This document shows positions 1 through 64,000 of a stretch of 64,000 nucleotides of DNA, piece by piece; the first letter of the stretch is position 1; each line of letters opens with the position of its first letter. The position numbers and the translations under genes are program-made. The stretch is from Bifidobacterium mongoliense DSM 21395 (GTDB taxonomy: Bacteria; Actinomycetota; Actinomycetes; Actinomycetales; Bifidobacteriaceae): contig NZ_JGZE01000013.1 in NCBI RefSeq assembly GCF_000741285.1, forward strand, positions 1 to 64,000, read 5' to 3'. A model generated the notes under the pieces. That model did not search any database. It was not told the DNA's origin and saw nothing but the letters and a program-made list of their open reading frames with translations.

Positions 1-225
1 GCTCCTGGCAGCAGCGGAAGCAACGAGAACAGGAACGGCATGCTACGCCGCTACCTGCCCAAAGGCGGCAGAATCACCCCGGACATGGCCGACGAGCTGC
101 AGGCGATCGTCAACGAGATCAACAACCGGCCCATGCGCCTGCTCGGCTACCAGACACCCGCCGAAGCCTACCAGCAGGAACTGCTAAACTTACCCCACCA
201 GCCACAGTGTTGCACTTCAATCTAG
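1..225 (+). CDS. IS30-family transposase, C-terminal end (cut by window start)
   Basis: The frame is open from base 1 and ends with TAG at 223-225. It reads GSNENRNGMLRRYLPKGG, then NEINNRPMRLLGYQTPAEA. These are the conserved last blocks of the IS30-family DDE integrase core, which carries out transposition. The catalytic DDE residues lie upstream of the window. The residues before GSNEN (APGSS) differ from the usual PWQRGSNEN, which may mean a small frameshift close to base 10. The element's right end should lie soon after the stop; the sequence from about 208 to 232 (TGTTGCACTTCAATCTAGAC) resembles IS30-type terminal repeats, but the other end is not visible. Confidence 0.8.
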   Translation, partial: APGSSGSNENRNGMLRRYLPKGGRITPDMADELQAIVNEINNRPMRLLGYQTPAEAYQQELLNLPHQPQCCTSI

Positions 226-245
226 ACAACGGGCGTTAATATCTG

Positions 246-680
246 TCAATATCTGTTAATGGTATTCTGGATATGCGCGGATGACACGAGCTCATGAACT
301 TTTCTGCGTAGCATATCGATGATCTCTCGATACCCATCATCACCACCACCCATGGGATCGGGAATGTCCCACGGGATAAGATGCACGCCGGGAACGTAGG
401 GGCATGAAACACCGCATCCCATGGTCACCAGCACGTCGATTCTCCCCACTGCAGTCAGTGTCTTGGGCTGCTGTCCCGATAAGTCGATATTAAACTGGTC
501 TTTCATGATCCGTACGACCTCGGTATCTATCTCGGCAGCCGGATGGGTGCCTGCCGAGACCGCCCTCAGACCGGGAGGCGCATATTTGCGTGCCCAGGCT
601 TGCGCTATCTGACTGCGACATGCATTCTTTGTGCAAACGAAGGCCAAGGTGAAGTCCTTATCACGGCACGTTGTGTACAT
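246..680 (-). CDS. arsC: Arsenate reductase / low-molecular-weight phosphatase-fold protein (ArsC-like)
   Basis: 144 aa. The N-terminal signature FVCTKNACRSQ gives a C-x5-R phosphate-binding loop (Cys16-Arg22). A later MGCGVSCPY block supplies two cysteines (about 89 and 93), matching the redox pair of thioredoxin-coupled arsenate reductases, and IPDPMGG holds the catalytic Asp loop. Known role of the family: reduction of arsenate to arsenite in the cytoplasm so that it can be exported. No arsenite pump or ArsR gene is visible nearby, so the partner genes lie elsewhere or the protein acts alone. A protein-tyrosine phosphatase role is possible but less likely because of the extra cysteines. 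Confidence 0.8.
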   Translation of the reverse strand: MYTTCRDKDFTLAFVCTKNACRSQIAQAWARKYAPPGLRAVSAGTHPAAEIDTEVVRIMKDQFNIDLSGQQPKTLTAVGRIDVLVTMGCGVSCPYVPGVHLIPWDIPDPMGGGDDGYREIIDMLRRKVHELVSSAHIQNTINRY

Positions 681-836
681 CCACCCAGTATATGCCTGGG
701 CTGTTCAACGAATGCCCTCCAGACCATCTCCAATCCAAAGGTGTTGCAACTGGTATTGAGACGACGCGAGGAGGTCCGCGGGCTGTGCCGGGGGAGCCCG
801 GGTCGGTGCTTCTCAATGACTGTGAGATGGGGTGCG

Positions 837-1610
837 TCACTGTAGGGGATCATCCTTCGCGACCAGGTTGTGGCGCTCTTCCTTGAGGTCGGTACCCGTG
901 CGGGCCTGCATGTCGGCGAGCATCGCTTCCATATGCGCGAGACGTGCGCCCAGTCGTTCGACCTGATCATGCGAGATCTCGGTGTTCTTCTTGTCTTCCG
1001 CGCTCACTTCGTCGACAATCCATGAGGCCATGGTTGCTGTGACCACGCTGATTAGACCGATGCCCGCGAGCATGATGACGAAGGCGATGGTCCTGCCGGT
1101 GGCAGTGATCGGCTCATAATCGCCATAACCCACCGTCGTGATGGTCACGAAAGTCCACCACAGCGCCTTCGGGAAACTGGTGATCACGGCGTGTGGGGCG
1201 TTGCGTTCCGCATCGAGTTCGGCCAATGAGCCGATGAAAACGACCAGGGTGACGGAGCTGGCCACGTATGCGGCGATGCGGCCGCGCAGCGCCATGCCGC
1301 CCGTGTGCTGCAGCGAGTTGAGCGCCGTGACGACCCGTAGCATACGAAGGGGTCGGAACATGGGCAGAACCACGACTGCCAGCTCGAATAGGTGGTGTTT
1401 GAACCACGTCCAGGTGTCGCTGGTGAGCCAGAGTGAGATGACATAGTCCGAGGCGAAGCAGATCCATATGACGTTCAGTGCTGCTTCGGCGGCACCGTTC
1501 CAGACGCCGGTGGGCTGCACCAGAATCTGCCAGGAATATATGGCCACGAAAGCCACGGACAGGCCGGTGAGCGGTCATTCGGTATGTTTCTCCCAAATTC
1601 CCAGTGTCAT
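837..1610 (-). pseudogene. Voltage-gated-type K+ channel, probably interrupted by an early TGA
   Basis: From GTG at 1556 there are 239 codons. The protein has several hydrophobic helices, an S4-like RPLRMLRVV stretch (about 68-75), a pore loop with the selectivity filter TVGYGD (about 141-146) and a C-terminal coiled tail. An ATG at 1610 starts a frame reading MTLGIWEKHTE, then TGA (1577-1575), then PLTGLSVAFVAIYSW. Channel relatives usually continue as HTEWPL, so TGG to TGA is the simplest reading. Either the gene is inactivated, or translation restarts at GTG 1556 and gives a protein short by about 18 residues. Known role: selective K+ flux across the membrane. Confidence 0.7.
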
Positions 1611-1702
1611 ATCGTCGATGATGTGACCGGGCCGTCACCATTGGGCGACGCAGTCGTCAATCGGGGAAAGAGGGCGTGAATCAGGAAGTATCCATGCAGG
1701 TG

Positions 1703-1755
1703 TTGGATTATATATGGTACTATCGTACAGCTAATGGTACTACTTGGAGGTTGCC
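1703..1755 (+). promoter_or_regulatory. Promoter/operator region of the toxin-antitoxin pair
   Basis: The region upstream of the antitoxin is AT-rich (TATATAT near 1710) and contains two TGGTAC words (about 1725 and 1735) around a GTAC-centred partial palindrome. YefM-type antitoxins repress their own promoter through short palindromes at this position. The ribosome binding site GGAGG is at 1746-1750. Confidence 0.4.
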
Positions 1756-2007
1756 ATGTTTACTCTGCCGTATACGACATTTCGCAAGAGCATGAAGGAA
1801 ACCATGCGTAGGATCCATGACGATGCCGACGTGATGCTGGTCACGAATCGTGATTCGGCCGACAATGTCGTGGTCATGAGTGAGGACGATTACGAATCGC
1901 TCATGGAGACATTGCGTGTGCAATCGAATCCCGACCTTCACCGCCGCGTCCTTTCCGGCATGCGTCAGAGTGTCGAAGGAACCGAGGAAGAGTATGACGA
2001 GCTCTAG
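1756..2007 (+). CDS. yefM: YefM/Phd-type antitoxin
   Basis: 83 aa from ATG 1756, chosen because GGAGG lies six bases upstream. The fold is the Phd/YefM type: an N-terminal MFTLPYTTFRKSMKETM helix region, then VMLVTNRDSADNVVVMSEDDYESLMET (written here only as its family pattern: a basic DNA-binding part followed by the VV-MS-x-DYxSL motif). The acidic C-terminus (EGTEEEYDEL) is the usual toxin-neutralising tail. It overlaps the toxin gene by 14 nt, so the two are translationally coupled. Known role: binds and inactivates the toxin and represses the operon. Confidence 0.85.
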   Translation: MFTLPYTTFRKSMKETMRRIHDDADVMLVTNRDSADNVVVMSEDDYESLMETLRVQSNPDLHRRVLSGMRQSVEGTEEEYDEL

Positions 2008-2308
2008 GCCTCTGCCTGTTGTCGTCATTGGCGGGATTCGGTATCAGCTCACCCGCCATGTGTTGTGGGCGAGTGGGGTGCATGACGACTATCTCGAGTG
2101 GCGAAGAACGGATCCGAAGCGGTTCGAACGTATCCAGCGACTGATTGTGGCCATCGATCAACAGCCATTCACTGGGCTGGGGAAGCCGGAGCCACTGCGG
2201 CATAACCTATCGGGCACGTGGAGTCGCCGTATTACACAAGAACACCGGCTTATCTATAGTGTGGATGGTCGAGGCATCCATCTCTACTCCGTGCGAGACC
2301 ATTATTGA
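1994..2308 (+). CDS. yoeB: YoeB/Txe-type mRNA endoribonuclease toxin
   Basis: 104 aa from ATG 1994, inside the end of the antitoxin gene. The family blocks are clear: DDYLEWRRTDPKRFERI, PFTGLGKPEPLRHNLSG, WSRRITQEHRLIYSV, and a terminal RDHY. In YoeB the conserved Glu, Arg, His and C-terminal Tyr residues cut mRNA in the ribosomal A site; E/R/H and the final HY are all present. The pair sits just outside attL, so it belongs to the host rather than the prophage. Confidence 0.9.
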   Translation: MTSSRPLPVVVIGGIRYQLTRHVLWASGVHDDYLEWRRTDPKRFERIQRLIVAIDQQPFTGLGKPEPLRHNLSGTWSRRITQEHRLIYSVDGRGIHLYSVRDHY

Positions 2309-2355
2309 TATTGGTTAAGTATTGCGAGTCGTGGTCTACTGAACCACTGTCTCCA

Positions 2356-2379
2356 GTGGGCGATGAGGGGCTCGAACCC
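2356..2379. repeat. attL core
   Basis: 24-bp copy of the end of tRNA-Val (contains GATGAGGGGCTCGAACCC). It matches 41574-41597 exactly. Outside the core the sequences diverge (TGCTAC here, CCGACA at attR). Confidence 0.9.
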
Positions 2380-2485
2380 TGCTACTTCATTTGCTGCGTC
2401 ACCATTGAATAAGCCGAAAACGCATTAGGGAGTAAGTGTTATGAAACATTGCGACATCACACTAATAACTGCTTTTCACTGCTTT

Positions 2486-2716
2486 TCACAATAAAGTGTG
2501 CCTGATTTGTGCCTGATTTCCACGTTGACTACTGATGTGCTGACCCCATTTGCGGCGCATATCATCCCAGACACGTTCGTCGTCGTCATGCCGGTGCGCC
2601 ACAATGTCCTGTTTCAGATCAGCTAGTTCGGCAGACAGGCGACGACGATCTTCAATGGGTACTGGCGTGTTCAGCAAATCTAGGAGTTGGTCCTTTCGGG
2701 CTTGCATCAGATTCAT
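2486..2716 (-). CDS. Hypothetical small coiled-coil phage protein
   Basis: 76 aa, charged and mostly helical (ARKDQLLDLLNTPVP, RRRLSAELADLKQDIVAH). No known family is recognised. Its last codons overlap the left arm-type repeats. It lies alone between attL and the integrase remnant. No strong ribosome binding site is visible, so it may not be expressed. Confidence 0.4.
   Translation of the reverse strand: MNLMQARKDQLLDLLNTPVPIEDRRRLSAELADLKQDIVAHRHDDDERVWDDMRRKWGQHISSQRGNQAQIRHTLL
2497..2518 (+). repeat. Putative integrase arm-type sites, left arm
   Basis: Two tandem copies of the 11-mer TGTGCCTGATT, about 120 bp inside attL. The same tandem pair occurs at 41492-41513 beside attR. After excision the pairs would flank the core in the circular phage, as arm-type sites do for integrases with an N-terminal arm-binding domain. 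Confidence 0.65.
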
Positions 2717-2721
2717 GACCC

Positions 2722-2868
2722 GTTGGCGACGCTGGTATAACCGACCGCGACATCATGGCATCCGGAGGCTGGACCTCACCCGAAATGATCGACTACTACG
2801 ACATGGGACGCCGCGGCGTCGACCGCAACGCCACCACACAACTCAGCGCATACCTCAACACAAAATAA
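2722..2868 (+). pseudogene. Remnant of a tyrosine recombinase C-terminus
   Basis: The frame reads ITDRDIMASGGWTSPEMID, then YYDMGRRGVDRN, ending with TAA at 2866-2868. The GGW-x-S-x-EM-x-x-YY layout resembles the last block of integrases, where GH/GW precedes the tyrosine nucleophile. Nothing upstream in this frame matches the rest of an integrase. It is probably debris of an older integrated element at the same tRNA end. The assignment is by pattern only. Confidence 0.35.
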
Positions 2869-2869
2869 C

Positions 2870-2912
2870 CACAAACAACAAAACACCCCGACCCTCCAGA
2901 GGAGAGCCGGGG
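2870..2912 (-). terminator. Rho-independent terminator
   Basis: Read on the minus strand, a CCCCG/CGGGG stem with an inner CTCC/GGAG part (2886-2912) is followed by a T-rich run (GTGTTTTGTTGTTTG). It lies directly after the stop of the 2928-3965 gene and would end the accessory module transcript. Confidence 0.65.
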
Positions 2913-2927
2913 CGAATCGTGGTCATG

Positions 2928-3965
2928 TCAAGTGTTTTCGCTGCCATGCAGGGCGAAATCCACAGTCCCTTGAATCCCGTTGCCGAGGTCGATGTCTATT
3001 GCCTGCAATGACCGAGACGTGGTTGCTATATCACCTAGCGTATTTAGTTTTTCATATTTCAGGATGTCAAGCCGGTACAAGCGCTCTGATTGAATTGAGT
3101 ATTCGGCAACTTGTTGAATAAGATCTGGATCGCTAACCGAAATCGGCAATGCACGGGTATCAGCAAGGCTCCGTTTCACATACAATATGCCTTCGCTGCG
3201 CCGATACCCATCCAAATACCCACGTATGATTTCTTTATCAGGTTTTTCGGGAACCGAGCCGAGCTCGTGCTCAAGCCTTAGAGCACCCAACTGAGTAAAT
3301 TGAATCCGTAGCGGTTGTTGCCTTCGTTGGAGTATCTCCCCGTGAATCGTCCAGTCCGTTTTGCGAACTTCTTTGGTCATGGATGAGATGTTCTTCCTAG
3401 CTTTGATAGTCAATTGCGCGAGCTGTGCGGAAATTGGCGACTCTCTATCATCAAGCTCTTCCGAAGAGGCCGCCGTCAGCAACGCACCGACGGTTTTCAG
3501 GGCCGCGCTTTCAGCGGTCTCAGGAATCTCGATGTCGTTCTCTGCATAGTGACTATGCAAATCACCAGCTCGGACATCATCTGGCGCTTGAATCGTTATT
3601 TCCAAGGATCCCGGAGCTGTCCCTGTGATCAAAAGTTGCGGTGCCCTACGTTCTGCCCCGAGTTTCTGTTTGGCTACCTCATTAACCGCTGATACCAACT
3701 TGCCAAGGAACTTCGAAACGGAGAGAGCGTTTGCAGAGTGCTCTCGTGTTTTAGCCTCAACGATATGCACAATGGCTGTTGCCTGTGCGGGAGCTGTTTC
3801 ACTGCGAAATATCGCGTTCAGCTTCTCGTTACCCTCTGTGGAGAGTTCCAGTGAGTTGAGAAGCCCCTCACGGATAATCGGGTCTTCCTGCATCAGAGCG
3901 TTTCTTATTGCATCACGAAAGGACATTGCTAAGTCTTGTGAAAGTGCTGTATCCATGGTGGTCAT
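2928..3965 (-). CDS. Unknown protein, partner of the adjacent nucleotidyltransferase
   Basis: 345 aa, no family recognised. The N-terminal third is helical and polar. The middle has a beta-rich APQLLITGTAPGSLEITI segment. There is no signal peptide and no clear membrane segment, so it is probably cytoplasmic. The gene starts with a 4-nt ATGA overlap with the nucleotidyltransferase gene upstream and ends at a terminator, so the two form one closed transcription unit. Base composition is visibly more AT-rich than the phage structural genes. The pair stands beside attL, a common place for cargo genes expressed from the prophage. A role in phage exclusion or toxin-antitoxin action is inference only. 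Confidence 0.6.
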   Translation of the reverse strand: MTTMDTALSQDLAMSFRDAIRNALMQEDPIIREGLLNSLELSTEGNEKLNAIFRSETAPAQATAIVHIVEAKTREHSANALSVSKFLGKLVSAVNEVAKQKLGAERRAPQLLITGTAPGSLEITIQAPDDVRAGDLHSHYAENDIEIPETAESAALKTVGALLTAASSEELDDRESPISAQLAQLTIKARKNISSMTKEVRKTDWTIHGEILQRRQQPLRIQFTQLGALRLEHELGSVPEKPDKEIIRGYLDGYRRSEGILYVKRSLADTRALPISVSDPDLIQQVAEYSIQSERLYRLDILKYEKLNTLGDIATTSRSLQAIDIDLGNGIQGTVDFALHGSENT

Positions 3966-4486
3966 CTCACCTCCAAAAACCCTTTCTGGCTAAGTGATGT
4001 ACTTAGATAGTGCTTAGACTCGTTAATTCCACTCCACTGACGATCCCAATATTTCAGGTTTACATCGTCTTTATCGATATTGTCGCACGGTACTATGAAA
4101 GAGTCTATGAGTCCACCGTACGGCTGAACCCTCTCCTTGGATCCATCCCGTTTCTGTCGAAAAATCGTCTTCAGTGCCGAAAGCTTCGACGGATTGCTAA
4201 TATTTGCTTGTTTGTATGCCTGAAACGATACAAGTACCACTACGTCTATATCCTCGGGATCAGGTTTGGTGGTCACGAAGCTACCATTCACCCAGAAGGT
4301 CGAGTCTCCCAGCATTTTTTTGATTTCCGTGCGCCAGCGGAGGAAGTTATTCCACAGAATTTCTCTCCGTTGCGTAAAAAGCAGTAAATCCTCTATATCT
4401 TTATCACTGGCCAGATAGGGATTAAACGGGCCACGATAGGGGAGCACTTGCTTACTCCGGAAGACAGCTTCGTCACAAATTGGCAT
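3962..4486 (-). CDS. Nucleotidyltransferase-fold protein (DUF6932-like)
   Basis: 174 aa. WVNGSFVTTKPDPEDIDVVV contains the nucleotidyltransferase signature, GS followed by a D-x-D pair, and GGLIDSFIV could supply the third acidic residue. Such enzymes move a nucleotide to a protein, RNA or small molecule; in toxin-antitoxin and defence systems they often occur as the first gene of a two-gene unit. That layout is seen here, with a 4-nt overlap to a 345-aa unknown partner. An AT-rich TATATAAT promoter-like stretch lies upstream at about 4508-4525. The substrate cannot be told from sequence. Confidence 0.7.
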   Translation of the reverse strand: MPICDEAVFRSKQVLPYRGPFNPYLASDKDIEDLLLFTQRREILWNNFLRWRTEIKKMLGDSTFWVNGSFVTTKPDPEDIDVVVLVSFQAYKQANISNPSKLSALKTIFRQKRDGSKERVQPYGGLIDSFIVPCDNIDKDDVNLKYWDRQWSGINESKHYLSTSLSQKGFLEVR

Positions 4487-4635
4487 ACTTCAGAACAATA
4501 CACGCTAATTATATATATCCGAATTGTCCACCGCCTCCCGTGGGGGACTGAGGCGCGAATGTAGTACGTGCATGCAGAAGTTGCTTGTTCGCATTAAATG
4601 TGCAGTCCGCTGACAGATGCAAGAAACGCGAAAAA

Positions 4636-4665
4636 CGCCCCCACCTTCCGAAGGAGATGAGGGCG
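4636..4665 (-). terminator. Rho-independent terminator after the lysis genes
   Basis: On the minus strand a CGCCC/GGGCG stem with an inner CCTT/AAGG stem is followed by GTTTTTCGCGTTTC. It lies downstream of the holin and separates the late operon from the accessory module. The rest of 4487-4717 holds no gene that I can support. Confidence 0.7.
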
Positions 4666-4717
4666 TTACTTGCGTTTTCGCTGTTAATCGCATTAACGAC
4701 GCTTGGCAACAGCGATG

Positions 4718-5057
4718 TTATTTGCTGTTGTATTTGATCGAGCTCACGCCGAGGAAGCCTCCGAGGAGCACTCCCACGGCGGTGACGGTATAGGCGACCT
4801 GCTGGGCATAGGGGATGCCCCAGATGCCGCCAAGTCCGACGATGAACGTGGCGATGGAGGGCAGGCCGATGATTGCCCCCCACTTCAAAATGTCGTAGGT
4901 GCGATTGGAAATCAGACCGCTTGGCAATTCGACGTCGATGTTCTCCTTCGCCGGGGGAAGAACGGAGTTGATGACAACTGTAGGCGTCGTTGGTGGAATA
5001 TTGCCCACGCCGTCCATGATGCTGGGTTACGGATGGAGTCGTAGTGGTGTCTGTCAT
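4718..5057 (-). CDS. Holin (Dp-1 type); start region possibly frameshifted
   Basis: The clear frame is 99 aa from ATG 5017. It has LISNRTYDILKWGAIIGLP and two hydrophobic helices (about 45-68 and 72-92), with the basic C-terminus YNSK, as in Dp-1-type holins that pierce the membrane to release or activate endolysin. ATG 5017 has no ribosome binding site. A better start, ATG 5057 with AAGGAAGG upstream, begins MTDTTTTPSVTQ but is in another frame (40 nt offset). A single-base loss between 5018 and 5050 would explain both facts. Either the holin is made from a weak start or the gene is broken. Confidence 0.7.
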
Positions 5058-5068
5058 ATAAACCTTCC

Positions 5069-6289
5069 TTAGTAGTTGAGTATTTCGCCGGGGTAGATGA
5101 GATTGGGGTTGCCGGACCGGTAGCCGCGGATGCTCGACTGGCTGACGCCGAGCCTGCGGGCTATGGAGCCGAGCGTCTCGCCGGAGCGCACGACATAACT
5201 GCGCCCCGATGTGCCACTGGTCTTCAGCCGTTGCCCGGCATAGATGGTGTAGGGGCTGCGCAGACCGTTGAGCGAGGCGATGGTCCGCCAATTGTTGGGC
5301 CACACCTTGCTCAGGTAGTCGCCCGACCTGACCACGTAGTAGCCGGACGCGGTCGATGCCCCGCCGGAGAGCCGCTGGTTGACGATAGCCATGACCTCGG
5401 CATACCGACTGCCGAGCAGCTTCTCGCGCTGCGGCTGATTACCATACAATCCCTGAATCACAGCGGTCGCCAGGGCGTTCGCGTCACCGGTTGGTGTCGT
5501 GGTGGTCTGCACAGGCTTGACCGTGGTGGTCGGCGTCTCGACGGCTGGCTTGGTCACCGTGTCGATGGGGGCGTTCGCATACTTCGCCCACGTCACCGCA
5601 TCACCGTAGAACCAGTCGACGTCCACCGCGCTGCCGACTCCGGCGACGGAGCCAGAGGAGCTGTACTGCCATGCGGCGGCGAAGCCCCACGGCGATACGG
5701 AGTAGGGAACGGAACCGGGGTCGCGCAGACGGTCACCCGCGTACCCCTTGGGGTATCCGGCCACCCACAGGCCATAGTCGGACGAGGATACCGGCGTCCA
5801 GTCTGCGATATGGATGGTGCTGGCGCTCATGTAGATCAACGGCTTCGTGCCCCATGCTGCAGCAACGGTGTCAAGCCATGTCTTGGCCCACGCGACATTG
5901 GCTTTGAGATTGCCTGCTGGCTCCCAGTCGAGCACGGGGATGACGCCCGCGTTGATGAGCCCCTGGCTGCGTGCGACGTTGAGGAAGTTGTCCGCTTCGG
6001 CCTGTGGGGATAGTCCTGCTACGTCCGCGAAATGGTAGGCTCCCAATCGCAGTCCAGCGTTGCGCGATGCGGTGAGCTGGCAGCCCGCGTACGGGTTGGT
6101 GTAGCCAGTGCCTTCTGAGAGTTTGATGAAGCTGAACCTCGCACCGGCATTGACCGCTGCGTGCGCGTTGTAGCAACCCTGATAGCTGGCCGCGTCGAAA
6201 CCGACATCCGCGTAGGCAGTCCCCGCGACCAGCATCATCACAGCTGTAAGCAAGGCCATCAGACCATAAAAACGTTTACGTTTTCGCAT
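5069..6289 (-). CDS. Secreted endolysin: GH25 muramidase with CW_7 and two LysM domains
   Basis: 406 aa. A basic start plus hydrophobic core ending AGTAYA (about residue 27) forms a Sec signal peptide. A GH25 lysozyme domain follows (about 28-240) with Asp32 in FDAASYQG and the catalytic pair Asp121/Glu123 in VLDWEP. After a Thr/Pro linker (240-267) come a CW_7 wall-binding segment (about 268-310) and two LysM repeats (about 316-358 and 363-405) that bind peptidoglycan. Known role: cuts the glycan strands of the host wall at the end of the lytic cycle. The signal peptide means export does not need the holin lesion. It is transcribed after the XhlA-like gene, past a hairpin terminator. Confidence 0.92.
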   Translation of the reverse strand: MRKRKRFYGLMALLTAVMMLVAGTAYADVGFDAASYQGCYNAHAAVNAGARFSFIKLSEGTGYTNPYAGCQLTASRNAGLRLGAYHFADVAGLSPQAEADNFLNVARSQGLINAGVIPVLDWEPAGNLKANVAWAKTWLDTVAAAWGTKPLIYMSASTIHIADWTPVSSSDYGLWVAGYPKGYAGDRLRDPGSVPYSVSPWGFAAAWQYSSSGSVAGVGSAVDVDWFYGDAVTWAKYANAPIDTVTKPAVETPTTTVKPVQTTTTPTGDANALATAVIQGLYGNQPQREKLLGSRYAEVMAIVNQRLSGGASTASGYYVVRSGDYLSKVWPNNWRTIASLNGLRSPYTIYAGQRLKTSGTSGRSYVVRSGETLGSIARRLGVSQSSIRGYRSGNPNLIYPGEILNY

Positions 6290-6308
6290 TATCCTCCTTA
6301 TGGATATG

Positions 6309-6332
6309 AAAAAGCCACCCGTACGGGTGGCT
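6309..6332 (-). terminator. Intrinsic terminator/attenuator between XhlA-like and endolysin genes
   Basis: The perfect palindrome AGCCACCCGTACGGGTGGCT is followed on the minus strand by TTTTT. It would reduce read-through from the late tail operon into the endolysin gene, or give a separate short transcript. Confidence 0.75.
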
Positions 6333-6353
6333 GGAAAGAATTGTTTGACGCGG

Positions 6354-6662
6354 CTAGTGCATGATGAGTGGGATCGCCCACTCCAGCAAGCCGACTATCA
6401 GGCCGACGATGGTGCCGGTGGCCCCCACCGCCTTCCACATCATGCCCTTGATGTCATCGACACTGGCCTTGAGATCGGCGTGATCGGAGTCGGCGGATGC
6501 TTTCAGGTCGTCGATACGTCGGTTCACGTGCTTGATGTCGCTTTCATGCACTTCCTGCGATTCCAGCCCGTCGAGCCGTTTTTCGACCGAATCGAAACGT
6601 TGCGTCATTAGCTTCTCCAAATCCACGATCTGCGCGGAGACCGTATCGATGTTATCGGCCAT
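6354..6662 (-). CDS. XhlA-like holin-associated protein (coiled coil plus one membrane helix)
   Basis: 102 aa. The first 70 residues form a heptad-rich coiled coil (LEKLMTQRFDSVEKRLDGL). A single hydrophobic helix follows near the C-terminus (VGATGTIVGLIVGLLEWAIP). This is the layout of XhlA/hemolysin-type proteins, which work with holins in lysis. It stands between the inversion cassette and the endolysin. ATG 6662 has AAAGCAGGTCCC upstream. Confidence 0.65.
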   Translation of the reverse strand: MADNIDTVSAQIVDLEKLMTQRFDSVEKRLDGLESQEVHESDIKHVNRRIDDLKASADSDHADLKASVDDIKGMMWKAVGATGTIVGLIVGLLEWAIPLIMH

Positions 6663-6724
6663 GGGACCTGCTTTCTATTACCGTCACCCAGATAACGGCT
6701 GATTACGGACGATTATTGACAGAG

Positions 6725-6777
6725 GGAAACCCACACAGATGATTCGCATGCATCCGCCGTGCGGCGTGTGGGTTTCC
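6725..6777. repeat. Recombination-site-like inverted repeats A and B before the recombinase gene
   Basis: GGAAACCCACAC (6725-6736) and its exact reverse complement GTGTGGGTTTCC (6766-6777) face each other across 29 bases. Both match the crossover-like site inside the receptor-binding protein gene (8459-8477). Copy B on the plus strand shares GCGGCG-x-GTGGGTTTCC with that site on the minus strand, with one mismatch. Confidence 0.7.
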
Positions 6778-6791
6778 AGGGAGGAATACGC

Positions 6792-7655
6792 ATGTTGTTT
6801 GGTGAGTTTGTTGAAAGCATCTACTGGCATGACCGCGCCACGTTACGGGAGTGCACCCTTGTGGGGTACCGGTCCGCGTGGGAACGGCATATTGCCCCCC
6901 GGTGGGAGGCATGGGACCTGTCCGCCGCGTTTGACGTGCGTGAGGTGAGTGCCTGGCTACACGATTTCACGCAGGCTGGCGCGGCACGCAAGGCGTGGGC
7001 CGTGATGCGTGGCATGCTCAGGCGCGCCGTCGTGCTCGGGCACGCCGATTCAGCCATGACCGCGATTGAGCCGGAACTGCCCCATGCCGCCAGATACATG
7101 GCCATCACGCTTGACGCCGGACAGATAAGACGACTACTCAAGGGGTTTTACGGGCACGAGCTGGAGGCATGGCTGATCTGCTCGGTATGTCTGGGGTTAC
7201 GCAGGGAGGAGGCATGCGGGCTGGAGTGGGAGGATATCGACTACAGGAGTGGTATCGTCCACATTCGTCGTGGCGCGCAATGGGTTGCCGGACATGTGGT
7301 CGTCGACCGGCCGAAGACCGATCTGTCGCTGCGGGACGTGGTGCTGCCCAGGTTCGCGCTCGTGCGTTTACGGCAACTGCGCGGCACGGGGCAGGTGACG
7401 GGAGACCTCAACCCGCAGCAGGTCGCCCGACACTACCGCTCATGGTGCGAACGGCAGGGGCTGCCTTACGTGCCCGCGAAGAATCTGCGTCACTCCTGGG
7501 CCACGACCGCGCTGCAGGCGAAAGTCGATATCAGCGTCGTCGCCCGACAGCTCGGGCACTCGGACATCGCCACCACCGCCAGATACTACCTACGACCCGA
7601 CATCGCCATCCTGCGGGAGGCGCAACGCGACTGGGAGCATCTCATCGTCAAATAG
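6792..7655 (+). CDS. Tyrosine recombinase of the tail-fibre inversion cassette (Rin-type)
   Basis: 287 aa from ATG 6792; the GGGAGG at 6779-6784 decides this start. A core-binding domain (1-100) precedes the catalytic domain: Arg137 in CLGLRREEACGL, Lys175 in DRPKTD, Arg233 in NLRHSW, His256 in QLGHSD and Tyr265 in TTARYY. The first His of the usual H-x-x-R box is Lys230. The gene runs against its neighbours, lies between lysis genes and the receptor-binding protein, and is flanked by short inverted sites. Bifidobacterial prophages are known to carry a tyrosine-recombinase shufflon (Rin) that inverts receptor-binding protein ends, and this gene fits that role. It is distinct from the integrase at 40322. 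Confidence 0.85.
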   Translation: MLFGEFVESIYWHDRATLRECTLVGYRSAWERHIAPRWEAWDLSAAFDVREVSAWLHDFTQAGAARKAWAVMRGMLRRAVVLGHADSAMTAIEPELPHAARYMAITLDAGQIRRLLKGFYGHELEAWLICSVCLGLRREEACGLEWEDIDYRSGIVHIRRGAQWVAGHVVVDRPKTDLSLRDVVLPRFALVRLRQLRGTGQVTGDLNPQQVARHYRSWCERQGLPYVPAKNLRHSWATTALQAKVDISVVARQLGHSDIATTARYYLRPDIAILREAQRDWEHLIVK

Positions 7656-7657
7656 CA

Positions 7658-7669
7658 TTCCCAAACCCA
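7658..7669. repeat. Recombination-site-like repeat C (silent cassette end)
   Basis: TTCCCAAACCCA, the exact reverse complement of 8460-8471 inside the receptor-binding protein gene. The reading frame through both copies is the same (TCC CAA ACC CA-), so crossing over here keeps translation in frame. Confidence 0.8.
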
Positions 7670-8003
7670 GCCGAGTTGGATTGTGTGCAATGCGGCTATT
7701 GGATATTACAAACCAACGGCATCAGGGTCAATACAGGCATTATCGGTACGCAAACAACAGGGAATTGTGGAACTCATGGGGCGAATTACAGTCGGTGGAA
7801 CTGTGCAGATGAACAGCGACATGGGTGAGATGATCCCGAAAGCGTACCGTCCAACCGTGGTCACGATGATTCAATCGGATCAGACCAGTTATGGGCATAC
7901 CGGTCCAGCATTCTATGTTAGGCCTGACGGTCACATCGTCTGGGGCCCCCAACAGGACAATGCTACTGATGCCATATTCCATGGCATGTGGGTAGGCGCA
8001 TAA
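7659..8003 (+). CDS. Silent alternative C-terminus of the receptor-binding protein
   Basis: An open frame without its own ribosome binding site runs from repeat C to TAA at 8001-8003. It reads SQTQPSWIVCNAAIGYYKPT and ends with PAFYVRPDGHIVWGPQQDN-type beta-rich sequence. It lies tail to tail with the expressed C-terminus (stop at 8024-8026), 20 bp apart. Inversion between repeats C and D would join it in frame after GGAWVS of the fibre. It would then replace about 145 residues by about 113. It is a storage cassette, not a free gene. Confidence 0.8.
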   Translation, partial: SQTQPSWIVCNAAIGYYKPTASGSIQALSVRKQQGIVELMGRITVGGTVQMNSDMGEMIPKAYRPTVVTMIQSDQTSYGHTGPAFYVRPDGHIVWGPQQDNATDAIFHGMWVGA

Positions 8004-8023
8004 CCACTGCAGAAGGATATCGG

Positions 8024-9664
8024 TCAGTCGCCTATTCGGGTAATGGAGAGCAAGCAGCCGTTGGGCTGTATGACGGCCCCAGCAACGTCGCACGCGACGA
8101 TGAGATACACTCGCTGCCCTGCAGTGAGCGCGATAGGTACAGCAGGGTACACCGCCGTAATCCACGCACCGTCGAGACCAGGTCCGCCACCAACCTCCTT
8201 ACTCATGTACCGGTTGGACGAGGAGTAACCGTCCACGCCGATTGCCACATTGGCGTGATGAGATCCCCCCGACACTCCAGACACTTGTACCGCACCGCTC
8301 ACGAGATATGTTCCTGCATGGGCGACTTGTATGTAATTTGATCCTCGCGTGTACGCAGCTGAATCACCGGTCATGGTGTCCATCCGCACGCTTGTAGTGC
8401 CGTTTACCGTGCTTGAGCTTGATGTGGGCACTGCCACACACACGGCATCGTCCCATGTGTGGGTTTGGGAAACCCACGCGCCGCCACCATCGAATGCGTA
8501 CTCGATCCCACCGACGAAGGCCTTCGTCCCCTGACCACCGACGACTTGAGGTGCAGTGGGGAGAGATGCTAGATCATGTGCGAACCATGTACCGTTCACG
8601 TTTATCGCGTTGCTCGCGTCAAGAAGCATTTTCCCGCGAGCGGTTATCGACACATCGTACACTTTCGGATCCGGCTGATGATTCACGCTATCGACCAGGG
8701 TAGCGAATTGCATGAACTGACCAGACTGCCCGGTGTAGAGCCCGGTGTACACATAACCACTCTTGTCCGTGTCGTCAATGAATGTCAGACTCGAAAGTTC
8801 CGACCCGTCGTTGAGCAGTGCGACCTTCCCCGTATCACCAGACTGCGAGATACTGATACGTTTGCCCGATAGCGCGGTCTGCATACCACCGACCAGACTA
8901 GCCTTCCCGGTTGCCGCTTCGATCTGGAACGTGGTGTTGCCCGCGGCATCGTATGCTCTGATGCCCTTGGTGTCCATGACAACGCGAGCGCCAGACGATG
9001 CGGTTTGGAATTCCCCGGATGTGATGATCGCGGCCGCGAGTGATCCCACGTCAATGTCGTCGGCCTTGATTTTTCTGACGAGGAGCTTGTTCAGCAGGGC
9101 TTCGCTGGCTGTCACTTTGTCAGCCGTGACCGCGCCATTCGCCAGGCTGATGGTGCCTATGCTACCGGCGACGAGGATTTGCTGGGCCATGAGCACGTAG
9201 TTGGCGTACGCCGTCCCGTTCCACACTTTGATGCCGGTCACATTCTTGTTCGTGTCCAACTGGAACCACAGGTCACCCGCTACCAGACCGGTATGGGATG
9301 GTTCGCTCGCACTACTGAATATCTTGTTCTTCCCGTCAGCCGTGGTTTGCGCGGCGGTAGCGGCGGACTGAGCTTGCTTGGCCTTGTTGTATGCGGCCTT
9401 CGCTGCCTCGTACGAGCTGGACAGGCTCACGGGCGTATAGTCGAACATGCCATCCGAGAACACCGTCACGTCAACCGTGTATAGGCTGTTGGTGGCACCC
9501 TCCGTGTAGGTCGGTTCAGTAGTCACCCACGGGGATGGTGCCGGATACACGGTCGGTGCGGTAGGGGCCGACGCCGTACTAGCCTTCAGCTGGAAGTAGT
9601 GCGCCGTCGAAGCGACATCAGTAACCAGTGCCAGCGTCACATCATCGCGTGCTATTACCGTCAT
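8024..9664 (-). CDS. Tail receptor-binding protein / fibre with invertible C-terminus
   Basis: 546 aa. The N-terminal part (1-110) attaches to the tail tip. A helical AKAAYNKAKQAQSAATAAQT section (about 85-110) and gp58-like fibre repeats with ANGAVTADKVTASEALL follow (about 165-260). The C-terminal beta domain after about residue 400 is the host-binding part. The crossover site sits at the codons for AWVSQTH. It begins with an ATGA overlap with the upstream tail gene. Known role of the class: recognition of the cell-surface receptor. The last 145 residues can be exchanged by the cassette at 7659-8003, which should change receptor specificity. Confidence 0.85.
   Translation of the reverse strand: MTVIARDDVTLALVTDVASTAHYFQLKASTASAPTAPTVYPAPSPWVTTEPTYTEGATNSLYTVDVTVFSDGMFDYTPVSLSSSYEAAKAAYNKAKQAQSAATAAQTTADGKNKIFSSASEPSHTGLVAGDLWFQLDTNKNVTGIKVWNGTAYANYVLMAQQILVAGSIGTISLANGAVTADKVTASEALLNKLLVRKIKADDIDVGSLAAAIITSGEFQTASSGARVVMDTKGIRAYDAAGNTTFQIEAATGKASLVGGMQTALSGKRISISQSGDTGKVALLNDGSELSSLTFIDDTDKSGYVYTGLYTGQSGQFMQFATLVDSVNHQPDPKVYDVSITARGKMLLDASNAINVNGTWFAHDLASLPTAPQVVGGQGTKAFVGGIEYAFDGGGAWVSQTHTWDDAVCVAVPTSSSSTVNGTTSVRMDTMTGDSAAYTRGSNYIQVAHAGTYLVSGAVQVSGVSGGSHHANVAIGVDGYSSSNRYMSKEVGGGPGLDGAWITAVYPAVPIALTAGQRVYLIVACDVAGAVIQPNGCLLSITRIGD
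8459..8477. repeat. Recombination-site-like repeat D inside the receptor-binding gene
   Basis: Near-palindrome with 8-bp arms GTGGGTTT and AAACCCAC around GGG. The right and left halves match repeats A/B and C respectively. Short inverted arms around a small spacer are typical of tyrosine-recombinase crossover sites. Confidence 0.7.
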
Positions 9665-10704
9665 GCCGTCTCCAATTGTGCAGTGTACGACGCCTTCCCA
9701 CTCACGTCGCCAGCGTCAATCGTGTACGTGACACCGGAACCAACTGACGTACTGCCACCATCCTGATACCATTTGACGGTTCCCAGCGCGGTGAGTGCAG
9801 TACCCGTCACCTCGACACCAGCCTTATACACATGGGCCGTGAGCACGGTTTCAATACCCGTATTACGGAAAATAAAACCGTTGGATGAGGTGACCGTCAA
9901 CGTAATGGCATCGGCACCATCCGACCCATTCGTACCCGCGTAGGCAACAGAGTAGGCGGTAGTACTCGTCGAATCCGTGTAGGAGGTAACCGTCTTAGTC
10001 CACAAATACTGGCCGGCCGGAACACTCGGCACCGAAGTACCCCATGTGCCAGTCGGCGGCGTCGTACCCGACGTACCCACCTGGAAGGTGACCGCTGGCG
10101 TGCCACTAATGCCCTTACCATTGTTGCCAGCATCACCCTTGGCCCCCATCATGCCAACGGAGTAGGCGGTGGTCGTCGACGAATCCGTATACGTGGTGAC
10201 GGTACGCGTCCACAAATACTGGCTAGCCGAAACCGCTGGGATAGTCGCAGACCAAGTGCCCGTCGGCGCGGTGGTGCCACTCGCAGACGCCTGATACGTG
10301 ACAGCAGGCGTTCCACTAATCCCCTTACCACTGTTGCCGGTCGTGCCGGTGAATGCGATACCGAAACTGAAAATCTTATGGACCACGATATCGTCACCAA
10401 CATGCACGGGAATGTCCACATTGCCCGGAGCAGTAACCGATGAGGAAACCGCGATAGTCAGCGTGGGGGCAGTCGCATTCGAGTCTTTCGTAACCGTGAC
10501 GCCGCTGGGTGACACGACTTCCGACAGGGTTACTGAAGCAGGTATCTGAGTGGATCCTTGCAGGGCAATCACCTGCGTAGTGGTCGACCCGGCTTTCGCA
10601 GCGGTAGTCGTCCCCTGAAACGTGTATACCTCCGAGGAGAGAATGACGCTATACCCGTCGGTCAGATCGACAACAGTGGTTTGTGCGGATGCAATAACAG
10701 CCAT
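9661..10704 (-). CDS. Minor tail protein with two tandem collagen-like/beta repeats
   Basis: 347 aa from ATG 10704 (GAAAGAAG upstream). The N-terminal third is a beta-rich Thr/Val/Ser domain. Two copies of a module of about 68 aa follow, each starting GKGISGTPAVT and carrying YLWT-x-TVT-x-YTDS and TTAYSV, separated by GAKGDAGNN. The C-terminal domain is Ig-like (GTVKWYQDGGST). It lies between tail-tip proteins and the receptor-binding protein and is probably part of the baseplate or a fibre connector. The function is inferred from position. Confidence 0.7.
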   Translation of the reverse strand: MAVIASAQTTVVDLTDGYSVILSSEVYTFQGTTTAAKAGSTTTQVIALQGSTQIPASVTLSEVVSPSGVTVTKDSNATAPTLTIAVSSSVTAPGNVDIPVHVGDDIVVHKIFSFGIAFTGTTGNSGKGISGTPAVTYQASASGTTAPTGTWSATIPAVSASQYLWTRTVTTYTDSSTTTAYSVGMMGAKGDAGNNGKGISGTPAVTFQVGTSGTTPPTGTWGTSVPSVPAGQYLWTKTVTSYTDSTSTTAYSVAYAGTNGSDGADAITLTVTSSNGFIFRNTGIETVLTAHVYKAGVEVTGTALTALGTVKWYQDGGSTSVGSGVTYTIDAGDVSGKASYTAQLETA

Positions 10705-10732
10705 AATGACTTCTTTCACTTACTGACATGAT

Positions 10733-11767
10733 TTACGACATGACGTCCGCAGTGAACGTCACAGAAACGTCCACATTGTCGGGAGACAACGTGAGCGAGA
10801 ACCCATCGTCGGTGACCATGGGATCAGAATTGCTAATAATGACCGGCGTGCGTGCCGATCCGGTGAGCGCGGTCCATTGGATATACGCGCTGGATCCCAG
10901 CACGGCATGCAGCTCGTCCAACGTCGTCACCCGTCTCGCGCCGCACAACACTGTGAGCCGTAACGTGGTATCAATGTCATTGTTATGAAACGCGATCCCA
11001 CGCGTAGCATGAATATCGATCAGTATGGCACTGTTACCAGTGGTCCTGACCGGAGCCGAGGTTGTTGTGGTTTTATCCCCGTGCGTCGTCACGGTGCGCA
11101 TCCACGTGTACTGGTTTGCCAACGGTCTCGGGGTATCAGTACTCCAACCGGTATCGGGCGGATCAGTGTCACTGCCTGACACCGCATACTGGGGTACCAC
11201 ATTCTGAGCAGCCTGACCGGCCTGATTCAACGCGGTTTGCGCATCCTGCTGCGCCCTTTCCACGGTCTCCGGGTCTACAGCGGAGGCAACCGTCACCTGT
11301 ACCGGGTCGGAAGGCGTGGATGCGTTTGGTGTACTTTTCCCGGTGTCGTCATGCGCATCGTCATACGCAGTGGCGGTGATTATCACCACATCATCGGGTG
11401 TCAGGCTGGCTACGGTCAACGTGCCCGCCTTAGCTAACGAGCCGAGATCGATAGTCCTACCATCATCCGCCAGAGTGAATTGAACGTGCGAGAAGTCAGT
11501 TGGAATACCGCCATCTAACGTGCCATCCCACGTCACCCAGACCGCACCATTACGTGACGTGGCCGTGATGCCGATTGGTCTGCCGGGAGCGGTTGTGTCC
11601 CCCACCCACTGGGTCACGCCAGTGGGTGTGCCGCCACCGATAATGGTCTTGGAGCCGTCACCATTGCGATACACGTCGCCCACGCTGGGACGGGTAAGGT
11701 TCTGACCGGCGGAATCAACTGCCGCTGACAGAGCGCCGATCAAATCCGTCAGGTCAACGTGTTTCAT
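10733..11767 (-). CDS. Minor tail protein with fibronectin-like domain
   Basis: 344 aa from ATG 11767 (GGAAGAG upstream); a GTG two codons earlier is possible. A short N-terminal helix is followed by a fibronectin type III-like segment (GDTTAPGRPIGITATSRNG, about 55-165), a helix (AQQDAQTALNQAGQAAQN) and a beta domain. The PPDTGWSTDTPRPLANQYTW stretch resembles the YLWT modules of the next gene, so the two may share ancestry. Position after the Gp37-like gene points to the tail tip. Confidence 0.65.
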   Translation of the reverse strand: MKHVDLTDLIGALSAAVDSAGQNLTRPSVGDVYRNGDGSKTIIGGGTPTGVTQWVGDTTAPGRPIGITATSRNGAVWVTWDGTLDGGIPTDFSHVQFTLADDGRTIDLGSLAKAGTLTVASLTPDDVVIITATAYDDAHDDTGKSTPNASTPSDPVQVTVASAVDPETVERAQQDAQTALNQAGQAAQNVVPQYAVSGSDTDPPDTGWSTDTPRPLANQYTWMRTVTTHGDKTTTTSAPVRTTGNSAILIDIHATRGIAFHNNDIDTTLRLTVLCGARRVTTLDELHAVLGSSAYIQWTALTGSARTPVIISNSDPMVTDDGFSLTLSPDNVDVSVTFTADVMS

Positions 11768-11769
11768 GT

Positions 11770-12960
11770 TCACTCTTCCAAGATGTCGTAGCTGGTGGCG
11801 CTGACCACGTCCATGAGGGCCGTGGCGATGGGATTGCCTTTCTCGCCCGAAAGTCTCATGAAGCGCATGCGGTATGTGCGGGCGCGAGCGTTGTTCATGC
11901 TGGGTAGTCCAGCGATCGTGATGTCCGCGAGATCTCCCGGGCAGATCCTTGACACGGGGGTTACGCCGTGGACGGCGAGTCGTATCGTCAACTGGCCCTG
12001 CACGTCCTGCGAGACTTTGAGTTCGTTGTCCGCTAGGTTCTGGAGTTGCCCTTGGTCCTCAATGCTGGTGTCGGACACGGTCTTCTCGCGCATGAGTCTG
12101 TCGGATGGAATGCGTGGGGATTGCGCGACGGCGACGAGGGTCTGCTCGTCGCTGCCGCCGCCGGTCGCGTACACACGGTCGGCGAGGTTGTCGGCGTTAC
12201 GTTGGAAGCTGCACGAAAGCACGTCACCTCCCGGTGCGCCTTTCTTCCAGTCGAACGTCCAGATCCTCGGTTGCGTGAGTTGTGGGTGGCCCCAGGTGTA
12301 GTTCAGTCTGATCGTCCGGTCGTCGACCATGACCGGGCGGATGTCGATGTCCGGCCCGAGATTCGCGAGATTGTCGAGCAAATGTCCTGCGGTGATGTTT
12401 GCGAGGTTGAACCCGCGAACGTTGCGTTCATGGTCGTTGGTGTTTCCCGGCCTGTCGTTGTCAAATGAGATCGGGGGGAGCGCGTGGCCCTTCTGGGTTA
12501 CCGCGATGAGTTCGCGTTTGCCGATGGAGCCGAGGTCCACTCCGTTGATGGTGAGCACGGCATGAGCGATGGCTGTAGGGTCTCCTCGCATCTGATCTTG
12601 GACTGCTTGCTCGGGTATCACGTGTAGACGGTCGAGCATTGCGCGTATCGAGTTGAGTGTGATTTGGATGGTGTCGCCATCGTCGACGGTGTCGGATATC
12701 TCGGAGAGCACCTGCGGCACCCCGTCAAGACTGTAGAGCACCCCACGGTACCCAGGCATGAACAGTTGTTCGTAGTTCGTTTCGTCGTCGAACGCGTTCC
12801 ATGGCAGAGAGAGTGAGGTGATTCCGTCCTCGTTCATGTTCTGTCGCCGCGCGTTGATCTGGGAGTCCCGCAGTTGTCGGTCCCAGGAGAAATCCACGTC
12901 GGGCAGTTCCCGAAGTAGTCTGCCGGTCGTGAGGTCGACCAGGTCGAGACGTTCGCTCAT
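11770..12960 (-). CDS. Tail protein, Gp37/Siphovirus ReqiPepy6-like (tail hub/protease-type)
   Basis: 396 aa from ATG 12960, which overlaps the previous stop (ATGA) and has a purine-rich GGGGGTAG leader. RLDLVDLTTGRLLRELPDVDF at the start and the central NLANITAGHLLDNLANLG block match the large hub proteins of actinobacterial siphophages. These form the tail tip ring below the distal tail protein. No catalytic motif can be named with confidence. Confidence 0.75.
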   Translation of the reverse strand: MSERLDLVDLTTGRLLRELPDVDFSWDRQLRDSQINARRQNMNEDGITSLSLPWNAFDDETNYEQLFMPGYRGVLYSLDGVPQVLSEISDTVDDGDTIQITLNSIRAMLDRLHVIPEQAVQDQMRGDPTAIAHAVLTINGVDLGSIGKRELIAVTQKGHALPPISFDNDRPGNTNDHERNVRGFNLANITAGHLLDNLANLGPDIDIRPVMVDDRTIRLNYTWGHPQLTQPRIWTFDWKKGAPGGDVLSCSFQRNADNLADRVYATGGGSDEQTLVAVAQSPRIPSDRLMREKTVSDTSIEDQGQLQNLADNELKVSQDVQGQLTIRLAVHGVTPVSRICPGDLADITIAGLPSMNNARARTYRMRFMRLSGEKGNPIATALMDVVSATSYDILEE

Positions 12961-13847
12961 GCTGCTACCCCCCCATCTATGACTTCCACGTAGCGTAGCC
13001 CGCGCCATTGGAACTGCTGACGGTTGGTGTTCGGACTAATCTGCACGTCAATGTTGTGGGCCCTGCCACCGGATAGCGTTGTGCGGAACGACACCGGCTG
13101 GCGTGCCCATACCGAGAACACCGGGCATTCGTCGAGTCCATCGCTCACCGGCGTTCCATCGACCATGAGACGTGCATAGAAGCTTGATGGGGTATCTCCC
13201 TCGATGCTCGCGCGACTCACGAAGTTGACCGTCACGAGACGATCTGTTGGCAGATACGCGGTGGTGCAAGGGGCCTGTGGCCACCACTGTCCAGGGGTCC
13301 AGTTCTGTTTCTGCGACCCACTGTTCGACCCGTATCCCAGTTCCCCTAGGAGTGAGCCGTAGGGTATCGAGTATTGTATGTCTCCGTACGGGGTTGTCTC
13401 GCTGGTCGTGGTCATGCCCGCGGGCACCGTCTGCGACGCGAGTTTCACCGAGATCCCGGCCGGCGGTGCTGGCTCGGATGGTATTGAGGATGGGAGGCCC
13501 TGCACGACCATGAGCACCACGTCGTTGTCCGTGTCTCCGGTTCCCGGGTTGTGCTGCACCGCGTAGATCGAGTCGATGCGTGGCAGTGCGCTGTCCCCGG
13601 CCTTGGTGAGCACGGACGCCCCGTCCGTAATGGGGAATATCACGTTCCCGTCCGCAGCGGACGCCGATCCGACCGCTACGTTCGCCGGGTCATTCCCACG
13701 GCTCACCCGGTAAGACAGGCCGCTCGATGATGTTACGATGGCGCACCCACGCAGTACTCCTATCGAATACTCGGATGCGGTGATCAGACGATCATCCAGA
13801 GCGGTACGCCCCTTTCCCCCTGCACGGGGGATGCCCACACCTGTCAT
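12957..13847 (-). CDS. Minor tail protein, unknown
   Basis: 296 aa from ATG 13847; TGGAGGTC upstream fixes the start and leaves only 14 nt of overlap with the distal tail gene. It starts with a glycine-rich basic region, then carries ITASEYSIGVLRGCAIVTS, a pattern frequent in actinophage minor tail proteins, and a beta-rich C-terminal carbohydrate-binding-like domain (FYARLMVDGTPVSD). Likely part of the tail tip, possibly binding wall glycans. Confidence 0.65.
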   Translation of the reverse strand: MTGVGIPRAGGKGRTALDDRLITASEYSIGVLRGCAIVTSSSGLSYRVSRGNDPANVAVGSASAADGNVIFPITDGASVLTKAGDSALPRIDSIYAVQHNPGTGDTDNDVVLMVVQGLPSSIPSEPAPPAGISVKLASQTVPAGMTTTSETTPYGDIQYSIPYGSLLGELGYGSNSGSQKQNWTPGQWWPQAPCTTAYLPTDRLVTVNFVSRASIEGDTPSSFYARLMVDGTPVSDGLDECPVFSVWARQPVSFRTTLSGGRAHNIDVQISPNTNRQQFQWRGLRYVEVIDGGVAA

Positions 13848-13860
13848 TTTCCGACCTCCA

Positions 13861-14723
13861 TTACATGTATGTGTCATGCATGATGACGCGCATCATGCCG
13901 GTTGATAACTGCAGAGGGACGAGTGACACCCCTAGGGAACCGAATTTCGGGACCGTGAACCATTCGCGCCGTGAAAGCGGCGTGGAATACTCGGTGCCGA
14001 GAATCATGCATCGGTGATTGAACGTGTCGATCATGACCGGGGCGGCCGAGCTTACCCTGTCTGACCACTCCAAAATCGACCCGTCCGCCGCCTGCAGGCG
14101 AAAGCCGCCGGGAAAGTCGCCGATAGTAGTGAACGTGGGGTATGCGACGCTGTTACCCTCGTTCGTGAGAGTCGCGCTGTTCGATGCGGTCACACCGTCG
14201 TCGCCATATGAGATCGGGTAATCCACTCCTTCGGGTGAGCTGTAGTCGAAACCCGATCCAACGTCATAGGAGCCGGAAAGGTACCATTCGTGAGACTGGA
14301 ATGAGTATCTCCTAGGATCTGTGCAATGCAGGGTCGCACTGAACTTTCCCCCGCTCACGTTCCACGTGCGGGGCCAATCGAACGATACGACAGCCAGAGC
14401 CGTCATATCATCGCCGTCGACCACACGTACAGGCTGCACCGTGTCCTGCATACCACCCAAACGATTTGACAACGCGGCCAGAGCGGTCCGATCCATCCGC
14501 CCGAACACGAGTGAGGCATCCACGATCCTGTCGCCGCGACGGATATCAAGCCCGGTGATTGGAAAGGACCCATAGCCGGTAGCGCGCTCCTGGTATGCGG
14601 TCTTGTCATCAGGGGTATCACGCCATCCGCTGATGCCGTTCTGCTCGATACCACATCCATCAGGCTGATGCCATCACCGTCGAATCTCACATCACCGATA
14701 TAAAGTCGATCCACGTCAACCAT
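13861..14723 (-). pseudogene. Distal tail protein (Dit-like), frameshifted
   Basis: ATG 14723 (GAGGAGG upstream, overlapping the tape-measure stop) starts VDVDRLYIGDVRFDGDGISL, then the frame drifts into sequence without family features. The next frame carries the expected continuation: NGISGWRDTPDDKTAYQERA, then TGYGSFPITGLDIRRGDRIV, then the beta-sandwich domain to 13861. The break lies at about 14640-14690. Loss of four bases in a GATG repeat or one base near 14640 would explain it. Dit joins the tail tube to the tip and is essential in siphophages, so the lesion, if real, would block infectious particles. Confidence 0.75.
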
Positions 14724-17700
14724 TAGTGCCTCCTCAACCGTTGCACAAGCTTTACGGCCATCAAATCCACCGCGGTCACGCCATCCACACCACGCGCATC
14801 CACCGAAACCGGCGCATACACTTGAGCCATGGACGATGAGTTGCTGTCGGGTTCGAATGGGGCATCACCGTTCGGCTGCGCTATAGCCAGCGTCGAGGGC
14901 CCGATCTTGATCCCGTCAGAGAGCTTCATGTTCATGTTCTTGAGTGATCGTTGAACGACCTTGCCGCTGTCATCGATGCCTAGGGCCATGCCGGCACCGA
15001 TCATGAAACCGACCTGATCTCTAAATACCCTGGAGGGGCTGTGGATGTGGAGCACGCTCTTCGCCCAGTCGAGCGCATTGTTTCCAAGATCCGTGATGGT
15101 CTTTTTCAGCCATCCGAACGACCCGGTGATGCCATTGATCAATCCACTGACGATGTTGCTGCCAACATTCACGAGCCATTGGCCAGCCCCGGAGAGTGCA
15201 CCGGATACGATGCCGTAGATCCGTCCAACTACGCCGCCGATTGCGTTGACCGCGGAGCTGGCCATGCCGATCATGTTGTTCCAGATGCCGCCGAAGAAGC
15301 TGCTGATGGAGGACCAGACGGAGTTCCACACGCCACGGATGCCGTTAATCGCCCCGGTGATGATCCCTCCGAGGCTGGAGAGGATCGGTCCCGAAAAACT
15401 GACGATGCCGTCCCACACCTCGGCGAAGAATGCTGAGACTGCGTTCCAAACGAAATTCCACACCCCGGCGATTGTGTTCACGGCGGTGGTGATGGCCGTG
15501 GAGAGCGCAGTACCCATTGCGGTAGCGACGGTGACGATGCCGTTCCAGATTCCATCGAAGAATCCGCTGATGGCCGACCATATGGTGTTCCACGCGGATT
15601 GCACCGTTGACATCACGGTCGTGACGATGGATTGCAGCCATGTGATGATCGGGGTGAAGAACGTGACGATCCCGTTCCACGTGGCTTGGAAGAAGCCGCT
15701 GATCGCCGACCATGCGCCCTGCCAGTCTCCCTGTAGGAGGTCGACGATGGCCACGACGATGGTGCGGATGAGGTTCACGCCCGTGCTCACGATGCCGCTG
15801 ATGACGGTCCATATGGTGGTGATGTAGGAGATGATCTCCTCGAGCAGTGCGTGCACGATGCCTGTGCTGTTGGATGCCCATCCGGTGAGCAGGTTGATGA
15901 GCGACGAGAACAGTCCGTTGATGCCGGAGAGGAGCTGCTGGCCGATCCACACGGGCACCGCGCCGATCACGGTGACGATGTTCGCCATGATCCCGCCGAT
16001 GGTTGATGCGACCGACGTGAACACGGACACGACAGCGTCCCACGCCGTCGATACCCCGTTCGTGATGCCCGACCAGAGCCCGGAGAAGAACGACATCAGG
16101 CCGCTCCACACCACGGACGCGGTTGACACCGTCGCCCGCCATGCTCCGGTGAGTGATGAAGCGAATCCGTTCCAAGCCGAGGACGCCGCCGACGTGATCG
16201 ATGACCACAGTCCCGAGAAGAACGATCCCAGGCCGTTCCAAATGCCCACAGCCGCGGAGGACACGGATTGCCATGCGGACACCAGCCATGAGGTGAACGA
16301 TGACCATGCCCTGCGCCCCACCTCCGTCTGGGTGAAGAACCAGACCGCGGCCGCGGTGACCGCGGCGATCGCCGCAACGGCGAGCGCGATGGGTCCGAGT
16401 GTGGTGGCCATGACGGCCTGGAATGCGACTTGTATGGAGGTTGCGGCTTTGGTCACAGCAGACCAGGCGAGTTGGGCGTTTTTGATGAGTTCCATGCCGG
16501 AGGCCATTTGTTTGAATGCCGGCAGGATGCCGCCGAGTTGCATTGTGAGGTCTACCCATTTGGAGATGCCGGTGGCGGCTGCTGCGACTCCGTTTGCTCC
16601 TGTTGCGAGTGCCCCGAGTCCGCTGGTTACGGCTGTCAGCCCTTTGGATGCGAGGATGATGCCGGCGATGCCGGTGGCGAGGGGTTTGATCCAATCCATG
16701 TTGTCGGCGACGAATTTGACGGCGTCGCCGAGCAATCTCAACGCGGTGGCGACGGTGGAGGCCATGGCGCTGATGGCGGAGTAGCCGGTCAGCTCTCCCA
16801 ATGCGTAGCCCAAGGAGCCGGTCAGGTCGCCGATGATGCGGATGAGACCGCCGAAGATGGTCTCAAGGGAGGATGCCATGTCCGTGCCGTATTCGCCGAT
16901 CTGGTCGAACACGAATCCGATCTGCTCCCACAGGACCTTGACGGGCTGCACGAGCGGCTGGAACAGGGCCGTGAACTTACCCGCGAACCGTTGGATCGAG
17001 GGAATCGCGTTCTCCAACCCGCTTTGCAGCCCCGCCCCGACCTTCTGCATGATCGGCGTGGCGGTCGCAGTGAAATCGTCGATGAGGGGGATCGCCTGAT
17101 TGAACAGTCCCCGCAGACCATCGAGGATCGGCGTGGCGACCTGCTCGCCGAGACGGGACAGCGCGGCCTTCACGTTCGCCAGAGCGCCGGTGAAGGTGGT
17201 GCCGGCGGACAGCGCCGCGCCCCCCATGCCTTCCTGCATGGCGTCGGCGAACGTCTGGAAGTCGATCTGCCCCTTGGAGACCATGGCGCTGACCTCGCCG
17301 GACGTCTTACCGAGATGCTTGCCGAGCATCTGCAGGACCGGGATGCCGCTGCTCATCAACTGGAGCATGTCGTCGCCCTGGAGCTTGCCGCGGGCCGCGA
17401 CCGACCCGAAGATCGTGCCGATGTCCGTGAGGGAACGGCCCGAGATCTGCGCGGTGTCCGCGACGGTCTTGAGCACGTTCGTCAGCTGACCGCCCTGCTT
17501 CACGCCGGATGCGGAGAGGCTGGCCGCCACCGTAGCCGCGTCGCCGAGACCGAAAGCCGTGCCCTTGACCGAGGCGAGCGCGTCGTTCATGATTTCGCTG
17601 ACCGAGGCGCTGTCGTGTCCGAGGCCCTTGAGCTTGGCTTTGGCGTTCTCGATGTTCAGGGCGCGGCTGAATCCGCCTTTGGCGGCGAGGGCGACGATGC

Positions 17701-17899
17701 CGCCGGTGATGGTGGTGATCGTGCCCAGACCGATTTTGCCGATTTTTCCGAACGCGCTGCCGAGTCGGCTGGTGAGGCTGGTGGATCCTTTTGCCCCGGC
17801 CTTGTCGATGCTGGGGGTGATCTGGCCTTCGAGGGTTTTGCCGAAGTCCTTGCCGGAGGGCTTGACCTGGACGTATACGGTGCCGATGTCCTGCGCCAT
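14723..17899 (-). CDS. Tape measure protein
   Basis: 1058 aa, the longest phage gene. The N-terminal GTVYVQVKPSGKDFGKTLEG and the TP901-type core (ENAKAKLKGLGHDSASVSEI, SGIPVLQMLGKHLGKT) are typical. Long helical and hydrophobic stretches follow, with many repeated FFSGLWSSIT-like Trp/Phe motifs every 30-40 residues (about 500-880). The protein sets tail length; at about 1.5 angstrom per residue it predicts a tail close to 160 nm. It follows the frameshifting chaperone genes, as usual. Confidence 0.95.
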   Translation of the reverse strand: MAQDIGTVYVQVKPSGKDFGKTLEGQITPSIDKAGAKGSTSLTSRLGSAFGKIGKIGLGTITTITGGIVALAAKGGFSRALNIENAKAKLKGLGHDSASVSEIMNDALASVKGTAFGLGDAATVAASLSASGVKQGGQLTNVLKTVADTAQISGRSLTDIGTIFGSVAARGKLQGDDMLQLMSSGIPVLQMLGKHLGKTSGEVSAMVSKGQIDFQTFADAMQEGMGGAALSAGTTFTGALANVKAALSRLGEQVATPILDGLRGLFNQAIPLIDDFTATATPIMQKVGAGLQSGLENAIPSIQRFAGKFTALFQPLVQPVKVLWEQIGFVFDQIGEYGTDMASSLETIFGGLIRIIGDLTGSLGYALGELTGYSAISAMASTVATALRLLGDAVKFVADNMDWIKPLATGIAGIILASKGLTAVTSGLGALATGANGVAAAATGISKWVDLTMQLGGILPAFKQMASGMELIKNAQLAWSAVTKAATSIQVAFQAVMATTLGPIALAVAAIAAVTAAAVWFFTQTEVGRRAWSSFTSWLVSAWQSVSSAAVGIWNGLGSFFSGLWSSITSAASSAWNGFASSLTGAWRATVSTASVVWSGLMSFFSGLWSGITNGVSTAWDAVVSVFTSVASTIGGIMANIVTVIGAVPVWIGQQLLSGINGLFSSLINLLTGWASNSTGIVHALLEEIISYITTIWTVISGIVSTGVNLIRTIVVAIVDLLQGDWQGAWSAISGFFQATWNGIVTFFTPIITWLQSIVTTVMSTVQSAWNTIWSAISGFFDGIWNGIVTVATAMGTALSTAITTAVNTIAGVWNFVWNAVSAFFAEVWDGIVSFSGPILSSLGGIITGAINGIRGVWNSVWSSISSFFGGIWNNMIGMASSAVNAIGGVVGRIYGIVSGALSGAGQWLVNVGSNIVSGLINGITGSFGWLKKTITDLGNNALDWAKSVLHIHSPSRVFRDQVGFMIGAGMALGIDDSGKVVQRSLKNMNMKLSDGIKIGPSTLAIAQPNGDAPFEPDSNSSSMAQVYAPVSVDARGVDGVTAVDLMAVKLVQRLRRH

Positions 17900-17938
17900 G
17901 GGATTCCTTGCTGTGCTTGGGATCCCATGGCGGTGGGG

Positions 17939-18699
17939 TCATTCGGTGATGTGGAACACCTCGTTGAGGCGGTGGCGTCGTTCCATGCGCGCCTTATGTT
18001 CCCGGTCGGTTTCCTGTCGGGTCTGGTGGAACTGGTCGGTGCGTGGGTCGGTCCATGGCCGCCATCCTTTGCGTTTGAGCCGTCCCTCGAGCTCGAACTG
18101 GTCCCAGAGGCTGATCTCCGCTGCGGTCGGCGTGTATGACCAGTTGGCGAGCGCCGCGTAGCTGGCGCTGGTGTGGTCGCGCAGGATTTCGCGGGTGAGC
18201 TGCCAGGCGGTGCCGTAGCTGATGGCTGATCTTGGTTTGTGGTTTCTGGGGGCGTCGAGCCATTGTTCGAGGTGTGGTGGCCGGTAGGTGTGCTGGTAGT
18301 TTTTCAGCCAGTCGTGGTCTAGCGCGCCCTGGTGGGTTTGGAGGAGGATGAGGAGGTGAACGCTTTTGGGTCGAGTCCTGATTCGATGGCCCAGGTCTTG
18401 ACGATTCCGGCGAGCCATCCTAGTGGATTGCCTGATTTGCGTAGTTTGTTCCATAGGTTGGGCTGCATCTGTTCGAAGTAGGCGAGGCATACGGCCATGG
18501 CGTGGTAGTTCTCCTCTTCGGAGAGGACGATCTTGCTTTTCACGATGAGGATCACGTTGATCAGTTCGATGGGCAGGTCGGCGCTGTTCAGGTTGGGCAG
18601 GTCGAATTTCATGTCGAGTGCCTCGAGGTGTACGTCGGGGTATTCGGGCGTGTTCTCGTCGATTTCCGGTTGGACGGTCGCGTAGTTGGTGTCGCTCAT
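17939..18699 (-). CDS. Tail assembly chaperone GT, made by -1 frameshift
   Basis: The upstream frame (18699-18319) and the downstream frame (to 17939) overlap. The heptamer C CCA AAA at 18370-18364 sits in the upstream frame as GAC CCA AAA. Slipping back one base continues as SVHLLILLQTHQGALDHDW. The fusion would be about 253 aa. In siphophages a small share of ribosomes makes this G-T protein, which guides tube protein onto the tape measure. Order (major tail protein, chaperones, tape measure) agrees. Confidence 0.85.
18319..18699 (-). CDS. Tail assembly chaperone G
   Basis: 126 aa from ATG 18699 (TAAGGAAA upstream). It is acidic at the start and has a helical PNLWNKLRKSGNPLGWLAGIV region close to the end; the last residues FTSSSSSKPTRAR come after the slippery site. 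This is the main product made without frameshifting. It is cytoplasmic and absent from finished virions in related phages. Confidence 0.85.
   Translation of the reverse strand: MSDTNYATVQPEIDENTPEYPDVHLEALDMKFDLPNLNSADLPIELINVILIVKSKIVLSEEENYHAMAVCLAYFEQMQPNLWNKLRKSGNPLGWLAGIVKTWAIESGLDPKAFTSSSSSKPTRAR
18364..18370 (-). other. Programmed -1 frameshift site CCCAAAA
   Basis: Perfect X XXY YYZ heptamer in the zero frame of the G gene. It is the only such site in the overlap and gives the correct exit frame. Confidence 0.85.
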
Positions 18700-18725
18700 G
18701 CTGGTTTTCCTTAGAGGTTTATGGG

Positions 18726-18770
18726 GGCGGTCCTTGGAAGCAAGTGGGTTCCCGGCGTCGCCGGACCGCC
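18726..18770 (-). terminator. Hairpin between major tail protein and chaperone genes
   Basis: GGCGGTCC (18726-18733) pairs with GGACCGCC (18763-18770), with further GC pairing inside. There is no T run, so it is more likely an attenuator or mRNA end-stabiliser that keeps expression high for the upstream major tail protein than a full terminator. Confidence 0.4.
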
Positions 18771-18794
18771 ATCCTGCGGCGTCGGGAAGAATGG

Positions 18795-19391
18795 TTAAGC
18801 GCCGGCGGTCGCCGTCTTTTCGGCGGCGAGGAGACCGAACACGTGGAACTGGAATCCGTCAGGTGCCTTGAAGAACTTCATCGTGAGATTGAACTTGATG
18901 GTGTCCGAACTTTTGAACGTCATGTCGTCACGGTCGGACACCTTCGACTTCGCCGCTCCCAAGACGATAGGATTGCCGTGCTGGTCGAGACCGGCCAGCA
19001 CCACTCCGTACTCGAGCGGCGTGGTCGCGTCTTTGACATGGAACGCGCCGGACTCGTCGGCCTCCACGCCGAAGTATGCTTCGGCGATGCTCTTGCGGCA
19101 TTCGATGCCGGCGAACTGGATGGTCCAGTAGCCCGGTTCCGTCTCGGATACGACGACGTCGCCGTTGTGTCCCTTGATCTCGGTGGTATCACCGGGTTCT
19201 GGGTGCAGCGTGGAACCGTCCTCCGAGTTGTAGCCCACGGGACGCTTGCCCGTGGGAGGCGTCCACTGCGCCGAGGAGGGGAACGTGTACGTTTCGCCTT
19301 TCTTGAACAGGAAGAGCGCGTAATCCTTGATGAGGGCTGCGAGGTCCGCGTTGTTGCCGCTCGTGATGTAGTCATTGTCTGCCATTGCCAT
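18795..19391 (-). CDS. Major tail (tube) protein
   Basis: 198 aa. It has the beta-rich make-up of siphophage tube proteins: LFLFKKGETYTFPSS, a central GYWTIQFAGIECRKSIAEAY and FNLTMKFFKAPDGFQFHVFG close to the end. ATG 19391 follows GAAAGGCAT; ATG 19385 is equally possible. It polymerises into the tail tube. Neighbours (tail terminator before, chaperones after) support the call. Confidence 0.85.
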   Translation of the reverse strand: MAMADNDYITSGNNADLAALIKDYALFLFKKGETYTFPSSAQWTPPTGKRPVGYNSEDGSTLHPEPGDTTEIKGHNGDVVVSETEPGYWTIQFAGIECRKSIAEAYFGVEADESGAFHVKDATTPLEYGVVLAGLDQHGNPIVLGAAKSKVSDRDDMTFKSSDTIKFNLTMKFFKAPDGFQFHVFGLLAAEKTATAGA

Positions 19392-19440
19392 ATGCCTTTC
19401 GTTGTTGTGTGTTCATGGCATGTGGCGGCATGCGTATTGG

Positions 19441-19839
19441 TCAGTCCGTGCGGACCGCGAGCAGGATGATCGCGTACATGTAGATGGGGTCAGCGTCGTC
19501 CGCTATCCGTATGGGGCCGTTGGATAGTTCGGCGGACACGATCGGGTCGATGGCCCCTTTCGAGGTGATCGTGGAGATAACGTCGTTCGCCAGATGCTGC
19601 GCGGCCGTGATATCCCCGGTCATGTCATCCCTACGCACCCACACGCTCACTCTGAGACGCACGTACTGGGTCACGGGTGACTGCGGCCCCTGCGGCTCGC
19701 CGACAACCACGCATTCCCTTATCGGGTTGTCGGGCGAGCGCAGCGAGCCGAACGTCACGTCTTGGTGCTCACGCCGCAGCAGGTCAAGGATGACGGGTTC
19801 GACGCGCCTGGGGCAGACGGGTGGATGATACACGCTCAT
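19441..19839 (-). CDS. Tail terminator / tail completion protein
   Basis: 132 aa. VEPVILDLLRREHQDVTFGS and the VRLRVSVWVRRDD strand fit the small alpha/beta proteins that cap the tail tube in HK97-like gene order. It begins with ATGA overlap to the previous gene. Assignment is by position and pattern. Confidence 0.7.
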   Translation of the reverse strand: MSVYHPPVCPRRVEPVILDLLRREHQDVTFGSLRSPDNPIRECVVVGEPQGPQSPVTQYVRLRVSVWVRRDDMTGDITAAQHLANDVISTITSKGAIDPIVSAELSNGPIRIADDADPIYMYAIILLAVRTD

Positions 19840-20072
19840 ACGCGCACCATGCCGAGCATCTGCGTGAGGACACCATGCGCCGCCTCGAACCGCGCGGGGG
19901 CCGTGGCGACCACGTTGCCGGTGTCACGGTCGTCGTTGCGGTACACAGTGACGGCACGATCCACCTCAGCCATGCCCTCCATCTGCTCCTGCACATCATC
20001 CAACAGCGTGTCGTTGTGCAGGATCTGCTGTCGAAACGCGTCGCGGTTGAGCACGACCTTGACGTTGCTCAT
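19836..20072 (-). CDS. HK97 gp10-like head-tail protein (short)
   Basis: 78 aa from ATG 20072 (overlap with the previous stop; CTCAAGGAGGGCTG upstream). It starts SNVKVVLNRDAFRQQILHND and contains a VTVYRNDDRDTGNVVATAP strand pair. Small proteins at this place connect head completion and tail terminator proteins. Confidence 0.65.
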   Translation of the reverse strand: MSNVKVVLNRDAFRQQILHNDTLLDDVQEQMEGMAEVDRAVTVYRNDDRDTGNVVATAPARFEAAHGVLTQMLGMVRV

Positions 20073-20395
20073 CAGCCCTCCTTGAGTTTCACGTTGATGA
20101 CGTCTCCGATATGGTTGCCATGCGTGTCGTTCCACACGGCCACCACACCGTCGACGGGCACTGTTCGCCCCCTGACGCCGATCAGATCCGTGTCGAGGAT
20201 GCCGGTCGGAGCCGTGGAGCGGATGTAGATGGTGTGGTCGTACGTCACGCCCAGGGAGATCTCCGATGGGGTTTCCGGGACGGTGACGGGGGCGATGAGC
20301 CCCTGGAACGAATTCCAGAGTTTCACCGCGCCTTGGATGACGTTGCCGTCTTCATCCTTCTCTTCGGATCCCCGGTAGACGTCAATCGTCTCCAT
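20072..20395 (-). CDS. Head-tail stopper / adaptor protein
   Basis: 107 aa from ATG 20395. METIDVYRGSEEKDEDGNV, then beta strands (SLGVTYDHTIYIRSTAP, VRGRTVPVDGVVAVW) match the small beta-barrel head-closure proteins of siphophages. It overlaps the connector gene by 14 nt. Confidence 0.65.
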   Translation of the reverse strand: METIDVYRGSEEKDEDGNVIQGAVKLWNSFQGLIAPVTVPETPSEISLGVTYDHTIYIRSTAPTGILDTDLIGVRGRTVPVDGVVAVWNDTHGNHIGDVINVKLKEG

Positions 20396-20777
20396 GGCCG
20401 ACCATCCCCACCGTGAACGCCCGGCCCTGGGAGATGCCGAGGTCCCTGAGCTCCTCCGCCGTGAGGTAGAGGTTGCCGTCGGGATTGGACCACGTATATC
20501 CATCCGTGAACGGGCCGGCCGTGGTGCTTGACTGGCTCGCTCCCTCCGGCATGCCGGTGGAGGACTGCTGCATCGACCGTTTGACCATCGAGCAGCATAT
20601 CCGGGTCAGGGTCCGTGCGTTCGCGGCGCACCAGTTCTCGTCGTCGGCTTGACTCACACGGTTGCGTATCTTGTCGCTGGCGTCGGCGAGCAGCACTTCA
20701 GCGGTGGTTGTTTCCGCATCGCTGAGCTTTCGCCAACGGTCGGAAAGATCCTGCGCTGTGGCGAACGAGTCAGACAT
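20382..20777 (-). CDS. Head-tail connector (Gp19/Gp15/Gp42-like)
   Basis: 131 aa. TAQDLSDRWRKLSDAETTTA and the helical LLADASDKIRNRV region, followed by a short beta tail, fit the connector family found after the capsid gene in actinophages. It docks under the portal. Confidence 0.75.
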   Translation of the reverse strand: MSDSFATAQDLSDRWRKLSDAETTTAEVLLADASDKIRNRVSQADDENWCAANARTLTRICCSMVKRSMQQSSTGMPEGASQSSTTAGPFTDGYTWSNPDGNLYLTAEELRDLGISQGRAFTVGMVGHGDD

Positions 20778-20779
20778 GG

Positions 20780-20998
20780 TCAGACCTCTTCGATGTGCTG
20801 CCGGCCGGTGTCGAGGTTGCGTGTGATGCGAAACCGTACTCCGTCGGGGCGGGTCGCTTCGTAGATTTCGGTGCGTCCCGTTCCAACGTCGACGGGGTCC
20901 ACTGCGGAGGATGTCTCCTCTTCAACCGACGTATCCGTGGGCCCCTCTTCCGCAATTTCGTTGGGTTCGGGTGTCGCCTGTGGTTTTGCGCTAGTCAT
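20780..20998 (-). CDS. Small acidic hypothetical protein
   Basis: 72 aa. The first half is very acidic and Thr/Ser-rich; the second half has YEATRPDGVRFRITRNLDTG, a short beta unit. It overlaps the capsid gene end by 8 nt and lies where some phages have capsid-decoration or head-fibre proteins, but nothing specific supports that. Confidence 0.6.
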   Translation of the reverse strand: MTSAKPQATPEPNEIAEEGPTDTSVEEETSSAVDPVDVGTGRTEIYEATRPDGVRFRITRNLDTGRQHIEEV

Positions 20999-21947
20999 TG
21001 ATGATTCCCTTCAGTCGGGCCGCGGCCTTGCCGCCGAACACGGCGAGACCGCAGTAGAACTCGATGCGCGTGCGGTACACGGGCTTCTCCTGCAATTCGC
21101 CGAGATCCTCGGTGGTGACCCCGCCGTTGGTCAATCCGGTGACTGCCTGGTCACCCTCGGTTTCGCCGAACCGTACGGCGTAGAGGGATGTGGTGTTGCT
21201 TGCGGTACCTTCCGTCTCGGTTACCGTCAGGATCTGACTTCCGTCGGGATTCTGTCCCGCCTCGAGAATCGGGATGCCGTTCCACTGAATGCTCCGCTTT
21301 CCGGCGATATCCTCCTCGAGGACCGCATCGAGGCTCACATGCCGCAGAGCCGACCCGATCTTTCGGATCACCGCGGAGTTCGCGTAGATGGCCCCGTTCG
21401 TGCCGTTGATGCCCGGTACGGCGGCGAGCAGGTTATCGAGCGAGTCGAGGAAGGTATGGATGTCGGTATTGGAGGTCCCGACGATCGGGATGCCGTTCGG
21501 CCCGGCTTCGACGACCTGATTGCCGATGAGTCGCTTCCTCAGACCGTCGAATCCCTTCGGGTCGACGGCGACATCGCCGTTGAAGAACGCATCCTGGAAC
21601 TTGTAGCTCAGAGCCTTGGTCTTCAGTGCGGTCTGTTCGGCGCGCTGGTCGTTGAGATTGCTGCGGGTCTTCTGGATGAACCGATCTACATCGGCGTCGC
21701 CTCCGAGGATCTTGAGCGTTTCGCTTTTCTGGTTCACGGTGCCGGTGGATTCGCTGTACGCCTCATTGACACCGCGGAATGCTACGCCAGGGAGGGTTGC
21801 CTCCTCGTTGTACGCGTAAGCGTTGCCCTCGATGTCCATGAAGGGCAGTCGGTCGAGGATCGGGCTATTTTGGACGAACGTCTCGAGCACGCCCCGGGTG
21901 AGGGTGTCCTCCGAGAGTTTCGCCGATTCGTCTAGTGTGAGTGCCAT
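20991..21947 (-). CDS. Major capsid protein (HK97 fold)
   Basis: 318 aa. The start SEDTLTRGVLETFVQNSPIL, the E-loop region and SNLNDQRAEQTALKTKALSY spine helix, and the late GPNGIPIVGTSNTD part agree with capsid proteins of temperate actinophages. It follows a scaffold gene, which supplies assembly help. The start ATG 21947 has GAAAGGCTGAAA upstream. Confidence 0.9.
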   Translation of the reverse strand: MALTLDESAKLSEDTLTRGVLETFVQNSPILDRLPFMDIEGNAYAYNEEATLPGVAFRGVNEAYSESTGTVNQKSETLKILGGDADVDRFIQKTRSNLNDQRAEQTALKTKALSYKFQDAFFNGDVAVDPKGFDGLRKRLIGNQVVEAGPNGIPIVGTSNTDIHTFLDSLDNLLAAVPGINGTNGAIYANSAVIRKIGSALRHVSLDAVLEEDIAGKRSIQWNGIPILEAGQNPDGSQILTVTETEGTASNTTSLYAVRFGETEGDQAVTGLTNGGVTTEDLGELQEKPVYRTRIEFYCGLAVFGGKAAARLKGIIND

Positions 21948-21960
21948 TTTCAGCCTTTCT

Positions 21961-22515
21961 TTACTTCTCCGCGTACGCTTGGGAGAGCAGTTGTTTCGCC
22001 GTTGTCACGGTGTCGTTCCCACGGTTCGTCGGTACGGCAAGGGGTCGCCCCTGCTTTTTCTGGTTGTCGGTTTTCTGTTTTCCGATGATCTCCTGGATGG
22101 TCTTGGCGTTGGCGGCGAGTGTCTTGCCATCACCGGAGAGCATGGATACGACCTTCCGGTCGAGCCCTGTCTCTTCGCAGATCGAATCCACGAGTTTGCC
22201 GTGTTCCGCAGCCGCCTTGAGCGCATCCCGTTCCTCTTCGGCCTTCGCCAAACGGTCCTGGAGTTTCTGCGCTTCGGTTTTTGCGGCTTCCTGGGCTTCG
22301 TCGTACTTCACGGCTTTGGCCTTGAGATCCGCGTAATCCGAGTATTTGGATTCGATTTCGGCAGCACGCTTGGACAACGCGCGACTGAAATCCTTGGATT
22401 CATCGGATTTCTTCTCGTCCGGCTGCTTATCCGGATCCTGCTGACCGGCGTCGCCGCCGCCGGCTGTCGAATCCGTTGTGACCACCGTGCGGATATGGTT
22501 GCGGAACTTGAACAT
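21961..22515 (-). CDS. Scaffolding protein
   Basis: 184 aa, charged, with a long coiled coil (about 45-115: SALSKRAAEIESKYSDYADL region onward) and low sequence complexity (QQDPDKQPDEKKSDESKD). ATG 22515 follows AAGGAGAACCA. Scaffolds guide capsid shell formation and leave or are degraded before packaging. Direct position before the capsid gene supports this. Confidence 0.85.
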   Translation of the reverse strand: MFKFRNHIRTVVTTDSTAGGGDAGQQDPDKQPDEKKSDESKDFSRALSKRAAEIESKYSDYADLKAKAVKYDEAQEAAKTEAQKLQDRLAKAEEERDALKAAAEHGKLVDSICEETGLDRKVVSMLSGDGKTLAANAKTIQEIIGKQKTDNQKKQGRPLAVPTNRGNDTVTTAKQLLSQAYAEK

Positions 22516-22580
22516 TGGTTCTCCTTGATTGTCGGACGCGTGATTAACAACGCTGCACGCGGGTCAGCGAAATGTTGAGG

Positions 22581-23393
22581 TCAGGAGTCGGTATCGACCC
22601 CGTCCTTGACCTGTTGGGGGAAGAGCCGGCGGAGTCTTTCGAGTGACTTCCGGTAGTCACCGCCATCTGAGTTGGCCCGATGCCACATATCTGCGTATTG
22701 GCTTTGGTCGTAGCCGATGAGCGTCTGTCTGCCCCAGCTCGGGACGATGTCGCAGTCGCAATGGGTGTGGAAAGCGTTGTGCAGCCCGGCGGACTCATCG
22801 CTGAGATACACGAAACCTCGCGAAGCGAGCATGAGACAGAACGCGCATGTGACCGCACCTCGGGGCACTCTCGCCCATCGCGGATGGGTGGGGTCGGTCC
22901 GCAGGTTGCGCTGCATGGTCAACCTCGAACCGGCTGAGATCATATCCGCTATGAACTGCTGCGCGTCATCGAGGTCGTCGAAGGATGGCCACAGGTCGGC
23001 GATGGTCTTTCCCGCCCGTGATTTTCCTGCCTGAACCTCCTGATACGTCAGACCGGCGTAATCGGAATCGTTGAATCCGCCCTGCACCTGCCAGAGCATG
23101 CGATCCGGATCGATGAGATCGAAGTGGTCGAATTCGGGCATATCCCTGATCCCGTATTCGCTCCAGAGGGACCGAATGTCGTCGTAGTAGTCGTTGGCGA
23201 GCTGGGAGGAGTCACGTGCATACTCTTCGACGAGTTCCCGGACATCGAGGGGATGGCGTTGGAGTACGGTTTCCATCTCATCGGTGGCCGCGTCCCTGAG
23301 GTTGCCGAGATTGGCCTGGTAGTTTTTATGCGCTTTGTCCAGCAGTCGCTGCAGTTCCCGCTGCCGCGCCTCCGGTATCCCGTTGTCCTTCAT
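22581..23393 (-). CDS. MuF-like minor head / morphogenesis protein
   Basis: 270 aa. The N-terminal part is helical. The C-terminal domain has RNLRTDPTHPRWARVPRG, then TCAFCLMLASRGFVY and FHTHCDCDIVPSWG, with conserved Cys/His pairs, as in the VG15/MuF group of actinophages. It overlaps the portal gene end by 68 nt. Such proteins ride in the head and may be ejected with DNA. Confidence 0.85.
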   Translation of the reverse strand: MKDNGIPEARQRELQRLLDKAHKNYQANLGNLRDAATDEMETVLQRHPLDVRELVEEYARDSSQLANDYYDDIRSLWSEYGIRDMPEFDHFDLIDPDRMLWQVQGGFNDSDYAGLTYQEVQAGKSRAGKTIADLWPSFDDLDDAQQFIADMISAGSRLTMQRNLRTDPTHPRWARVPRGAVTCAFCLMLASRGFVYLSDESAGLHNAFHTHCDCDIVPSWGRQTLIGYDQSQYADMWHRANSDGGDYRKSLERLRRLFPQQVKDGVDTDS

Positions 23394-24777
23394 GTGTCGC
23401 CTCGCTTGCAGGTGCCGGCATCTTCAACTGCGCTATGCGGTCCCGGGACCGCGCGTTCTGCTGCTCCATGCGCAGGGTCCGGCGTTGTCGATCGCTCAGG
23501 TCGAGCATGTCGTACGTGACGTCGCTGTCCGCGGGAAGGATCCCGGCGGACACGAGTTTCACAGCGGCGTCCGCGGCGGCTGCGCGACTTGGAGTGGAGG
23601 GGTTCCTCCATTGGCAGGAGACCGCTTGCACGGTGCCATCGCTCCCTGCCATGGTCTGGGCGCGTTCGATGATGCGTCCCCATGCCCGGCCGAACCATCC
23701 CTGACATTGTTCGGCGGCGAGACAAAGTTCCTTGGCTGACTTGTCTATCGCCTCGGCGCTCGAGGGATTGTCGGTGAGCACTCCCATCTCGTCGGGAGGA
23801 AGGGATGTGGCCGAAGCGAACATCGTCGCCGTCTGCCGCAACTGGGCGGAATGTGGTTCGAAGCTGTACTGTTGGAATTGGCCGACTTCCGGTTTCTCCC
23901 CGTTCTTATCGGTTGGCAGGGCGAGGACCTGGTCGAGCATGATCTTCCATTTGGGGATCATGTTTCCAGAGTCGTCCTTGAACATGTCCTCACTGACCCC
24001 GAGGAAATATCTGGGCGGTACGGAATACAGCTCCGCTTGCATCTCACTTCGCAGGAACGTCCTGACCGCGCTATCGGTCAGGCTCATGACCGCGCGGCTG
24101 ATTCTGCTTCTCCCGAACGGTCTTTTCGAGTCAGGCCTGTACGCGAGCAGTTCGCAGGGGATGCGTCCGTTGTTCGACGCCCTGGAATACACCTGGTACC
24201 CGGGGTTGGACGGCACGATGCTCACGGTCTGCGAGTAGGTCATGAGGTAGATGCCAGTGATGGCTCTGCCGTCATCGGTCACATCGAAGAGCAGGGCATC
24301 CTGCAACCCATGCCTGCGCTTGTCCCATTCTCCGGTCGCGGTGTCCGCGGTGAACTCCTGAATGATGACGTCCGATTCGCCGGACTCGGTATCCCCGGCC
24401 AAGGCCGCGAGGAAGCTGCAGGAGTGCACAAGTGCGTCAGTGTGCGCGGAGGCTGCGGTGTTCTTCAGATCGTTGGCGTCCATGATGTCCGTTACCCGCG
24501 AGCTGAGTTCGGAACCATCGTTTGTCGTGACCCCGTCGAGGACGACTCGGTTGGCGAGCGCCTGGATGGCTTTTTCTGGCCATCCGACGACGATTTCGAT
24601 GTCCTTGGCGATTGGCGGTAGGGAGTATCCGATGTCCTTGAGGGCGTTTCTTCCGTCGTAGTATTGGGTTCTTATCCGGTTTCTGGAGCGTTTTCTGAGG
24701 AGTCGTGCGAGCAGTCGGCGGTAGAGGTTGGTCTCGTCGGTGGTGAGTCCGGAGATCGTTTGGGGGAATGTGATCAT
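23326..24777 (-). CDS. Portal protein
   Basis: 483 aa from ATG 24777, which overlaps the terminase stop (ATGA). TTDETNLYRRLLARLLRKRS and YYDGRNALKDIGYSLPP mark the N-terminus of the SPP1/phi29-unlike actinophage portal group; a long crown helix ends in an Ala/Gly-rich tail. It forms the dodecameric channel at one capsid vertex for DNA entry. Confidence 0.92.
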   Translation of the reverse strand: MITFPQTISGLTTDETNLYRRLLARLLRKRSRNRIRTQYYDGRNALKDIGYSLPPIAKDIEIVVGWPEKAIQALANRVVLDGVTTNDGSELSSRVTDIMDANDLKNTAASAHTDALVHSCSFLAALAGDTESGESDVIIQEFTADTATGEWDKRRHGLQDALLFDVTDDGRAITGIYLMTYSQTVSIVPSNPGYQVYSRASNNGRIPCELLAYRPDSKRPFGRSRISRAVMSLTDSAVRTFLRSEMQAELYSVPPRYFLGVSEDMFKDDSGNMIPKWKIMLDQVLALPTDKNGEKPEVGQFQQYSFEPHSAQLRQTATMFASATSLPPDEMGVLTDNPSSAEAIDKSAKELCLAAEQCQGWFGRAWGRIIERAQTMAGSDGTVQAVSCQWRNPSTPSRAAAADAAVKLVSAGILPADSDVTYDMLDLSDRQRRTLRMEQQNARSRDRIAQLKMPAPASEATHEGQRDTGGAAAGTAATAGQSA

Positions 24778-26225
24778 GGTAGTTGGATCATCCTCTGCTT
24801 TCTGTTCGGATCTCTTTTGGTGATGAATGTGCCGTACAGGGCGAGAGTGCAGGCGACGAGTGGGCTGATGTCGATGTCGGTGCCGAGTTTGTTCCAGCCG
24901 ATCGCGCCGGAGGTGCCGATGTTTCTGGTGGTCGCGTTGGCGGCGGCGATGTCGAGGGCTGGTTGAGCTCCTTCGGACAGGTGGGTGAGGGTGCCGTCGC
25001 GGAGCATGTCCTGGAATCGTCCGCAGGCGCGGCCCATGTCGGCGGCGTTGGTGGTGATGACCTTCACGTGCCGTTTTTTCAGGTCGGGCAGGAGCGCCAT
25101 GGCGGGGGACTGGTTGTCGATGACCACGGCCGCGGTACGGGGCCAGCGTTCCGTGATCCAATCCACGGCCCAGGCTGAACCGTTGGATTGGGTCGACTCG
25201 AACCGGCGTAGTTCGATGTGCGCCGTATCATCGGGGTGTTTGATGCATCCGCCGATGGCGAGGGAGCTGCGGTCCGGTGGCATGTCGATCGCGTAGCCGA
25301 TCAGACCATTGGTGTCGGGTCGGTCAACGGCCGCCCGTTTCCACCGTTTGGTGTCTATGGCCGACGCGGTCACGGTGTTGTCCCAGATGCCCAATCCTTC
25401 ACGACGGAAGGAGTCCGGGCCGAGCTGACGCAGCAGACGCAGTATCGATGAGGTCGGAGTCCGATGCGGGTAGCTGGGGTTCGCTTTCCTCCATGCCTCC
25501 CGGTCCTCGATGTCGGCGTCCCGTTCGGCGGCGAACTCGACGTATATCTTGTCGTCGTCCGACCCGCTCAGCGCCTCGCTCCGACGAGTGGAGAACACGT
25601 CCGAGGGGTCCGATGGCTTCGGGGGCGTGCCCAGCATGATCGCCAGACCGTTGGATGCGGTGTTCATCGCGGGGATCATGTCGTCGAGCGCGTTTTCCGT
25701 GAGGATCTGCGCCTCGTCGAATATCTCGATGTCGACGTCATCGAAGCCTCGTCCGAAACCGCGTTCGCGGGCACCGAACATGATCCGGGAACCGTTCGTG
25801 AACACGATTTCCTGTTGGCCGTTCGCGCTTCTCACGTCGGCGATGTAGCGTCTGATGCCTTTGCGGTTGCTCATGCCTTTCATGAACGCGAATGTTTCGT
25901 CCGAGGTGCGGCTTCTGTGCGCGGTCCACAGTGTCTTGAGGTTCGGTGTAAGGATGCTGAGCATGAAGATCATCGTGCCGATGAGGAACGTCTTGCCCGC
26001 TTGCCGGCAGATGCTGATCAGAATGCCGCCGACGGTCGCGGCGTAGGATCCGTCGCGTCGTTTGCCCAGCATGACCATGCCGAGCCCGTCCTGCCAGCGG
26101 TCGTATTCGATGCCGCACAGGCGTCTGGCCAATGCCCTTACCCTGGGCCAATCCGATGAGACGATGCCGGACGGCACCACGAGTCGTCGGGCGGCCTCAG
26201 ATAGTTTCGGGGTCGAAGGCGTCAT
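24774..26225 (-). CDS. Terminase large subunit
   Basis: 483 aa from ATG 26225 (GGAGGTTGTT upstream). The ATPase domain has a Walker A-like ISICRQAGKTF (about residue 70) and Walker B DIEIFDEAQ (about 165). The C-terminal nuclease domain carries IGYAIDMPPDRSS and VVIDNQSPA acidic residues. It pumps and cuts DNA during packaging. It overlaps the small subunit gene by 29 nt. Confidence 0.93.
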   Translation of the reverse strand: MTPSTPKLSEAARRLVVPSGIVSSDWPRVRALARRLCGIEYDRWQDGLGMVMLGKRRDGSYAATVGGILISICRQAGKTFLIGTMIFMLSILTPNLKTLWTAHRSRTSDETFAFMKGMSNRKGIRRYIADVRSANGQQEIVFTNGSRIMFGARERGFGRGFDDVDIEIFDEAQILTENALDDMIPAMNTASNGLAIMLGTPPKPSDPSDVFSTRRSEALSGSDDDKIYVEFAAERDADIEDREAWRKANPSYPHRTPTSSILRLLRQLGPDSFRREGLGIWDNTVTASAIDTKRWKRAAVDRPDTNGLIGYAIDMPPDRSSLAIGGCIKHPDDTAHIELRRFESTQSNGSAWAVDWITERWPRTAAVVIDNQSPAMALLPDLKKRHVKVITTNAADMGRACGRFQDMLRDGTLTHLSEGAQPALDIAAANATTRNIGTSGAIGWNKLGTDIDISPLVACTLALYGTFITKRDPNRKQRMIQLP

Positions 26226-26634
26226 CAACAACCTCCGTCAGGCTCACTGTCTCGGGCGTCCCGTCGTCTCCGGTCAGGGACTCCAGTTCCTTCGTCACCG
26301 TCAGCAGCTGTTTGGACAACGCCGAGAGACTGGTCGACGGCGTCCGTGGATCGAACATCGCGGTCTGGAGCCGGTGCTGGGTGCGTTTGAGTAGCACGTC
26401 ATAAGGTTCCGACTCCGGTTCTGTTTGGACCGTGTTTTTTTTACATGGCTCGTGATGTGCGGTCCTTCGTTTCCTGGACTCCGTTGTCTTCGGCGGTCGC
26501 TTTGCCGGAGTCTCATCCTGCGCCTTCTTCTCGCGACGCCAGGCGCGCAGCCGGCATTTCGACGAGCAGTACTTCTGCGGCTTCCCGTGCCGGGCGGCGT
26601 CGGGTATCCGGGCCCCACATTCTGCACACCTCAA
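26197..26634 (-). CDS. Terminase small subunit with N-terminal zinc ribbon
   Basis: 145 aa. The start has CAECGARIPDAARHG, then YCSSKCRLRAWRRE: two C-x2-3-C pairs that probably bind zinc and DNA. After a basic linker the C-terminal helix pair (SLSALSKQLLTVTKELESL) is like the oligomerising part of other actinophage small terminases. The gene starts beside three palindromes at 26649-26753 that may be its DNA target. Confidence 0.75.
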   Translation of the reverse strand: MRCAECGARIPDAARHGKPQKYCSSKCRLRAWRREKKAQDETPAKRPPKTTESRKRRTAHHEPCKKNTVQTEPESEPYDVLLKRTQHRLQTAMFDPRTPSTSLSALSKQLLTVTKELESLTGDDGTPETVSLTEVVDDAFDPETI

Positions 26635-26648
26635 GGCCGATCACCTCC

Positions 26649-26753
26649 GAAACGTTTCAAGCAGTTCCAACCGTCTGAAACCCAGTCGCCGCAGTCCTTT
26701 CATGGGAATGGAAACGTTTCAGAAAGAGAGGGAAGAATACCGTGAAACGTTTC
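26649..26753. repeat. Three GAAACGTTTC palindromes (candidate cos/pac region)
   Basis: Exact copies at 26649-26658, 26711-26720 and 26744-26753, in the only sizeable gap (26635-26826) between HNH and terminase genes. In HK97-like phages the packaging site lies exactly here. They could also be operators of the late promoter. No gene is seen in the gap. Confidence 0.6.
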
Positions 26754-26826
26754 CAGCACGCGGGGAGAGAACAGCACTGCACCCGAGGCGGCTATAAATC
26801 GGGTGACGGGGGTCACCTACCCAGGG

Positions 26827-27174
26827 TTACCAGTCGCCGCTCGTCGACAATGGCAGCGAAGTCGGTCTGATGTTGTCAGCGTGACCGGTGGAGTTGAGCT
26901 GACTAATGCGTTGTCGTGCCCATTCGACGGTGTGGTTCGACCTGATGCGGTTGCACCAGCGGTGGGCCAGGAAGCAGTTGCTGAAGTCGTATGGCGAGCC
27001 GCCTCGGCTGACCGGGATCTTCTCGTCTACCTCGGGGCTGCCGGGAAGACCTGCAGGAAGGGACTTGTCAACGGGTTGGCCACACAGCCAGCACACGTCG
27101 TAGGCCGCACGCACACGAGCTGTTACCTTGTCCCTGCGCCAGCCATTGGCACGGCGGTTGTTCTTTCGTGACAT
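26827..27174 (-). CDS. HNH endonuclease (packaging-associated)
   Basis: 115 aa. DVCWLCGQPVDKSLP, then EVDEKIPVSRGGSPYDFSNC and LAHRWCNRIRSN form the HNH fold: two CxxC-like zinc ligands, the catalytic ExDHIxP-like core (here EVDEKIPVS) and N/H residues. HNH proteins next to terminase help cleave cos DNA in many siphophages. Confidence 0.88.
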   Translation of the reverse strand: MSRKNNRRANGWRRDKVTARVRAAYDVCWLCGQPVDKSLPAGLPGSPEVDEKIPVSRGGSPYDFSNCFLAHRWCNRIRSNHTVEWARQRISQLNSTGHADNIRPTSLPLSTSGDW

Positions 27175-27201
27175 GTCACAACCATCTTGAATGTAACAAT
27201 A

Positions 27202-27852
27202 TTAGTTGGAATGATTCAATCCAAAGAAAGAGCGCTCGTACATGTGCAGTGAATCCCTGCTCTCTGGATGGACATATTCCTTTGGAACGTCGCAGTAATG
27301 CCAGAAAAGATAATCCCAGCCAGCTTTTTGTACTGGCTGATGAAAGTACATATCCGGCATGAATAGGTGGTCGAGTCCATCTTGCTTTGGTGGGTAATGA
27401 TAGGCTGGGGTGAAATCTGATACAAGTAGTACTGATGTAAATTCAGGGAACTGCTGTTTATAGTCTCTTAGACTATGCTGCTTCAAAATTCTGAGGAATT
27501 GATTGCTGAGTTCTTCAATGATGTCGTCATCGACAATAGCATCGAGTTGTGCACTATGCACTAGAGGCAGTTGCTTCCGCTGTTCCTTGTTGCGAATTAG
27601 CTCAGTAGTTATTTTCCCGTCAGCTTCAAATCCTGACTGCAAATTAAGGCTGAACTCTTCTAAGAAAATTTGCTTTTCTGGATATATGATATCTGGGCGT
27701 GAATCTGTGTTATCTATGCACCCATCTTTTAGTTCCTGAAACATTTCATATAAAGATTCGGCAGTAGAACGCTCAGCCAACGGGTAGAGCTTAATATCCT
27801 CCGGTTGCCCCTGTAATGCGATCGAGAGATGGCGGAAAGCATCATCTGGCAT
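27202..27852 (-). CDS. Unknown protein in the DUF4145 accessory operon
   Basis: 216 aa, no family recognised. It is acidic, aromatic-rich at the C-terminus (AYHYPPKQDGLDHLFMP, WDYLFWHYCDVPKEY), and has no signal peptide. Its start overlaps the stop of the DUF4145 gene by one base, so they are co-translated. Base composition is visibly more AT-rich than the surrounding terminase and early genes, a sign of separate acquisition. Confidence 0.6.
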   Translation of the reverse strand: MPDDAFRHLSIALQGQPEDIKLYPLAERSTAESLYEMFQELKDGCIDNTDSRPDIIYPEKQIFLEEFSLNLQSGFEADGKITTELIRNKEQRKQLPLVHSAQLDAIVDDDIIEELSNQFLRILKQHSLRDYKQQFPEFTSVLLVSDFTPAYHYPPKQDGLDHLFMPDMYFHQPVQKAGWDYLFWHYCDVPKEYVHPESRDSLHMYERSFFGLNHSN

Positions 27853-28493
27853 TATTCCACCCTTGCTTTACGTTGCTGTCGCAGTTCACGCCGTTTCTGA
27901 ATAGCGATGGGTTGCTGATAGACGTAATCAAGCAGAGTATCAAGGAAACCGAGGATGTCTGAAGCATCACTCTCAACCACTGGAGTTCCTAGATCCCCAT
28001 GCGCCATATCATTGCCGAGAAATCGGATCTCGTGGGCTTCGTCCTTAAGCTGGTCGGTGATGATGTTTTGTTCGGCCATTGTGTCAATTTTGGCTTTTAG
28101 ATTGCCGCTTGACACGCCCTTGTCTTTGGCTATAGCCTCAACGGTCGTCCTTGCCAGTAGGACCGCGGCTCGATTGGCGTTGATCGAGAAGCACGCATAG
28201 GCTTCGGAAGCAGCGGAGGCAATGTCTGTGGGCACGTCTTCATACTCCTTCCACTTCGATTTCTCCGGGAGCCAGTCCATTTCGGAAACCGAGTCCTCAT
28301 TGTTGGTGAAGTCATATTCTGCCGAAGTGGGCGGGTTGGCGTTATTTCTTCGAGCTATCACTACGTTTGGGTAACCGCATGAATCACAGCGGCAGAAAGC
28401 CACTATTCGGCAACGTCCGTCAACCGTGTACGCCGCCTTCTCCTGCGTCATATGCGCGTCGTGTTGGCAGTGCCAGCAGATTCTATTAGCCAT
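27852..28493 (-). CDS. DUF4145-domain protein with N-terminal zinc ribbon
   Basis: 213 aa. CWHCQHDAHMTQ and FCRCDSCGYPNVVIAR give a zinc-ribbon start. The C-terminal domain (about 85-190) has YACFSINANRAAVLLARTTV and LGNDMAHGD, the DUF4145 pattern, a HEPN-like helical fold. DUF4145 proteins are common beside restriction and other defence genes. It is first of a two-gene unit inserted between the terminase region and the early operon. Confidence 0.75.
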   Translation of the reverse strand: MANRICWHCQHDAHMTQEKAAYTVDGRCRIVAFCRCDSCGYPNVVIARRNNANPPTSAEYDFTNNEDSVSEMDWLPEKSKWKEYEDVPTDIASAASEAYACFSINANRAAVLLARTTVEAIAKDKGVSSGNLKAKIDTMAEQNIITDQLKDEAHEIRFLGNDMAHGDLGTPVVESDASDILGFLDTLLDYVYQQPIAIQKRRELRQQRKARVE

Positions 28494-28616
28494 AGAATCA
28501 TCTTACGTCCACGAAGGGCCCGGGATTGCTCCCGGACCCTGCTTATGGAATTCTTCAAACTATAGACAGTATGGCGGCCACAGTTGAATGTTGCAAATAT
28601 TGGCCACACCCACCAC

Positions 28617-28817
28617 TCACGACTCTGCCTCCTCGGTATCATCGGCCTCTGGAGGATCTTTCGGTTTTGAAAGTTGATGCTTTATCCATATGGCGCCGGT
28701 TTCTATCACAGCCATACCTGCCGCGCCCACGCCTATCAGTACTGCGACAAATTGTTTTGGGCCGCCGAATGAAGACGCGGCTTTTGCCAGCTTCGCATAT
28801 TTCCAATCTGCAGACAT
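28617..28817 (-). CDS. Small membrane protein
   Basis: 66 aa from ATG 28817, set by GGAGGCAGG. One hydrophobic helix (FVAVLIGVGAAGMAVIETGAI, shortened here to its core) follows a basic N-terminal helix; the C-terminus is acidic (PPEADDTEEAES). It could be a superinfection-exclusion or accessory lysis protein. The flanking gaps 28494-28616 and 28818-28884 hold no other gene. Confidence 0.55.
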   Translation of the reverse strand: MSADWKYAKLAKAASSFGGPKQFVAVLIGVGAAGMAVIETGAIWIKHQLSKPKDPPEADDTEEAES

Positions 28818-28884
28818 CCTGCCTCCATTTTTCACCATATTTGTATAAGGAATATCAATTCACCATTGTACGTTGACAAAGTTA

Positions 28885-29643
28885 CTAAACGTTTCTTGTA
28901 CTTGCCTTCCAGATGTCCCATACCCGGTAGATGGGGGATTTGCGGTCCATGCTGATTGGGGTCACGATGCCGCGCCGTCGCCATTCATTGATGGTCTTGC
29001 GCTTAACATCGATGCCGGTGGTCTTCAGGAGTTTGGAGATGGCGGCTGCCGTGCCTTGTGCGTGGTCTCCCGATGCGAGGGCGCAGGTGAGCAGGTGCTG
29101 CTCCTGCACATCCCTGACTTTGAGAGTCTGCCCGCATTTGCAGACGATCCACTGGCCGGCTATCTCGGTGTCCGTACACCATAGGTCGCGCTCGCATGAT
29201 GGGCATGTGCCGATGAGTCGCTTGTCCTCGGGCGGGGTCAATTGCATGGCGAGCTTGTGCTCGTACCGTCTGGTGATGCTGGTGATGCTGGCGGCGTCGC
29301 GACGCTGCAGCAATGCGGGTGCGCGCCGGCTGGCGGCGGTGAGGATGCTTTCAGCGGGCATATGACGGTTGTACCGCAATGTCAGGGCCTTACCGAGCAT
29401 GCCGGCGAATCGGATGATGTCGGTCTGCAGCTGATAGGCGCTCATATTCAGCGGTATGGGGGCCACGCTTCTGTTGCCGCCTCCGTGCTGGCGGGCCGTG
29501 ACCGATGCCTTTCTGGCGGCTATCAATCGCAGTTCCGGCAGTCCCGTGGCCAGTGACCGCAGGTTGTTGGTGAATGCGGTGGTGCAGTTGTGGCAGTAGT
29601 CGATGCCGGGCGTCTGTGCGCCGCATTGCTTGCATTGGGTCAC
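28885..29643 (-). CDS. Zinc-finger/HTH DNA-binding protein, end of early operon
   Basis: 252 aa from GTG 29643 (AAAGGACCC upstream, GTGA overlap with the exonuclease gene). CKQCGAQTPGIDYCHNC is an N-terminal zinc ribbon and CPSCERDLWCTD...CKCGQ (two parts) a second. The last 65 residues form a helix-turn-helix (ISKLLKTTGIDVKRKTINEW). Proteins of this type are common in actinophages; a role as late-gene activator is possible because it is the last early gene and faces the late operon. Confidence 0.65.
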   Translation of the reverse strand: MTQCKQCGAQTPGIDYCHNCTTAFTNNLRSLATGLPELRLIAARKASVTARQHGGGNRSVAPIPLNMSAYQLQTDIIRFAGMLGKALTLRYNRHMPAESILTAASRRAPALLQRRDAASITSITRRYEHKLAMQLTPPEDKRLIGTCPSCERDLWCTDTEIAGQWIVCKCGQTLKVRDVQEQHLLTCALASGDHAQGTAAAISKLLKTTGIDVKRKTINEWRRRGIVTPISMDRKSPIYRVWDIWKASTRNV

Positions 29644-30242
29644 TTGGATGGGTCCTTTCCGATGAGATTGTCGAGGTAGTACCGGTAGAGGTGCATGCTG
29701 TCGGCCAGGCAGTGCATTACTCGGTGGTCCGTGGTGCGCTCGGGCCGGTGCTCGTATGTGTCGGGGTACAGGTGTCTGGCGATCTCGTCGAGTGTGCTCA
29801 CATCCAGCATCCGGTGTTCGACCCCGGCGAGCGCTGGGCGTGTATACGGGTGTGGGAGGTTTTCGATGAATGATCGGTCGAAGTGCACGGAGGAGCCGGC
29901 GAGGATGATCCTGCCGTCGGTTTTCGTGCGGAGCCATGAGGTCCATTCGATGATGTAGGTGGTGAGGTCGGTCTCTCGGACTATGGATTTGTTGGATTCG
30001 TCGATCAGCCCGTTGTCCGTGTGCATTTGCAGTGGTATCGCCTCCATGCGTCGCATGACCATGACATCCGGTCGCGCGACCACGTGCAGGTCGTTCACGC
30101 CGGAGATCGGTTCCAGATTCCAGTCGGTGGCCTTCATGCCCAGTTCGAGGATCGAATGAAGTTCGGGATCCAATCCCGTGGTCTCGATATCCGTCCATAT
30201 CAGCACGTCCTGCGAGCGCTGGTTTGGTTTCGTGTTGGTCAT
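29640..30242 (-). CDS. Oligoribonuclease-like 3'-5' exonuclease (DEDDh)
   Basis: 200 aa from ATG 30242. Exo I VLIWTDIETTGLDPELHSIL (D-x-E), Exo II SSVHFDRSFIENLP and Exo III HRVMHCLADS give the DEDDh set. Host Orn enzymes degrade very short RNAs; a phage copy may recycle nucleotides or trim nucleic acids in replication. Overlaps on both sides show translational coupling. Confidence 0.85.
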   Translation of the reverse strand: MTNTKPNQRSQDVLIWTDIETTGLDPELHSILELGMKATDWNLEPISGVNDLHVVARPDVMVMRRMEAIPLQMHTDNGLIDESNKSIVRETDLTTYIIEWTSWLRTKTDGRIILAGSSVHFDRSFIENLPHPYTRPALAGVEHRMLDVSTLDEIARHLYPDTYEHRPERTTDHRVMHCLADSMHLYRYYLDNLIGKDPSK

Positions 30243-30577
30243 ATCAGTGTTCCTTGTTCCATGTAGTTGCTTCCCTGGTCGCCGTAGTCGCTGTCGTCGA
30301 GGGTCCATTCGTGCCACCCGTGGTCGTCGAGTTCGCTGACGGTGGTGTACCCGCAGGTCATGCACCGGTAGAGCACGAGCCTGCGCGGGCCGGGGCACAT
30401 GACCCGGCCGCTTATCATGCGCGGCAGGATCTTCGTGTGGCATTGACGGCAGCCACGCCATCCGAGCCGGCTTGCTCCTCCGCCGAAGGTGAAATCGCCC
30501 ACCGGCGTCCACCCGACGTCCAAATCCCAGACGATGGGATGCCCGTCCCATTTGACGGGGAGTGCATGCCTGCTCAT
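30239..30577 (-). CDS. Zinc-ribbon hypothetical protein
   Basis: 112 aa from ATG 30577. WRGCRQCHTKILPRMISG and LYRCMTCGYTTVSELDD hold two C-x2-C pairs, enough for one zinc ribbon. The C-terminus is acidic. It is coupled to its neighbours by ATGA overlaps. Confidence 0.65.
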   Translation of the reverse strand: MSRHALPVKWDGHPIVWDLDVGWTPVGDFTFGGGASRLGWRGCRQCHTKILPRMISGRVMCPGPRRLVLYRCMTCGYTTVSELDDHGWHEWTLDDSDYGDQGSNYMEQGTLI

Positions 30578-30750
30578 GCTTCCTCCGTCATGGCGAGCGC
30601 CGCTGAAGCGGTGATTCTTCTTGCTAGTTCCATGGCTGTGGTGGCGGGCATGGCGATGACCGTCTGCCTGCCGGACTGGTCCACTGTGATTCTCACCCGG
30701 TCGGGCTGGTGTTCGACGGTGAGGTCGGCTTCGCCGCGTGTGGTGGTCAT
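30574..30750 (-). CDS. Small hypothetical protein (58 aa)
   Basis: ATG 30750 to TGA 30574. It starts MTTTRGEADLTVEHQPDRVR and ends ARRITASAALAMTEEA. Its start overlaps the lipoprotein stop (ATGA) and its stop overlaps the next start (ATGA), so it fills the chain exactly and is very likely translated. No family recognised. Confidence 0.65.
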   Translation of the reverse strand: MTTTRGEADLTVEHQPDRVRITVDQSGRQTVIAMPATTAMELARRITASAALAMTEEA

Positions 30751-30959
30751 TGCGCATCATCCCAATCACACGACAACCCACCCTGCTGGCCGTTGCTGTA
30801 CACGGCACACAACACCTTCCCGTCATCGGGACGTTTCAACGTCACAAACGAAACCTGTGTATCCTGCTCTTGCCTTTCCTGGCTACCAGCGACACCACCG
30901 CACCCCGAAAGCATTGCCATCATCACAACCACCGCGATCAATGCGCTACGTCCCTTCAT
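30747..30959 (-). CDS. Small lipoprotein
   Basis: 70 aa. A signal peptide ending in the lipobox MLSGC (Cys20) gives an anchored lipoprotein of about 51 residues, with VSFVTLKRPDDGKVLCAVYS. Phage lipoproteins of this size often stop superinfection at the cell surface. Unusually it is part of the early lytic operon rather than a lysogeny moron. Confidence 0.65.
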   Translation of the reverse strand: MKGRSALIAVVVMMAMLSGCGGVAGSQERQEQDTQVSFVTLKRPDDGKVLCAVYSNGQQGGLSCDWDDAQ

Positions 30960-31360
30960 GCTTCCCTCCCAACCGCCACGGCGCTCGCATCCTCAACCAC
31001 GAATCGGATACGATGCAAGCCTTTGACGCCCGTGGTTCCTTGCTCTCTGCGGAAGTCCGGCCCCAGCACATGCGCGGAATCATCGTCCAGCCACAATCCC
31101 GCCCACGTGAACCCGTCGATGATGGGTTTCGCCGTGGGACCCGCATTCGTGGGGTCGGCCCGGTTGTTCGATGGATACTGCACGTAGGCCGTCACATGCG
31201 CCTTCGCCATATGCACGCCGCGCGCGCCGTTGAGGCACCGCAGGTAGCCGAGCTCCTTCAACGCTCTGCGCTTCCTGCTTAATGCCCAGTGGGAGCCGTG
31301 TGGCCCGTTTTCGGTGACCCAGTGGGCTGGTGGTACATCGACCGTCAATTCAATCCTCAT
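30956..31360 (-). CDS. rusA: RusA-like Holliday junction resolvase
   Basis: 134 aa. PSNNRADPTNAGPTAKPIID, then DGFTWAGLWLDDDSAHVLGP carries the acidic residues and layout of RusA enzymes. It cleaves four-way junctions during phage DNA recombination and prepares DNA for packaging. ATGA overlaps on both sides. Confidence 0.85.
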   Translation of the reverse strand: MRIELTVDVPPAHWVTENGPHGSHWALSRKRRALKELGYLRCLNGARGVHMAKAHVTAYVQYPSNNRADPTNAGPTAKPIIDGFTWAGLWLDDDSAHVLGPDFRREQGTTGVKGLHRIRFVVEDASAVAVGREA

Positions 31361-31503
31361 TCCGACACCGCCTTTTCAAGCACCGCTTCGGTCGGGTTCG
31401 CGGTACGGCCAGCGGAGTATTCCTCGCAGTCAAAGCGGTAGCGCGAGCGCAGCCGTTTTTCCACGAGCTCGCTCAGCATGGTGGTAATATCACTGCGCGT
31501 CAT
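31357..31503 (-). CDS. Small hypothetical early protein (48 aa)
   Basis: From ATG 31503. TRSDITTMLSELVEKRLRSR, then AGRTANPTEAVLEKAV. It is helical and charged and is coupled to both neighbours by overlaps. Unknown. Confidence 0.55.
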   Translation of the reverse strand: MTRSDITTMLSELVEKRLRSRYRFDCEEYSAGRTANPTEAVLEKAVSE

Positions 31504-31848
31504 TCCATCACCACCTTCCGTGCTGCTTCGAGCACTGTTCTTGTTTTTGATCTGTACATGTCGCGCGTCTGTATGCTCAATTTTTCCCAAGCGTCGGTGT
31601 ACTCGGCTTCCGTCGGGGGCAGGCCCACCGCGTTGACCTCGGTTTTCCACAGCGCGTAAGCGGCCTCCTCCACCTCCAAGGTGCTTATTCCGGCCGTGCG
31701 ACCGGCGACATACCCCTCAGCCCTGAGACTGCATCTCCTGCGGGTAATCCGGCACAGACTCGGCATGCCCGTCATGACGCTCGATATGGGAGGAACCGAC
31801 ATACCGTGATTGCGCCCACTCTTCGGCTTCATACGTTGCGATACTCAT
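31500..31848 (-). pseudogene. Early phage protein, apparent frameshift
   Basis: ATG 31848 (AGGGGGAAGCA upstream) starts MSIATYEAEEWAQSRYVGSS and stops at TGA 31717 after 43 codons. The next frame has LRAEGYVAGRTAGISTLEVE, then EAAYALWKTEV and MYRSKTRTVLEAARKVVME to 31500 but no good start of its own. Together they give one helical protein of about 113 aa. One extra base near 31725-31740 (ATGCAGTCTC region) would explain the split. Two separate small genes are the alternative. Confidence 0.55.
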
Positions 31849-32153
31849 TGCTTCCCCCTGTCTTCTGCGACGGCCTTGAGCGCGATGCTCATGGCACCGA
31901 CACCATCACCCTCATATTTCATGATGGATGACTCATATGCGCCCTCTGCGATAGCAAGTTCATCGTCGGTGAGTGTGAGTGCCTTGTCTCTGACCTCAGT
32001 ATCATGAGCAGCAAGCCAACGGTCGAATGCGGCGATCTTCAACCTCTTCCATTCACCTATCGACATCGTTCGCGCGTCAAAACCTATGTCCTCCTCGTCG
32101 GGCATATAGTCATCAATTACCTGTTGATCTGTCGGTTCGTATTCCTGTGCCAT
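31845..32153 (-). CDS. Acidic hypothetical early protein
   Basis: 102 aa from ATG 32153, set by GAGGAGGAATC. It contains YMPDEEDIGFDARTMSIGEW and a helical AAFDRWLAAHDTEVRD. No family recognised. Confidence 0.6.
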   Translation of the reverse strand: MAQEYEPTDQQVIDDYMPDEEDIGFDARTMSIGEWKRLKIAAFDRWLAAHDTEVRDKALTLTDDELAIAEGAYESSIMKYEGDGVGAMSIALKAVAEDRGKQ

Positions 32154-32293
32154 GATTCCTCCTCTTCTAAATCGACTGCGATTGAGTAGCAACGTGCGTT
32201 TTTGAAACCGACCTTTTCCAGTGCTTCGGTCACGAATGCCATGGAAATATCCCCGGTGTCTTCGGTTGTGAAAGAAATATCCAGCTGTGTCAT
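32117..32293 (-). CDS. Small hypothetical protein (58 aa)
   Basis: ATG 32293 with CGGAGGAATC upstream to TAA 32117. It starts MTQLDISFTTEDTGDISMAF and ends VDLEEEESWHRN-NTNRQINR-like. It overlaps the preceding HNH gene (ATGA) and reads 37 nt into the next gene in another frame. The good ribosome binding site and coupling argue that it is real. Confidence 0.6.
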   Translation of the reverse strand: MTQLDISFTTEDTGDISMAFVTEALEKVGFKNARCYSIAVDLEEEESWHRNTNRQINR

Positions 32294-32655
32294 GATTCCT
32301 CCGTCGGTTGTTCATATGGTGTCCAATTACCGTCGTTATCCAGGAGCACCCATCCGTGTTGTGCGGTGAGGATGGGGACGGTCTCCGGTTGGTCGTCGTA
32401 ACCGCTCACCAACCAGCCGTTGGCCATGGCCTCCCGTGGGTGTTTGTGGATCCACCCATGGCATCCCGTACTGCCTGATCCGCACACGTCGATGACATTG
32501 CTCGTCTCATGCAATCCGGAGAAGGGATGTGAGCGCATGTGCCGGTGGTGGCGGCTGAACGTCAGCACCAAGTACAGGCTTTTGCCGCAGCACACGCAGC
32601 GGCATTCATCCCGGGCGTCCACCAGGTCACAGGTCCGCCGTGTGGGCTGGCTCAT
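32290..32655 (-). CDS. HNH-type endonuclease
   Basis: 121 aa. CRCVCCGKSLYLVLTFSRHH, then NVIDVCGSGSTGCHGWIHKH matches HNH nucleases with the late GC-x-x-x-x-H signature found in actinophages. The CxxC pair binds zinc. It is part of the early operon, apart from the packaging HNH at 26827. Might be a homing or DNA-processing enzyme. Confidence 0.8.
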   Translation of the reverse strand: MSQPTRRTCDLVDARDECRCVCCGKSLYLVLTFSRHHRHMRSHPFSGLHETSNVIDVCGSGSTGCHGWIHKHPREAMANGWLVSGYDDQPETVPILTAQHGWVLLDNDGNWTPYEQPTEES

Positions 32656-32864
32656 GCTTTCACCTCGATGCTGCTGAAGAGCAGGTCGTTCAGGTGCATG
32701 CTCCCGTCGGGAGTCTGATAGATGACGGCAGCGAGATCATCCCCATCCTTGAGCAGGTGAGGAGACATGATGCGTAACGTGCCCTCGAGTACGCCCCCAC
32801 TCCTGGTAGCAGCCCGGAACCGGTGACCATCAAGATCCTCGGGACGCTTATCCATCCAATTCAT
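32652..32864 (-). CDS. Hypothetical early protein (70 aa)
   Basis: Starts MNWMDKRPEDLDGHRFRAAT; beta-rich GGVLEGTLRIMSP and AAVIYQTPDGSMHLND. Probably an Sm-like small barrel by pattern, but no family is recognised. ATGA overlaps both neighbours. Confidence 0.6.
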   Translation of the reverse strand: MNWMDKRPEDLDGHRFRAATRSGGVLEGTLRIMSPHLLKDGDDLAAVIYQTPDGSMHLNDLLFSSIEVKA

Positions 32865-33775
32865 GCGACCGCCTCCGTCTCATCCATGGCCAACCCCAAT
32901 ACGGTGAGCGCCTCCTCGGGTGTCTTACCGGCGTTGAGTAGTTCAGCTGCCCGCTGAGCCAACAGGTCCGGGCCTGCGGTGGCCTCCTCTCTGTGCAGCA
33001 GATCAAGGACATGCCGGCACTTCCACGTGTGATGACACGTCTTCGCCGGCGCAGGGATGTCCGGCAGCGGGGCGAAGCCTGGCACCTGGCGCGAGTCACG
33101 CAGACTCCTCGCCCGCTTGTTAATCCACTGGCTGAACGCAGCGTCAAGATTCCGATAACCGTAATGGTCAACACCCTTCGCCTGGAGACTCAGCCTGAAC
33201 TCCGTGCCCAGGTCAGTGACGTCCACCAGCGGGTATCCACGCTCCGACAAGTCGCGGGCCGATGCGAAATGCTCCCGCTTCGGCTCCCAATTCACGACAT
33301 CATCCTGCGAGAGAGTGGAGTCTTTCTCTTCTCTCTCTTTATTTGTATTTGTATTTGTATTTGCCTGCGTTACATCAGCGTTACGTAACGCGTTATGTGA
33401 CACATCGCGTAACGCGTTACCATCGTTCCCACTTCCCCGGTGTCTACCGCGCCATTCCGCCTGTCTCCGAGCATTCGCGGCCCGTGAATCCTCAATATCC
33501 TGACGGCTGTTCTGCATCTTCAAATAGTCATGCACATACACGTCATCACCTCGTTTTTCCCACAAATTCAGCTCGATCATGCGCCGCTCCTGAGCCGATT
33601 TCACACATAAAATCTTCCGAATCGCGTATTGAGTGAGCATCCCATCGGTTAATTTGTCCGAGCAAAAGCTAATCGAGAACACCCAAAGAGCGAACTCACG
33701 TGGGTGCCGTTCGGCAATACGACGCATTTTCTCATTGCTCCACAACCCGTTATCCAACTGCGCATACCCGGTCAT
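32861..33775 (-). CDS. Phage replication initiator (DnaD/O-like)
   Basis: 304 aa from ATG 33775 (AGGGGTCGG upstream; overlaps the previous stop). The N-terminal winged-helix part (YAQLDNGLWSNEKMRRIAER, FSISFCSDKLTDGMLTQYAI) is typical of phage initiators. A low-complexity linker (NALRDVSHNALRNADVTQ, then TNTNTN) contains iteron-like DNA at 33367-33420. The C-terminal part (about 215-304) has FRLSLQAKGVDHYGYRNLDA. Such proteins bind an origin inside their own gene, as lambda O does, and recruit the host helicase. Confidence 0.75.
   Translation of the reverse strand: MTGYAQLDNGLWSNEKMRRIAERHPREFALWVFSISFCSDKLTDGMLTQYAIRKILCVKSAQERRMIELNLWEKRGDDVYVHDYLKMQNSRQDIEDSRAANARRQAEWRGRHRGSGNDGNALRDVSHNALRNADVTQANTNTNTNKEREEKDSTLSQDDVVNWEPKREHFASARDLSERGYPLVDVTDLGTEFRLSLQAKGVDHYGYRNLDAAFSQWINKRARSLRDSRQVPGFAPLPDIPAPAKTCHHTWKCRHVLDLLHREEATAGPDLLAQRAAELLNAGKTPEEALTVLGLAMDETEAVA
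33367..33420. repeat. GCGTTAC iteron-like cluster (candidate prophage origin)
   Basis: The 7-mer GCGTTAC occurs at 33367-33373, 33378-33384 and 33414-33420. Its reverse complement GTAACGC occurs at 33385-33391 and 33409-33415, and a one-mismatch copy GCGTTAT at 33390-33396. A 6-bp TTTGTA tandem repeat lies just to the left (about 33343-33363), which could be the easily melted part. Confidence 0.6.
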
Positions 33776-33993
33776 ACCGACCCCTTTAACCTGTCCGAAC
33801 GCCACCGCAGGTGATTGGGCGACATCCCCGTTGTCTTCGCCTGCCGGCACTGATTGATGTACTCCGTGTCAGCGAGCGCCAGGCTTATGATTTCTTGTTG
33901 TTCTTGGCTGACTGGTTGCCGGGTGACGTGGAATGCTTGTCTGTTGCTGTCGGGTTTGGTGGCCAGTATGCGTGGCCCTGAGGGTAGTTTCAT
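33772..33993 (-). CDS. Hypothetical early protein (73 aa)
   Basis: Starts MKLPSGPRILATKPDSNRQA, ends NHLRWRSDRLKGSV. Basic. ATG 33993 follows GAGGAGGAATC. No family recognised. Confidence 0.6.
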   Translation of the reverse strand: MKLPSGPRILATKPDSNRQAFHVTRQPVSQEQQEIISLALADTEYINQCRQAKTTGMSPNHLRWRSDRLKGSV

Positions 33994-34103
33994 GATTCCT
34001 CCTCTTGGTATTTGCCGTTGAGTGCTGCCTGTTCCTCATCGCTGATGGGGTTGGACGGGTGCGGGTGCAGGTCGATGACCGGTATGCTCACGATGTCGCT
34101 CAC
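33990..34103 (-). CDS. Very small protein (37 aa)
   Basis: GTG 34103 overlaps the upstream stop (GTGA) and TGA 33990 overlaps the next ATG. Reads SDIVSIPVIDLHPHPSNPIS and ends NGKYQEEES. Coupling on both sides supports translation. Confidence 0.55.
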   Translation of the reverse strand: MSDIVSIPVIDLHPHPSNPISDEEQAALNGKYQEEES

Positions 34104-34603
34104 TTCGCACCACCCACATACTTCACGAGCACGCTGTACGACCCGTTCTCCACGAGGAGACGCGCGTCGAACGTGTGGGCTGGTTTGAACGCTGCGAACT
34201 CGCCTTTGATCACACGCAACCGGACCTTGACTGCCTGCTGACGCGTCAACCCCTTGTCGATACGGGCCACGCGACCCGCGAACTCACGCAAGGCACGGGC
34301 CTCGCGATAGAACTTCCCGCCATGCTCGGCCAACGGTATTTCAGCGCCATTCGGCCACTGCTCGCCATACCAGGTCAACTCCTTCGCCGTCTCCAACGCG
34401 CGCTCGGGTTCCACCGACACGTCCGTCTTCGACTCGGCGAGCGCCCGTTCCACCGGTTTCGCGATGACCGGGGTGTTCTCTTTGACCATGCGTTTCTTCC
34501 ACCTGGTCACCGCACGTTTCTCACCGGGACTCAACTCGAATTCCGGTAGTGTGGCCAGGTCGGCGAGTTCGCTGTCCGTGTACTTCGATTGTGATGTACC
34601 CAT
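34100..34603 (-). CDS. Hypothetical early protein (167 aa)
   Basis: Charged and helical. The N-terminus (SKYTDSELADLATLPEFELS) and KRAVTRWKKRMVKEN are followed by ARALREFAGRVARIDKGLTR. Possibly nucleic-acid-binding from its basic patches, but no family is recognised. It lies directly before SSB in reading order downstream. Confidence 0.6.
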   Translation of the reverse strand: MGTSQSKYTDSELADLATLPEFELSPGEKRAVTRWKKRMVKENTPVIAKPVERALAESKTDVSVEPERALETAKELTWYGEQWPNGAEIPLAEHGGKFYREARALREFAGRVARIDKGLTRQQAVKVRLRVIKGEFAAFKPAHTFDARLLVENGSYSVLVKYVGGAK

Positions 34604-34617
34604 ATTCGTATTCCCTC

Positions 34618-35103
34618 CTAGAATTCGGCCGGCTGGTTGAACGGGTCCGATGGGTCATCCTCGGGTATCCCGAAGCCCTGGCCATTGCCGTTATGTGACG
34701 ACGTCTGCGGCGCGGTGCTCATAGCACCGTGGTTATTTGACTGGATGCGCGTGACCTGCGACGTCGCACGTTTCAGCGAGGCGCCGATGTCATCGACCGT
34801 CATCTCGATCACCGTCCGGGTCGACCCGTCCTGCACCTGATACGACCGCTGGGAGATACGACCAGTCGCGACCACCGCCATGCCCTTCGACAGGGATGAT
34901 GCGATATGATCCGCCAGGTCACGCCACGCACTGCAACGCATGAACGTCGCCGACCCGTCCTCCCACTGCGAGGTGCTGCGGTTGAAACTCCGCGTCGTGT
35001 GGGCGATCGTGAAATTCACCACCGACATGCCCTTCGACGTCGTGCGCAGCTCCGGGTCCGCCGTCAGGTTCCCCGTCATCGTCATCGTCAACTCATCGCT
35101 CAT
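34618..35103 (-). CDS. ssb: Phage single-stranded DNA-binding protein
   Basis: 161 aa. OB-fold with [60 protein letters not shown]. The C-terminus is DDPSDPFNQPAEF, a slightly changed acidic tip that usually contacts partner proteins. It covers single strands in phage replication. The host copy at 60918 is a clear relative ([19 protein letters not shown]). Confidence 0.93.
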   Translation of the reverse strand: MSDELTMTMTGNLTADPELRTTSKGMSVVNFTIAHTTRSFNRSTSQWEDGSATFMRCSAWRDLADHIASSLSKGMAVVATGRISQRSYQVQDGSTRTVIEMTVDDIGASLKRATSQVTRIQSNNHGAMSTAPQTSSHNGNGQGFGIPEDDPSDPFNQPAEF

Positions 35104-35459
35104 CTGCTGTCTCCCTCATGTGTCTTTAACCATCTCGTATAGCTGCCGCGGCTCATCACCATGCGCCGGTACCTGCAGACCTCCAGCTGCTTGGCCGCCA
35201 GCTCCTGCGACAGGCTCCGGCACGTGCGCGCGAGCCGGTTCACCGTGCCCTGGACCTCATCGAGGTAGTCATCGACTTCACCCATGTCGTAACCCTCACG
35301 CAGACGATGCGTCGTGAAGGTCTTGTCGCGTATATCGTTGGGAGTGAGCAGGCTCACGGGTTTGACGATCGCCTTCGGGCTTCGCGCCACGGCTCGCCAT
35401 ATCTCCGTGTCGATGCCGGCGGGACGCGGTTTCCTGCGGAACGGGTTTCGTATTCTCAT
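35100..35459 (-). CDS. Phage DivIVA-domain protein
   Basis: 119 aa from ATG 35459. After a basic MRIRNPFRRKPRPAGIDTEI lead, the DivIVA N-terminal motif is plain: LTPNDIRDKTFTTHRLREGY, then DMGEVDDYLDEVQGTVNRLA followed by a coiled coil. Host DivIVA/Wag31 marks curved membranes and poles and directs growth in actinobacteria. A phage version could mimic or disturb it. It is co-translated with a small membrane protein and SSB. Confidence 0.82.
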   Translation of the reverse strand: MRIRNPFRRKPRPAGIDTEIWRAVARSPKAIVKPVSLLTPNDIRDKTFTTHRLREGYDMGEVDDYLDEVQGTVNRLARTCRSLSQELAAKQLEVCRYRRMVMSRGSYTRWLKTHEGDSR

Positions 35460-35638
35460 TTGGTGTGCTCCCTGTCCGAGAGAATGCCGGACACGGCGAT
35501 TCCGGCCATCAGACCGATGAACGGGCCCATCGCGAAGATGCCGTTGGCGAGGGCGAACACCCACCAGAACAGGCTGATGATGATAAGGACGGCCAGCACG
35601 GCCATGACGATGACGTGGATCCATTCGATGAGACTCAT
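35456..35638 (-). CDS. Small two-helix membrane protein
   Basis: 60 aa from ATG 35638. Two hydrophobic helices (IHVIVMAVLAVLIIISLFWW and GIFAMGPFIGLMAGIAVSG) with a charged tail (SDREHTK). Coupled to the DivIVA-like gene by overlap, so the two may act together at the membrane. Confidence 0.6.
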   Translation of the reverse strand: MSLIEWIHVIVMAVLAVLIIISLFWWVFALANGIFAMGPFIGLMAGIAVSGILSDREHTK

Positions 35639-35832
35639 CGCGGTTCCCCCGTCCCCTGCCGAGCGCTGGCCCGGATGTACCGGTTGACGTCGCGCTGGTC
35701 GTAGCGCACACTGTGACCGAATTTGTGATATTGCAGGTTCAGCCCGAGATAACGCCACTGCGCCAGCGTCCCGACGCTGATACCCAGCCGTTCGGCCACC
35801 TGCTTCGGCGTGAGGAACGTATCCGTGGTCAT
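35635..35832 (-). CDS. Excisionase-like helix-turn-helix protein
   Basis: 65 aa. FLTPKQVAERLGISVGTLAQ, then WRYLGLNLQYHKFGHSVRYD is the MerR/excisionase-type winged helix. Such proteins bend attachment DNA to favour excision, or regulate early genes. It begins with ATGA overlap to the antirepressor gene, so it is made at induction. Confidence 0.8.
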   Translation of the reverse strand: MTTDTFLTPKQVAERLGISVGTLAQWRYLGLNLQYHKFGHSVRYDQRDVNRYIRASARQGTGEPR

Positions 35833-36623
35833 TTCGCCAACTCCAGTCGTTTGATGGCGTTCGCGCCGAGGAACTTGTTAGTCAGGTAGATCTGACCCTT
35901 CGGGGTCACCAGTGGTGTCTTGCTTACCGTCGTGTAGCCACTCGAATGGGTTATCGTGGTCTCCTTGACGAAGAAGAGTTTGAGCTCCATCGAGCGCTGG
36001 GTGGGCATGTTGTAGTCGCGGCCGTTGCGGCTGATGAGATACCCATTCTGGCGAAGCCATTGGAAGAAACGGTTCGCTCCCATGTTCTCCACGCCATTCT
36101 GCCGGAGGATTTTCGCCATCTCGCCGATCAGGATGTTGCTGTTGGAAGCGGCCACCGAATCGGCGAACAGAACCTTGGGAGCTTGTGCAACGAGTTGCGC
36201 CTTTTGCTCTTCGACCTTGCTGTTCAGCCACCTCATGGAAGCGAGCGCCATCTGCTCCGGCGTCATGCTCTCCTGGCCGGCCATGTAACCACCGTGCCGG
36301 CGAATCGAGGGAAGCACCTCGTGGGTGACCCAACGTTGGAATTCCTTTGCCTCCGGCTTGTCACTGCGAAGGATGATCTTGTACAGACCGGCTTCGTTGA
36401 CGATGTTGGCTTCGGTGTTCAACCCACGCCCTAACTCTGAGTTAGGGCCTAAATCGAACTTGGCGATTTCGTCATCGTCCAGACGTGCGGCGACCTTCGA
36501 TGGGTTGCTTAGATCAAGTGCGTCGCAGACGTCCTTGAGCACCCACCATGTCAGGCCCGTTTCATAGGTGATGGTCCGTACCGGTGTACCCTTGAAATCG
36601 AAGGGTTTGATTAGACTGTTCAT
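35829..36623 (-). CDS. Phage antirepressor (Bro-N plus KilAC)
   Basis: 264 aa from ATG 36623. Bro-N domain: FKGTPVRTITYETGLTWWVL, LKDVCDALDLSNPSKVAARL, NIVNEAGLYKIILRSDKPEA, FQRWVTHEVLPSIRRHGGYM. KilAC/ANT part: GEMAKILRQNGVENMGANRF and NGYLISRNGRDYNMPTQRSM. First gene of the early operon. Antirepressors inactivate the CI-type repressor to start lytic growth. A 21-bp palindrome inside the gene (36428-36448) may be a control site. Confidence 0.9.
   Translation of the reverse strand: MNSLIKPFDFKGTPVRTITYETGLTWWVLKDVCDALDLSNPSKVAARLDDDEIAKFDLGPNSELGRGLNTEANIVNEAGLYKIILRSDKPEAKEFQRWVTHEVLPSIRRHGGYMAGQESMTPEQMALASMRWLNSKVEEQKAQLVAQAPKVLFADSVAASNSNILIGEMAKILRQNGVENMGANRFFQWLRQNGYLISRNGRDYNMPTQRSMELKLFFVKETTITHSSGYTTVSKTPLVTPKGQIYLTNKFLGANAIKRLELAK
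36428..36448. promoter_or_regulatory. Perfect palindrome inside the antirepressor gene
   Basis: 10-bp arms GCCCTAACTC and GAGTTAGGGC around a single T. It codes GPNSELG. It may be an operator or an RNA hairpin that slows the early transcript. Confidence 0.5.
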
Positions 36624-36640
36624 TACTGACCTTTCATCTG

Positions 36641-36660
36641 AGCCCCGGTGCAACGGGGCT
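36641..36660 (+). terminator. Hairpin between divergent antirepressor and membrane-protein genes
   Basis: AGCCCCG/CGGGGCT stem with loop GTGCAA, followed on the plus strand by TTATATTT. It looks like an intrinsic terminator but lies in the leader of both genes, so it may be an attenuator. Confidence 0.5.
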
Positions 36661-36684
36661 TTATATTTATGGGAAAATCTGAGT

Positions 36685-37332
36685 ATGGATACTGGAATTC
36701 AAATCGGCGATGTGGCTACATGGATTGCTGCTTGCGTCGCGTTCGTATCAGCCGTCTATTCTGTTTGGTGGCCCATGCGAAACAAGCCAGAGGCAAGTTG
36801 GTACATCATGAAAACCGACGGACCTTCAAGCCCTGCCAGACTCGCGGGGTTATTCGGGTGGCACACACACGATGGGAAAACCGATCCCGATGAAGTGCTT
36901 ATACTCCACAACGATGGCGATGGCCCGGCTTTCAACGTCGATTTAGATGCGATTGGTGCTGACGTGAGGATCATCCAGCAAACCGAAAATTCACAGGGCC
37001 AGAGCATCATTATGGAATCTCCAAATATTCATCTGGTGCAACCAGGGGATACTTTCCGTGCTGTTCTTTGGTATGAGGAGTCAGATAGAACCGCCCTCTG
37101 TATACACTGGACGCTTCAGCCAACGAGACTCGGCAAACGCGTATACCATCAGATGCCTCTCAAAGGGGAGTTTGAGGATCAACCGAGACGCCCGATTCCA
37201 GAACCGCGGGACCACGCCCCAAATCTGACTTGGTACAGGATTTCTCACTCAAAGATGGCTTCGTGGATACGTAAGCGGTTCCCACCTCTACGGAGCGATA
37301 ACCCCAAATCGCAAAAACAAGATCCTCAATGA
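36685..37332 (+). CDS. Membrane-anchored accessory protein
   Basis: 215 aa from ATG 36685. One N-terminal membrane helix (VATWIAACVAFVSAVYSVWW) is followed by a soluble beta-rich domain (VLILHNDGDGPAFNVDLDAI, PGDTFRAVLWYEESDRTALC). Its strand and position in the lysogeny arm suggest expression from the prophage, as in superinfection-exclusion proteins. Function not recognised. Confidence 0.6.
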   Translation: MDTGIQIGDVATWIAACVAFVSAVYSVWWPMRNKPEASWYIMKTDGPSSPARLAGLFGWHTHDGKTDPDEVLILHNDGDGPAFNVDLDAIGADVRIIQQTENSQGQSIIMESPNIHLVQPGDTFRAVLWYEESDRTALCIHWTLQPTRLGKRVYHQMPLKGEFEDQPRRPIPEPRDHAPNLTWYRISHSKMASWIRKRFPPLRSDNPKSQKQDPQ

Positions 37333-37386
37333 GCGGACGTGCCGCAATTCCGGCAGAAAACGCAGCAGAAATAGCAAGAAACCAAA

Positions 37387-37671
37387 TCATGCCGCACGCA
37401 CCTGAGTGGGAGCGAAGGCCCGATGGATCTGTTGACCAAATGTTGCTGACTGGAAGAGCGACTCCAGTGAAATGCCAAGACTCTTTGCGATGATGGAAAG
37501 GTCATTGGTATCGAAGGGCTTTTCATAACGGAACCGCTCATAGATGTAATTACGATCGCGGCCGATATCCTGCGCAAGCCGCTTACCACTCACGCCGACT
37601 CTCGCTGCCTCAGCCTTGACCGCATCGGCGATTGCGATGCTCTGCTCATCAAGCTTTGTTTGTTTGATCAT
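37387..37671 (-). CDS. Cro/CI-type HTH regulator (early side)
   Basis: 94 aa. VGVSGKRLAQDIGRDRNYIY, then RFRYEKPFDTNDLSIIAKSL is a XRE-type HTH. It is a paralog of the protein at 37761 (shared EKPF-x-TND-x-S-x-IA). It is transcribed towards the lytic side, so a Cro-like role is likely. Confidence 0.8.
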   Translation of the reverse strand: MIKQTKLDEQSIAIADAVKAEAARVGVSGKRLAQDIGRDRNYIYERFRYEKPFDTNDLSIIAKSLGISLESLFQSATFGQQIHRAFAPTQVRAA

Positions 37672-37681
37672 GGTTCAAACT

Positions 37682-37741
37682 GTACGTAATTACGGAGCAT
37701 ATGTCAACTCAAATACGTACTACGGCGTGTCGTAGTACGTA
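37682..37741. promoter_or_regulatory. Operator region of the lysis/lysogeny switch
   Basis: A perfect inverted repeat TACGTACTACG / CGTAGTACGTA with 6-bp centre lies at 37714-37741, and a related GTACGTAATTAC at 37682-37693. Both share TACGTA. They fill the 71-bp gap between the two divergent HTH genes. Confidence 0.75.
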
Positions 37742-37760
37742 AATGGCGTACATTGTAGGC

Positions 37761-38081
37761 ATGGGCAGAAAAGGAATGAACACATCAGATGAGTTTTCAA
37801 ACGAAGTGGCACGGGAAATCCAGAGTGCTATAGAGGCTGCGGGAATATCGAACGCTGAAGTGATGCGTCGTACACACATATCGCAAGATTATTTCTACTC
37901 GCGTATGCGAGGGGAAAAGCCATTTAACACAAACGACGTAAGCAGAATTGCCGAAGCAATAGGTGCCAACGCCTTCGCAATACTCATTAAAGCAGCTGAA
38001 CAAAGTGACTTAGGTCTTGCTGCCTCGTATAACGAGGATCGTGATATTGAGGCGGAGTATGACGCCGACCAGGGCGCATGA
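37761..38081 (+). CDS. CI-type HTH repressor
   Basis: 106 aa from ATG 37761 (GTAGGC upstream); ATG 37743 would leave almost no leader and ATG 37776 is also possible. HTH: AGISNAEVMRRTHISQDYFY, then MRGEKPFNTNDVSRIAEAI. It is followed with overlap by an ImmA/IrrE peptidase, the usual partner that cleaves such repressors. Likely maintains lysogeny by binding the palindromes at 37682-37741. Confidence 0.78.
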   Translation: MGRKGMNTSDEFSNEVAREIQSAIEAAGISNAEVMRRTHISQDYFYSRMRGEKPFNTNDVSRIAEAIGANAFAILIKAAEQSDLGLAASYNEDRDIEAEYDADQGA

Positions 38082-38496
38082 CCTACCCGTGCTGCGTGGC
38101 CTTTCCTACGGGGCCATGCGGCACGTGGTGGATAATCTTGACATCGAGGTGCGCAGCGCGATACTCCCACACGGCTACTACGGTCTCTATGACGATGTTC
38201 GAAAATTGATACTCATTCACCGGAATATGACATACACAATGAAACGGTGTACGTTGGCCCATGAGCTTATCCACTGGGTATATGGGGACAACACTTGCCG
38301 AGGCACTATGGGTGCAAGAATGGAGCATAGGACCAGACGCGAGACGGCGACACTGTTGCTGGACCCAGTAGAGTATGCGAGCGCCGAGAATATATATGAG
38401 GGCGATGCGGCCCTCATTGCGCTGGAACTGGATGTGACCGAGCAGGTGGTGAAAGACTACCAAGCCCTCGTGCTCGACAGGCGGCAGTATGTCTGA
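38059..38496 (+). CDS. ImmA/IrrE family metallopeptidase
   Basis: 145 aa from ATG 38059 (GGCGGAG upstream), overlapping the repressor end by 23 nt. The zinc motif TLAHELIHWVYGD (HExxH) and a later ETATLLLDP Glu region fit the family. In ICEBs1 and several prophages ImmA cleaves the immunity repressor after a signal. Co-translation with the repressor supports the same job. Confidence 0.88.
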   Translation: MTPTRAHDLPVLRGLSYGAMRHVVDNLDIEVRSAILPHGYYGLYDDVRKLILIHRNMTYTMKRCTLAHELIHWVYGDNTCRGTMGARMEHRTRRETATLLLDPVEYASAENIYEGDAALIALELDVTEQVVKDYQALVLDRRQYV

Positions 38497-38547
38497 GATT
38501 ATTCGGTGATATTCTTTCAGCATCGTTGTTAGGGGGAAAGAGAAGAA

Positions 38548-39390
38548 ATGATTTTGCTGCTCATCGTTATTGCCGTCATTTTTCTCATTGGTGCAGGGGC
38601 CAAACAGAATAAAGATAAGGGCGGCAAGACCCGTAAACAGTCCATGGATGATGAAAGGCAGAATCTAATCATTCCGACTGGCGGCATTCCCAGCAGAATG
38701 CTCCCCGTGGGAAGGATAACGGTTGCGGGACCCTATTACCACGATAGAGAAATCACCACCGTCATAGGCAACCGCATGGGCGAGGTCATGCCGGCCGGAC
38801 AGTGGGATCGGACGCTCGAGCTTGATGCGGAAGTCAGAAGGCAGCCGAACAACACCCATGACAGGAATGCAGTTGTAGTGACGATCAACGGTCTCATCGT
38901 TGGGTACATACCGTCTGAAAAAACCAATGAATGGCAGCAATTCTTGCAGCCGTTGGAATCCCGGGGCATGTTTGCCGTTGCGAAAGCGGCAGTATACTTT
39001 AAAAACGATGGGGGCTACCTGTTGATTCTTAAGGCAGACCCCTCTGCACCACCAACCAAAAATACATTCCCGGGTGTCGGAATTCTGGATGCGGACTGGC
39101 TTATAGCCGTCAATGGCGAAGAGAACGCCCAAGAGATACTCGCCAAATACGGTGATGAATCATGGGTATGGGCAACATTGGACACAGGCACCATACCAAA
39201 GGGAAAGTACAAGGATGCACCAACCATCTGGGCGAGTGTTGACGGCGAATCGGTGGGATATATATCGGCGACTCAATCCGAAAGATATTTCATCTACGTC
39301 AAAAGAAGACTCCCCTGCTCATGTTTGGCGCACATCAAACAAGGCCCAAAGAAATTCGAGCTTGAGCTGATGCTTCCCTCACGTAAGTAA
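38548..39390 (+). CDS. Membrane-anchored HIRAN-like protein
   Basis: 280 aa. An N-terminal membrane helix (ILLLIVIAVIFLIGAGA) precedes a HIRAN-like domain: RTLELDAEVRRQPNNTHDRN, AVVVTINGLIVGYIPSEKTN (about 88-140). A second region (185-280) with WVWATLDTGTIPKGKYK and VGYISATQSERYF may be a degenerate copy. HIRAN domains bind DNA ends or join DNA-processing enzymes. As a stand-alone anchored protein in the lysogeny arm it may act in exclusion of incoming DNA; this is inference. Confidence 0.7.
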   Translation: MILLLIVIAVIFLIGAGAKQNKDKGGKTRKQSMDDERQNLIIPTGGIPSRMLPVGRITVAGPYYHDREITTVIGNRMGEVMPAGQWDRTLELDAEVRRQPNNTHDRNAVVVTINGLIVGYIPSEKTNEWQQFLQPLESRGMFAVAKAAVYFKNDGGYLLILKADPSAPPTKNTFPGVGILDADWLIAVNGEENAQEILAKYGDESWVWATLDTGTIPKGKYKDAPTIWASVDGESVGYISATQSERYFIYVKRRLPCSCLAHIKQGPKKFELELMLPSRK

Positions 39391-39477
39391 TAAGCTAGTC
39401 CTCGATCGCAGGTAATACGCGTGAGATCCTACCGCGCTATCATTCAATCAGCATTGTTACTCGAGGAAAGGAATCCC

Positions 39478-39684
39478 ATGTTCTGCAGTCATCGTGAGGT
39501 CATAGTGGCCGGACAGAAGAAGAAGCTCTCCCTTACGAAGGGCATAGTTGGGGGTCTCGTACTCGGGCCGCTCGGAGCCGTCGCTGGTGGCGCCGGTCTC
39601 GGCAAGACCAAAACACAGTTCGTATGTAACAAATGTGGTAAGACCTTCAGCAAACTTCCCCACGGGTCAACCATCGTAGGATGA
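39478..39684 (+). CDS. Small glycine-zipper/zinc-finger protein
   Basis: 68 aa from ATG 39478 (GGAAAGGAATCCC upstream). KGIVGGLVLGPLGAVAGGAG is a glycine-rich hydrophobic segment; FVCNKCGKTFSKLPHGS a CxxC finger, with MFCSH perhaps completing the site. Present in the lysogeny arm. Unknown function. Confidence 0.6.
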   Translation: MFCSHREVIVAGQKKKLSLTKGIVGGLVLGPLGAVAGGAGLGKTKTQFVCNKCGKTFSKLPHGSTIVG

Positions 39685-39737
39685 GACCACCGGCCTCGTT
39701 TCGGCGGGGCTTTTTCATATAAGGGAATCGAGGAATC

Positions 39738-39938
39738 ATGAGGTTTGGAATGCGCACGCCGAGTCTGAAACGCTCGATCAAGGCTCGAACCACGTCGAAG
39801 TGGAAACGTCAGGCAAAGAAGACCATCATCCCCGGATACGGGAAGAAAGGCATGGGCTGGGTCAAGAACCCACGCAAAGCCGCGTACAACAAGGCCTACA
39901 GGAAGACAACGTTCAGCTTCTGGGATCTATTCAAATAA
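39738..39938 (+). CDS. Very basic small phage protein
   Basis: 66 aa, rich in Lys/Arg (LKRSIKARTTSKWKRQAKKT, then GMGWVKNPRKAAYNKAYRKT). ATG follows CGAGGAATC. Similar short basic proteins are common in Gram-positive prophages; it might bind nucleic acid. A weak hairpin with GGGGCTTTTTC lies between it and the gene before (39690-39716). Confidence 0.55.
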   Translation: MRFGMRTPSLKRSIKARTTSKWKRQAKKTIIPGYGKKGMGWVKNPRKAAYNKAYRKTTFSFWDLFK

Positions 39939-40202
39939 CCGGATAGCGACAAGCCGTTGAAAGCCGTGTCTTTGACTGTTGCGGAATTAGATGCGTCGGG
40001 CAAGATTCTGCAAGAAACGTATCCGCAACTTGATAGTGATCTTCAGCCGGGGCAAAGCGCGGATCTCGAATATATCCTCGCCCCTGACGAGATTGCCAAT
40101 ACACAATCGGTAAAAGCGACGAAATTGTCCTGGATGCTTACTCAGGATGGTGATGGGTATCAAAATATCAGCGTAGACGCCCAACCAATAGCGCTGAAAT
40201 GA
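39939..40202 (+). pseudogene. Truncated beta-domain fragment
   Basis: Open from just after TAA at 39936; the only starts are TTG 39957 and similar. It reads LKAVSLTVAELDASGKILQE and ends in AQPIALK, like the end of a secreted FxLYD/Ig-type domain, without signal peptide or N-terminus. Probably a remnant. After it, CCCCGC...GCGGGG (40210-40242) could form a terminator before the integrase. Confidence 0.4.
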
Positions 40203-40321
40203 ATTAATTGACCCCGCCAATCTTTAGGGGGATGCGCGGGGCCTGATGAAACGAGAATCAATGAGACTCGATCGCTTCGCCGTCCATCATAGCAGCGAAG
40301 CAGATGGACAGGAGCAACGGC

Positions 40322-41500
40322 ATGGCCAGCATACTCTCATATGAGACAAGCAAAGGAGTCCGGTACACGGTCCGTTACCGCAAACCCGACCATTCCCTTG
40401 CCAGAAAAAGCGGGTTTAGACGCAAGAGAGACGCCGAGGCATGGGTGGCGGAGCACGTGACCACTGCCATCCCCAAGGGACTCTACGTGGACCCGCGCCG
40501 TGGACGCATCACCATCGGCGAGCTATACATGACCTGGTACACGACGCATGAGCCGCTGTGGAAGCCATCATGGTCGCACAGGGTCTCCATCGTGTGGAAC
40601 ACACATGTGAAAACAGAATGGGAGCAGGTGCCGGTATCCGACGTTGATCCAGACGGGTTAAGACGATGGGTGGCTAGACTGTCATCCAAGCGCAGCGCCA
40701 GCACGACCCTCAAGGCGGTCAACATCATGCGTGGGATCCTCGACGACGCGGTCACTGACCGACGCATACCCTCGAACCCGCTGAACGGAGTTGAAGTCCC
40801 TAAACGTCACAGGAGAAAAATCAGGAGGATTTATCTTACAGCCTCACAGGTCATCGCATTCGCGGACGAATGTGCCAACGCTCAATCCATGGGCCGCGAG
40901 CGCAGGGCGTTGGTGTTGTTGTTGGGGTTTTGTGGGTTGCGTTGGGGTGAGGCTGCGGCGTTGCGTGTAGGGGATGTTGATTTTCGTGCGCATCGTGTGC
41001 GGGTTGCGTCGAGTTTGGTGCGTGTGGGTTCAGGGTATGTGCAGGGGGCTCCGAAGTCGTGGGAGACGCGGTCGGTTCCGTTGCCGCGTGTGGTGGAGTC
41101 GGCGTTGCGTGAGATCTGTGCCGGGCGGGGGAGTGTGGATCGATTGTTTTCTGATGCGTCGGGTGCGCCGATTCGTCCGCAGTCGGTGGGGGACAGGAGT
41201 AATAATCGTACGTGGTGGGTTTCGGCGTTGAAACGGTTGGGATACGCGTGGGATGATATGCCATCACCGCATGATCTAAGGCATACTGCGGCGAGTATCG
41301 CTGTGCATGCCGGGGCGAACGTCAAGGCACTGCAGCGGATGCTTGGTCATGCGAGCGCATCGATGACGTTGGACGTGTATGCAGACCTTTTTGATTCGGA
41401 CCTTGATGATGTGGCCAGGATGGTGGATGCGACAGTGGATGTGGAGACTCACACCGATCGGAGTTTTTCTGTTGGTGTGCCTGCGGAAAATTGTGCCTGA
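40322..41500 (+). CDS. int: Prophage integrase (tyrosine recombinase)
   Basis: 392 aa from ATG 40322 (CAGGAG upstream). N-terminal arm-binding domain: GVRYTVRYRKPDHSLARKSG (AP2-like). Core-binding domain about 65-160. Catalytic residues Arg207 (FCGLRWGEA), Lys245 (GAPKSWETR), His317-x-x-Arg320 (SPHDLRHTAA), His343 (MLGHAS) and Tyr353 (DVYADLF). The stop codon lies inside the first right-arm repeat, next to attR in tRNA-Val. It inserts and, with the excisionase-like protein, removes the prophage. The part coding residues 195-310 is strikingly G+T-rich, which suggests recombination with a gene of other origin. Confidence 0.95.
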   Translation: MASILSYETSKGVRYTVRYRKPDHSLARKSGFRRKRDAEAWVAEHVTTAIPKGLYVDPRRGRITIGELYMTWYTTHEPLWKPSWSHRVSIVWNTHVKTEWEQVPVSDVDPDGLRRWVARLSSKRSASTTLKAVNIMRGILDDAVTDRRIPSNPLNGVEVPKRHRRKIRRIYLTASQVIAFADECANAQSMGRERRALVLLLGFCGLRWGEAAALRVGDVDFRAHRVRVASSLVRVGSGYVQGAPKSWETRSVPLPRVVESALREICAGRGSVDRLFSDASGAPIRPQSVGDRSNNRTWWVSALKRLGYAWDDMPSPHDLRHTAASIAVHAGANVKALQRMLGHASASMTLDVYADLFDSDLDDVARMVDATVDVETHTDRSFSVGVPAENCA

Positions 41501-41513
41501 TTTGTGCCTGATT
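41492..41513 (+). repeat. Putative integrase arm-type sites, right arm
   Basis: Tandem TGTGCCTGATT pair, identical to 2497-2518, overlapping the integrase stop codon and 60 bp from the attR core. Confidence 0.65.
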
Positions 41514-41573
41514 ATGTGTTTCGTGGGTTCACGGAGACAGTGGAAGTGTTGGAATCATTGGGCTGAGGGGTTT

Positions 41574-41597
41574 GTGGGCGATGAGGGGCTCGAACCC
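41574..41597. repeat. attR core
   Basis: Exact 24-bp match to attL; it forms the 3' end of the intact tRNA-Val. Confidence 0.9.
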
Positions 41598-41648
41598 CCG
41601 ACATCCACCGTGTAAAGGTGGCGCTCTAGCCAACTGAGCTAATCGCCC
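41575..41648 (-). tRNA. tRNA-Val (anticodon TAC)
   Basis: Minus-strand reading starts GGGCGATTAGCTCAGTTGG and has anticodon stem CCACC / GGTGG around TTTACAC, giving TAC. The T arm GGGGGTTCGAGCCCC and acceptor ATCGCCC are complete; CCA is not encoded. The prophage uses its 3' end as attB, and integration leaves the tRNA whole. Confidence 0.95.
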
Positions 41649-41919
41649 GCACCGCATCAGTGTAGCCCATCGCAGGACCGCGACGCACGCAGTGGCGCCG
41701 ATCGGCGAGGGGAGGTGTACGGGTTTGGGCGAGAATCGGCATGCATATGTCCGTGGGGCGCAGGAGGGGACGGAACAGGGCAAAGTGTGGGCGTCGGCAG
41801 GAACGAAACAGGGCCGCGCCGGTCTTCACCCACGGAACGCGCATCGCTGCGTGGGCCCCAGCGTCTGAGTAATCGCGTACAGTGAGGGTCGATATATTGT
41901 GTTGAGGAGGTCAGGTTCC

Positions 41920-42636
41920 ATGGCTCATAAACCCGAAGACGAGCGGGATGCGTTCGGCATAGCACGTGTCGGCAAGCGCAAGTGGGGATACGACGTCGCT
42001 CAGGTGGACGCTTTTCTCGAACGGGCGCATTCCCTGTACGAGGGTGAGGGTGCGCAACTGACATCCAAGGACATCCAGGGTGCGTCTTTCGATATGCGGC
42101 GTGGTGGCTATGAATACAAGCAGGTCGATGCCGCGCTTGACCGCCTGGAACGGGCCGTGGTCGACAAAAAGACCGCATGGGAGATCTCGCAGGGCGGTCG
42201 GGTCGCTTCGCGAGCCAAGATCGAGGCGTTGTTCGCCCAGGTGGCCGAGCATGCGCAGCGATCCATGGGCGAACGGTTCGCACCCGGCAAAGCCAAGATG
42301 CCGTCGTATGACCGTGCTCAGGTCGACGCCGCCGTCGACCGCATCGTGGCCCATGTGTCGTCCGAGCTGCAAGCCATGGACACCGCATATGAGGAGCCTC
42401 AGCATCATGACACCGATGACCAGGGCGTGAGTGCCGCCTCTGTGTCGCACGAGGTCTTCACTCAACGCAAGGGCAAGAAGGGTTACGACGAGCGCCAGGT
42501 CGATTACTACCTCAGCGTATGTACGCATCTGCTTACGAGGCTCGAATCCTTCGCGCGGGTCTCGGGATACGACGAGTCCGCCGTTTCGTCTGCGTTGGCA
42601 CGGGCCACAGGTGCCGGTGCTGGTGGCGGCGCGTGA
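41920..42636 (+). CDS. DivIVA-like domain repeat protein
   Basis: 238 aa from ATG 41920 (GAGGAGG upstream). Three DivIVA-type units appear: RKWGYDVAQVDAFLERAHSL, RRGGYEYKQVDAALDRLERA and KKGYDERQVDYYLSVCTHLL, with a fourth-like SYDRAQVDAAVDRIVAHVSS. Host DivIVA relatives organise septum or pole growth. The start of the next gene overlaps its stop (GTGA). Confidence 0.8.
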   Translation: MAHKPEDERDAFGIARVGKRKWGYDVAQVDAFLERAHSLYEGEGAQLTSKDIQGASFDMRRGGYEYKQVDAALDRLERAVVDKKTAWEISQGGRVASRAKIEALFAQVAEHAQRSMGERFAPGKAKMPSYDRAQVDAAVDRIVAHVSSELQAMDTAYEEPQHHDTDDQGVSAASVSHEVFTQRKGKKGYDERQVDYYLSVCTHLLTRLESFARVSGYDESAVSSALARATGAGAGGGA

Positions 42637-44336
42637 CCCCTGCGCTCGCCGGGGTGGTGCTCGCCGCGGTGTCGACGGCGGTCCGGCTGATCCATGCCGT
42701 GCCCTCACCCGACCAGATCACCCAGAACTACGATTCCGTGTTCCACGACAACATCGTCGCGCGCATCATCGTCACCGGGCAGGCCTCGTCGCTGCATGCC
42801 CTGCCCCCGATCCGCGACGTCTACCCGATCGCCTTCCAACAGTTCGCCGCACTCGGTGCGCTCGCCGTACGCGGCACGACCGCCGCGGCCGCGATCACCA
42901 GCGCCTGGCTGGTCTTTGCGGCGCTGTTGTGGCCCACCGCCGTGCTGTTCCTCGTGCGTCGCATCTGCGGGGCCCATGCGATCACCGACTTCCTCGCCCC
43001 TCTACTGGCTGCGGTATGCGCCGCAGGGCCCTTCCTGCTCCTTGATTGGGGCACGTTGTACTCCATGTTCGCCGGCAATGTGGTGCTGCCCGTATCCCTC
43101 GGCCTCGTGTGGACGTGGTGCGCCAGCGGTTGGAAGCGCGGTGTGCGCGACGCGGGGCTGGGCTTGGTTTGGATCGCCGTGGCCGTGCTGGCCGTCTCCC
43201 TATGCCACTTCCGTGTCATGATGACCGGGCTGCTGCTCGCCCTGCCCGTGCTAGTCGTGTGGGTGTTCGATGTGCTGCGCGCCGTGCGCCGGTCGTCGAA
43301 GGCCCTGTTCCATGCGCTGATCGTCGGGGGCGCGCTGGTTATCGCTGCGGTGCTCGCGCTCGGCGTTCGGGTCTTCGTGCTGATGTATCTGCGTGGTGTG
43401 GATCGGCCCATCGCCGCCCACCTCAATGGCGGGCCGGCGCAACCCACGGAGCATATTCCCTCGGCGATCATGCGGTTCCTGCTCGGCCGCCCGATCGACT
43501 CCTCCAACACGCCTTTGGCCGTCTTCTGGCCTGTCGCGGTGCTGATCGTCGGGGCGCTGATCGTGGCTCTGGTGGTGCACAGCCGCGAGTCGTTGATGCT
43601 GGTCGCATCGTTCGTGCTGCTCGGCGTCATCTTCGTCAGCAGCGCCGGTACGCATGCCGACTGGGCGAAGGTCCTCACCGCGCTGTGGTACAAGGATCAG
43701 CGGCGGCCCTTCGCCGCCTGGCCCATCGTCGCCGCCGCCCTCATCTGCTGGGCGGTCGGCCATCTCGTGACCACATACGGTGCCCGGTGCGTCGCCCGAC
43801 GGCCGTGGACGCGGTCCATCGTCGCCGTGCTCGTCGTGGCGTTCGCCCTGATGGCCTGCGCGATCAACCCCCAGCTGGACGGCATGGGTCGTGCGGTGGG
43901 GCGCACATATGGGTTCGCGGCCGGCGACGCCGATTCCCCCATGCTTTCGCGTGACGAATACCTCATGCTCAAACGCATGAGCGCGCTGGTGCCCGAAGGC
44001 GAGCGGGTGGTGTCGGATCCGTGGAACGGCAGTGGATTCCTGCTCGCCGTGGGTTGGCGTACGCCGTTCTACCCGCATCTGAGCATGATGTGGGACCATG
44101 ATCACGACTACCTGGCCCGCAATCTGCATGCCATCGACACCGACCCCGAAGTGTGCGCGATCATCCAACGCAACGACTTGCGCTGGTATCTCGACATGGG
44201 CGGGTCCTTCGCCCCCCACGACCCCCAGCACGTCATGTTCGACGGTATGCGCCCGGTGCCCGGGGCCATGGAACCCGTCGCCCGCCAGGGGAGGGCCGTG
44301 CTCTACCGCATCGTCGCGTGTGGGATGCCGCGCTAG
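42633..44336 (+). CDS. Polytopic membrane protein (DUF6541-like)
   Basis: 567 aa from GTG 42633, coupled to the DivIVA-like gene. About 10-12 hydrophobic helices; the N-terminal loop has SPDQITQNYDSVFHDNIVAR and the C-terminal soluble part VPEGERVVSDPWNGSGFLLA. The layout is that of GT-C-like or DUF6541 proteins linked to cell-surface glycan export. It converges with the GT2 gene (4-nt overlap of ends). Confidence 0.75.
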   Translation: MTPALAGVVLAAVSTAVRLIHAVPSPDQITQNYDSVFHDNIVARIIVTGQASSLHALPPIRDVYPIAFQQFAALGALAVRGTTAAAAITSAWLVFAALLWPTAVLFLVRRICGAHAITDFLAPLLAAVCAAGPFLLLDWGTLYSMFAGNVVLPVSLGLVWTWCASGWKRGVRDAGLGLVWIAVAVLAVSLCHFRVMMTGLLLALPVLVVWVFDVLRAVRRSSKALFHALIVGGALVIAAVLALGVRVFVLMYLRGVDRPIAAHLNGGPAQPTEHIPSAIMRFLLGRPIDSSNTPLAVFWPVAVLIVGALIVALVVHSRESLMLVASFVLLGVIFVSSAGTHADWAKVLTALWYKDQRRPFAAWPIVAAALICWAVGHLVTTYGARCVARRPWTRSIVAVLVVAFALMACAINPQLDGMGRAVGRTYGFAAGDADSPMLSRDEYLMLKRMSALVPEGERVVSDPWNGSGFLLAVGWRTPFYPHLSMMWDHDHDYLARNLHAIDTDPEVCAIIQRNDLRWYLDMGGSFAPHDPQHVMFDGMRPVPGAMEPVARQGRAVLYRIVACGMPR

Positions 44337-45304
44337 CGTTCGACGGCACTCGGTTCAACGGTTCTGATGGCCGCGACGACCTCCGGATTGCCCGCCAGCA
44401 GCACGGCGTTGCTCCGTGGGTTCGTGCCGAGGCCTTCCCGCAGGCCGCGCCCAAGGCAGGAGAACGTCAGTTTTCGGTCGTGCGAGCGCATGATGGTCAG
44501 CGCCCATCGGCGCAGGGTCTTGAGCAGCAGTTCGGCGTATTCCGCCGGCGTGAAATTGCCGCCCGAGTGGCGCAGCACCCAGCATTTGTTGCGCACTTCG
44601 TAGAAGAACCGTGGGCCCGGGTCGGCGTCGCTTGAGCCGAACACCTTGGTCTTGTGCACCACTTCGCTGTCGGGCACGTAATAGCCCGTGGCCCGCCTCA
44701 GCAGCCGGGTGGTGAACTCGTAGTCGTCGTTCCACAGGAAGAAGGCGCTGCGCGGCAGGGCGTGCGCGGCGCGTATCGCGCGGGCGCTGAGCAGGCAGGA
44801 GACGAACGACAGGGATCGCACCTGATAGGCGCCGGCAGAACGGACAAGGTGCCGCCCGCCCAGCGCCAGCCAGGTCCGCTCTCGCGGCTTGTTCATGAGG
44901 TGTTCTCGGCCATCGGTCCACACGGCCTTTGATCCCAGGGCCGCCGGCCAGACGGCGTTGCGCTCGCGCGCCTCCTCGCCGGCTTCGAGCAGTCGCTCCA
45001 GGGCGGTGGGGGTGGGCACGGTGTCGTCGTCCATGAGCCATACGTGCGTCGTGTCGTTCGACCCTAGGGCCAGGGCGATGCCTGCGCAGAACCCGCCGGC
45101 GCCGCCCACGTTATGGTCCAGCACGGTGATCTCGGGCTTGAGTGGATGTGCGCGGGCGACCGCCACCGCGCCGTCGGTGCTCGCGTTGTCGATGAGGATG
45201 ACGCGGTCTGGGCGGCGCGTCTGCGTGTACAGCCCGTCCAGGCATTCACGCAGCAGGCCGGCACGGTTGTAGGACACGACCACGGCGGTGACGGAGATCA
45301 GCAT
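44333..45304 (-). CDS. Family 2 glycosyltransferase
   Basis: 323 aa from ATG 45304. GT-A signatures: TAVVVSYNRAGLLRECLDGL, LIDNASTDG, HVWLMDDDTVPTP (DxD metal site) and FLWNDDYEFTTRLLRRATG (acceptor/base region). It resembles rhamnosyl- or galactofuranosyl-transferases of the GlfT type. It probably adds sugars to surface polysaccharide, in line with RmlB and the LTA-like gene nearby. Confidence 0.88.
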   Translation of the reverse strand: MLISVTAVVVSYNRAGLLRECLDGLYTQTRRPDRVILIDNASTDGAVAVARAHPLKPEITVLDHNVGGAGGFCAGIALALGSNDTTHVWLMDDDTVPTPTALERLLEAGEEARERNAVWPAALGSKAVWTDGREHLMNKPRERTWLALGGRHLVRSAGAYQVRSLSFVSCLLSARAIRAAHALPRSAFFLWNDDYEFTTRLLRRATGYYVPDSEVVHKTKVFGSSDADPGPRFFYEVRNKCWVLRHSGGNFTPAEYAELLLKTLRRWALTIMRSHDRKLTFSCLGRGLREGLGTNPRSNAVLLAGNPEVVAAIRTVEPSAVER

Positions 45305-45389
45305 GGTTCCCAGTATAAGTGCCGGCATCGGTGTGCGCCGGACAGGGCACTGCTGCGTCGCTCCATCGTGCGACAGTGTGCGATTTCCC

Positions 45390-47854
45390 TCATCGGGCCG
45401 TGAGGAACGAGGTGTCCTTGAGGTAGTGCTTGCCCACGCTCAGGTCGTACTGGATGAGCCGGTAGTCGCGCAGCATGCGTTGGGCCTCCGGGGTGAGGTC
45501 CTTCGGCGCCACCTGTTCTCCCGCGGCGTTGAGATACACGGGTTTGCCGTCACTGTGGCCGCTCGCGGCGGGGATCGACATGGCGGGGATCTGCGCATGC
45601 ATGGCGGTGAGGAAAGCCAGGTACGGCGAGACCTTGGCGTTCATGTGCTGCGCGGCCTGGGCCATGAAGTAGTTCGACGAGGTGTACCGGGCAGCGTCGT
45701 CCGGCAGTTTGGCAGTGTGCGAAGGCGAAGCGGCGTTCGACCAGATGAAGTAATCCGATTCATGCAGGCCGAGCACGTTGTCCGGATTCGCATATGCCGT
45801 CGGGTAGATGCCCGGCAGGTGATCGCCGTAGAAGATCACCGTGACCGGATGGTCGACCTGGTCGAGTTGCGTGAGCAGTTCGGCGGTGGCGTCATCGGTG
45901 TGCTGCACACCCTTCGCGTACGTCTGCACATCCGCATGTTCGGCATCCGTGAGGGCTTGCGAGGTGTCGGCCTGCTTGAACTGATTGTTGTCGTACCAAT
46001 CGTTGTAGGGCATGTGGTTCTGCATGGTGACGACTTGCTGGAACTGGCTGGGGTCACTGCCGTGGTTGAGACGCGAGAGGACCTGCTGGTACGTGCATTG
46101 GTCGGAGACATACCACGCGCGGTCAATCGGTGAGCAGCCGGTGATCTTGTGCTCGCCGTTTAACGTCCAGAACTGCGAGAAGCCGAACTTCTTGTAGTTC
46201 CGGGCACGGAAATACATATTGTCCATGAAGGTGTGCGTGGCCTGCGATGCCGTGTCGCCGTGCTTGGCGTTCCACATCTGGTTGAAGGTTGCCACCCAGC
46301 GTTCCTGCGGCACGAGCTGCTGGTAGGCGATGGTCAGCGATGGGTTGTAATTGGCCATCGCCAGACCGGTGAGCGCCTGGTACTCCATATTGGCCGTGCC
46401 GCCGCCGTAGCCGGTGGAGAGCATGTAGCCCGAGGTGGTGGCGCCCTTGATGGCGCGGATTTTGGGCATCGGGTCCTCGCTGAACGATACGCCGGGCACC
46501 CGTGTGGGATCCGAGAATGATTCGGAGAGGATGAGGATGACGGTGCTGTCGGTGAGGTTGCCGGATCGAGTGGCGTTGACGGTGTCGGCTTCGTGCGCAT
46601 AGCGCTGCGCAATCTGCGCCATGGCCTTTTGGTCGTAGCCTTCGGGCTTGTCCATCGCATTGGTGTGGGCCAGCCGAAGGAACGTCATGGCCGGGCCATT
46701 GGTGGCGGCATCTCCCCAGCCATCCCAGAGATGGGGCTCGTCTCCGAAGGATGCGGCCATGCGTGCCGACCAAGAGTCAGGTGAACTTAAGTTCCACGTG
46801 AAAGAGAACAAGAAGACGATGGTGCTGAGCACGGCGGTCAGACGGGTCAGGTTGCCGGCGATATGCTTCGGACCGGCGAAGGCTTGCGCCAGTAAGTGGG
46901 GATGAACGCCTGACGGGCATCAAGGAACTGCAGGGCGATGCAGGCCGCCAGGAACACGGCGAGCCAGGCGATGGCAGTGCGGACCTGTTGTAATCCGTCC
47001 TGGGGGATGAAGGTGAGAATGTCGCCGGTGTTGCCGCCTGTGAGAAAGTTGAGATCTGCAGAGAGTATTGGTTCTTTGCGTATTTGGATCTTGAATTTGC
47101 TTGCCACCGCGTATATGGCCATCACGATGCCGTATACCGCGGTTGCCACCCAGAAGCGGTTGATGAGGGCAATCACTGCTGCGTAGACAATCGCCAGAAT
47201 CAGCAGATTGAGCAGGAACTGGTAACGGTGGGTGAGCCAGGTCTGTGTTACGAATACAGTGAGTTGCCCCCGAATGCTTTGTGCGGCACGTGTCGCCTCA
47301 TCCACCTGGGCGTCGGGCGCGTAACTTGGTTCGACGTACACGCTGCTTTGAATCGCCAGGGTGGCGGCGAGGGTCATGAGCACGAAGACGACGAGGTACA
47401 GCACATAGGAGTAGCGGGGCCGACGGGACCACACGGCACTGATGCCGGAGGCGGCGTGCATGCTCCACGCCCGCAGCGTGGCCAGCAATGGTGCGGCGGA
47501 CGGCGGGATGATCGCGGGCATGCCGTCGTCGCCGGTGCCGACCGGGAGGGCCGTCCCATCGATGGTGTCGGATTCCGTCGGTGCCAGGCCTTGCGACCTG
47601 CCGTCGACGATATGCCGAGTCGATGAGACCCTGCGATGCACGATGCGTCTGCCGGCTTGTGCGTGGCGGATGCGCCGATGGGAGGTCGGAGTTGGTGTCG
47701 GTGCAGGTGAGGGGGTGGTGGTGTCGCCATCGAAAGCGTCATCAGTGTCTGCCGGCGTGATGCCCCCCGGAACGGGTGTCATATGGTGGGGTGGACGGTG
47801 ATAATGGCGCATCATAGTGCCGCGTGGCTTCCTTGGTAGGTCTTCGGTGATCAA
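45390..47854 (-). pseudogene. LTA synthase-like phosphoglycerol transferase, split by frameshift
   Basis: The upstream part (47854 to about 46885) has a Pro/Thr-rich cytoplasmic lead and membrane helices (YSYVLYLVVFVLMTLAATLA, and more), ending RQAFIPTYWRK. The downstream frame carries on as AFAGPKHIAGNLTRLTAVLS, then the sulfatase-fold domain (ILILSESFSDPTRVPG, MLSTGYGGGTANMEYQALTG, VTVIFYGDHLPGIYP). One missing G at about 46885 in CGCAAGCCTTCG explains the break. Intact relatives polymerise glycerol phosphate outside the membrane to build lipoteichoic acid. The lesion, if real, would change the cell surface. Confidence 0.82.
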
Positions 47855-47969
47855 TACCCCACTACCTTAGGGACATGCGGCGACGCCGACCATGATGGCC
47901 TTGCCGCATGTCTCGCCGATGCGGTTGCGTCGGCGACGCGGGGGAGATGCCCGGATCGGACCGCTCCGA

Positions 47970-49064
47970 TCAGTGCCCCTGCCGCAGGTAGCGCCTCTCG
48001 GTGCCCTCCTTGTCGCCGCGCCACCACGACTCGTGATCGGCGTACCAGCGGATCGTCTCCTCCAGGCCCCTGGCGAAATCGGTGTGCTCCGGATGCCACT
48101 GCAGGTCCCGCTTGAGTTTCGTGGCAGCCAGGGCATAGCGACGGTCCGCGCCGGGGCGGTCCGTGACATGTTCGAAGTCGTCGGCAGGACGCCCCATGAC
48201 TTGGAGGATGCCGCCCAGTACCTCCAGGTTGCTGCGCTCGCCGTCGGCGCCGACGATGTAGGTCTCGCCGATCGCACCGCGGGTGAGGATCGCCCAGACG
48301 GCCGAGCAGTGGTCCGCCACATGGATCCAGTCGCGTATCGCCCGGCCGTCGCCGTACAGACGGGGCCGTCTGCCGCACAGGATGTTGGTGATCTGTCGGG
48401 GAATGTACTTCTCCACATGCTGGTAGGGGCCGTAGTTGTTGCTGCAATTCGAGATCGTCGTGCGCAGGCCGTAGGTCCGGTGCCAGGCGCGCACGAGATG
48501 GTCGGCCGCCGCCTTCGATGCCGCATAGGGGCTCGAAGGACGGTAGGGACTCTCCTCGGTGAACCGTGTGGCGCGGGACGGGTCGGTGTCGGGGTCCGGG
48601 GATTCGCCGGGAAGCGGCAGATCGCCATAGACCTCGTCGGTGCTGATGTGGTGGAAGCGCAGGTCGTGGCGGCGCGCGGCCTCCAGCAGTACATGGGTGC
48701 CGAGCACATTGGTGCGCAGGAAGGGCGTCGCATCCGCGATCGCGTTGTCATTGTGCGATTCGGCCGCGAAATGGACGATGGCGTCGACCGGCGGCACGCC
48801 GCGCCCAACCATGCCGCCGGTCGGGCTTGCCAGCGATTCGACCAACGCCGCATCGCAGATGTCGCCGCGCACGAAGGTGAGTTGGTTGTTCGGGACTCCT
48901 TCGAGACTCTCGCGTTTGCCCGCGTAGGTCAGCAGGTCGAGTACGGTCATATGGGTCTCGGGATGGTGCTGGGCCACCCAGTGGACGAAGTTCGCGCCGA
49001 TGAATCCGGCACCACCGGTCACAAGGATGTGACGGGGCCGCCAAGGCTCGCTGCAAGCGTTCAT
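47970..49064 (-). CDS. rfbB: dTDP-glucose 4,6-dehydratase
   Basis: 364 aa. Rossmann NAD motif ILVTGGAGFIGANFVHW, HFAAESHNDNAIADATPF, active-site HISTDEVYGDLPLPGE and YAASKAAADHLVRAW (Tyr-x3-Lys), then NNYGPYQHVEKYIPRQI. Second step in dTDP-rhamnose synthesis. The other rml genes are not in the window. It shares a divergent gap (49065-49133) with the mevalonate cluster. Confidence 0.95.
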   Translation of the reverse strand: MNACSEPWRPRHILVTGGAGFIGANFVHWVAQHHPETHMTVLDLLTYAGKRESLEGVPNNQLTFVRGDICDAALVESLASPTGGMVGRGVPPVDAIVHFAAESHNDNAIADATPFLRTNVLGTHVLLEAARRHDLRFHHISTDEVYGDLPLPGESPDPDTDPSRATRFTEESPYRPSSPYAASKAAADHLVRAWHRTYGLRTTISNCSNNYGPYQHVEKYIPRQITNILCGRRPRLYGDGRAIRDWIHVADHCSAVWAILTRGAIGETYIVGADGERSNLEVLGGILQVMGRPADDFEHVTDRPGADRRYALAATKLKRDLQWHPEHTDFARGLEETIRWYADHESWWRGDKEGTERRYLRQGH

Positions 49065-49133
49065 ACCTCCATCCTACGGCTTGGAACGATATGCAATCTG
49101 CGCACTATCTCTACGCCGATGCGGAGTGGGTCG

Positions 49134-50339
49134 ATGGTGTCTCCATTAGAATCCGTAAAGGACATCAAGAGGAGAAACAGCAGGTCGGCATTGGCACTTC
49201 AACAACATCAACAGCATCGCGCGGCACCGGAACCACACCGCGGATACGGTGAGACATGGGCGAAAACCATTCTGATGGGCGAGCATTCCGTGGTCTACGG
49301 CTACCCGGCGATCGCGGTGCCGATCATGAGCCTGCGGATGCGGGCGTGGGCCGTGCCGGTCAGGAACGGCCGTCCGGGGACCCTGCGGGCCTTGGGCTAT
49401 TACGGGCCGTTGGCCGGTGCACCGGACCAGTTCGGGGGTGTGCTCAAGGCGGTCGAGGTGGCCCGTGAATTCGCCGGCTACCCGGATCAGGAATTTGACA
49501 TCGTCACTCGCTCGGACTTCCCCGCGGGTCGCGGTCTGGGATCCTCGGCGGCGGCCTCCGGCGCGGTCATCCGCGCCATCGTCGATGCGGCCGGCGTGCA
49601 GGCGGGCCATGACGACATCGTGGCGATGACGAACAGCGCCGAGGTCGTCACCCACGGTCACCCGTCCGGGCTCGATGCGGTGACCATCTGCGGCGACGAT
49701 CCGGTTCGGTTCGTCAATGGCACGATGACCTCCATCGACGTGCGCATGCCCGCCTACCTGGTCATCGCCGATTCGGGCATCGCCGGCAGCACGAAGGAGG
49801 CGGTCGACGCGGTACGCCGCGAATACGAGCGTGACTACGACCGTGTCCACGACATCCTCGAACGACTCGGTGATCTGGCGGCCCACTCCGCGGATGACCT
49901 GCGCGACGGGGGTCTGAACTCGTTGGGACGGCGCATGAACCGCGCCCATGCCCTGTTGAGCGAACTGCACATCAGCCATCCCAAGGCCGACGCCATGGTC
50001 GAGCAGGCGCGTCGCAGCGGCGCCGTCGGCGCCAAGATGACCGGAGGCGGTCTGGGAGGCTGCATCATCGCGCTTGCGGCCGACCTCTCCTCGGCGCGCA
50101 CGATACGGCATGACCTGTTGGCGCTCGGGGTGCCGGCCGTGTGGATCCATCCGCTCAACCAGCTTGATGTGGAGGTGGACCGGGAGCTGAGCAACAATCC
50201 CAGCGTCGGCAACACCCGGTTCAACACCCCGGATTCCGAGGGAGCCGGCGATGTCAGGAATACCGCCGATGACAGGGATATCAGCGGTGCCAGGACCAGT
50301 GACGCCAGAAACACGGTGGAAGAGCGCGGTGCCCTATGA
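49134..50339 (+). CDS. mvk: Mevalonate kinase
   Basis: 401 aa from ATG 49134. GHMP kinase motifs: TWAKTILMGEHSVVYGYPAI, SDFPAGRGLGSSAAASGAVI, TGGGLGGCIIALAADL. Phosphorylates mevalonate with ATP. The last 45 residues (SVGNTRFNTPDSEGAGDVRN onward) are low in complexity and lie outside the kinase fold. It overlaps mvaD by 4 nt; the three kinases and isomerase form one operon with DNA glycosylase behind. Confidence 0.93.
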   Translation: MVSPLESVKDIKRRNSRSALALQQHQQHRAAPEPHRGYGETWAKTILMGEHSVVYGYPAIAVPIMSLRMRAWAVPVRNGRPGTLRALGYYGPLAGAPDQFGGVLKAVEVAREFAGYPDQEFDIVTRSDFPAGRGLGSSAAASGAVIRAIVDAAGVQAGHDDIVAMTNSAEVVTHGHPSGLDAVTICGDDPVRFVNGTMTSIDVRMPAYLVIADSGIAGSTKEAVDAVRREYERDYDRVHDILERLGDLAAHSADDLRDGGLNSLGRRMNRAHALLSELHISHPKADAMVEQARRSGAVGAKMTGGGLGGCIIALAADLSSARTIRHDLLALGVPAVWIHPLNQLDVEVDRELSNNPSVGNTRFNTPDSEGAGDVRNTADDRDISGARTSDARNTVEERGAL

Positions 50340-51424
50340 CCGAGCCGGTCGATGATCGCGCGACGCGTCACGCACGGCGGGCCACGGCCACCGCGCATGC
50401 GAACATCGCACTGATCAAATACTGGGGCAAGGCCGATGAACGGCTCATCATCCCCAGATCCTCCAGCCTTTCGCTCACGCTCGATGGGTTGAGCACCACC
50501 ACCACGGTGACGTTCGGTAACGATGCTTGCGACGGTGCTGACAACGGTGTTGCCGACGGTGCCGATGCCGCCGCCGCGGATACCGATACGGTGGCCCCGA
50601 CCTCGGGCGACACCCTGATCATCGACGGCCGGCGCCACGAAGGCACGGCGTTGCAACGGGTCGCGAAGTTCATGGATCTGGTGCGCCGCATGGCGGGTAT
50701 CGATACGCCTGTCCGCATCGTCTCGCGCAACACCGTGCCGTACGGCGCCGGTCTGGCCAGTTCCGCCTCCGCTTTCGCCGCACTGGCGGCGGCCGGTTCG
50801 CGCGCCGCAGGCCTCGACCTCAGTCCACGTGGGCTCTCCCGACTCGCCCGCCGCGGTTCGGGTTCGGCCTGCCGCTCCGTCTTCGGCGGTCTGGTGCAAT
50901 GGCATGCGGGGCATGACGACGAGTCGTCCTACGCCGAGCCGGTGCCTTGCGCCATGGATCTCGCCATTATCGTGATCGCCGTATCCACCGGACAGAAGAA
51001 GCTCTCCAGCCGGTCGGGCATGCGGCGCACGGTGGACACTTCGCCGCTGTACCCGGCGTGGATCGATGCGGGCGAACGCGATATGCGCGAGGCGCTCGAT
51101 GCCGTGGCCCGGCAGGATCTCGAGAAGCTCGGCGAGGTTAGCGAGGCGAACGCCCTCGGCATGCACGCCGCCATGATCGCGGCGCGGCCCGCGGTGCTCT
51201 ATTGGATGCCGCAGACCGTGGCCGCACTGCATGCGGTCGAGGCGGTACGCACGAGCGGTCTGCCCGCCTGGTCGACGATGGATGCGGGCCCGAACGTCAA
51301 GGTCCTCACCGATGCTGGGCATGCCCAGCGCGTGGCCCAGGCACTGCGAGACCGTCTGCCCGGCTGCGCGGTTCAGGTGCATCGGCGTGGGCCGGGTGTC
51401 GTGATGGAGAACGGTTACGAGTAA
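50336..51424 (+). CDS. mvaD: Diphosphomevalonate decarboxylase
   Basis: 362 aa. HANIALIKYWGKADERLIIP, PYGAGLASSASAFAALAAAG, ARRGSGSACRSVFGG and STMDAGPNVKVL are the diagnostic blocks, including the catalytic Asp of MDAGPN. Makes isopentenyl diphosphate from diphosphomevalonate. A short Asp/Ala-rich insert (about residues 62-82) is not seen in most relatives. Confidence 0.95.
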   Translation: MTEPVDDRATRHARRATATAHANIALIKYWGKADERLIIPRSSSLSLTLDGLSTTTTVTFGNDACDGADNGVADGADAAAADTDTVAPTSGDTLIIDGRRHEGTALQRVAKFMDLVRRMAGIDTPVRIVSRNTVPYGAGLASSASAFAALAAAGSRAAGLDLSPRGLSRLARRGSGSACRSVFGGLVQWHAGHDDESSYAEPVPCAMDLAIIVIAVSTGQKKLSSRSGMRRTVDTSPLYPAWIDAGERDMREALDAVARQDLEKLGEVSEANALGMHAAMIAARPAVLYWMPQTVAALHAVEAVRTSGLPAWSTMDAGPNVKVLTDAGHAQRVAQALRDRLPGCAVQVHRRGPGVVMENGYE

Positions 51425-51434
51425 GGACGAAAGC

Positions 51435-53753
51435 ATGATGGGCGCAGAGGAACACGGATATCCGTCGAGCGAGGCCCAGGCGTCGGGCAAGCTGTACATC
51501 GCCGGTGAGTACGCCGTGGTCGAATCGGGCCACCCCGCCATACTCGTGGCCGTGAATCGTTTCGTCACCGTCCGCGTCAGTCCCGCCGCATCCGCCGACG
51601 GTCACGGGAGCATCCGATCCGAGGGCCACCCCGAGGCCGATGCCACATGGCATCGCAGCCCCGACGGCGTGTGCGTGGTCGATGAACCGCGGCCGGGGGC
51701 GGCCTTCATCCTTGAATCGATACGTGCCGTCGATGAGGTCGTCAGGCACGCCGGCATCGCGGTGCGGGTGTTCGACATCGCCATCGTGAGCGAGCTCGAT
51801 GACGATTCGGGCCGCAAATACGGTCTGGGGTCCTCCGCCGCCGTCACTGTGGCCAGCGTCAAGGCGCTCCTCGGGTTCTACGATCTCGACCTCGAGCCGA
51901 CGATGCAATACAAACTCGCATTCATCGCCTCGAGCCGCGCCCAGAAGGTCGGGTCCGGCGGTGATATTGCCGCCAGTCTCTTCGGCGGCTGCATCAGGTT
52001 CTGCGCCGTGGACCGCGCCTGGGTCAAGCAGCGCCTGGCCGACACCGAGGTGTCGGCGCTGATCGCCATGCCCTGGCCGGGCTTGGGCATCACCCGGTTG
52101 CGGGTGTTCGGCGACCGTTCGCACGGGGGGTCGGCGGGGGTTGCGCCCGCCCCGTCGCTGCTGGTCGGGTGGACGGGCCGTCCGGCATCCACCGAAGATC
52201 TCGTCACCCACGTGCATCGGCATAACGCTGAGGATCATCACGAACGCTACCAGCGCTTCCTCGACGCCAGCGACCGCTGCGTCGATGAGCTGGCCACGGC
52301 ACTGACCCATGCGGATATGGACGGCATACGGCGCCATATCGGTCAGGCGCGGGACCTGTTGGCCGGCCTTTCCGGCCTCACCGGCACGCTCATCGAGACC
52401 CCCGAGCTCACCGCGCTGATCGATATCGCGCTCGAACATGATGCGGCAGCGAAGACCTCGGGCGCCGGCGGCGGCGACTGCGGCATCGCCATCACCAATG
52501 ATGCGCTGCGCGCCGCGGATATTCGGCGCGAGTGGGCGGCGCAAGGCATCGTGCCGCTCGAACTCACCGTGGGCCAGCCCCTCGCCGACACCCCCGAATG
52601 GCACGATGCCAGTTCCCTGCGCAAGGACGACCATGTCCGGCTGGCGCTGCGTCAGCATGAGCATGAAGGGGCCAACGCCTTCGACGACCTGCGCTTCATT
52701 CATCACGCGTTGCATGGCGTCTCCGTCTCCCAGGTCGACACATCGGTACGGGTGTGCGGCGGCCAGTGGATGCAGCCCTTCTACATCAACGCGATGACCG
52801 GCGGGTCGGCGCGTACGGGCGAGATCAACCGCGCCCTGGCACACGTGGCGGGCGAGACCGGCGTGGCCATGGCCTCCGGTTCACAGCACGCCGCGTTGCG
52901 AGACCCCGCCCTGACCCCGACCTTCACGGTGATCCGCGAGCAGACCACGGGCTTCGTGTTCGCCAACATTGGCCCCACGGTGAGCCCGGACCAGGCCGTC
53001 GAGGCCGTGCGGATGCTCCACGCCGATGCCCTGCAGATTCACATCAACCTCGCGCAGGAGATCATCATGCCCGAGGGAGACCGCGACTTCAGCACCTGGC
53101 CGGACCGCATCCGCGCCATCGCGCAGGCCGTCGACGTGCCGGTCGTGGTCAAGGAGGTCGGTTTCGGGATGAGCCGTGCGACGGTCCGCGAACTGGCCGC
53201 TCTCGGCATCACCACCGTCGACGTGAGTGGCCGGGGTGGCACCGATTTCGGTGTGATCGAGAATGCCCGCCGTTCCCAAGGCGATTTCTCCGCCCTCGGG
53301 CAATGGGGGCAGTCGACCGCGCTGTGCCTGCTCGAATCGTTGCAGGGACCCGATCCGGTCGGCATCGACGTGCTCGCTTCGGGTGGCGTGCGCAATCCGC
53401 TGGACGTGGTCAAGGCGCTCGCCTTGGGCGCGCGGGCCGTCGGCGTCTCCGGCCATTTCCTCGGCGTGCTCGACCGGGAAGGCGAGCGAGGGCTCGCCGC
53501 CGAGATCGGTCGCTGGGCCGCCGAGATCCGTTCCATCATGGCGTTGCTCGGCGCCAGAACCGTCGGTGAACTGGGTGACACCGATCTCTTCGTCGACGGG
53601 CTGACCGCCAGGCACGCCGACCTGCTCGGCGTCGACGTGCGGTCCCTGGCCCACCGCAGCGAGAACAGCGAGAACGTCAAGAACGTCAAGAACGGCGAAA
53701 ACGTCAAGAACGGCGAAAACAACGAGAACGTCAAGAAAGCGGCGCAGGAATGA
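51435..53753 (+). CDS. Fused phosphomevalonate kinase and type 2 IPP isomerase
   Basis: 772 aa in one frame. Residues 1 to about 385 are phosphomevalonate kinase: SGKLYIAGEYAVVESGHPAI, RKYGLGSSAAVTVASVKALL, KTSGAGGGDCGIAI. From about 393 the FMN-dependent isomerase follows: RKDDHVRLALRQHEHEGANA, FYINAMTGGSARTGEINRAL, QIHINLAQEIIMPEGDRDF, VVKEVGFGMSRATV, SGRGGTDFGVIENARR, LASGGVRNPLDVVKALALGA. The linker is only about 10 residues and there is no stop between domains. The end (about 742-772) is a repeated Asn/Glu/Lys tail. One protein thus carries the step before and the step after mvaD. Confidence 0.92.
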   Translation: MMGAEEHGYPSSEAQASGKLYIAGEYAVVESGHPAILVAVNRFVTVRVSPAASADGHGSIRSEGHPEADATWHRSPDGVCVVDEPRPGAAFILESIRAVDEVVRHAGIAVRVFDIAIVSELDDDSGRKYGLGSSAAVTVASVKALLGFYDLDLEPTMQYKLAFIASSRAQKVGSGGDIAASLFGGCIRFCAVDRAWVKQRLADTEVSALIAMPWPGLGITRLRVFGDRSHGGSAGVAPAPSLLVGWTGRPASTEDLVTHVHRHNAEDHHERYQRFLDASDRCVDELATALTHADMDGIRRHIGQARDLLAGLSGLTGTLIETPELTALIDIALEHDAAAKTSGAGGGDCGIAITNDALRAADIRREWAAQGIVPLELTVGQPLADTPEWHDASSLRKDDHVRLALRQHEHEGANAFDDLRFIHHALHGVSVSQVDTSVRVCGGQWMQPFYINAMTGGSARTGEINRALAHVAGETGVAMASGSQHAALRDPALTPTFTVIREQTTGFVFANIGPTVSPDQAVEAVRMLHADALQIHINLAQEIIMPEGDRDFSTWPDRIRAIAQAVDVPVVVKEVGFGMSRATVRELAALGITTVDVSGRGGTDFGVIENARRSQGDFSALGQWGQSTALCLLESLQGPDPVGIDVLASGGVRNPLDVVKALALGARAVGVSGHFLGVLDREGERGLAAEIGRWAAEIRSIMALLGARTVGELGDTDLFVDGLTARHADLLGVDVRSLAHRSENSENVKNVKNGENVKNGENNENVKKAAQE
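53661..53745 (+). repeat. Short in-frame tandem repeats at the enzyme C-terminus
   Basis: Units of 9 and 18 bp built on AACGTCAAGAACGGCGAA code for ENVKN/NGENVKN. All units are multiples of three, so copy change would not shift the frame. Confidence 0.7.
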
Positions 53754-54370
53754 GCATGGTCGCGGATTCCGCCGCGGTGCCGGGCTCCACGTCGGTTGCA
53801 GCGGATCTTACCTTCCCCGACGCGCTGACCGGCACGGCCGATGAGGCCGCTCGGCGGCTGCTGGGGTGCCACCTGATTCGCGAGCTCGACGGAGCCCGGC
53901 TCGTCGTGCGCGTCGTGGAGGTGGAGGCGTATGACCAGAACGATCCGGCCAGCCACACCTTCCACGGCAAAAGCCATCGCAACCGCGCCATGTTCGGCCT
54001 CGCGGGTCACGCCTACATCTATTTCACCTACGGCATGTACCACTGCATCAACGTCACCGCCGGCGTCGACGGATTCGGGTCCGGGGTGCTGCTCCGGGCC
54101 GCCGAACCGTTGGAGGGCACCGGCATCATCGAGGAACGACGGGGTAAACGGGGGCCCACGGCGCTCAACGGACCGGCGAAGCTGTGCATGGCGCTCGGCA
54201 TCGATATGGATCTCTACGGCCACGACCTGACCCGACCGCCGCTGCGCATCGAACTGGCGGGCCTCAAGCCCGGCGAGCATGTCGACGCGACCGAGCGGAT
54301 CGGCATCTCCAAGGCGGTGGAACGCCGCAGGCGCTACATCATTGAGGGCAACCTTTACCTTTCCCGCTGA
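53750..54370 (+). CDS. 3-methyladenine DNA glycosylase (MPG/AAG family)
   Basis: 206 aa. AARRLLGCHLIRELDGARLV, VVEVEAYDQNDPASHTFHG (catalytic Glu and DPASH block), AMFGLAGHAYIYFTYGMYHC, GPAKLCMALGI. Removes alkylated purines. ATGA overlap with the isoprenoid fusion gene; no functional link is evident. Confidence 0.93.
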   Translation: MSMVADSAAVPGSTSVAADLTFPDALTGTADEAARRLLGCHLIRELDGARLVVRVVEVEAYDQNDPASHTFHGKSHRNRAMFGLAGHAYIYFTYGMYHCINVTAGVDGFGSGVLLRAAEPLEGTGIIEERRGKRGPTALNGPAKLCMALGIDMDLYGHDLTRPPLRIELAGLKPGEHVDATERIGISKAVERRRRYIIEGNLYLSR

Positions 54371-54377
54371 ACAGTAC

Positions 54378-54478
54378 CGCGGTGCGGGTGTAGGTGTAGC
54401 GGGTGCGGGTGCGGCGCAGTGCCGAGCAGGCGTGGTGTGGTGCGGCGCGGGTGCGGGTGCGGGTGCGGTGCGAGCGAA
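54378..54478. repeat. GGTGCG-type tandem repeats in the intergenic gap
   Basis: The 125-bp gap 54371-54495 is mostly irregular repeats of GGGTGC/GGGTGT. It lies between converging glycosylase and prs genes; no terminator hairpin with a T run is clear. Confidence 0.6.
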
Positions 54479-54495
54479 GAGCCCGCACGAAGCGA

Positions 54496-55509
54496 TCAGG
54501 CGTAGATGTTGCGCGGGTGGATATCGGTGGGCAGGCCGTTGAGCAGCGTCGACACCGAACCGGATTCGAACACCGAACGGATACCAGCCGCCAGCAGTGG
54601 CGCCGCGGAGAGTACGACCATGTTCGGCAGGCGTTTGGCCTGCGGCACAGGCACGGTGTCCATGAGGATAATGGCGCGCACGTCGGCATCGCGGAGCCGT
54701 TGGACGGCCGGGCCGGAGAGAATCCCGTGTGTGGCCACGAGCGTGACGCTGCGGGCGCCGGCCGAACGCAGGGTGCGCACCGCCTCGCAGATGGTGCCGG
54801 CCGTGTCGATCATGTCGTCGACCACCACGCAGTCGCGGTCCTGGACCTCACCGATGATGCCGTGGGCCTCGGCGTGATTGGGACGCGTGATGTCACGGGT
54901 CTTGTGGATGAAAGCCAGGGGCAGTCCGCCGAGTTTGGCGGCCCACTGTTCGGAGACCTTGATGCGGCCGGCGTCGGGGGAGACGACCGTCGTGCTGCCC
55001 AGATCCATTGAGCCGCGCACGTAGTCGAGCAGTACGGGCATGGCGGTGAGATGGTCGACCGGTCCGTCGAAGAATCCCTGCTCCTGGGAGGCATGCAGGT
55101 CGACCGTCATGATCCGGTCGGCGCCCGCCTTGCGGAAGAGGTCGAACATGAGCCGTGCGGTGATGGGCTCGCGGCCCTGATGCTTCTTGTCCTGGCGCGA
55201 ATAGCCGAGGAACGGCGCCACCACGGTGATCGAACGGGCCGAGGCGCGTTTGAGGGCGTCGACCATGAGCAGCTGCTCCATGATCCACTTGTTGATGGGT
55301 ACGGTATGCGATTGCATCACGAAGATGTCCGCGCCGCGCACCGGTTCGGTGAATCGCACGTACATCTCGCCGTTCGCGAAGTCGTAGGCGGTTGATTTGA
55401 GCACTTCGGCGTGCAGGCAGGCCGCCGTCGCCTCAGCCTGCTCGGGGTAGGCCCGACCCGTCACGAGTGCCATCCGCTTGTGGGGGGTGCCTTGCAGAAT
55501 CGCCGTCAT
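54496..55509 (-). CDS. prs: Ribose-phosphate pyrophosphokinase
   Basis: 337 aa from ATG 55509 (GGGAAGGTAT upstream; ATG 55512 also fits). TAYDFANGEMYVRFTEPVRG, GYSRQDKKHQGREPITARLM, TVDLHASQEQGFFDGPVDHL and the PRPP loop VVDDMIDTAGTI are all present. Makes PRPP from ribose 5-phosphate and ATP for nucleotide synthesis. The gap 55510-55687 holds no supported gene. Confidence 0.95.
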   Translation of the reverse strand: MTAILQGTPHKRMALVTGRAYPEQAEATAACLHAEVLKSTAYDFANGEMYVRFTEPVRGADIFVMQSHTVPINKWIMEQLLMVDALKRASARSITVVAPFLGYSRQDKKHQGREPITARLMFDLFRKAGADRIMTVDLHASQEQGFFDGPVDHLTAMPVLLDYVRGSMDLGSTTVVSPDAGRIKVSEQWAAKLGGLPLAFIHKTRDITRPNHAEAHGIIGEVQDRDCVVVDDMIDTAGTICEAVRTLRSAGARSVTLVATHGILSGPAVQRLRDADVRAIILMDTVPVPQAKRLPNMVVLSAAPLLAAGIRSVFESGSVSTLLNGLPTDIHPRNIYA

Positions 55510-55687
55510 CATATACCTTCCCATGCGCGGGCCGGACGCCGCGCACGTCTACGCCATGGAACCACACCCAATATACAAGCAATATGGAATGCCCGGAACG
55601 GCTGCCGACGCCGGGTGTCACGCGGAAGCGCGAACGGGGCGCAAGTCCCGGGCGGTCGGGCCGGAACCTGCATCGTCGCCGGTGGGT

Positions 55688-58600
55688 CTAATATCCCAGG
55701 CCGGTGCTTTCGTCGCTGAACGTCACCTTGACCTGGTTGTTGACGATCGAGAAGGTGCCGTTCACGGTGAAGCTGTTGCTGTCGCTCTCCGGTGACCAAT
55801 CGTCGCCCGACTTTTCATCGTAGGTGACCTTGGCGTTCCCGCTCGTGGTCTCGAAGCTCTTGGCGCTCACATCGACGTTCTGGACGGTCGGGTACGAGGC
55901 GATCGACCATGCGAAGTTGCGATAATCATCGCTCATCGAGGTGGAGAAGGACGAATACCCGCTGTTGCTGAATGGGCAGCCCTGAGGGTTGGCGGAAGTC
56001 GACGCCGCACAGGTGTCGAGTTTCTTGCGGACCGCATCCTGTATGGCGGTGGTGAGTTTGTGGGTGGGCCGTACATCGAGGCTCTGGCTGGCGGATTCCG
56101 AGGAGATTCCGTTGGCGTTGGTGATGACCACGGGACTGGCCGTCAGGTAATCCGATTGGGCGAGCTTGGCGGTGTACACGCCCGGGTAGGCGTTGAGCTC
56201 GAGCGTGGCGTCGCTCTCATCGGTGCTGCTGCTGTTGTCGTTGCCGCTATGGCTGGCGGCCCCTTTGACGGAGACCGGGACGCCGTTGATGTTCACGGTG
56301 CCTGCCGCCTGGGGCACCTGGAGCGACATCGTGGTGAGCAGAGGCGTGTTGATGTGCCAGTTGCGGAACAGGAGGAACTTGCTGCCGCTCGGCGTCATGG
56401 TCAGCGTCGAGGTGTAGGTTCGCGTACCCAGCATGTAGCTGATGCCCAGCTGCGTCGAGCCGTCGGGCTGGCGCGCCGACGAGGTGATCCGCTGGTTGTA
56501 GATGGTCGTGTTGGCGCCGCCTGCGGCCTTATCGGTCAGCAGCGCCGCCTTGTTGCCGTTGAGATGCGGGTCGGCGAGGTTCGTCGCCTCACTGAAACGA
56601 CCCGCCGCGATGCTGGACAGATACGAGTTCGCCACCGACTTCGCGCTGAACACGGTGCTGTTGACCACGCCGTAGACGATGCCCAACAGGATGCAGGCGC
56701 CCACGATCGCCGTGATGGTGATGACGCGACGCCGCTGTGCGGGGTCCGCCGGTTGGGTCATCGCCGGTGGCGCGGGCATGGTGACCGGTGTGCCGGCGTT
56801 CATCGCGGACTGGCCATTCGTGGTCTGGGGCATGGTCTGCGGCATTGCCTGGGGCATGGTCTGCGGGAATGACCCCTGCAGCGTAGGTGCTTGCATGACT
56901 GGTGCGGGCGTGGTCGTAGGCGAGGCTTCGGGTGTGGCTGCAGGAGACGCTTGGACGGTTCCGGCCACGAGGAAGCGCCAGAGTCCGGGAACCGATCCCA
57001 CCAACGATGACACCAAGGTGGAGCCGATCGTCAGAGCGATGACCTCGATGCCGAAGGCCCACAAGGCCGCAACAAGGAAGTACCACGGCTGAGGGGCCAG
57101 GGAGAAGCTTGAGTTGTCCTCCGAGCCTCCCAGCAATCGCCCTACCGTGCCGGTGTTGAACCCTCCCGAGAGATTCACGAACAGATATTCCCCGACGAGC
57201 CAGAAGAGACCGACGCACAAGGGGGCTTTCCACGAGGCGTTCCATGTGGCGTCAGTGCGGTCATACATGGCGCGTGTGCTGGCGCGTAGGACGATGTAGA
57301 ACGTGCTGATGAGGAAGGCTGCGAAGCACAGCCAGAGGATCCAGCCGAAGTCTACCGTGGACGTGATGTTGAACAGTGAGAGTGTTCGATAGGCTTGGTC
57401 GTTCGCCGTCATCTCAAGCACGGCGAAGGATGACAACGTGAACAGGGTCAGCGGCAGGGCGGGCAACAGTAAGGGCAATAACAACAACAGTTGTGCGGCC
57501 TGCATGTGGATGGACCATGCTGCGAAGCCGATCACCGACAGCACCGTGAAGACCACGGCGTACACCATCATCGACTCTGCGCAGGTGCGCACGAATCCGT
57601 GGGCACGGTGGAGCCAGGTCCAGGTGGCCTGGAGCGGATTGGATTCGTCCGGCAGGAGATCCGCCAGCGTGAAGCCGGCGGCCGCGCCCAGTGCGGAAAG
57701 CAGGAACGCCATGGCGAATGTGCGCAGCGAGGTGCCGTGCAATACGGCTCGACCGGTCGTGTCAAGCAACGAGGCACTCGCGGGCAGCTTGAACATGGCG
57801 CCGAGCAGCAGATAGATCAGGCTCGTCACGAATCCGACGATCGCGGCACTGGCGATCCGTGACCACTTGGTTCCTGCGATGCGCCGGCGTGCGAGCAGAT
57901 GGGCTCCGAACGCCGCGCCCAATACCAGAGCGAGGCCGCTGAGGTTGATGGGGAACCACAGATACGAACTGATGCCGAGTTGATCGATGGAGGCGCCTGA
58001 GACGGTGGATGATACCGAGAACGAACCCGACACCCCCATGATGAGGATGAACACCGCCCACTGGAAGAAGTTCGGTCCCACCGCGGATGCGCCCGAATTG
58101 CCGGATCCAAGCATTGATAAGGCATAGCTGAGCTGGCGCAGTGCCGAGGATCCGGCGATCATGAGCAGGATCGAGGACAGCAAGGCCACCGCGATAGCCG
58201 CACCGATGCCAATGCCCGTGGAGGCTGCCATGGCGCGTATTGAATTCGGCGACATCAGCTTCTGGACGACTGGGTTCGGCGCCGTGGCGGTTGGCGGTAC
58301 CACTGTTGGCGGCACTGTGGTTGGCGGCACCACGGTCGGCGGTTGCTGGAGCGACGGCTGTGTCGGTGTGGCTGACGGCTGGCTGGGTGATGCCGGCGTG
58401 GACGCCTGTGGTGCGGAGAATTGTGGCATGTCCGGTTGTGGCATGGCCGGTTGCGTCATGACCGTCGGTTGTGGCACTTCGGGCTGCGCTGCAGCGGGCT
58501 GAGCGTTGGAAAGGGGGGATGAAGCGACTGTGTCGGAAGCGTCTTGCGCCGGTGTCGCCGGTGTCGCTGCGGTCGGTGTCGGTTCGGTGGCCGGGATCTC

Positions 58601-58786
58601 GATGGCTTCGGTTCTGGCTTCGGCCGGTTGCGGCATCGTCGCCGTCGGCTCGTTGATTGCGGCAGGCATGGATGCCGTCGTGTTGGTTGCCGGAGCAGCC
58701 GGCTTCGGCCGGGCAACGAGCGTGCCGCATTGCGGACAGAACTTCACCCCACTACGCAACGATGCACCACAGTGAGAACAGAACAT
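55688..58786 (-). CDS. Large zinc-ribbon multi-pass membrane protein
   Basis: 1032 aa from ATG 58786. FCSHCGASLRSGVKFCPQCG is a zinc ribbon. A Pro/Thr/Ala-rich low-complexity part (about 30-190, with PPTTVPPTVVPPT repeats) leads to about ten membrane helices (200-600), a second low-complexity stretch (TMPQAMPQTMPQTT), one more helix and an extracellular beta-rich part resembling TcaA-type domains (LNAYPGVYTAKLAQSDYLTA). Such proteins are thought to sense or bind envelope components. It is divergent from the next zinc-ribbon gene. Confidence 0.7.
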   Translation of the reverse strand: MFCSHCGASLRSGVKFCPQCGTLVARPKPAAPATNTTASMPAAINEPTATMPQPAEARTEAIEIPATEPTPTAATPATPAQDASDTVASSPLSNAQPAAAQPEVPQPTVMTQPAMPQPDMPQFSAPQASTPASPSQPSATPTQPSLQQPPTVVPPTTVPPTVVPPTATAPNPVVQKLMSPNSIRAMAASTGIGIGAAIAVALLSSILLMIAGSSALRQLSYALSMLGSGNSGASAVGPNFFQWAVFILIMGVSGSFSVSSTVSGASIDQLGISSYLWFPINLSGLALVLGAAFGAHLLARRRIAGTKWSRIASAAIVGFVTSLIYLLLGAMFKLPASASLLDTTGRAVLHGTSLRTFAMAFLLSALGAAAGFTLADLLPDESNPLQATWTWLHRAHGFVRTCAESMMVYAVVFTVLSVIGFAAWSIHMQAAQLLLLLPLLLPALPLTLFTLSSFAVLEMTANDQAYRTLSLFNITSTVDFGWILWLCFAAFLISTFYIVLRASTRAMYDRTDATWNASWKAPLCVGLFWLVGEYLFVNLSGGFNTGTVGRLLGGSEDNSSFSLAPQPWYFLVAALWAFGIEVIALTIGSTLVSSLVGSVPGLWRFLVAGTVQASPAATPEASPTTTPAPVMQAPTLQGSFPQTMPQAMPQTMPQTTNGQSAMNAGTPVTMPAPPAMTQPADPAQRRRVITITAIVGACILLGIVYGVVNSTVFSAKSVANSYLSSIAAGRFSEATNLADPHLNGNKAALLTDKAAGGANTTIYNQRITSSARQPDGSTQLGISYMLGTRTYTSTLTMTPSGSKFLLFRNWHINTPLLTTMSLQVPQAAGTVNINGVPVSVKGAASHSGNDNSSSTDESDATLELNAYPGVYTAKLAQSDYLTASPVVITNANGISSESASQSLDVRPTHKLTTAIQDAVRKKLDTCAASTSANPQGCPFSNSGYSSFSTSMSDDYRNFAWSIASYPTVQNVDVSAKSFETTSGNAKVTYDEKSGDDWSPESDSNSFTVNGTFSIVNNQVKVTFSDESTGLGY

Positions 58787-58935
58787 GATGGCCCCCTCAG
58801 ACTCATGTCGACTGGTCGTCTTCGCTCTCACCATATTGTGCGGGGTAAACATGGGTACTCCGACTGGGGTTATCCTTGGGAACCGTTGGGGACCGTGGTG
58901 AGAGGCTCAGGGCGGTCCGATCGAGAGGGGGAATC

Positions 58936-60357
58936 ATGTGGCGATGCGATCAGTGCGGCGCGGATGTGGCCGATGGGGATTTGTTTTGCGGTGTGTGTGG
59001 CAAGAAACAGCCGCCGGCGGCCGGTGACGGTTCAGCGGGAGCGGCCCGGACCGCGGTGACGGGCGCTGCGGTGTGCCCGCAGTGCGGTGCGGCGGTGACG
59101 CCTTCCATGCGGTTCTGCGATCAGTGCGGTGCGGCGCTGCAGTCATCCGGGAATGAACCGTCGTCCGATGGCCAGGCTCCGGTCCCTGTCGCTGTTGATC
59201 ATGCCCAAGGGGTCGAAGGAGATCAAGGCGACAGTAATGATGTGAACGGCGGCGTTCAATCTGGCGGGGTTGTGCCCGGCGTCATGCCGCCTGCGATGCC
59301 GAATCTCACCGAGTCCGGGTCCGCACCCTCCTCGTATCCGCCCCTCGAGGGATTTGCGGTTGACGACGCGGCCGTAGGCGCACCCGGCTCCGTTCCGGTC
59401 GAGGCTCCCGGCGGTGGCCGGAAGCGGTGGCCGATCGTCGTGGTGGCCGTGGTCTCGATCATCGCCGTCGCGCTGATCGCCGCCGGCGTGTGGTGGTTCG
59501 TCATACGCCCGGCCGGGAACGCGAGCGGTACGTCCCATCCGCAACCCGTGTCGGCGCAAAGCGCCGGCGCCGCGAAACCGCATGCCGGGAAGAACCGCAC
59601 CTCCGCCCCGAAGGTCGCGAGCTGCTCCACCCCGCCCAGCGCCCAGCTCGCCTCCACCGCGCACGAGGGGGATACGCTCGTCGCGGTGCTTGATCTCGAT
59701 ACGAATTGCGACAACTCGAACGCCCGGTTCAACAGGGCCGACGTCAGGGTGAGCATCCGTGATCAGGATGGCGTGGCCGCGGCCGCCGTATTCGATTTCT
59801 CGAAGCATCCGATCGACTTCAAGGACGGGACGGCCTCGTTGCATCTGGCATATGGGTTGTCCCAATATTGGAGCCCCTACGACCGCATCGACCCCTCGGG
59901 CAGCGATGTGGTGTTCCAGGCCGGCGAGGCGGGCAACGGCGGCGACGTGCAGGCACCGGGCGGCGCGATCGGGGGCAGCAACGTGCGCGATTCCGACATC
60001 GAGCGCAATGCCCAGATCGCGTTGCAGTCCCAGATCTCACACGACTCATCGGCCGCTTCGGATCTCTACGATAAGTACACCACCCAGCTGTCGAGCAAGA
60101 AGTACGGTCTCCAGGCCGAGGGCAAGACGTGGCATTATCGCGACATCGAGTCCCAGTACCTCCAGATGCGGCTCAAGCACCCGAACGCCCTGCTCATCTG
60201 GGCGGCCACCTACAGCAATTACACCGAGGATGGCAATCCGGCGGATTATTACGTCGTGCTTTCCGGCGAGAGCCTGGATTCGGTCGACGCCGCGAATGGC
60301 TGGTGCTCGTCGAACGGCTACAGCAGCAAGGACTGCATCGCCGTCCAGCTGCGGTAG
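58936..60357 (+). CDS. Double zinc-ribbon single-pass membrane protein
   Basis: 473 aa from ATG 58936 (GAGAGGGGGAATC upstream). Two ribbons: CDQCGADVADGDLFCGVCG and CPQCGAAVTPSMRFCDQCG. A disordered linker follows to about 175, one helix (WPIVVVAVVSIIAVALIAAG) and an extracellular domain with YGLSQYWSPYDRIDPSGSDV and SLDSVDAANGWCSSNGYSSK. The C-terminus recalls wall-associated proteins. It shares the 58787-58935 divergent gap with its neighbour and probably works in the envelope. Confidence 0.7.
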   Translation: MWRCDQCGADVADGDLFCGVCGKKQPPAAGDGSAGAARTAVTGAAVCPQCGAAVTPSMRFCDQCGAALQSSGNEPSSDGQAPVPVAVDHAQGVEGDQGDSNDVNGGVQSGGVVPGVMPPAMPNLTESGSAPSSYPPLEGFAVDDAAVGAPGSVPVEAPGGGRKRWPIVVVAVVSIIAVALIAAGVWWFVIRPAGNASGTSHPQPVSAQSAGAAKPHAGKNRTSAPKVASCSTPPSAQLASTAHEGDTLVAVLDLDTNCDNSNARFNRADVRVSIRDQDGVAAAAVFDFSKHPIDFKDGTASLHLAYGLSQYWSPYDRIDPSGSDVVFQAGEAGNGGDVQAPGGAIGGSNVRDSDIERNAQIALQSQISHDSSAASDLYDKYTTQLSSKKYGLQAEGKTWHYRDIESQYLQMRLKHPNALLIWAATYSNYTEDGNPADYYVVLSGESLDSVDAANGWCSSNGYSSKDCIAVQLR

Positions 60358-60531
60358 GCCGGGGTGCGGCCTCTTGGGCGTTGGCGCGACCATGGCGGAC
60401 CGGCCGATCCCCCAAGGCGTGTCCCGTGCGCCGGTTAGGCTGGTGAGGTTGCATGTGGTTCGCCCATGTGCATTGCATACACACTCCTGCTGCGGAACGT
60501 CCGCAGCCATCTGGTCCAAAGGAGGTGGGTG

Positions 60532-60828
60532 ATGTCTGCACACAAATATGAACTGATGTTCATTGCCGATTCTGAGCTCGACGAGCGCGGTCTGAAGAAA
60601 TTGACCGAGCAGTACCTGGAACTGATCACCAAAGAGGGGGGTTCCTTCGAAGAGCCCGACTATTGGGGTCGCCGCAAGTTCGCCTATGAGATCGACGGCA
60701 AGAACGAGGGCAACTACGTCGTGGTGAAGTATTCCTGCGAGCCGGCCGTGAGCACCGAGCTCGACCGTGTCCTCAACCTCAACGAATCCATCGTCCGTAC
60801 GAAGATCATTCGTAAGGACGCCAAGTAA
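60532..60828 (+). CDS. rpsF: 30S ribosomal protein S6
   Basis: 98 aa; AAAGGAGGTGGGTG precedes ATG 60532. HKYELMFIADSELDERGLKK and DYWGRRKFAYEIDGKNEGNY are typical. First gene of the rpsF-ssb-rpsR-rplI operon. Confidence 0.97.
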   Translation: MSAHKYELMFIADSELDERGLKKLTEQYLELITKEGGSFEEPDYWGRRKFAYEIDGKNEGNYVVVKYSCEPAVSTELDRVLNLNESIVRTKIIRKDAK

Positions 60829-60917
60829 AGCGTTCGCACGATGTCGTCGCGCCACCGTCTCGTCGATAACGATCGACGGGTGCACGCGCACGATATAACG
60901 GAGAAGAAGGTAGCGTC

Positions 60918-61559
60918 ATGGCAGGTGAAACCACTCTTACCATCATCGGCAATCTCACAGCGGATCCGGAGGTGAGGACGATCAGCAGCGGTGCTTCCGT
61001 TGCGAATTTCACCATCGCTTCCACGCCGCGCACGTACAACCGCGAGACCAGTCAGTGGGAGGACGGCCAGGCGCTCTTCATGCGCTGCGCCGCCTGGCGT
61101 GAACTGGCCGACCATGTCGCCTCAAGCCTGACCAAGGGCATGAGGGTCATCGCACAGGGCCGGATCAGCCAGCGCTCCTACCAGGCCCAGGACGGGTCCA
61201 ACCGCACGGTCGTCGAAATGACGATCGACGAGATCGGTCCTTCCCTGCGGTACGCGACCGCTCAGGTCACGCGCCAGAGCTCCGGTTCGGGCTTCTCGGG
61301 AGGCTCACGCGGAGGATTCTCCGGTGGGAATTCCGGCAACGGCGGTAACGCGGGCAACGGCGGCAACGCCGGGAACCGTGGCCGCGGCGCCTACCAGGGC
61401 GGAGCGGGATATTCGGGTGGCGCAAGCCAGCAGCCGGCCCAGCAGTCGGCGCCGGCGGCGGATCCCTGGGGGTCCTCACAGCCTCAGTCGAACGACGGAT
61501 TCTCGTCCTTCGGCTCCGGTTCGGACTTCGGCGGGGATTCGGACGAACCCGAATTCTAG
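60918..61559 (+). CDS. ssb: Single-stranded DNA-binding protein (host)
   Basis: 213 aa. OB-fold ([40 protein letters not shown]), a Gly/Asn-rich linker (about 118-160, [20 protein letters not shown]) and the acidic tip GGDSDEPEF. Binds ssDNA and recruits repair and replication enzymes. Confidence 0.97.
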
Positions 61560-61673
61560 GCCTGCCTTCCGTGCGGCCGACCGCCACGCCCTGAGGGGCG
61601 GATACGCATCGCCGCATCCTGTGCAACACGCATACGTATAACGAGAACATCAGTATCCAAGGAGAACATCGAA

Positions 61674-61922
61674 ATGTCACGCAAGAGGCCGCAACCACCG
61701 GTCAAACCGTTCAAGAAAAAGCCGAACCCCCTGAAGGCGGCGAAGATCACCGAGATCGATTACAAGGACGTCGCGCTGCTGCGCAAGTTCGTGTCCGATC
61801 GCGGCAAGATCCGCTCCCGTCGCATCACCGGCGTCAACATCCAGGAGCAGCGCAAGATCTCGCAGGCCGTCAAGAACGCCCGCGAAATGGCCTTGCTGCC
61901 CTACGCCACCTCCGGTCGCTGA
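61674..61922 (+). CDS. rpsR: 30S ribosomal protein S18
   Basis: 82 aa. Carries [40 protein letters not shown] and [27 protein letters not shown] lies upstream. There is no Cys-rich N-terminus, so it is the zinc-independent form. Confidence 0.97.
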
Positions 61923-61937
61923 TAGAAGGATAGGAAC

Positions 61938-62384
61938 ATGGCAGAAATCAAGGTTATTCTCACCAAATCCGTCTCCAACCTCGGTCACTCCGGTGACGTC
62001 GTCGAGGTTCGCCCGGGCTATGCACGCAACTACCTGATCCCGCAGGGCCTCGCCTTCGCGTGGAGCAAGGGCGCTGCGGCACAGATCGACTCCATGCGTC
62101 GTGCGCGTCTCGCCAAGAGCGCCGCCACCCGCGAGGACGCCGTGGCCGCCAAGGCCGTCATCGAGGGTACGATCGTCGAGATCGCCGCCAAGGTCTCCGA
62201 ATCCGGCAAGCTGTTCGGCGGTGTCTCCGCCGAGAAGATCGCTGCCGCTTTGGCTCCCAAGGCCGCCGTCGATCCCAAGAGCATCAAGGTTGCCGCCATC
62301 AAGTCGACCGGCGAATTCCCGGCCACCGTGGCGCTGCATCCTGAAATCTCCTCCTCCTTCATCGTCAAGGTGATCGCGGAGTAG
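61938..62384 (+). CDS. rplI: 50S ribosomal protein L9
   Basis: 148 aa. [40 protein letters not shown] at the N-domain and [20 protein letters not shown] at the C-domain. Last gene of the operon. Confidence 0.97.
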
Positions 62385-62446
62385 TGCATCGGCCGGTATG
62401 GAGACATACCGGCCACCTATGATATCAACGTATCAAGCTTAAGCAT

Positions 62447-62494
62447 GAGGCCCGTCGTCTGCGTTTGCGCGCTGCGACGGGCCTCGTTTTCTTC
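62447..62494 (+). terminator. Terminator of the ribosomal operon
   Basis: AGGCCCGTCG pairs with CGACGGGCCT, followed by CGTTTTCTT. A second stem without T run (GCCGGTATG/CATACCGGC, 62389-62413) precedes it. The rest of the 62385-62719 gap shows an 8-bp tandem repeat but no gene. Confidence 0.85.
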
Positions 62495-62653
62495 GCCGTG
62501 CGCTGTGCAGGGCCTGCCTGCTGTGCCCAATGAATGGTGCATTATCTCGCTGTGGTTATGCTTTAGCCGCCATTGTTGGTAGATTGTCAAGAGTATCTGC
62601 AGTTTGCTGTATGTGTGTCGGCAGTTCACGACATCACGACATCACGGTGACTC

Positions 62654-62677
62654 CGTACGTTCGTACGTTCGTACGTT
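62654..62677. repeat. CGTACGTT tandem repeat, three copies
   Basis: Three exact, adjacent 8-mers in the leader of the SIP-family gene. CGTACG is itself palindromic, so this could be a regulator-binding array. Confidence 0.55.
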
Positions 62678-62719
62678 GGCATGTTGATGGTGGCGGAGCG
62701 TTGTGTGGTTCATGCCTGA

Positions 62720-63580
62720 ATGAGCCGTCGTAATCGCTGGCGTCGGAGTGTTGGCCTGCGGGGTCGGTATTGCCCGGTTATGGGTGGAAAGGTGGATGTG
62801 ACGGCCATGAGCAAAGGTCTGCAGGGTGCCGTGCTTCGGATGTTGCACGCCGATGAGTTCCGGTTGCGCGTGGTGTCCACCGCGCTTGAATGCGGCGGGC
62901 TGATGAAGCGCGTCACGTTTTCCAGCTGTGGCCGTTTGCCTGATGCCTTGTTCGAGCCGGCTGCGTGGATGCGGTTGTGGTTCCGCACCGAAACGGGCCG
63001 GGAGGTGCAGCGTGCCTACACGGTCGCCGGGTTCGCCCCCGATCACAGCACCATCGATGTCAGTTTCTACTTGCACCAGACCAGCGGTCCCGCCGCCTCG
63101 TGGGCGCAACGGGTGCAGTCGGGGGCTACGCTCGACGTGAGCGTGTTGGGCTCGTGGCCCTTCCACATGAATGAGCACGACGACGGCGTGGTGCTCCTGG
63201 GCGATGAGACCGCGTTCCCGGCGCTTCGCGCGATTCTTTCCGGCCTGCCGGACGGTGTTCGTGCGCATGTGCTGTTGACGGGCGAGCATGATCTCACGGA
63301 GTTTATTCCCTCTCGTCCGGGCCTTGACGTGCGGTATATGCCGGCGAGGCGTGCGGCGCGAGGATTTGAGCGGATGCTGCGCGGCCTTGATGACGAACGG
63401 CGAAGTGCCACCGGCAATCAAGGGAAAACCGAGACTCGGCCCGGTATGACATGGGACTGTTGGGCGGCTGGTGAGTCGTCGATGATGCGTGCGGTGCGCG
63501 CCGCCGTCAAACACAGCGATGCCGTGCGCTCCCAGGAATCGCATATCCAGGGGTACTGGTCGCTACATCATGTGATCTGA
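62720..63580 (+). CDS. Siderophore-interacting (SIP) family FAD-dependent reductase
   Basis: 286 aa from ATG 62720; ATG 62780 or 62810 may be the true start because no strong ribosome binding site marks the first. FAD-binding RAYTVAGFAPD (RxYT), the family start of the NAD-side domain VVLLGDETAFPALRAILSGL, and WDCWAAGESSMMRAVRAAVK are present. Such enzymes reduce ferric siderophores in the cytoplasm to free iron. Confidence 0.85.
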   Translation: MSRRNRWRRSVGLRGRYCPVMGGKVDVTAMSKGLQGAVLRMLHADEFRLRVVSTALECGGLMKRVTFSSCGRLPDALFEPAAWMRLWFRTETGREVQRAYTVAGFAPDHSTIDVSFYLHQTSGPAASWAQRVQSGATLDVSVLGSWPFHMNEHDDGVVLLGDETAFPALRAILSGLPDGVRAHVLLTGEHDLTEFIPSRPGLDVRYMPARRAARGFERMLRGLDDERRSATGNQGKTETRPGMTWDCWAAGESSMMRAVRAAVKHSDAVRSQESHIQGYWSLHHVI

Positions 63581-63711
63581 CCCCAGAACTACGAAGCCGC
63601 ATACCGGGCGGTTCACGGAGTGCACCGCACGGGGTGCACCGCACGGGGTGCTCCCAGGGGTGCCACACGTCCATGTCCGATTTACAGATGTCCGATTGGC
63701 GCATGTCTGAT

Positions 63712-64000
63712 TTACAGATCGGTGGTCTTGACACCCAGCTGGTGCAGATAATCCAGGGCGAGGGATTGCATGTCTGTGGCCTTGGGGTCGAGCAGCCATT
63801 GTATCTGTATGCCGTCGGTGAAGGCGATGAACTGCCGGGCCATGCGCTCGGCTTGGTCTGGTGTAGCGCCGGTCCTCTGGGCGAAGTTGCCGGAGAGCTT
63901 ATCCACAAGAATGGCGTATCGCCGTTCGAAATATTGATGTGCGGGATGGTCGGGGGCAGTGGCCTCTGCGGAGAGCTTGACGAAGATGGCCACCGTTCCC
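63712..64000 (-). CDS. TetR-family regulator, C-terminal part (cut by window end)
   Basis: Open to base 64000. The visible helices (SAEATAPDHPAHQYFERRYA, QAERMARQFIAFTDGIQIQW, DMQSLALDYLHQLGV) are the ligand-binding half of a TetR-type repressor; the DNA-binding half is outside. It converges with the SIP gene. The gap 63581-63711 has repeated GTGCACCGCACGGG and ATGTC-x-GATTTACAG units but no gene. Confidence 0.65.
   Translation of the reverse strand, partial: GTVAIFVKLSAEATAPDHPAHQYFERRYAILVDKLSGNFAQRTGATPDQAERMARQFIAFTDGIQIQWLLDPKATDMQSLALDYLHQLGVKTTDL

Follow-up and report, generated by a model that had tools for sequence, protein, structure and literature searches.

A tyrosine recombinase gene in a prophage of Bifidobacterium mongoliense DSM 21395 lies beside a fibre gene and beside a start-less reading frame that faces it. 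This raises the question of whether the prophage can exchange the tip of its fibre by DNA inversion, and of what two further partial repeats before the recombinase gene are for. An earlier note, made from the DNA letters, had described the region as a cassette able to swap the C-terminus of a receptor-binding protein. We consider it highly probable that the locus is a two-state inversion switch of the Rin type that swaps fibre tips, and propose that the repeats before the recombinase gene form a half-site pair acting as a non-recombining control element bound by Rin. One piece of DNA can probably be flipped by this switch, so that one of two fibre tips is made.

The stretch of DNA analysed (the window) has a length of 64 kb and contains the prophage. 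A record in IMG/VR (L007) is part of a 37,014-bp contig, and the 9,166 bp of it that were compared equal window positions 4487–13652 at 100% identity and in the same orientation. At the other end of the prophage, an integrase frame (40304–41500) and an adjoining tRNA-Val gene were found. Comparison of 3900–4800 with 40300–42500 revealed no shared word of at least 12 bases at the prophage ends.

The recombinase and the rix sites of the cassette

The recombinase gene, rin (6792–7655, plus strand), is an open frame of 287 aa with a Pfam Phage_integrase domain (1.7e-17) and the invariant residues of its clade. Judged from length and alignment, the protein appears to lack an arm-binding domain. The best other match to Rin in its own genome (30% identity) was located within the integrase frame, which shows Rin to be distinct from the prophage integrase. 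Relatives with 45–63% identity were present in eight further genomes of the genus (with its own, 9 of 112 at E ≤ 1e-20), in the two named phages PMBT6 and ctl617 and in IMG/VR, where 37 loci were found, that of the window among them. In a maximum-likelihood tree, from which L023 and L105 were left out because of stops, the 28 rin rows made up one side of a branch (support 96/57) with the window recombinase inside, and Eggerthella-type recombinases adjoined this clade. In what we take to be the HxxR box, the first histidine is a lysine in the window Rin, and this position is also variable in relatives.

Immediately after the TAG stop codon of rin lies the rix site of the silent end, TTCCCAAACCCA (7658–7669, plus strand), of which 8460–8471 on the minus strand is an exact inverted copy. 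Both copies are read T|TCC CAA ACC CA and give SQT in one shared frame, which confirms what had been noted from the letters. The first site opens into a start-less alternative C-terminus (Rv) of 114 codons counted from the site (7659–8003, plus strand), convergent to the fibre gene (8024–9664, minus strand, 546 aa). The fibre gene is divided by its own site into a constant part (Rc) of 398 codons (8471–9664, minus strand) and the expressed C-terminus (Rv) of 148 codons from the site (8024–8470, minus strand). The arrangement noted before, with the recombinase gene beside a start-less end that faces the expressed fibre end, holds in its coordinates. The full rix within the fibre gene, GTGGGTTT-CCC-AAACCCA (8460–8477, minus strand), is an almost complete palindrome.

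The 12-mer TTCCCAAACCCA occurs three times in the 2.17-Mb genome, two of the copies being those of this locus, and these are the only two exact rix sites in the prophage. With up to two mismatches, six matches were found in the 64-kb window against 3.8 expected, and the only exact ones were again these two. Tyrosine recombinases need a short overlap between their sites, and the TTCCCAA that is identical between the two window sites fits this. The two sites share only 12 bp, and at the silent site the outer left arm is different.

The window rix, TTCCCAAACCC, differs from the published site, TTCCCTAACCC, by one base of the 11-mer (A for T), and the published form was found exactly in at least three related loci (L058, L061, and L062). 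In relatives, the sites beside rin follow the pattern TTNNN[AT]A[AT]CCC, in which the triplet is locus-specific (CCG, CGC, CAC, CCC or ACC). To compare loci, 54 of them were grouped into 30 clusters with one representative each. Inside the fibre gene, the rix comes with a complete left arm: once the nine of 30 clusters that lack a recognisable fibre site were set aside, at least 9 of 10 positions matched GTGTGGG[AT]TT in 18 of the remaining 21, a score reached by 1 of 210 control 10-mers ending in TT from the same genes. Among the exceptions, L023 and L024 have arms that depart from the motif, with 6 of 10, and L030 has one that agrees in part (8 of 10). At silent sites on the plus strand, 46 of 50 scored at most 7 against the arm motif.

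Alternative tips and constant part of the fibre

When the two C-termini were compared with other fibres, as the earlier note had proposed, a relationship was found for the silent end, and the expressed end proved unrelated. The silent end was related to Rv ends of other Rin loci, with a best E of 1.4e-4 among 170 rix-delimited frames. A profile search against PDB with the silent end gave 11 matches (E 0.0027–0.11), all of them lactococcal TP901-1/p2 receptor-binding proteins or chimeras, and the same was true of all 24 structure matches at E ≤ 0.001 to its model (mean pLDDT 72.8). This tip is thus remotely related to the Rin Rv ends, and its predicted head fold is like that of TP901-1. A close relative was found in none of the 112 genomes of the genus but its own, and the end had no match in 50,697 phage records. 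In IMG/VR, the search for close relatives of either tip yielded the record identical to the window and no other.

The expressed end matched only its own genome among 189 genomes of the family, and was unrelated to any of the 170 rix-delimited Rv frames. Its single-sequence model (pLDDT 63.8, pTM 0.64) resembles TNF-type jelly rolls, with the 4-1BB ligand as first match at a TM of about 0.5, and carbohydrate-binding modules, ExsF and a cyanophage fibre domain were also among the structure matches. A TNF-like fold is predicted for the expressed tip with modest confidence.

The Rc of 398 codons showed no match at E below 0.7 to the Rc of the other Rin loci compared. Its residues 110–275 showed 59% identity to a fibre of the B. 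asteroides phage BigBern1, whose fibre gene has, by annotation, neighbours that are all called 'hypothetical protein', with no named recombinase among them. Together, the unmatched Rc and the likeness to BigBern1 suggest that the Rin module has joined a different fibre scaffold in this prophage. A long Rc was also found in L023 and L024.

The inverted half-site pair before rin

The two partial copies that had been noted before rin are present, at 6725–6736 (minus strand) and 6766–6777 (plus strand), and correspond to the fibre site's outer left arm (16 of 17 positions for 6761–6777 against 8468–8484), but they are half-sites, the other arm, AAACCC, being absent at both. They are exact inverted copies of each other (GTGTGGGTTTCC), and no other copy of this sequence occurs in the genome. 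The left half-site is followed by the full crossover triplet CCC, the right one by CC only.

The inverted pair GTGTGGG[AT]TT was found before rin in all 30 clusters, 8–26 nt 5′ of the start codon used and with a CCC-to-GGG spacing of 36, 37 or 38 nt (10, 18 and 2 clusters, respectively). The weakest pair scored 20, and none of 180 control windows taken within rin exceeded 16.5; the consensus used for scoring was derived from the same loci. When inverted repeats were sought without reference to the consensus, no more than 5 of 100 shuffles attained the best one in 27 of the 30 clusters; in the exceptions, L023, L064 and L105, the number of such shuffles was 91, 12 and 9, respectively. One locus (L062), with 62 nt upstream only, was left out of one upstream comparison; L097 is the same place as L108, and the pair is present there. 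In IMG/VR the pair occurs in exact form 23 times, and in 21 of these cases a rin follows directly. When 19 tyrosine recombinases of the phylum that are more distant (L067–L085, several with doubtful starts or frames) were compared, the motif was in the best repeat of none, and inspection by eye found the pair to be absent in L067, L068 and L101.

The stretch between the half-sites (6737–6765, no strand assigned) often contains in relatives an off-centre inner inverted repeat with compensatory changes. Inner pairing of this kind would fit an RNA structure too. One promoter-like stretch, TTGACA-16-GATGAT (6716–6743, plus strand), whose spacer contains the left half-site, is a consensus match only, and the two promoter-like matches found in the region, against 1.1 expected, are no more than chance.

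From these comparisons the pair is predicted to be a control element bound by Rin. Tentatively, we propose that its two half-sites, 36–38 nt apart round an inner hairpin, may constitute a second Rin-bound element that does not recombine and that represses rin and/or favours inversion over deletion.

The pair might instead be a transcription terminator or a hairpin in the mRNA leader to which Rin does not bind. The element folds as RNA with z-scores of −1.95 on the plus strand and −3.07 on the minus strand of the window, and its inner off-centre stem has Watson-Crick pairs in 131 of 240 cells, compared to a mean of 99 and a maximum of 118 in shuffles and to 51–77 when slid. Besides, the two exact matches to the pattern that stand without a rin (L121 and L125) look like ordinary hairpins of the terminator type. 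Against this, the arm of the pair is almost fixed and equals the arm of the fibre sites, and its spacing is equally rigid throughout the clusters. Wobble pairs had no strand preference (4 vs 5 in the outer stem and 22 vs 18 in the inner one), and a scan of 6500–8600 for terminators with loops of 3–8 was negative. RNAalifold on 20 of the 30 clusters, with the row of L030 incomplete, returned the outer stem only. An Rfam search of six loci, upstream element included, gave no match to the element, and one tRNA and one tmRNA elsewhere. We regard a role purely as an RNA hairpin as unlikely, and prefer the reading of the pair as a Rin-bound control element.

Rearrangement in relatives and comparison with known switches

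Within clusters of 90% identity, 16 of 62 compared pairs of relatives were found to hold inverted pieces. Of the 58 ends of these pieces, 54 were located within 20 bp of a rix-type site, a distance that applies to 7–16% of positions in the compared loci. L053 and L054 show 100% identity outside the rearranged part, and their rearrangement lies at the sites. The same holds for L044 and L046, which are two copies carried by a single 83.7-kb contig; here a 645-bp piece is inverted and moved, a change that two inversions would produce. Several arrangements have been reported in reads of another strain (PMC6109161). These rearrangements at equivalent sites of relatives are the ground on which we infer recombination by Rin at the window rix. 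The view of the region as a tyrosine-recombinase cassette able to swap the fibre C-terminus is further supported by the place of the recombinase in the Rin clade, by the rix-type sites in relatives and by the kinship of the silent end.

Rin would recombine the rix of the fibre gene with the inverted rix after its own stop codon, so that a piece of about 0.8 kb flips, the stem of 398 residues is kept and the tip is exchanged. The choice would be between the TNF-like tip, which is now expressed, and the TP901-1-like head, which is now silent, and the change of tip would probably alter the host surface that is bound. Binding of Rin to the upstream half-sites may serve in the control of its own gene, in guiding recombination, or in both.

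Alternatively, the cassette could have lost its ability to invert in this prophage and persist as a remnant whose silent end stays off. An inverted form of the prophage of this strain was not found, since the genome and L007 (a 100% match that perhaps derives from the same assembly) show one orientation, and neither IMG/VR nor the genomes of the genus yielded a related prophage in the opposite state. In addition, there is a single silent end, and rin is interrupted in three relatives (L023, L025 and L105). However, rin of the window is open at full length with the residues that are invariant in its clade, and both fibre ends are open and in frame. The silent end also keeps, in the alignment, the invariant residues of its family, which a relic would tend to lose; we consider a frozen cassette improbable. 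The earlier note had suggested that the two partial copies before rin could give other arrangements, but a role for them as additional crossover sites is most improbable. Their arm sequence is common to half-sites and fibre site, and the left copy of the window retains the triplet CCC. However, both copies lack the second rix arm in every one of the 30 clusters, and among 25 clusters the triplet of the locus was found behind the left copy in 2 (the window and L108) and behind the right copy in none. The sequence runs uninterrupted through the element in 13 of the 16 rearranged pairs (the other three being undecided; 44 of all 62 compared pairs are colinear there), and the ends of the inverted pieces lie almost all at rix.

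A Rin shufflon in bifidobacterial prophages was correctly named as known in the earlier note; it was published in 2018 for dnaJ2 prophages of B. breve and B. longum (PMC6109161). As described there, these loci share with the window an armless tyrosine recombinase beside a fibre gene, short asymmetric inverted sites of which one is inside the fibre gene, and a constant part with exchangeable in-frame ends that are TP901-1-like. In those loci several Rv genes are present and another rix follows the fibre gene, whereas the window has two sites and one silent end. Since this recombinase family also occurs in other loci with two sites (L022 and L025), the number of sites and Rv ends is taken as a variant, non-defining feature. 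The same applies to the Rc, for which about 168 residues are described (PMC6109161) compared to 398 codons in the window, as the long Rc also occurs in L023 and L024. The window further differs in its expressed tip, which is unrelated to the other Rv frames found, and in a site that is symmetric round the triplet. As a variant of the known Rin kind, the switch is marked by two sites, one silent tip, a different scaffold and tips of different predicted fold. The unmatched scaffold and the two predicted tip folds suggest that the Rin module is able to move between fibre types.

The Rin of clade 1 prophages in Eggerthella lenta is described with a tyrosine recombinase, the same Rc/Rv layout and the repeat ttccgtat (PMC8778435). 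Two loci that appear from their repeat to be of this Eggerthella type, L068 (rix TTCCGTATCCC) and L101, adjoin the Rin clade and lack, by eye, the upstream pair. Gin, Cin and Min likewise exchange C-termini of tail fibres by inversion (PMC6109161), but they are serine recombinases; the window recombinase, with its Phage_integrase domain, is a tyrosine recombinase and falls outside the serine invertases.

The upstream pair is without mention in the main text of PMC6109161, and no description of it was found in the other, largely open-access literature searched. A precedent for autoregulation is described in KplE1, where the recombination region of a phage tyrosine recombinase, IntS, overlaps the promoter of intS and the protein represses this gene (PMC2951348); IntS is an integrase with attL and no invertase, and it serves only as an analogy for the pair. 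The authors of the 2018 study raised the question of control and directionality for a recombinase without an arm-binding domain (PMC6109161). The half-site pair is a concrete candidate for such control and is the part of this locus most worth testing. If the proposal is true, a Rin-bound element that favours inversion over deletion would answer the question of directionality raised in 2018 (PMC6109161).

Prophage attachment region and neighbouring tail gene

A tRNA-Val gene (41574–41648) is located directly behind the prophage integrase (40304–41500), which lies at the prophage end opposite the tyrosine recombinase gene rin, and its vicinity is likely to be the attachment region of the prophage. 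A comparison of the prophage ends (3900–4800 against 40300–42500) revealed no shared word of at least 12 bases. In L103, a sequence with a rin locus of its own, a tmRNA gene (2912–3310) was found approximately 3.4 kb from that locus.

The tail gene adjoining the Rin locus (9661–10719, minus strand) contains two imperfect direct repeats of approximately 187 bp (9945–10128 and 10155–10338; 74% identical), and these repeats encode repeated GKGISGTPAVT-type modules.

Rin loci and related sequences in other prophages

Two near-identical Rin loci, L044 and L046, differing in arrangement, were found approximately 42 kb apart on a single 83.7-kb contig (IMGVR_UViG_2877182016_000001), which represents either a tandem lysogen or an assembly combining both states. 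Recombinases adjoining the Rin clade (L068/L099 and L101) came from another family within the phylum; L099 carries TTCCGTATCCC sites on both strands, in agreement with the description of the Rin shufflon of Eggerthella lenta clade 1 prophages (PMC8778435).

Decay and possible loss of the recombinase

The sequence of the paired inverted half-sites found upstream of rin was also present in L125 (3274–3321), embedded in a longer perfect hairpin. This contig has frames of lysis and tail type but no rin nearby; rin may have been lost there, or the element may be a terminator. The rin frames of L023/L059, L025, and L105 are broken by stops or a frame break, and the recombinase has thus decayed in some prophages.
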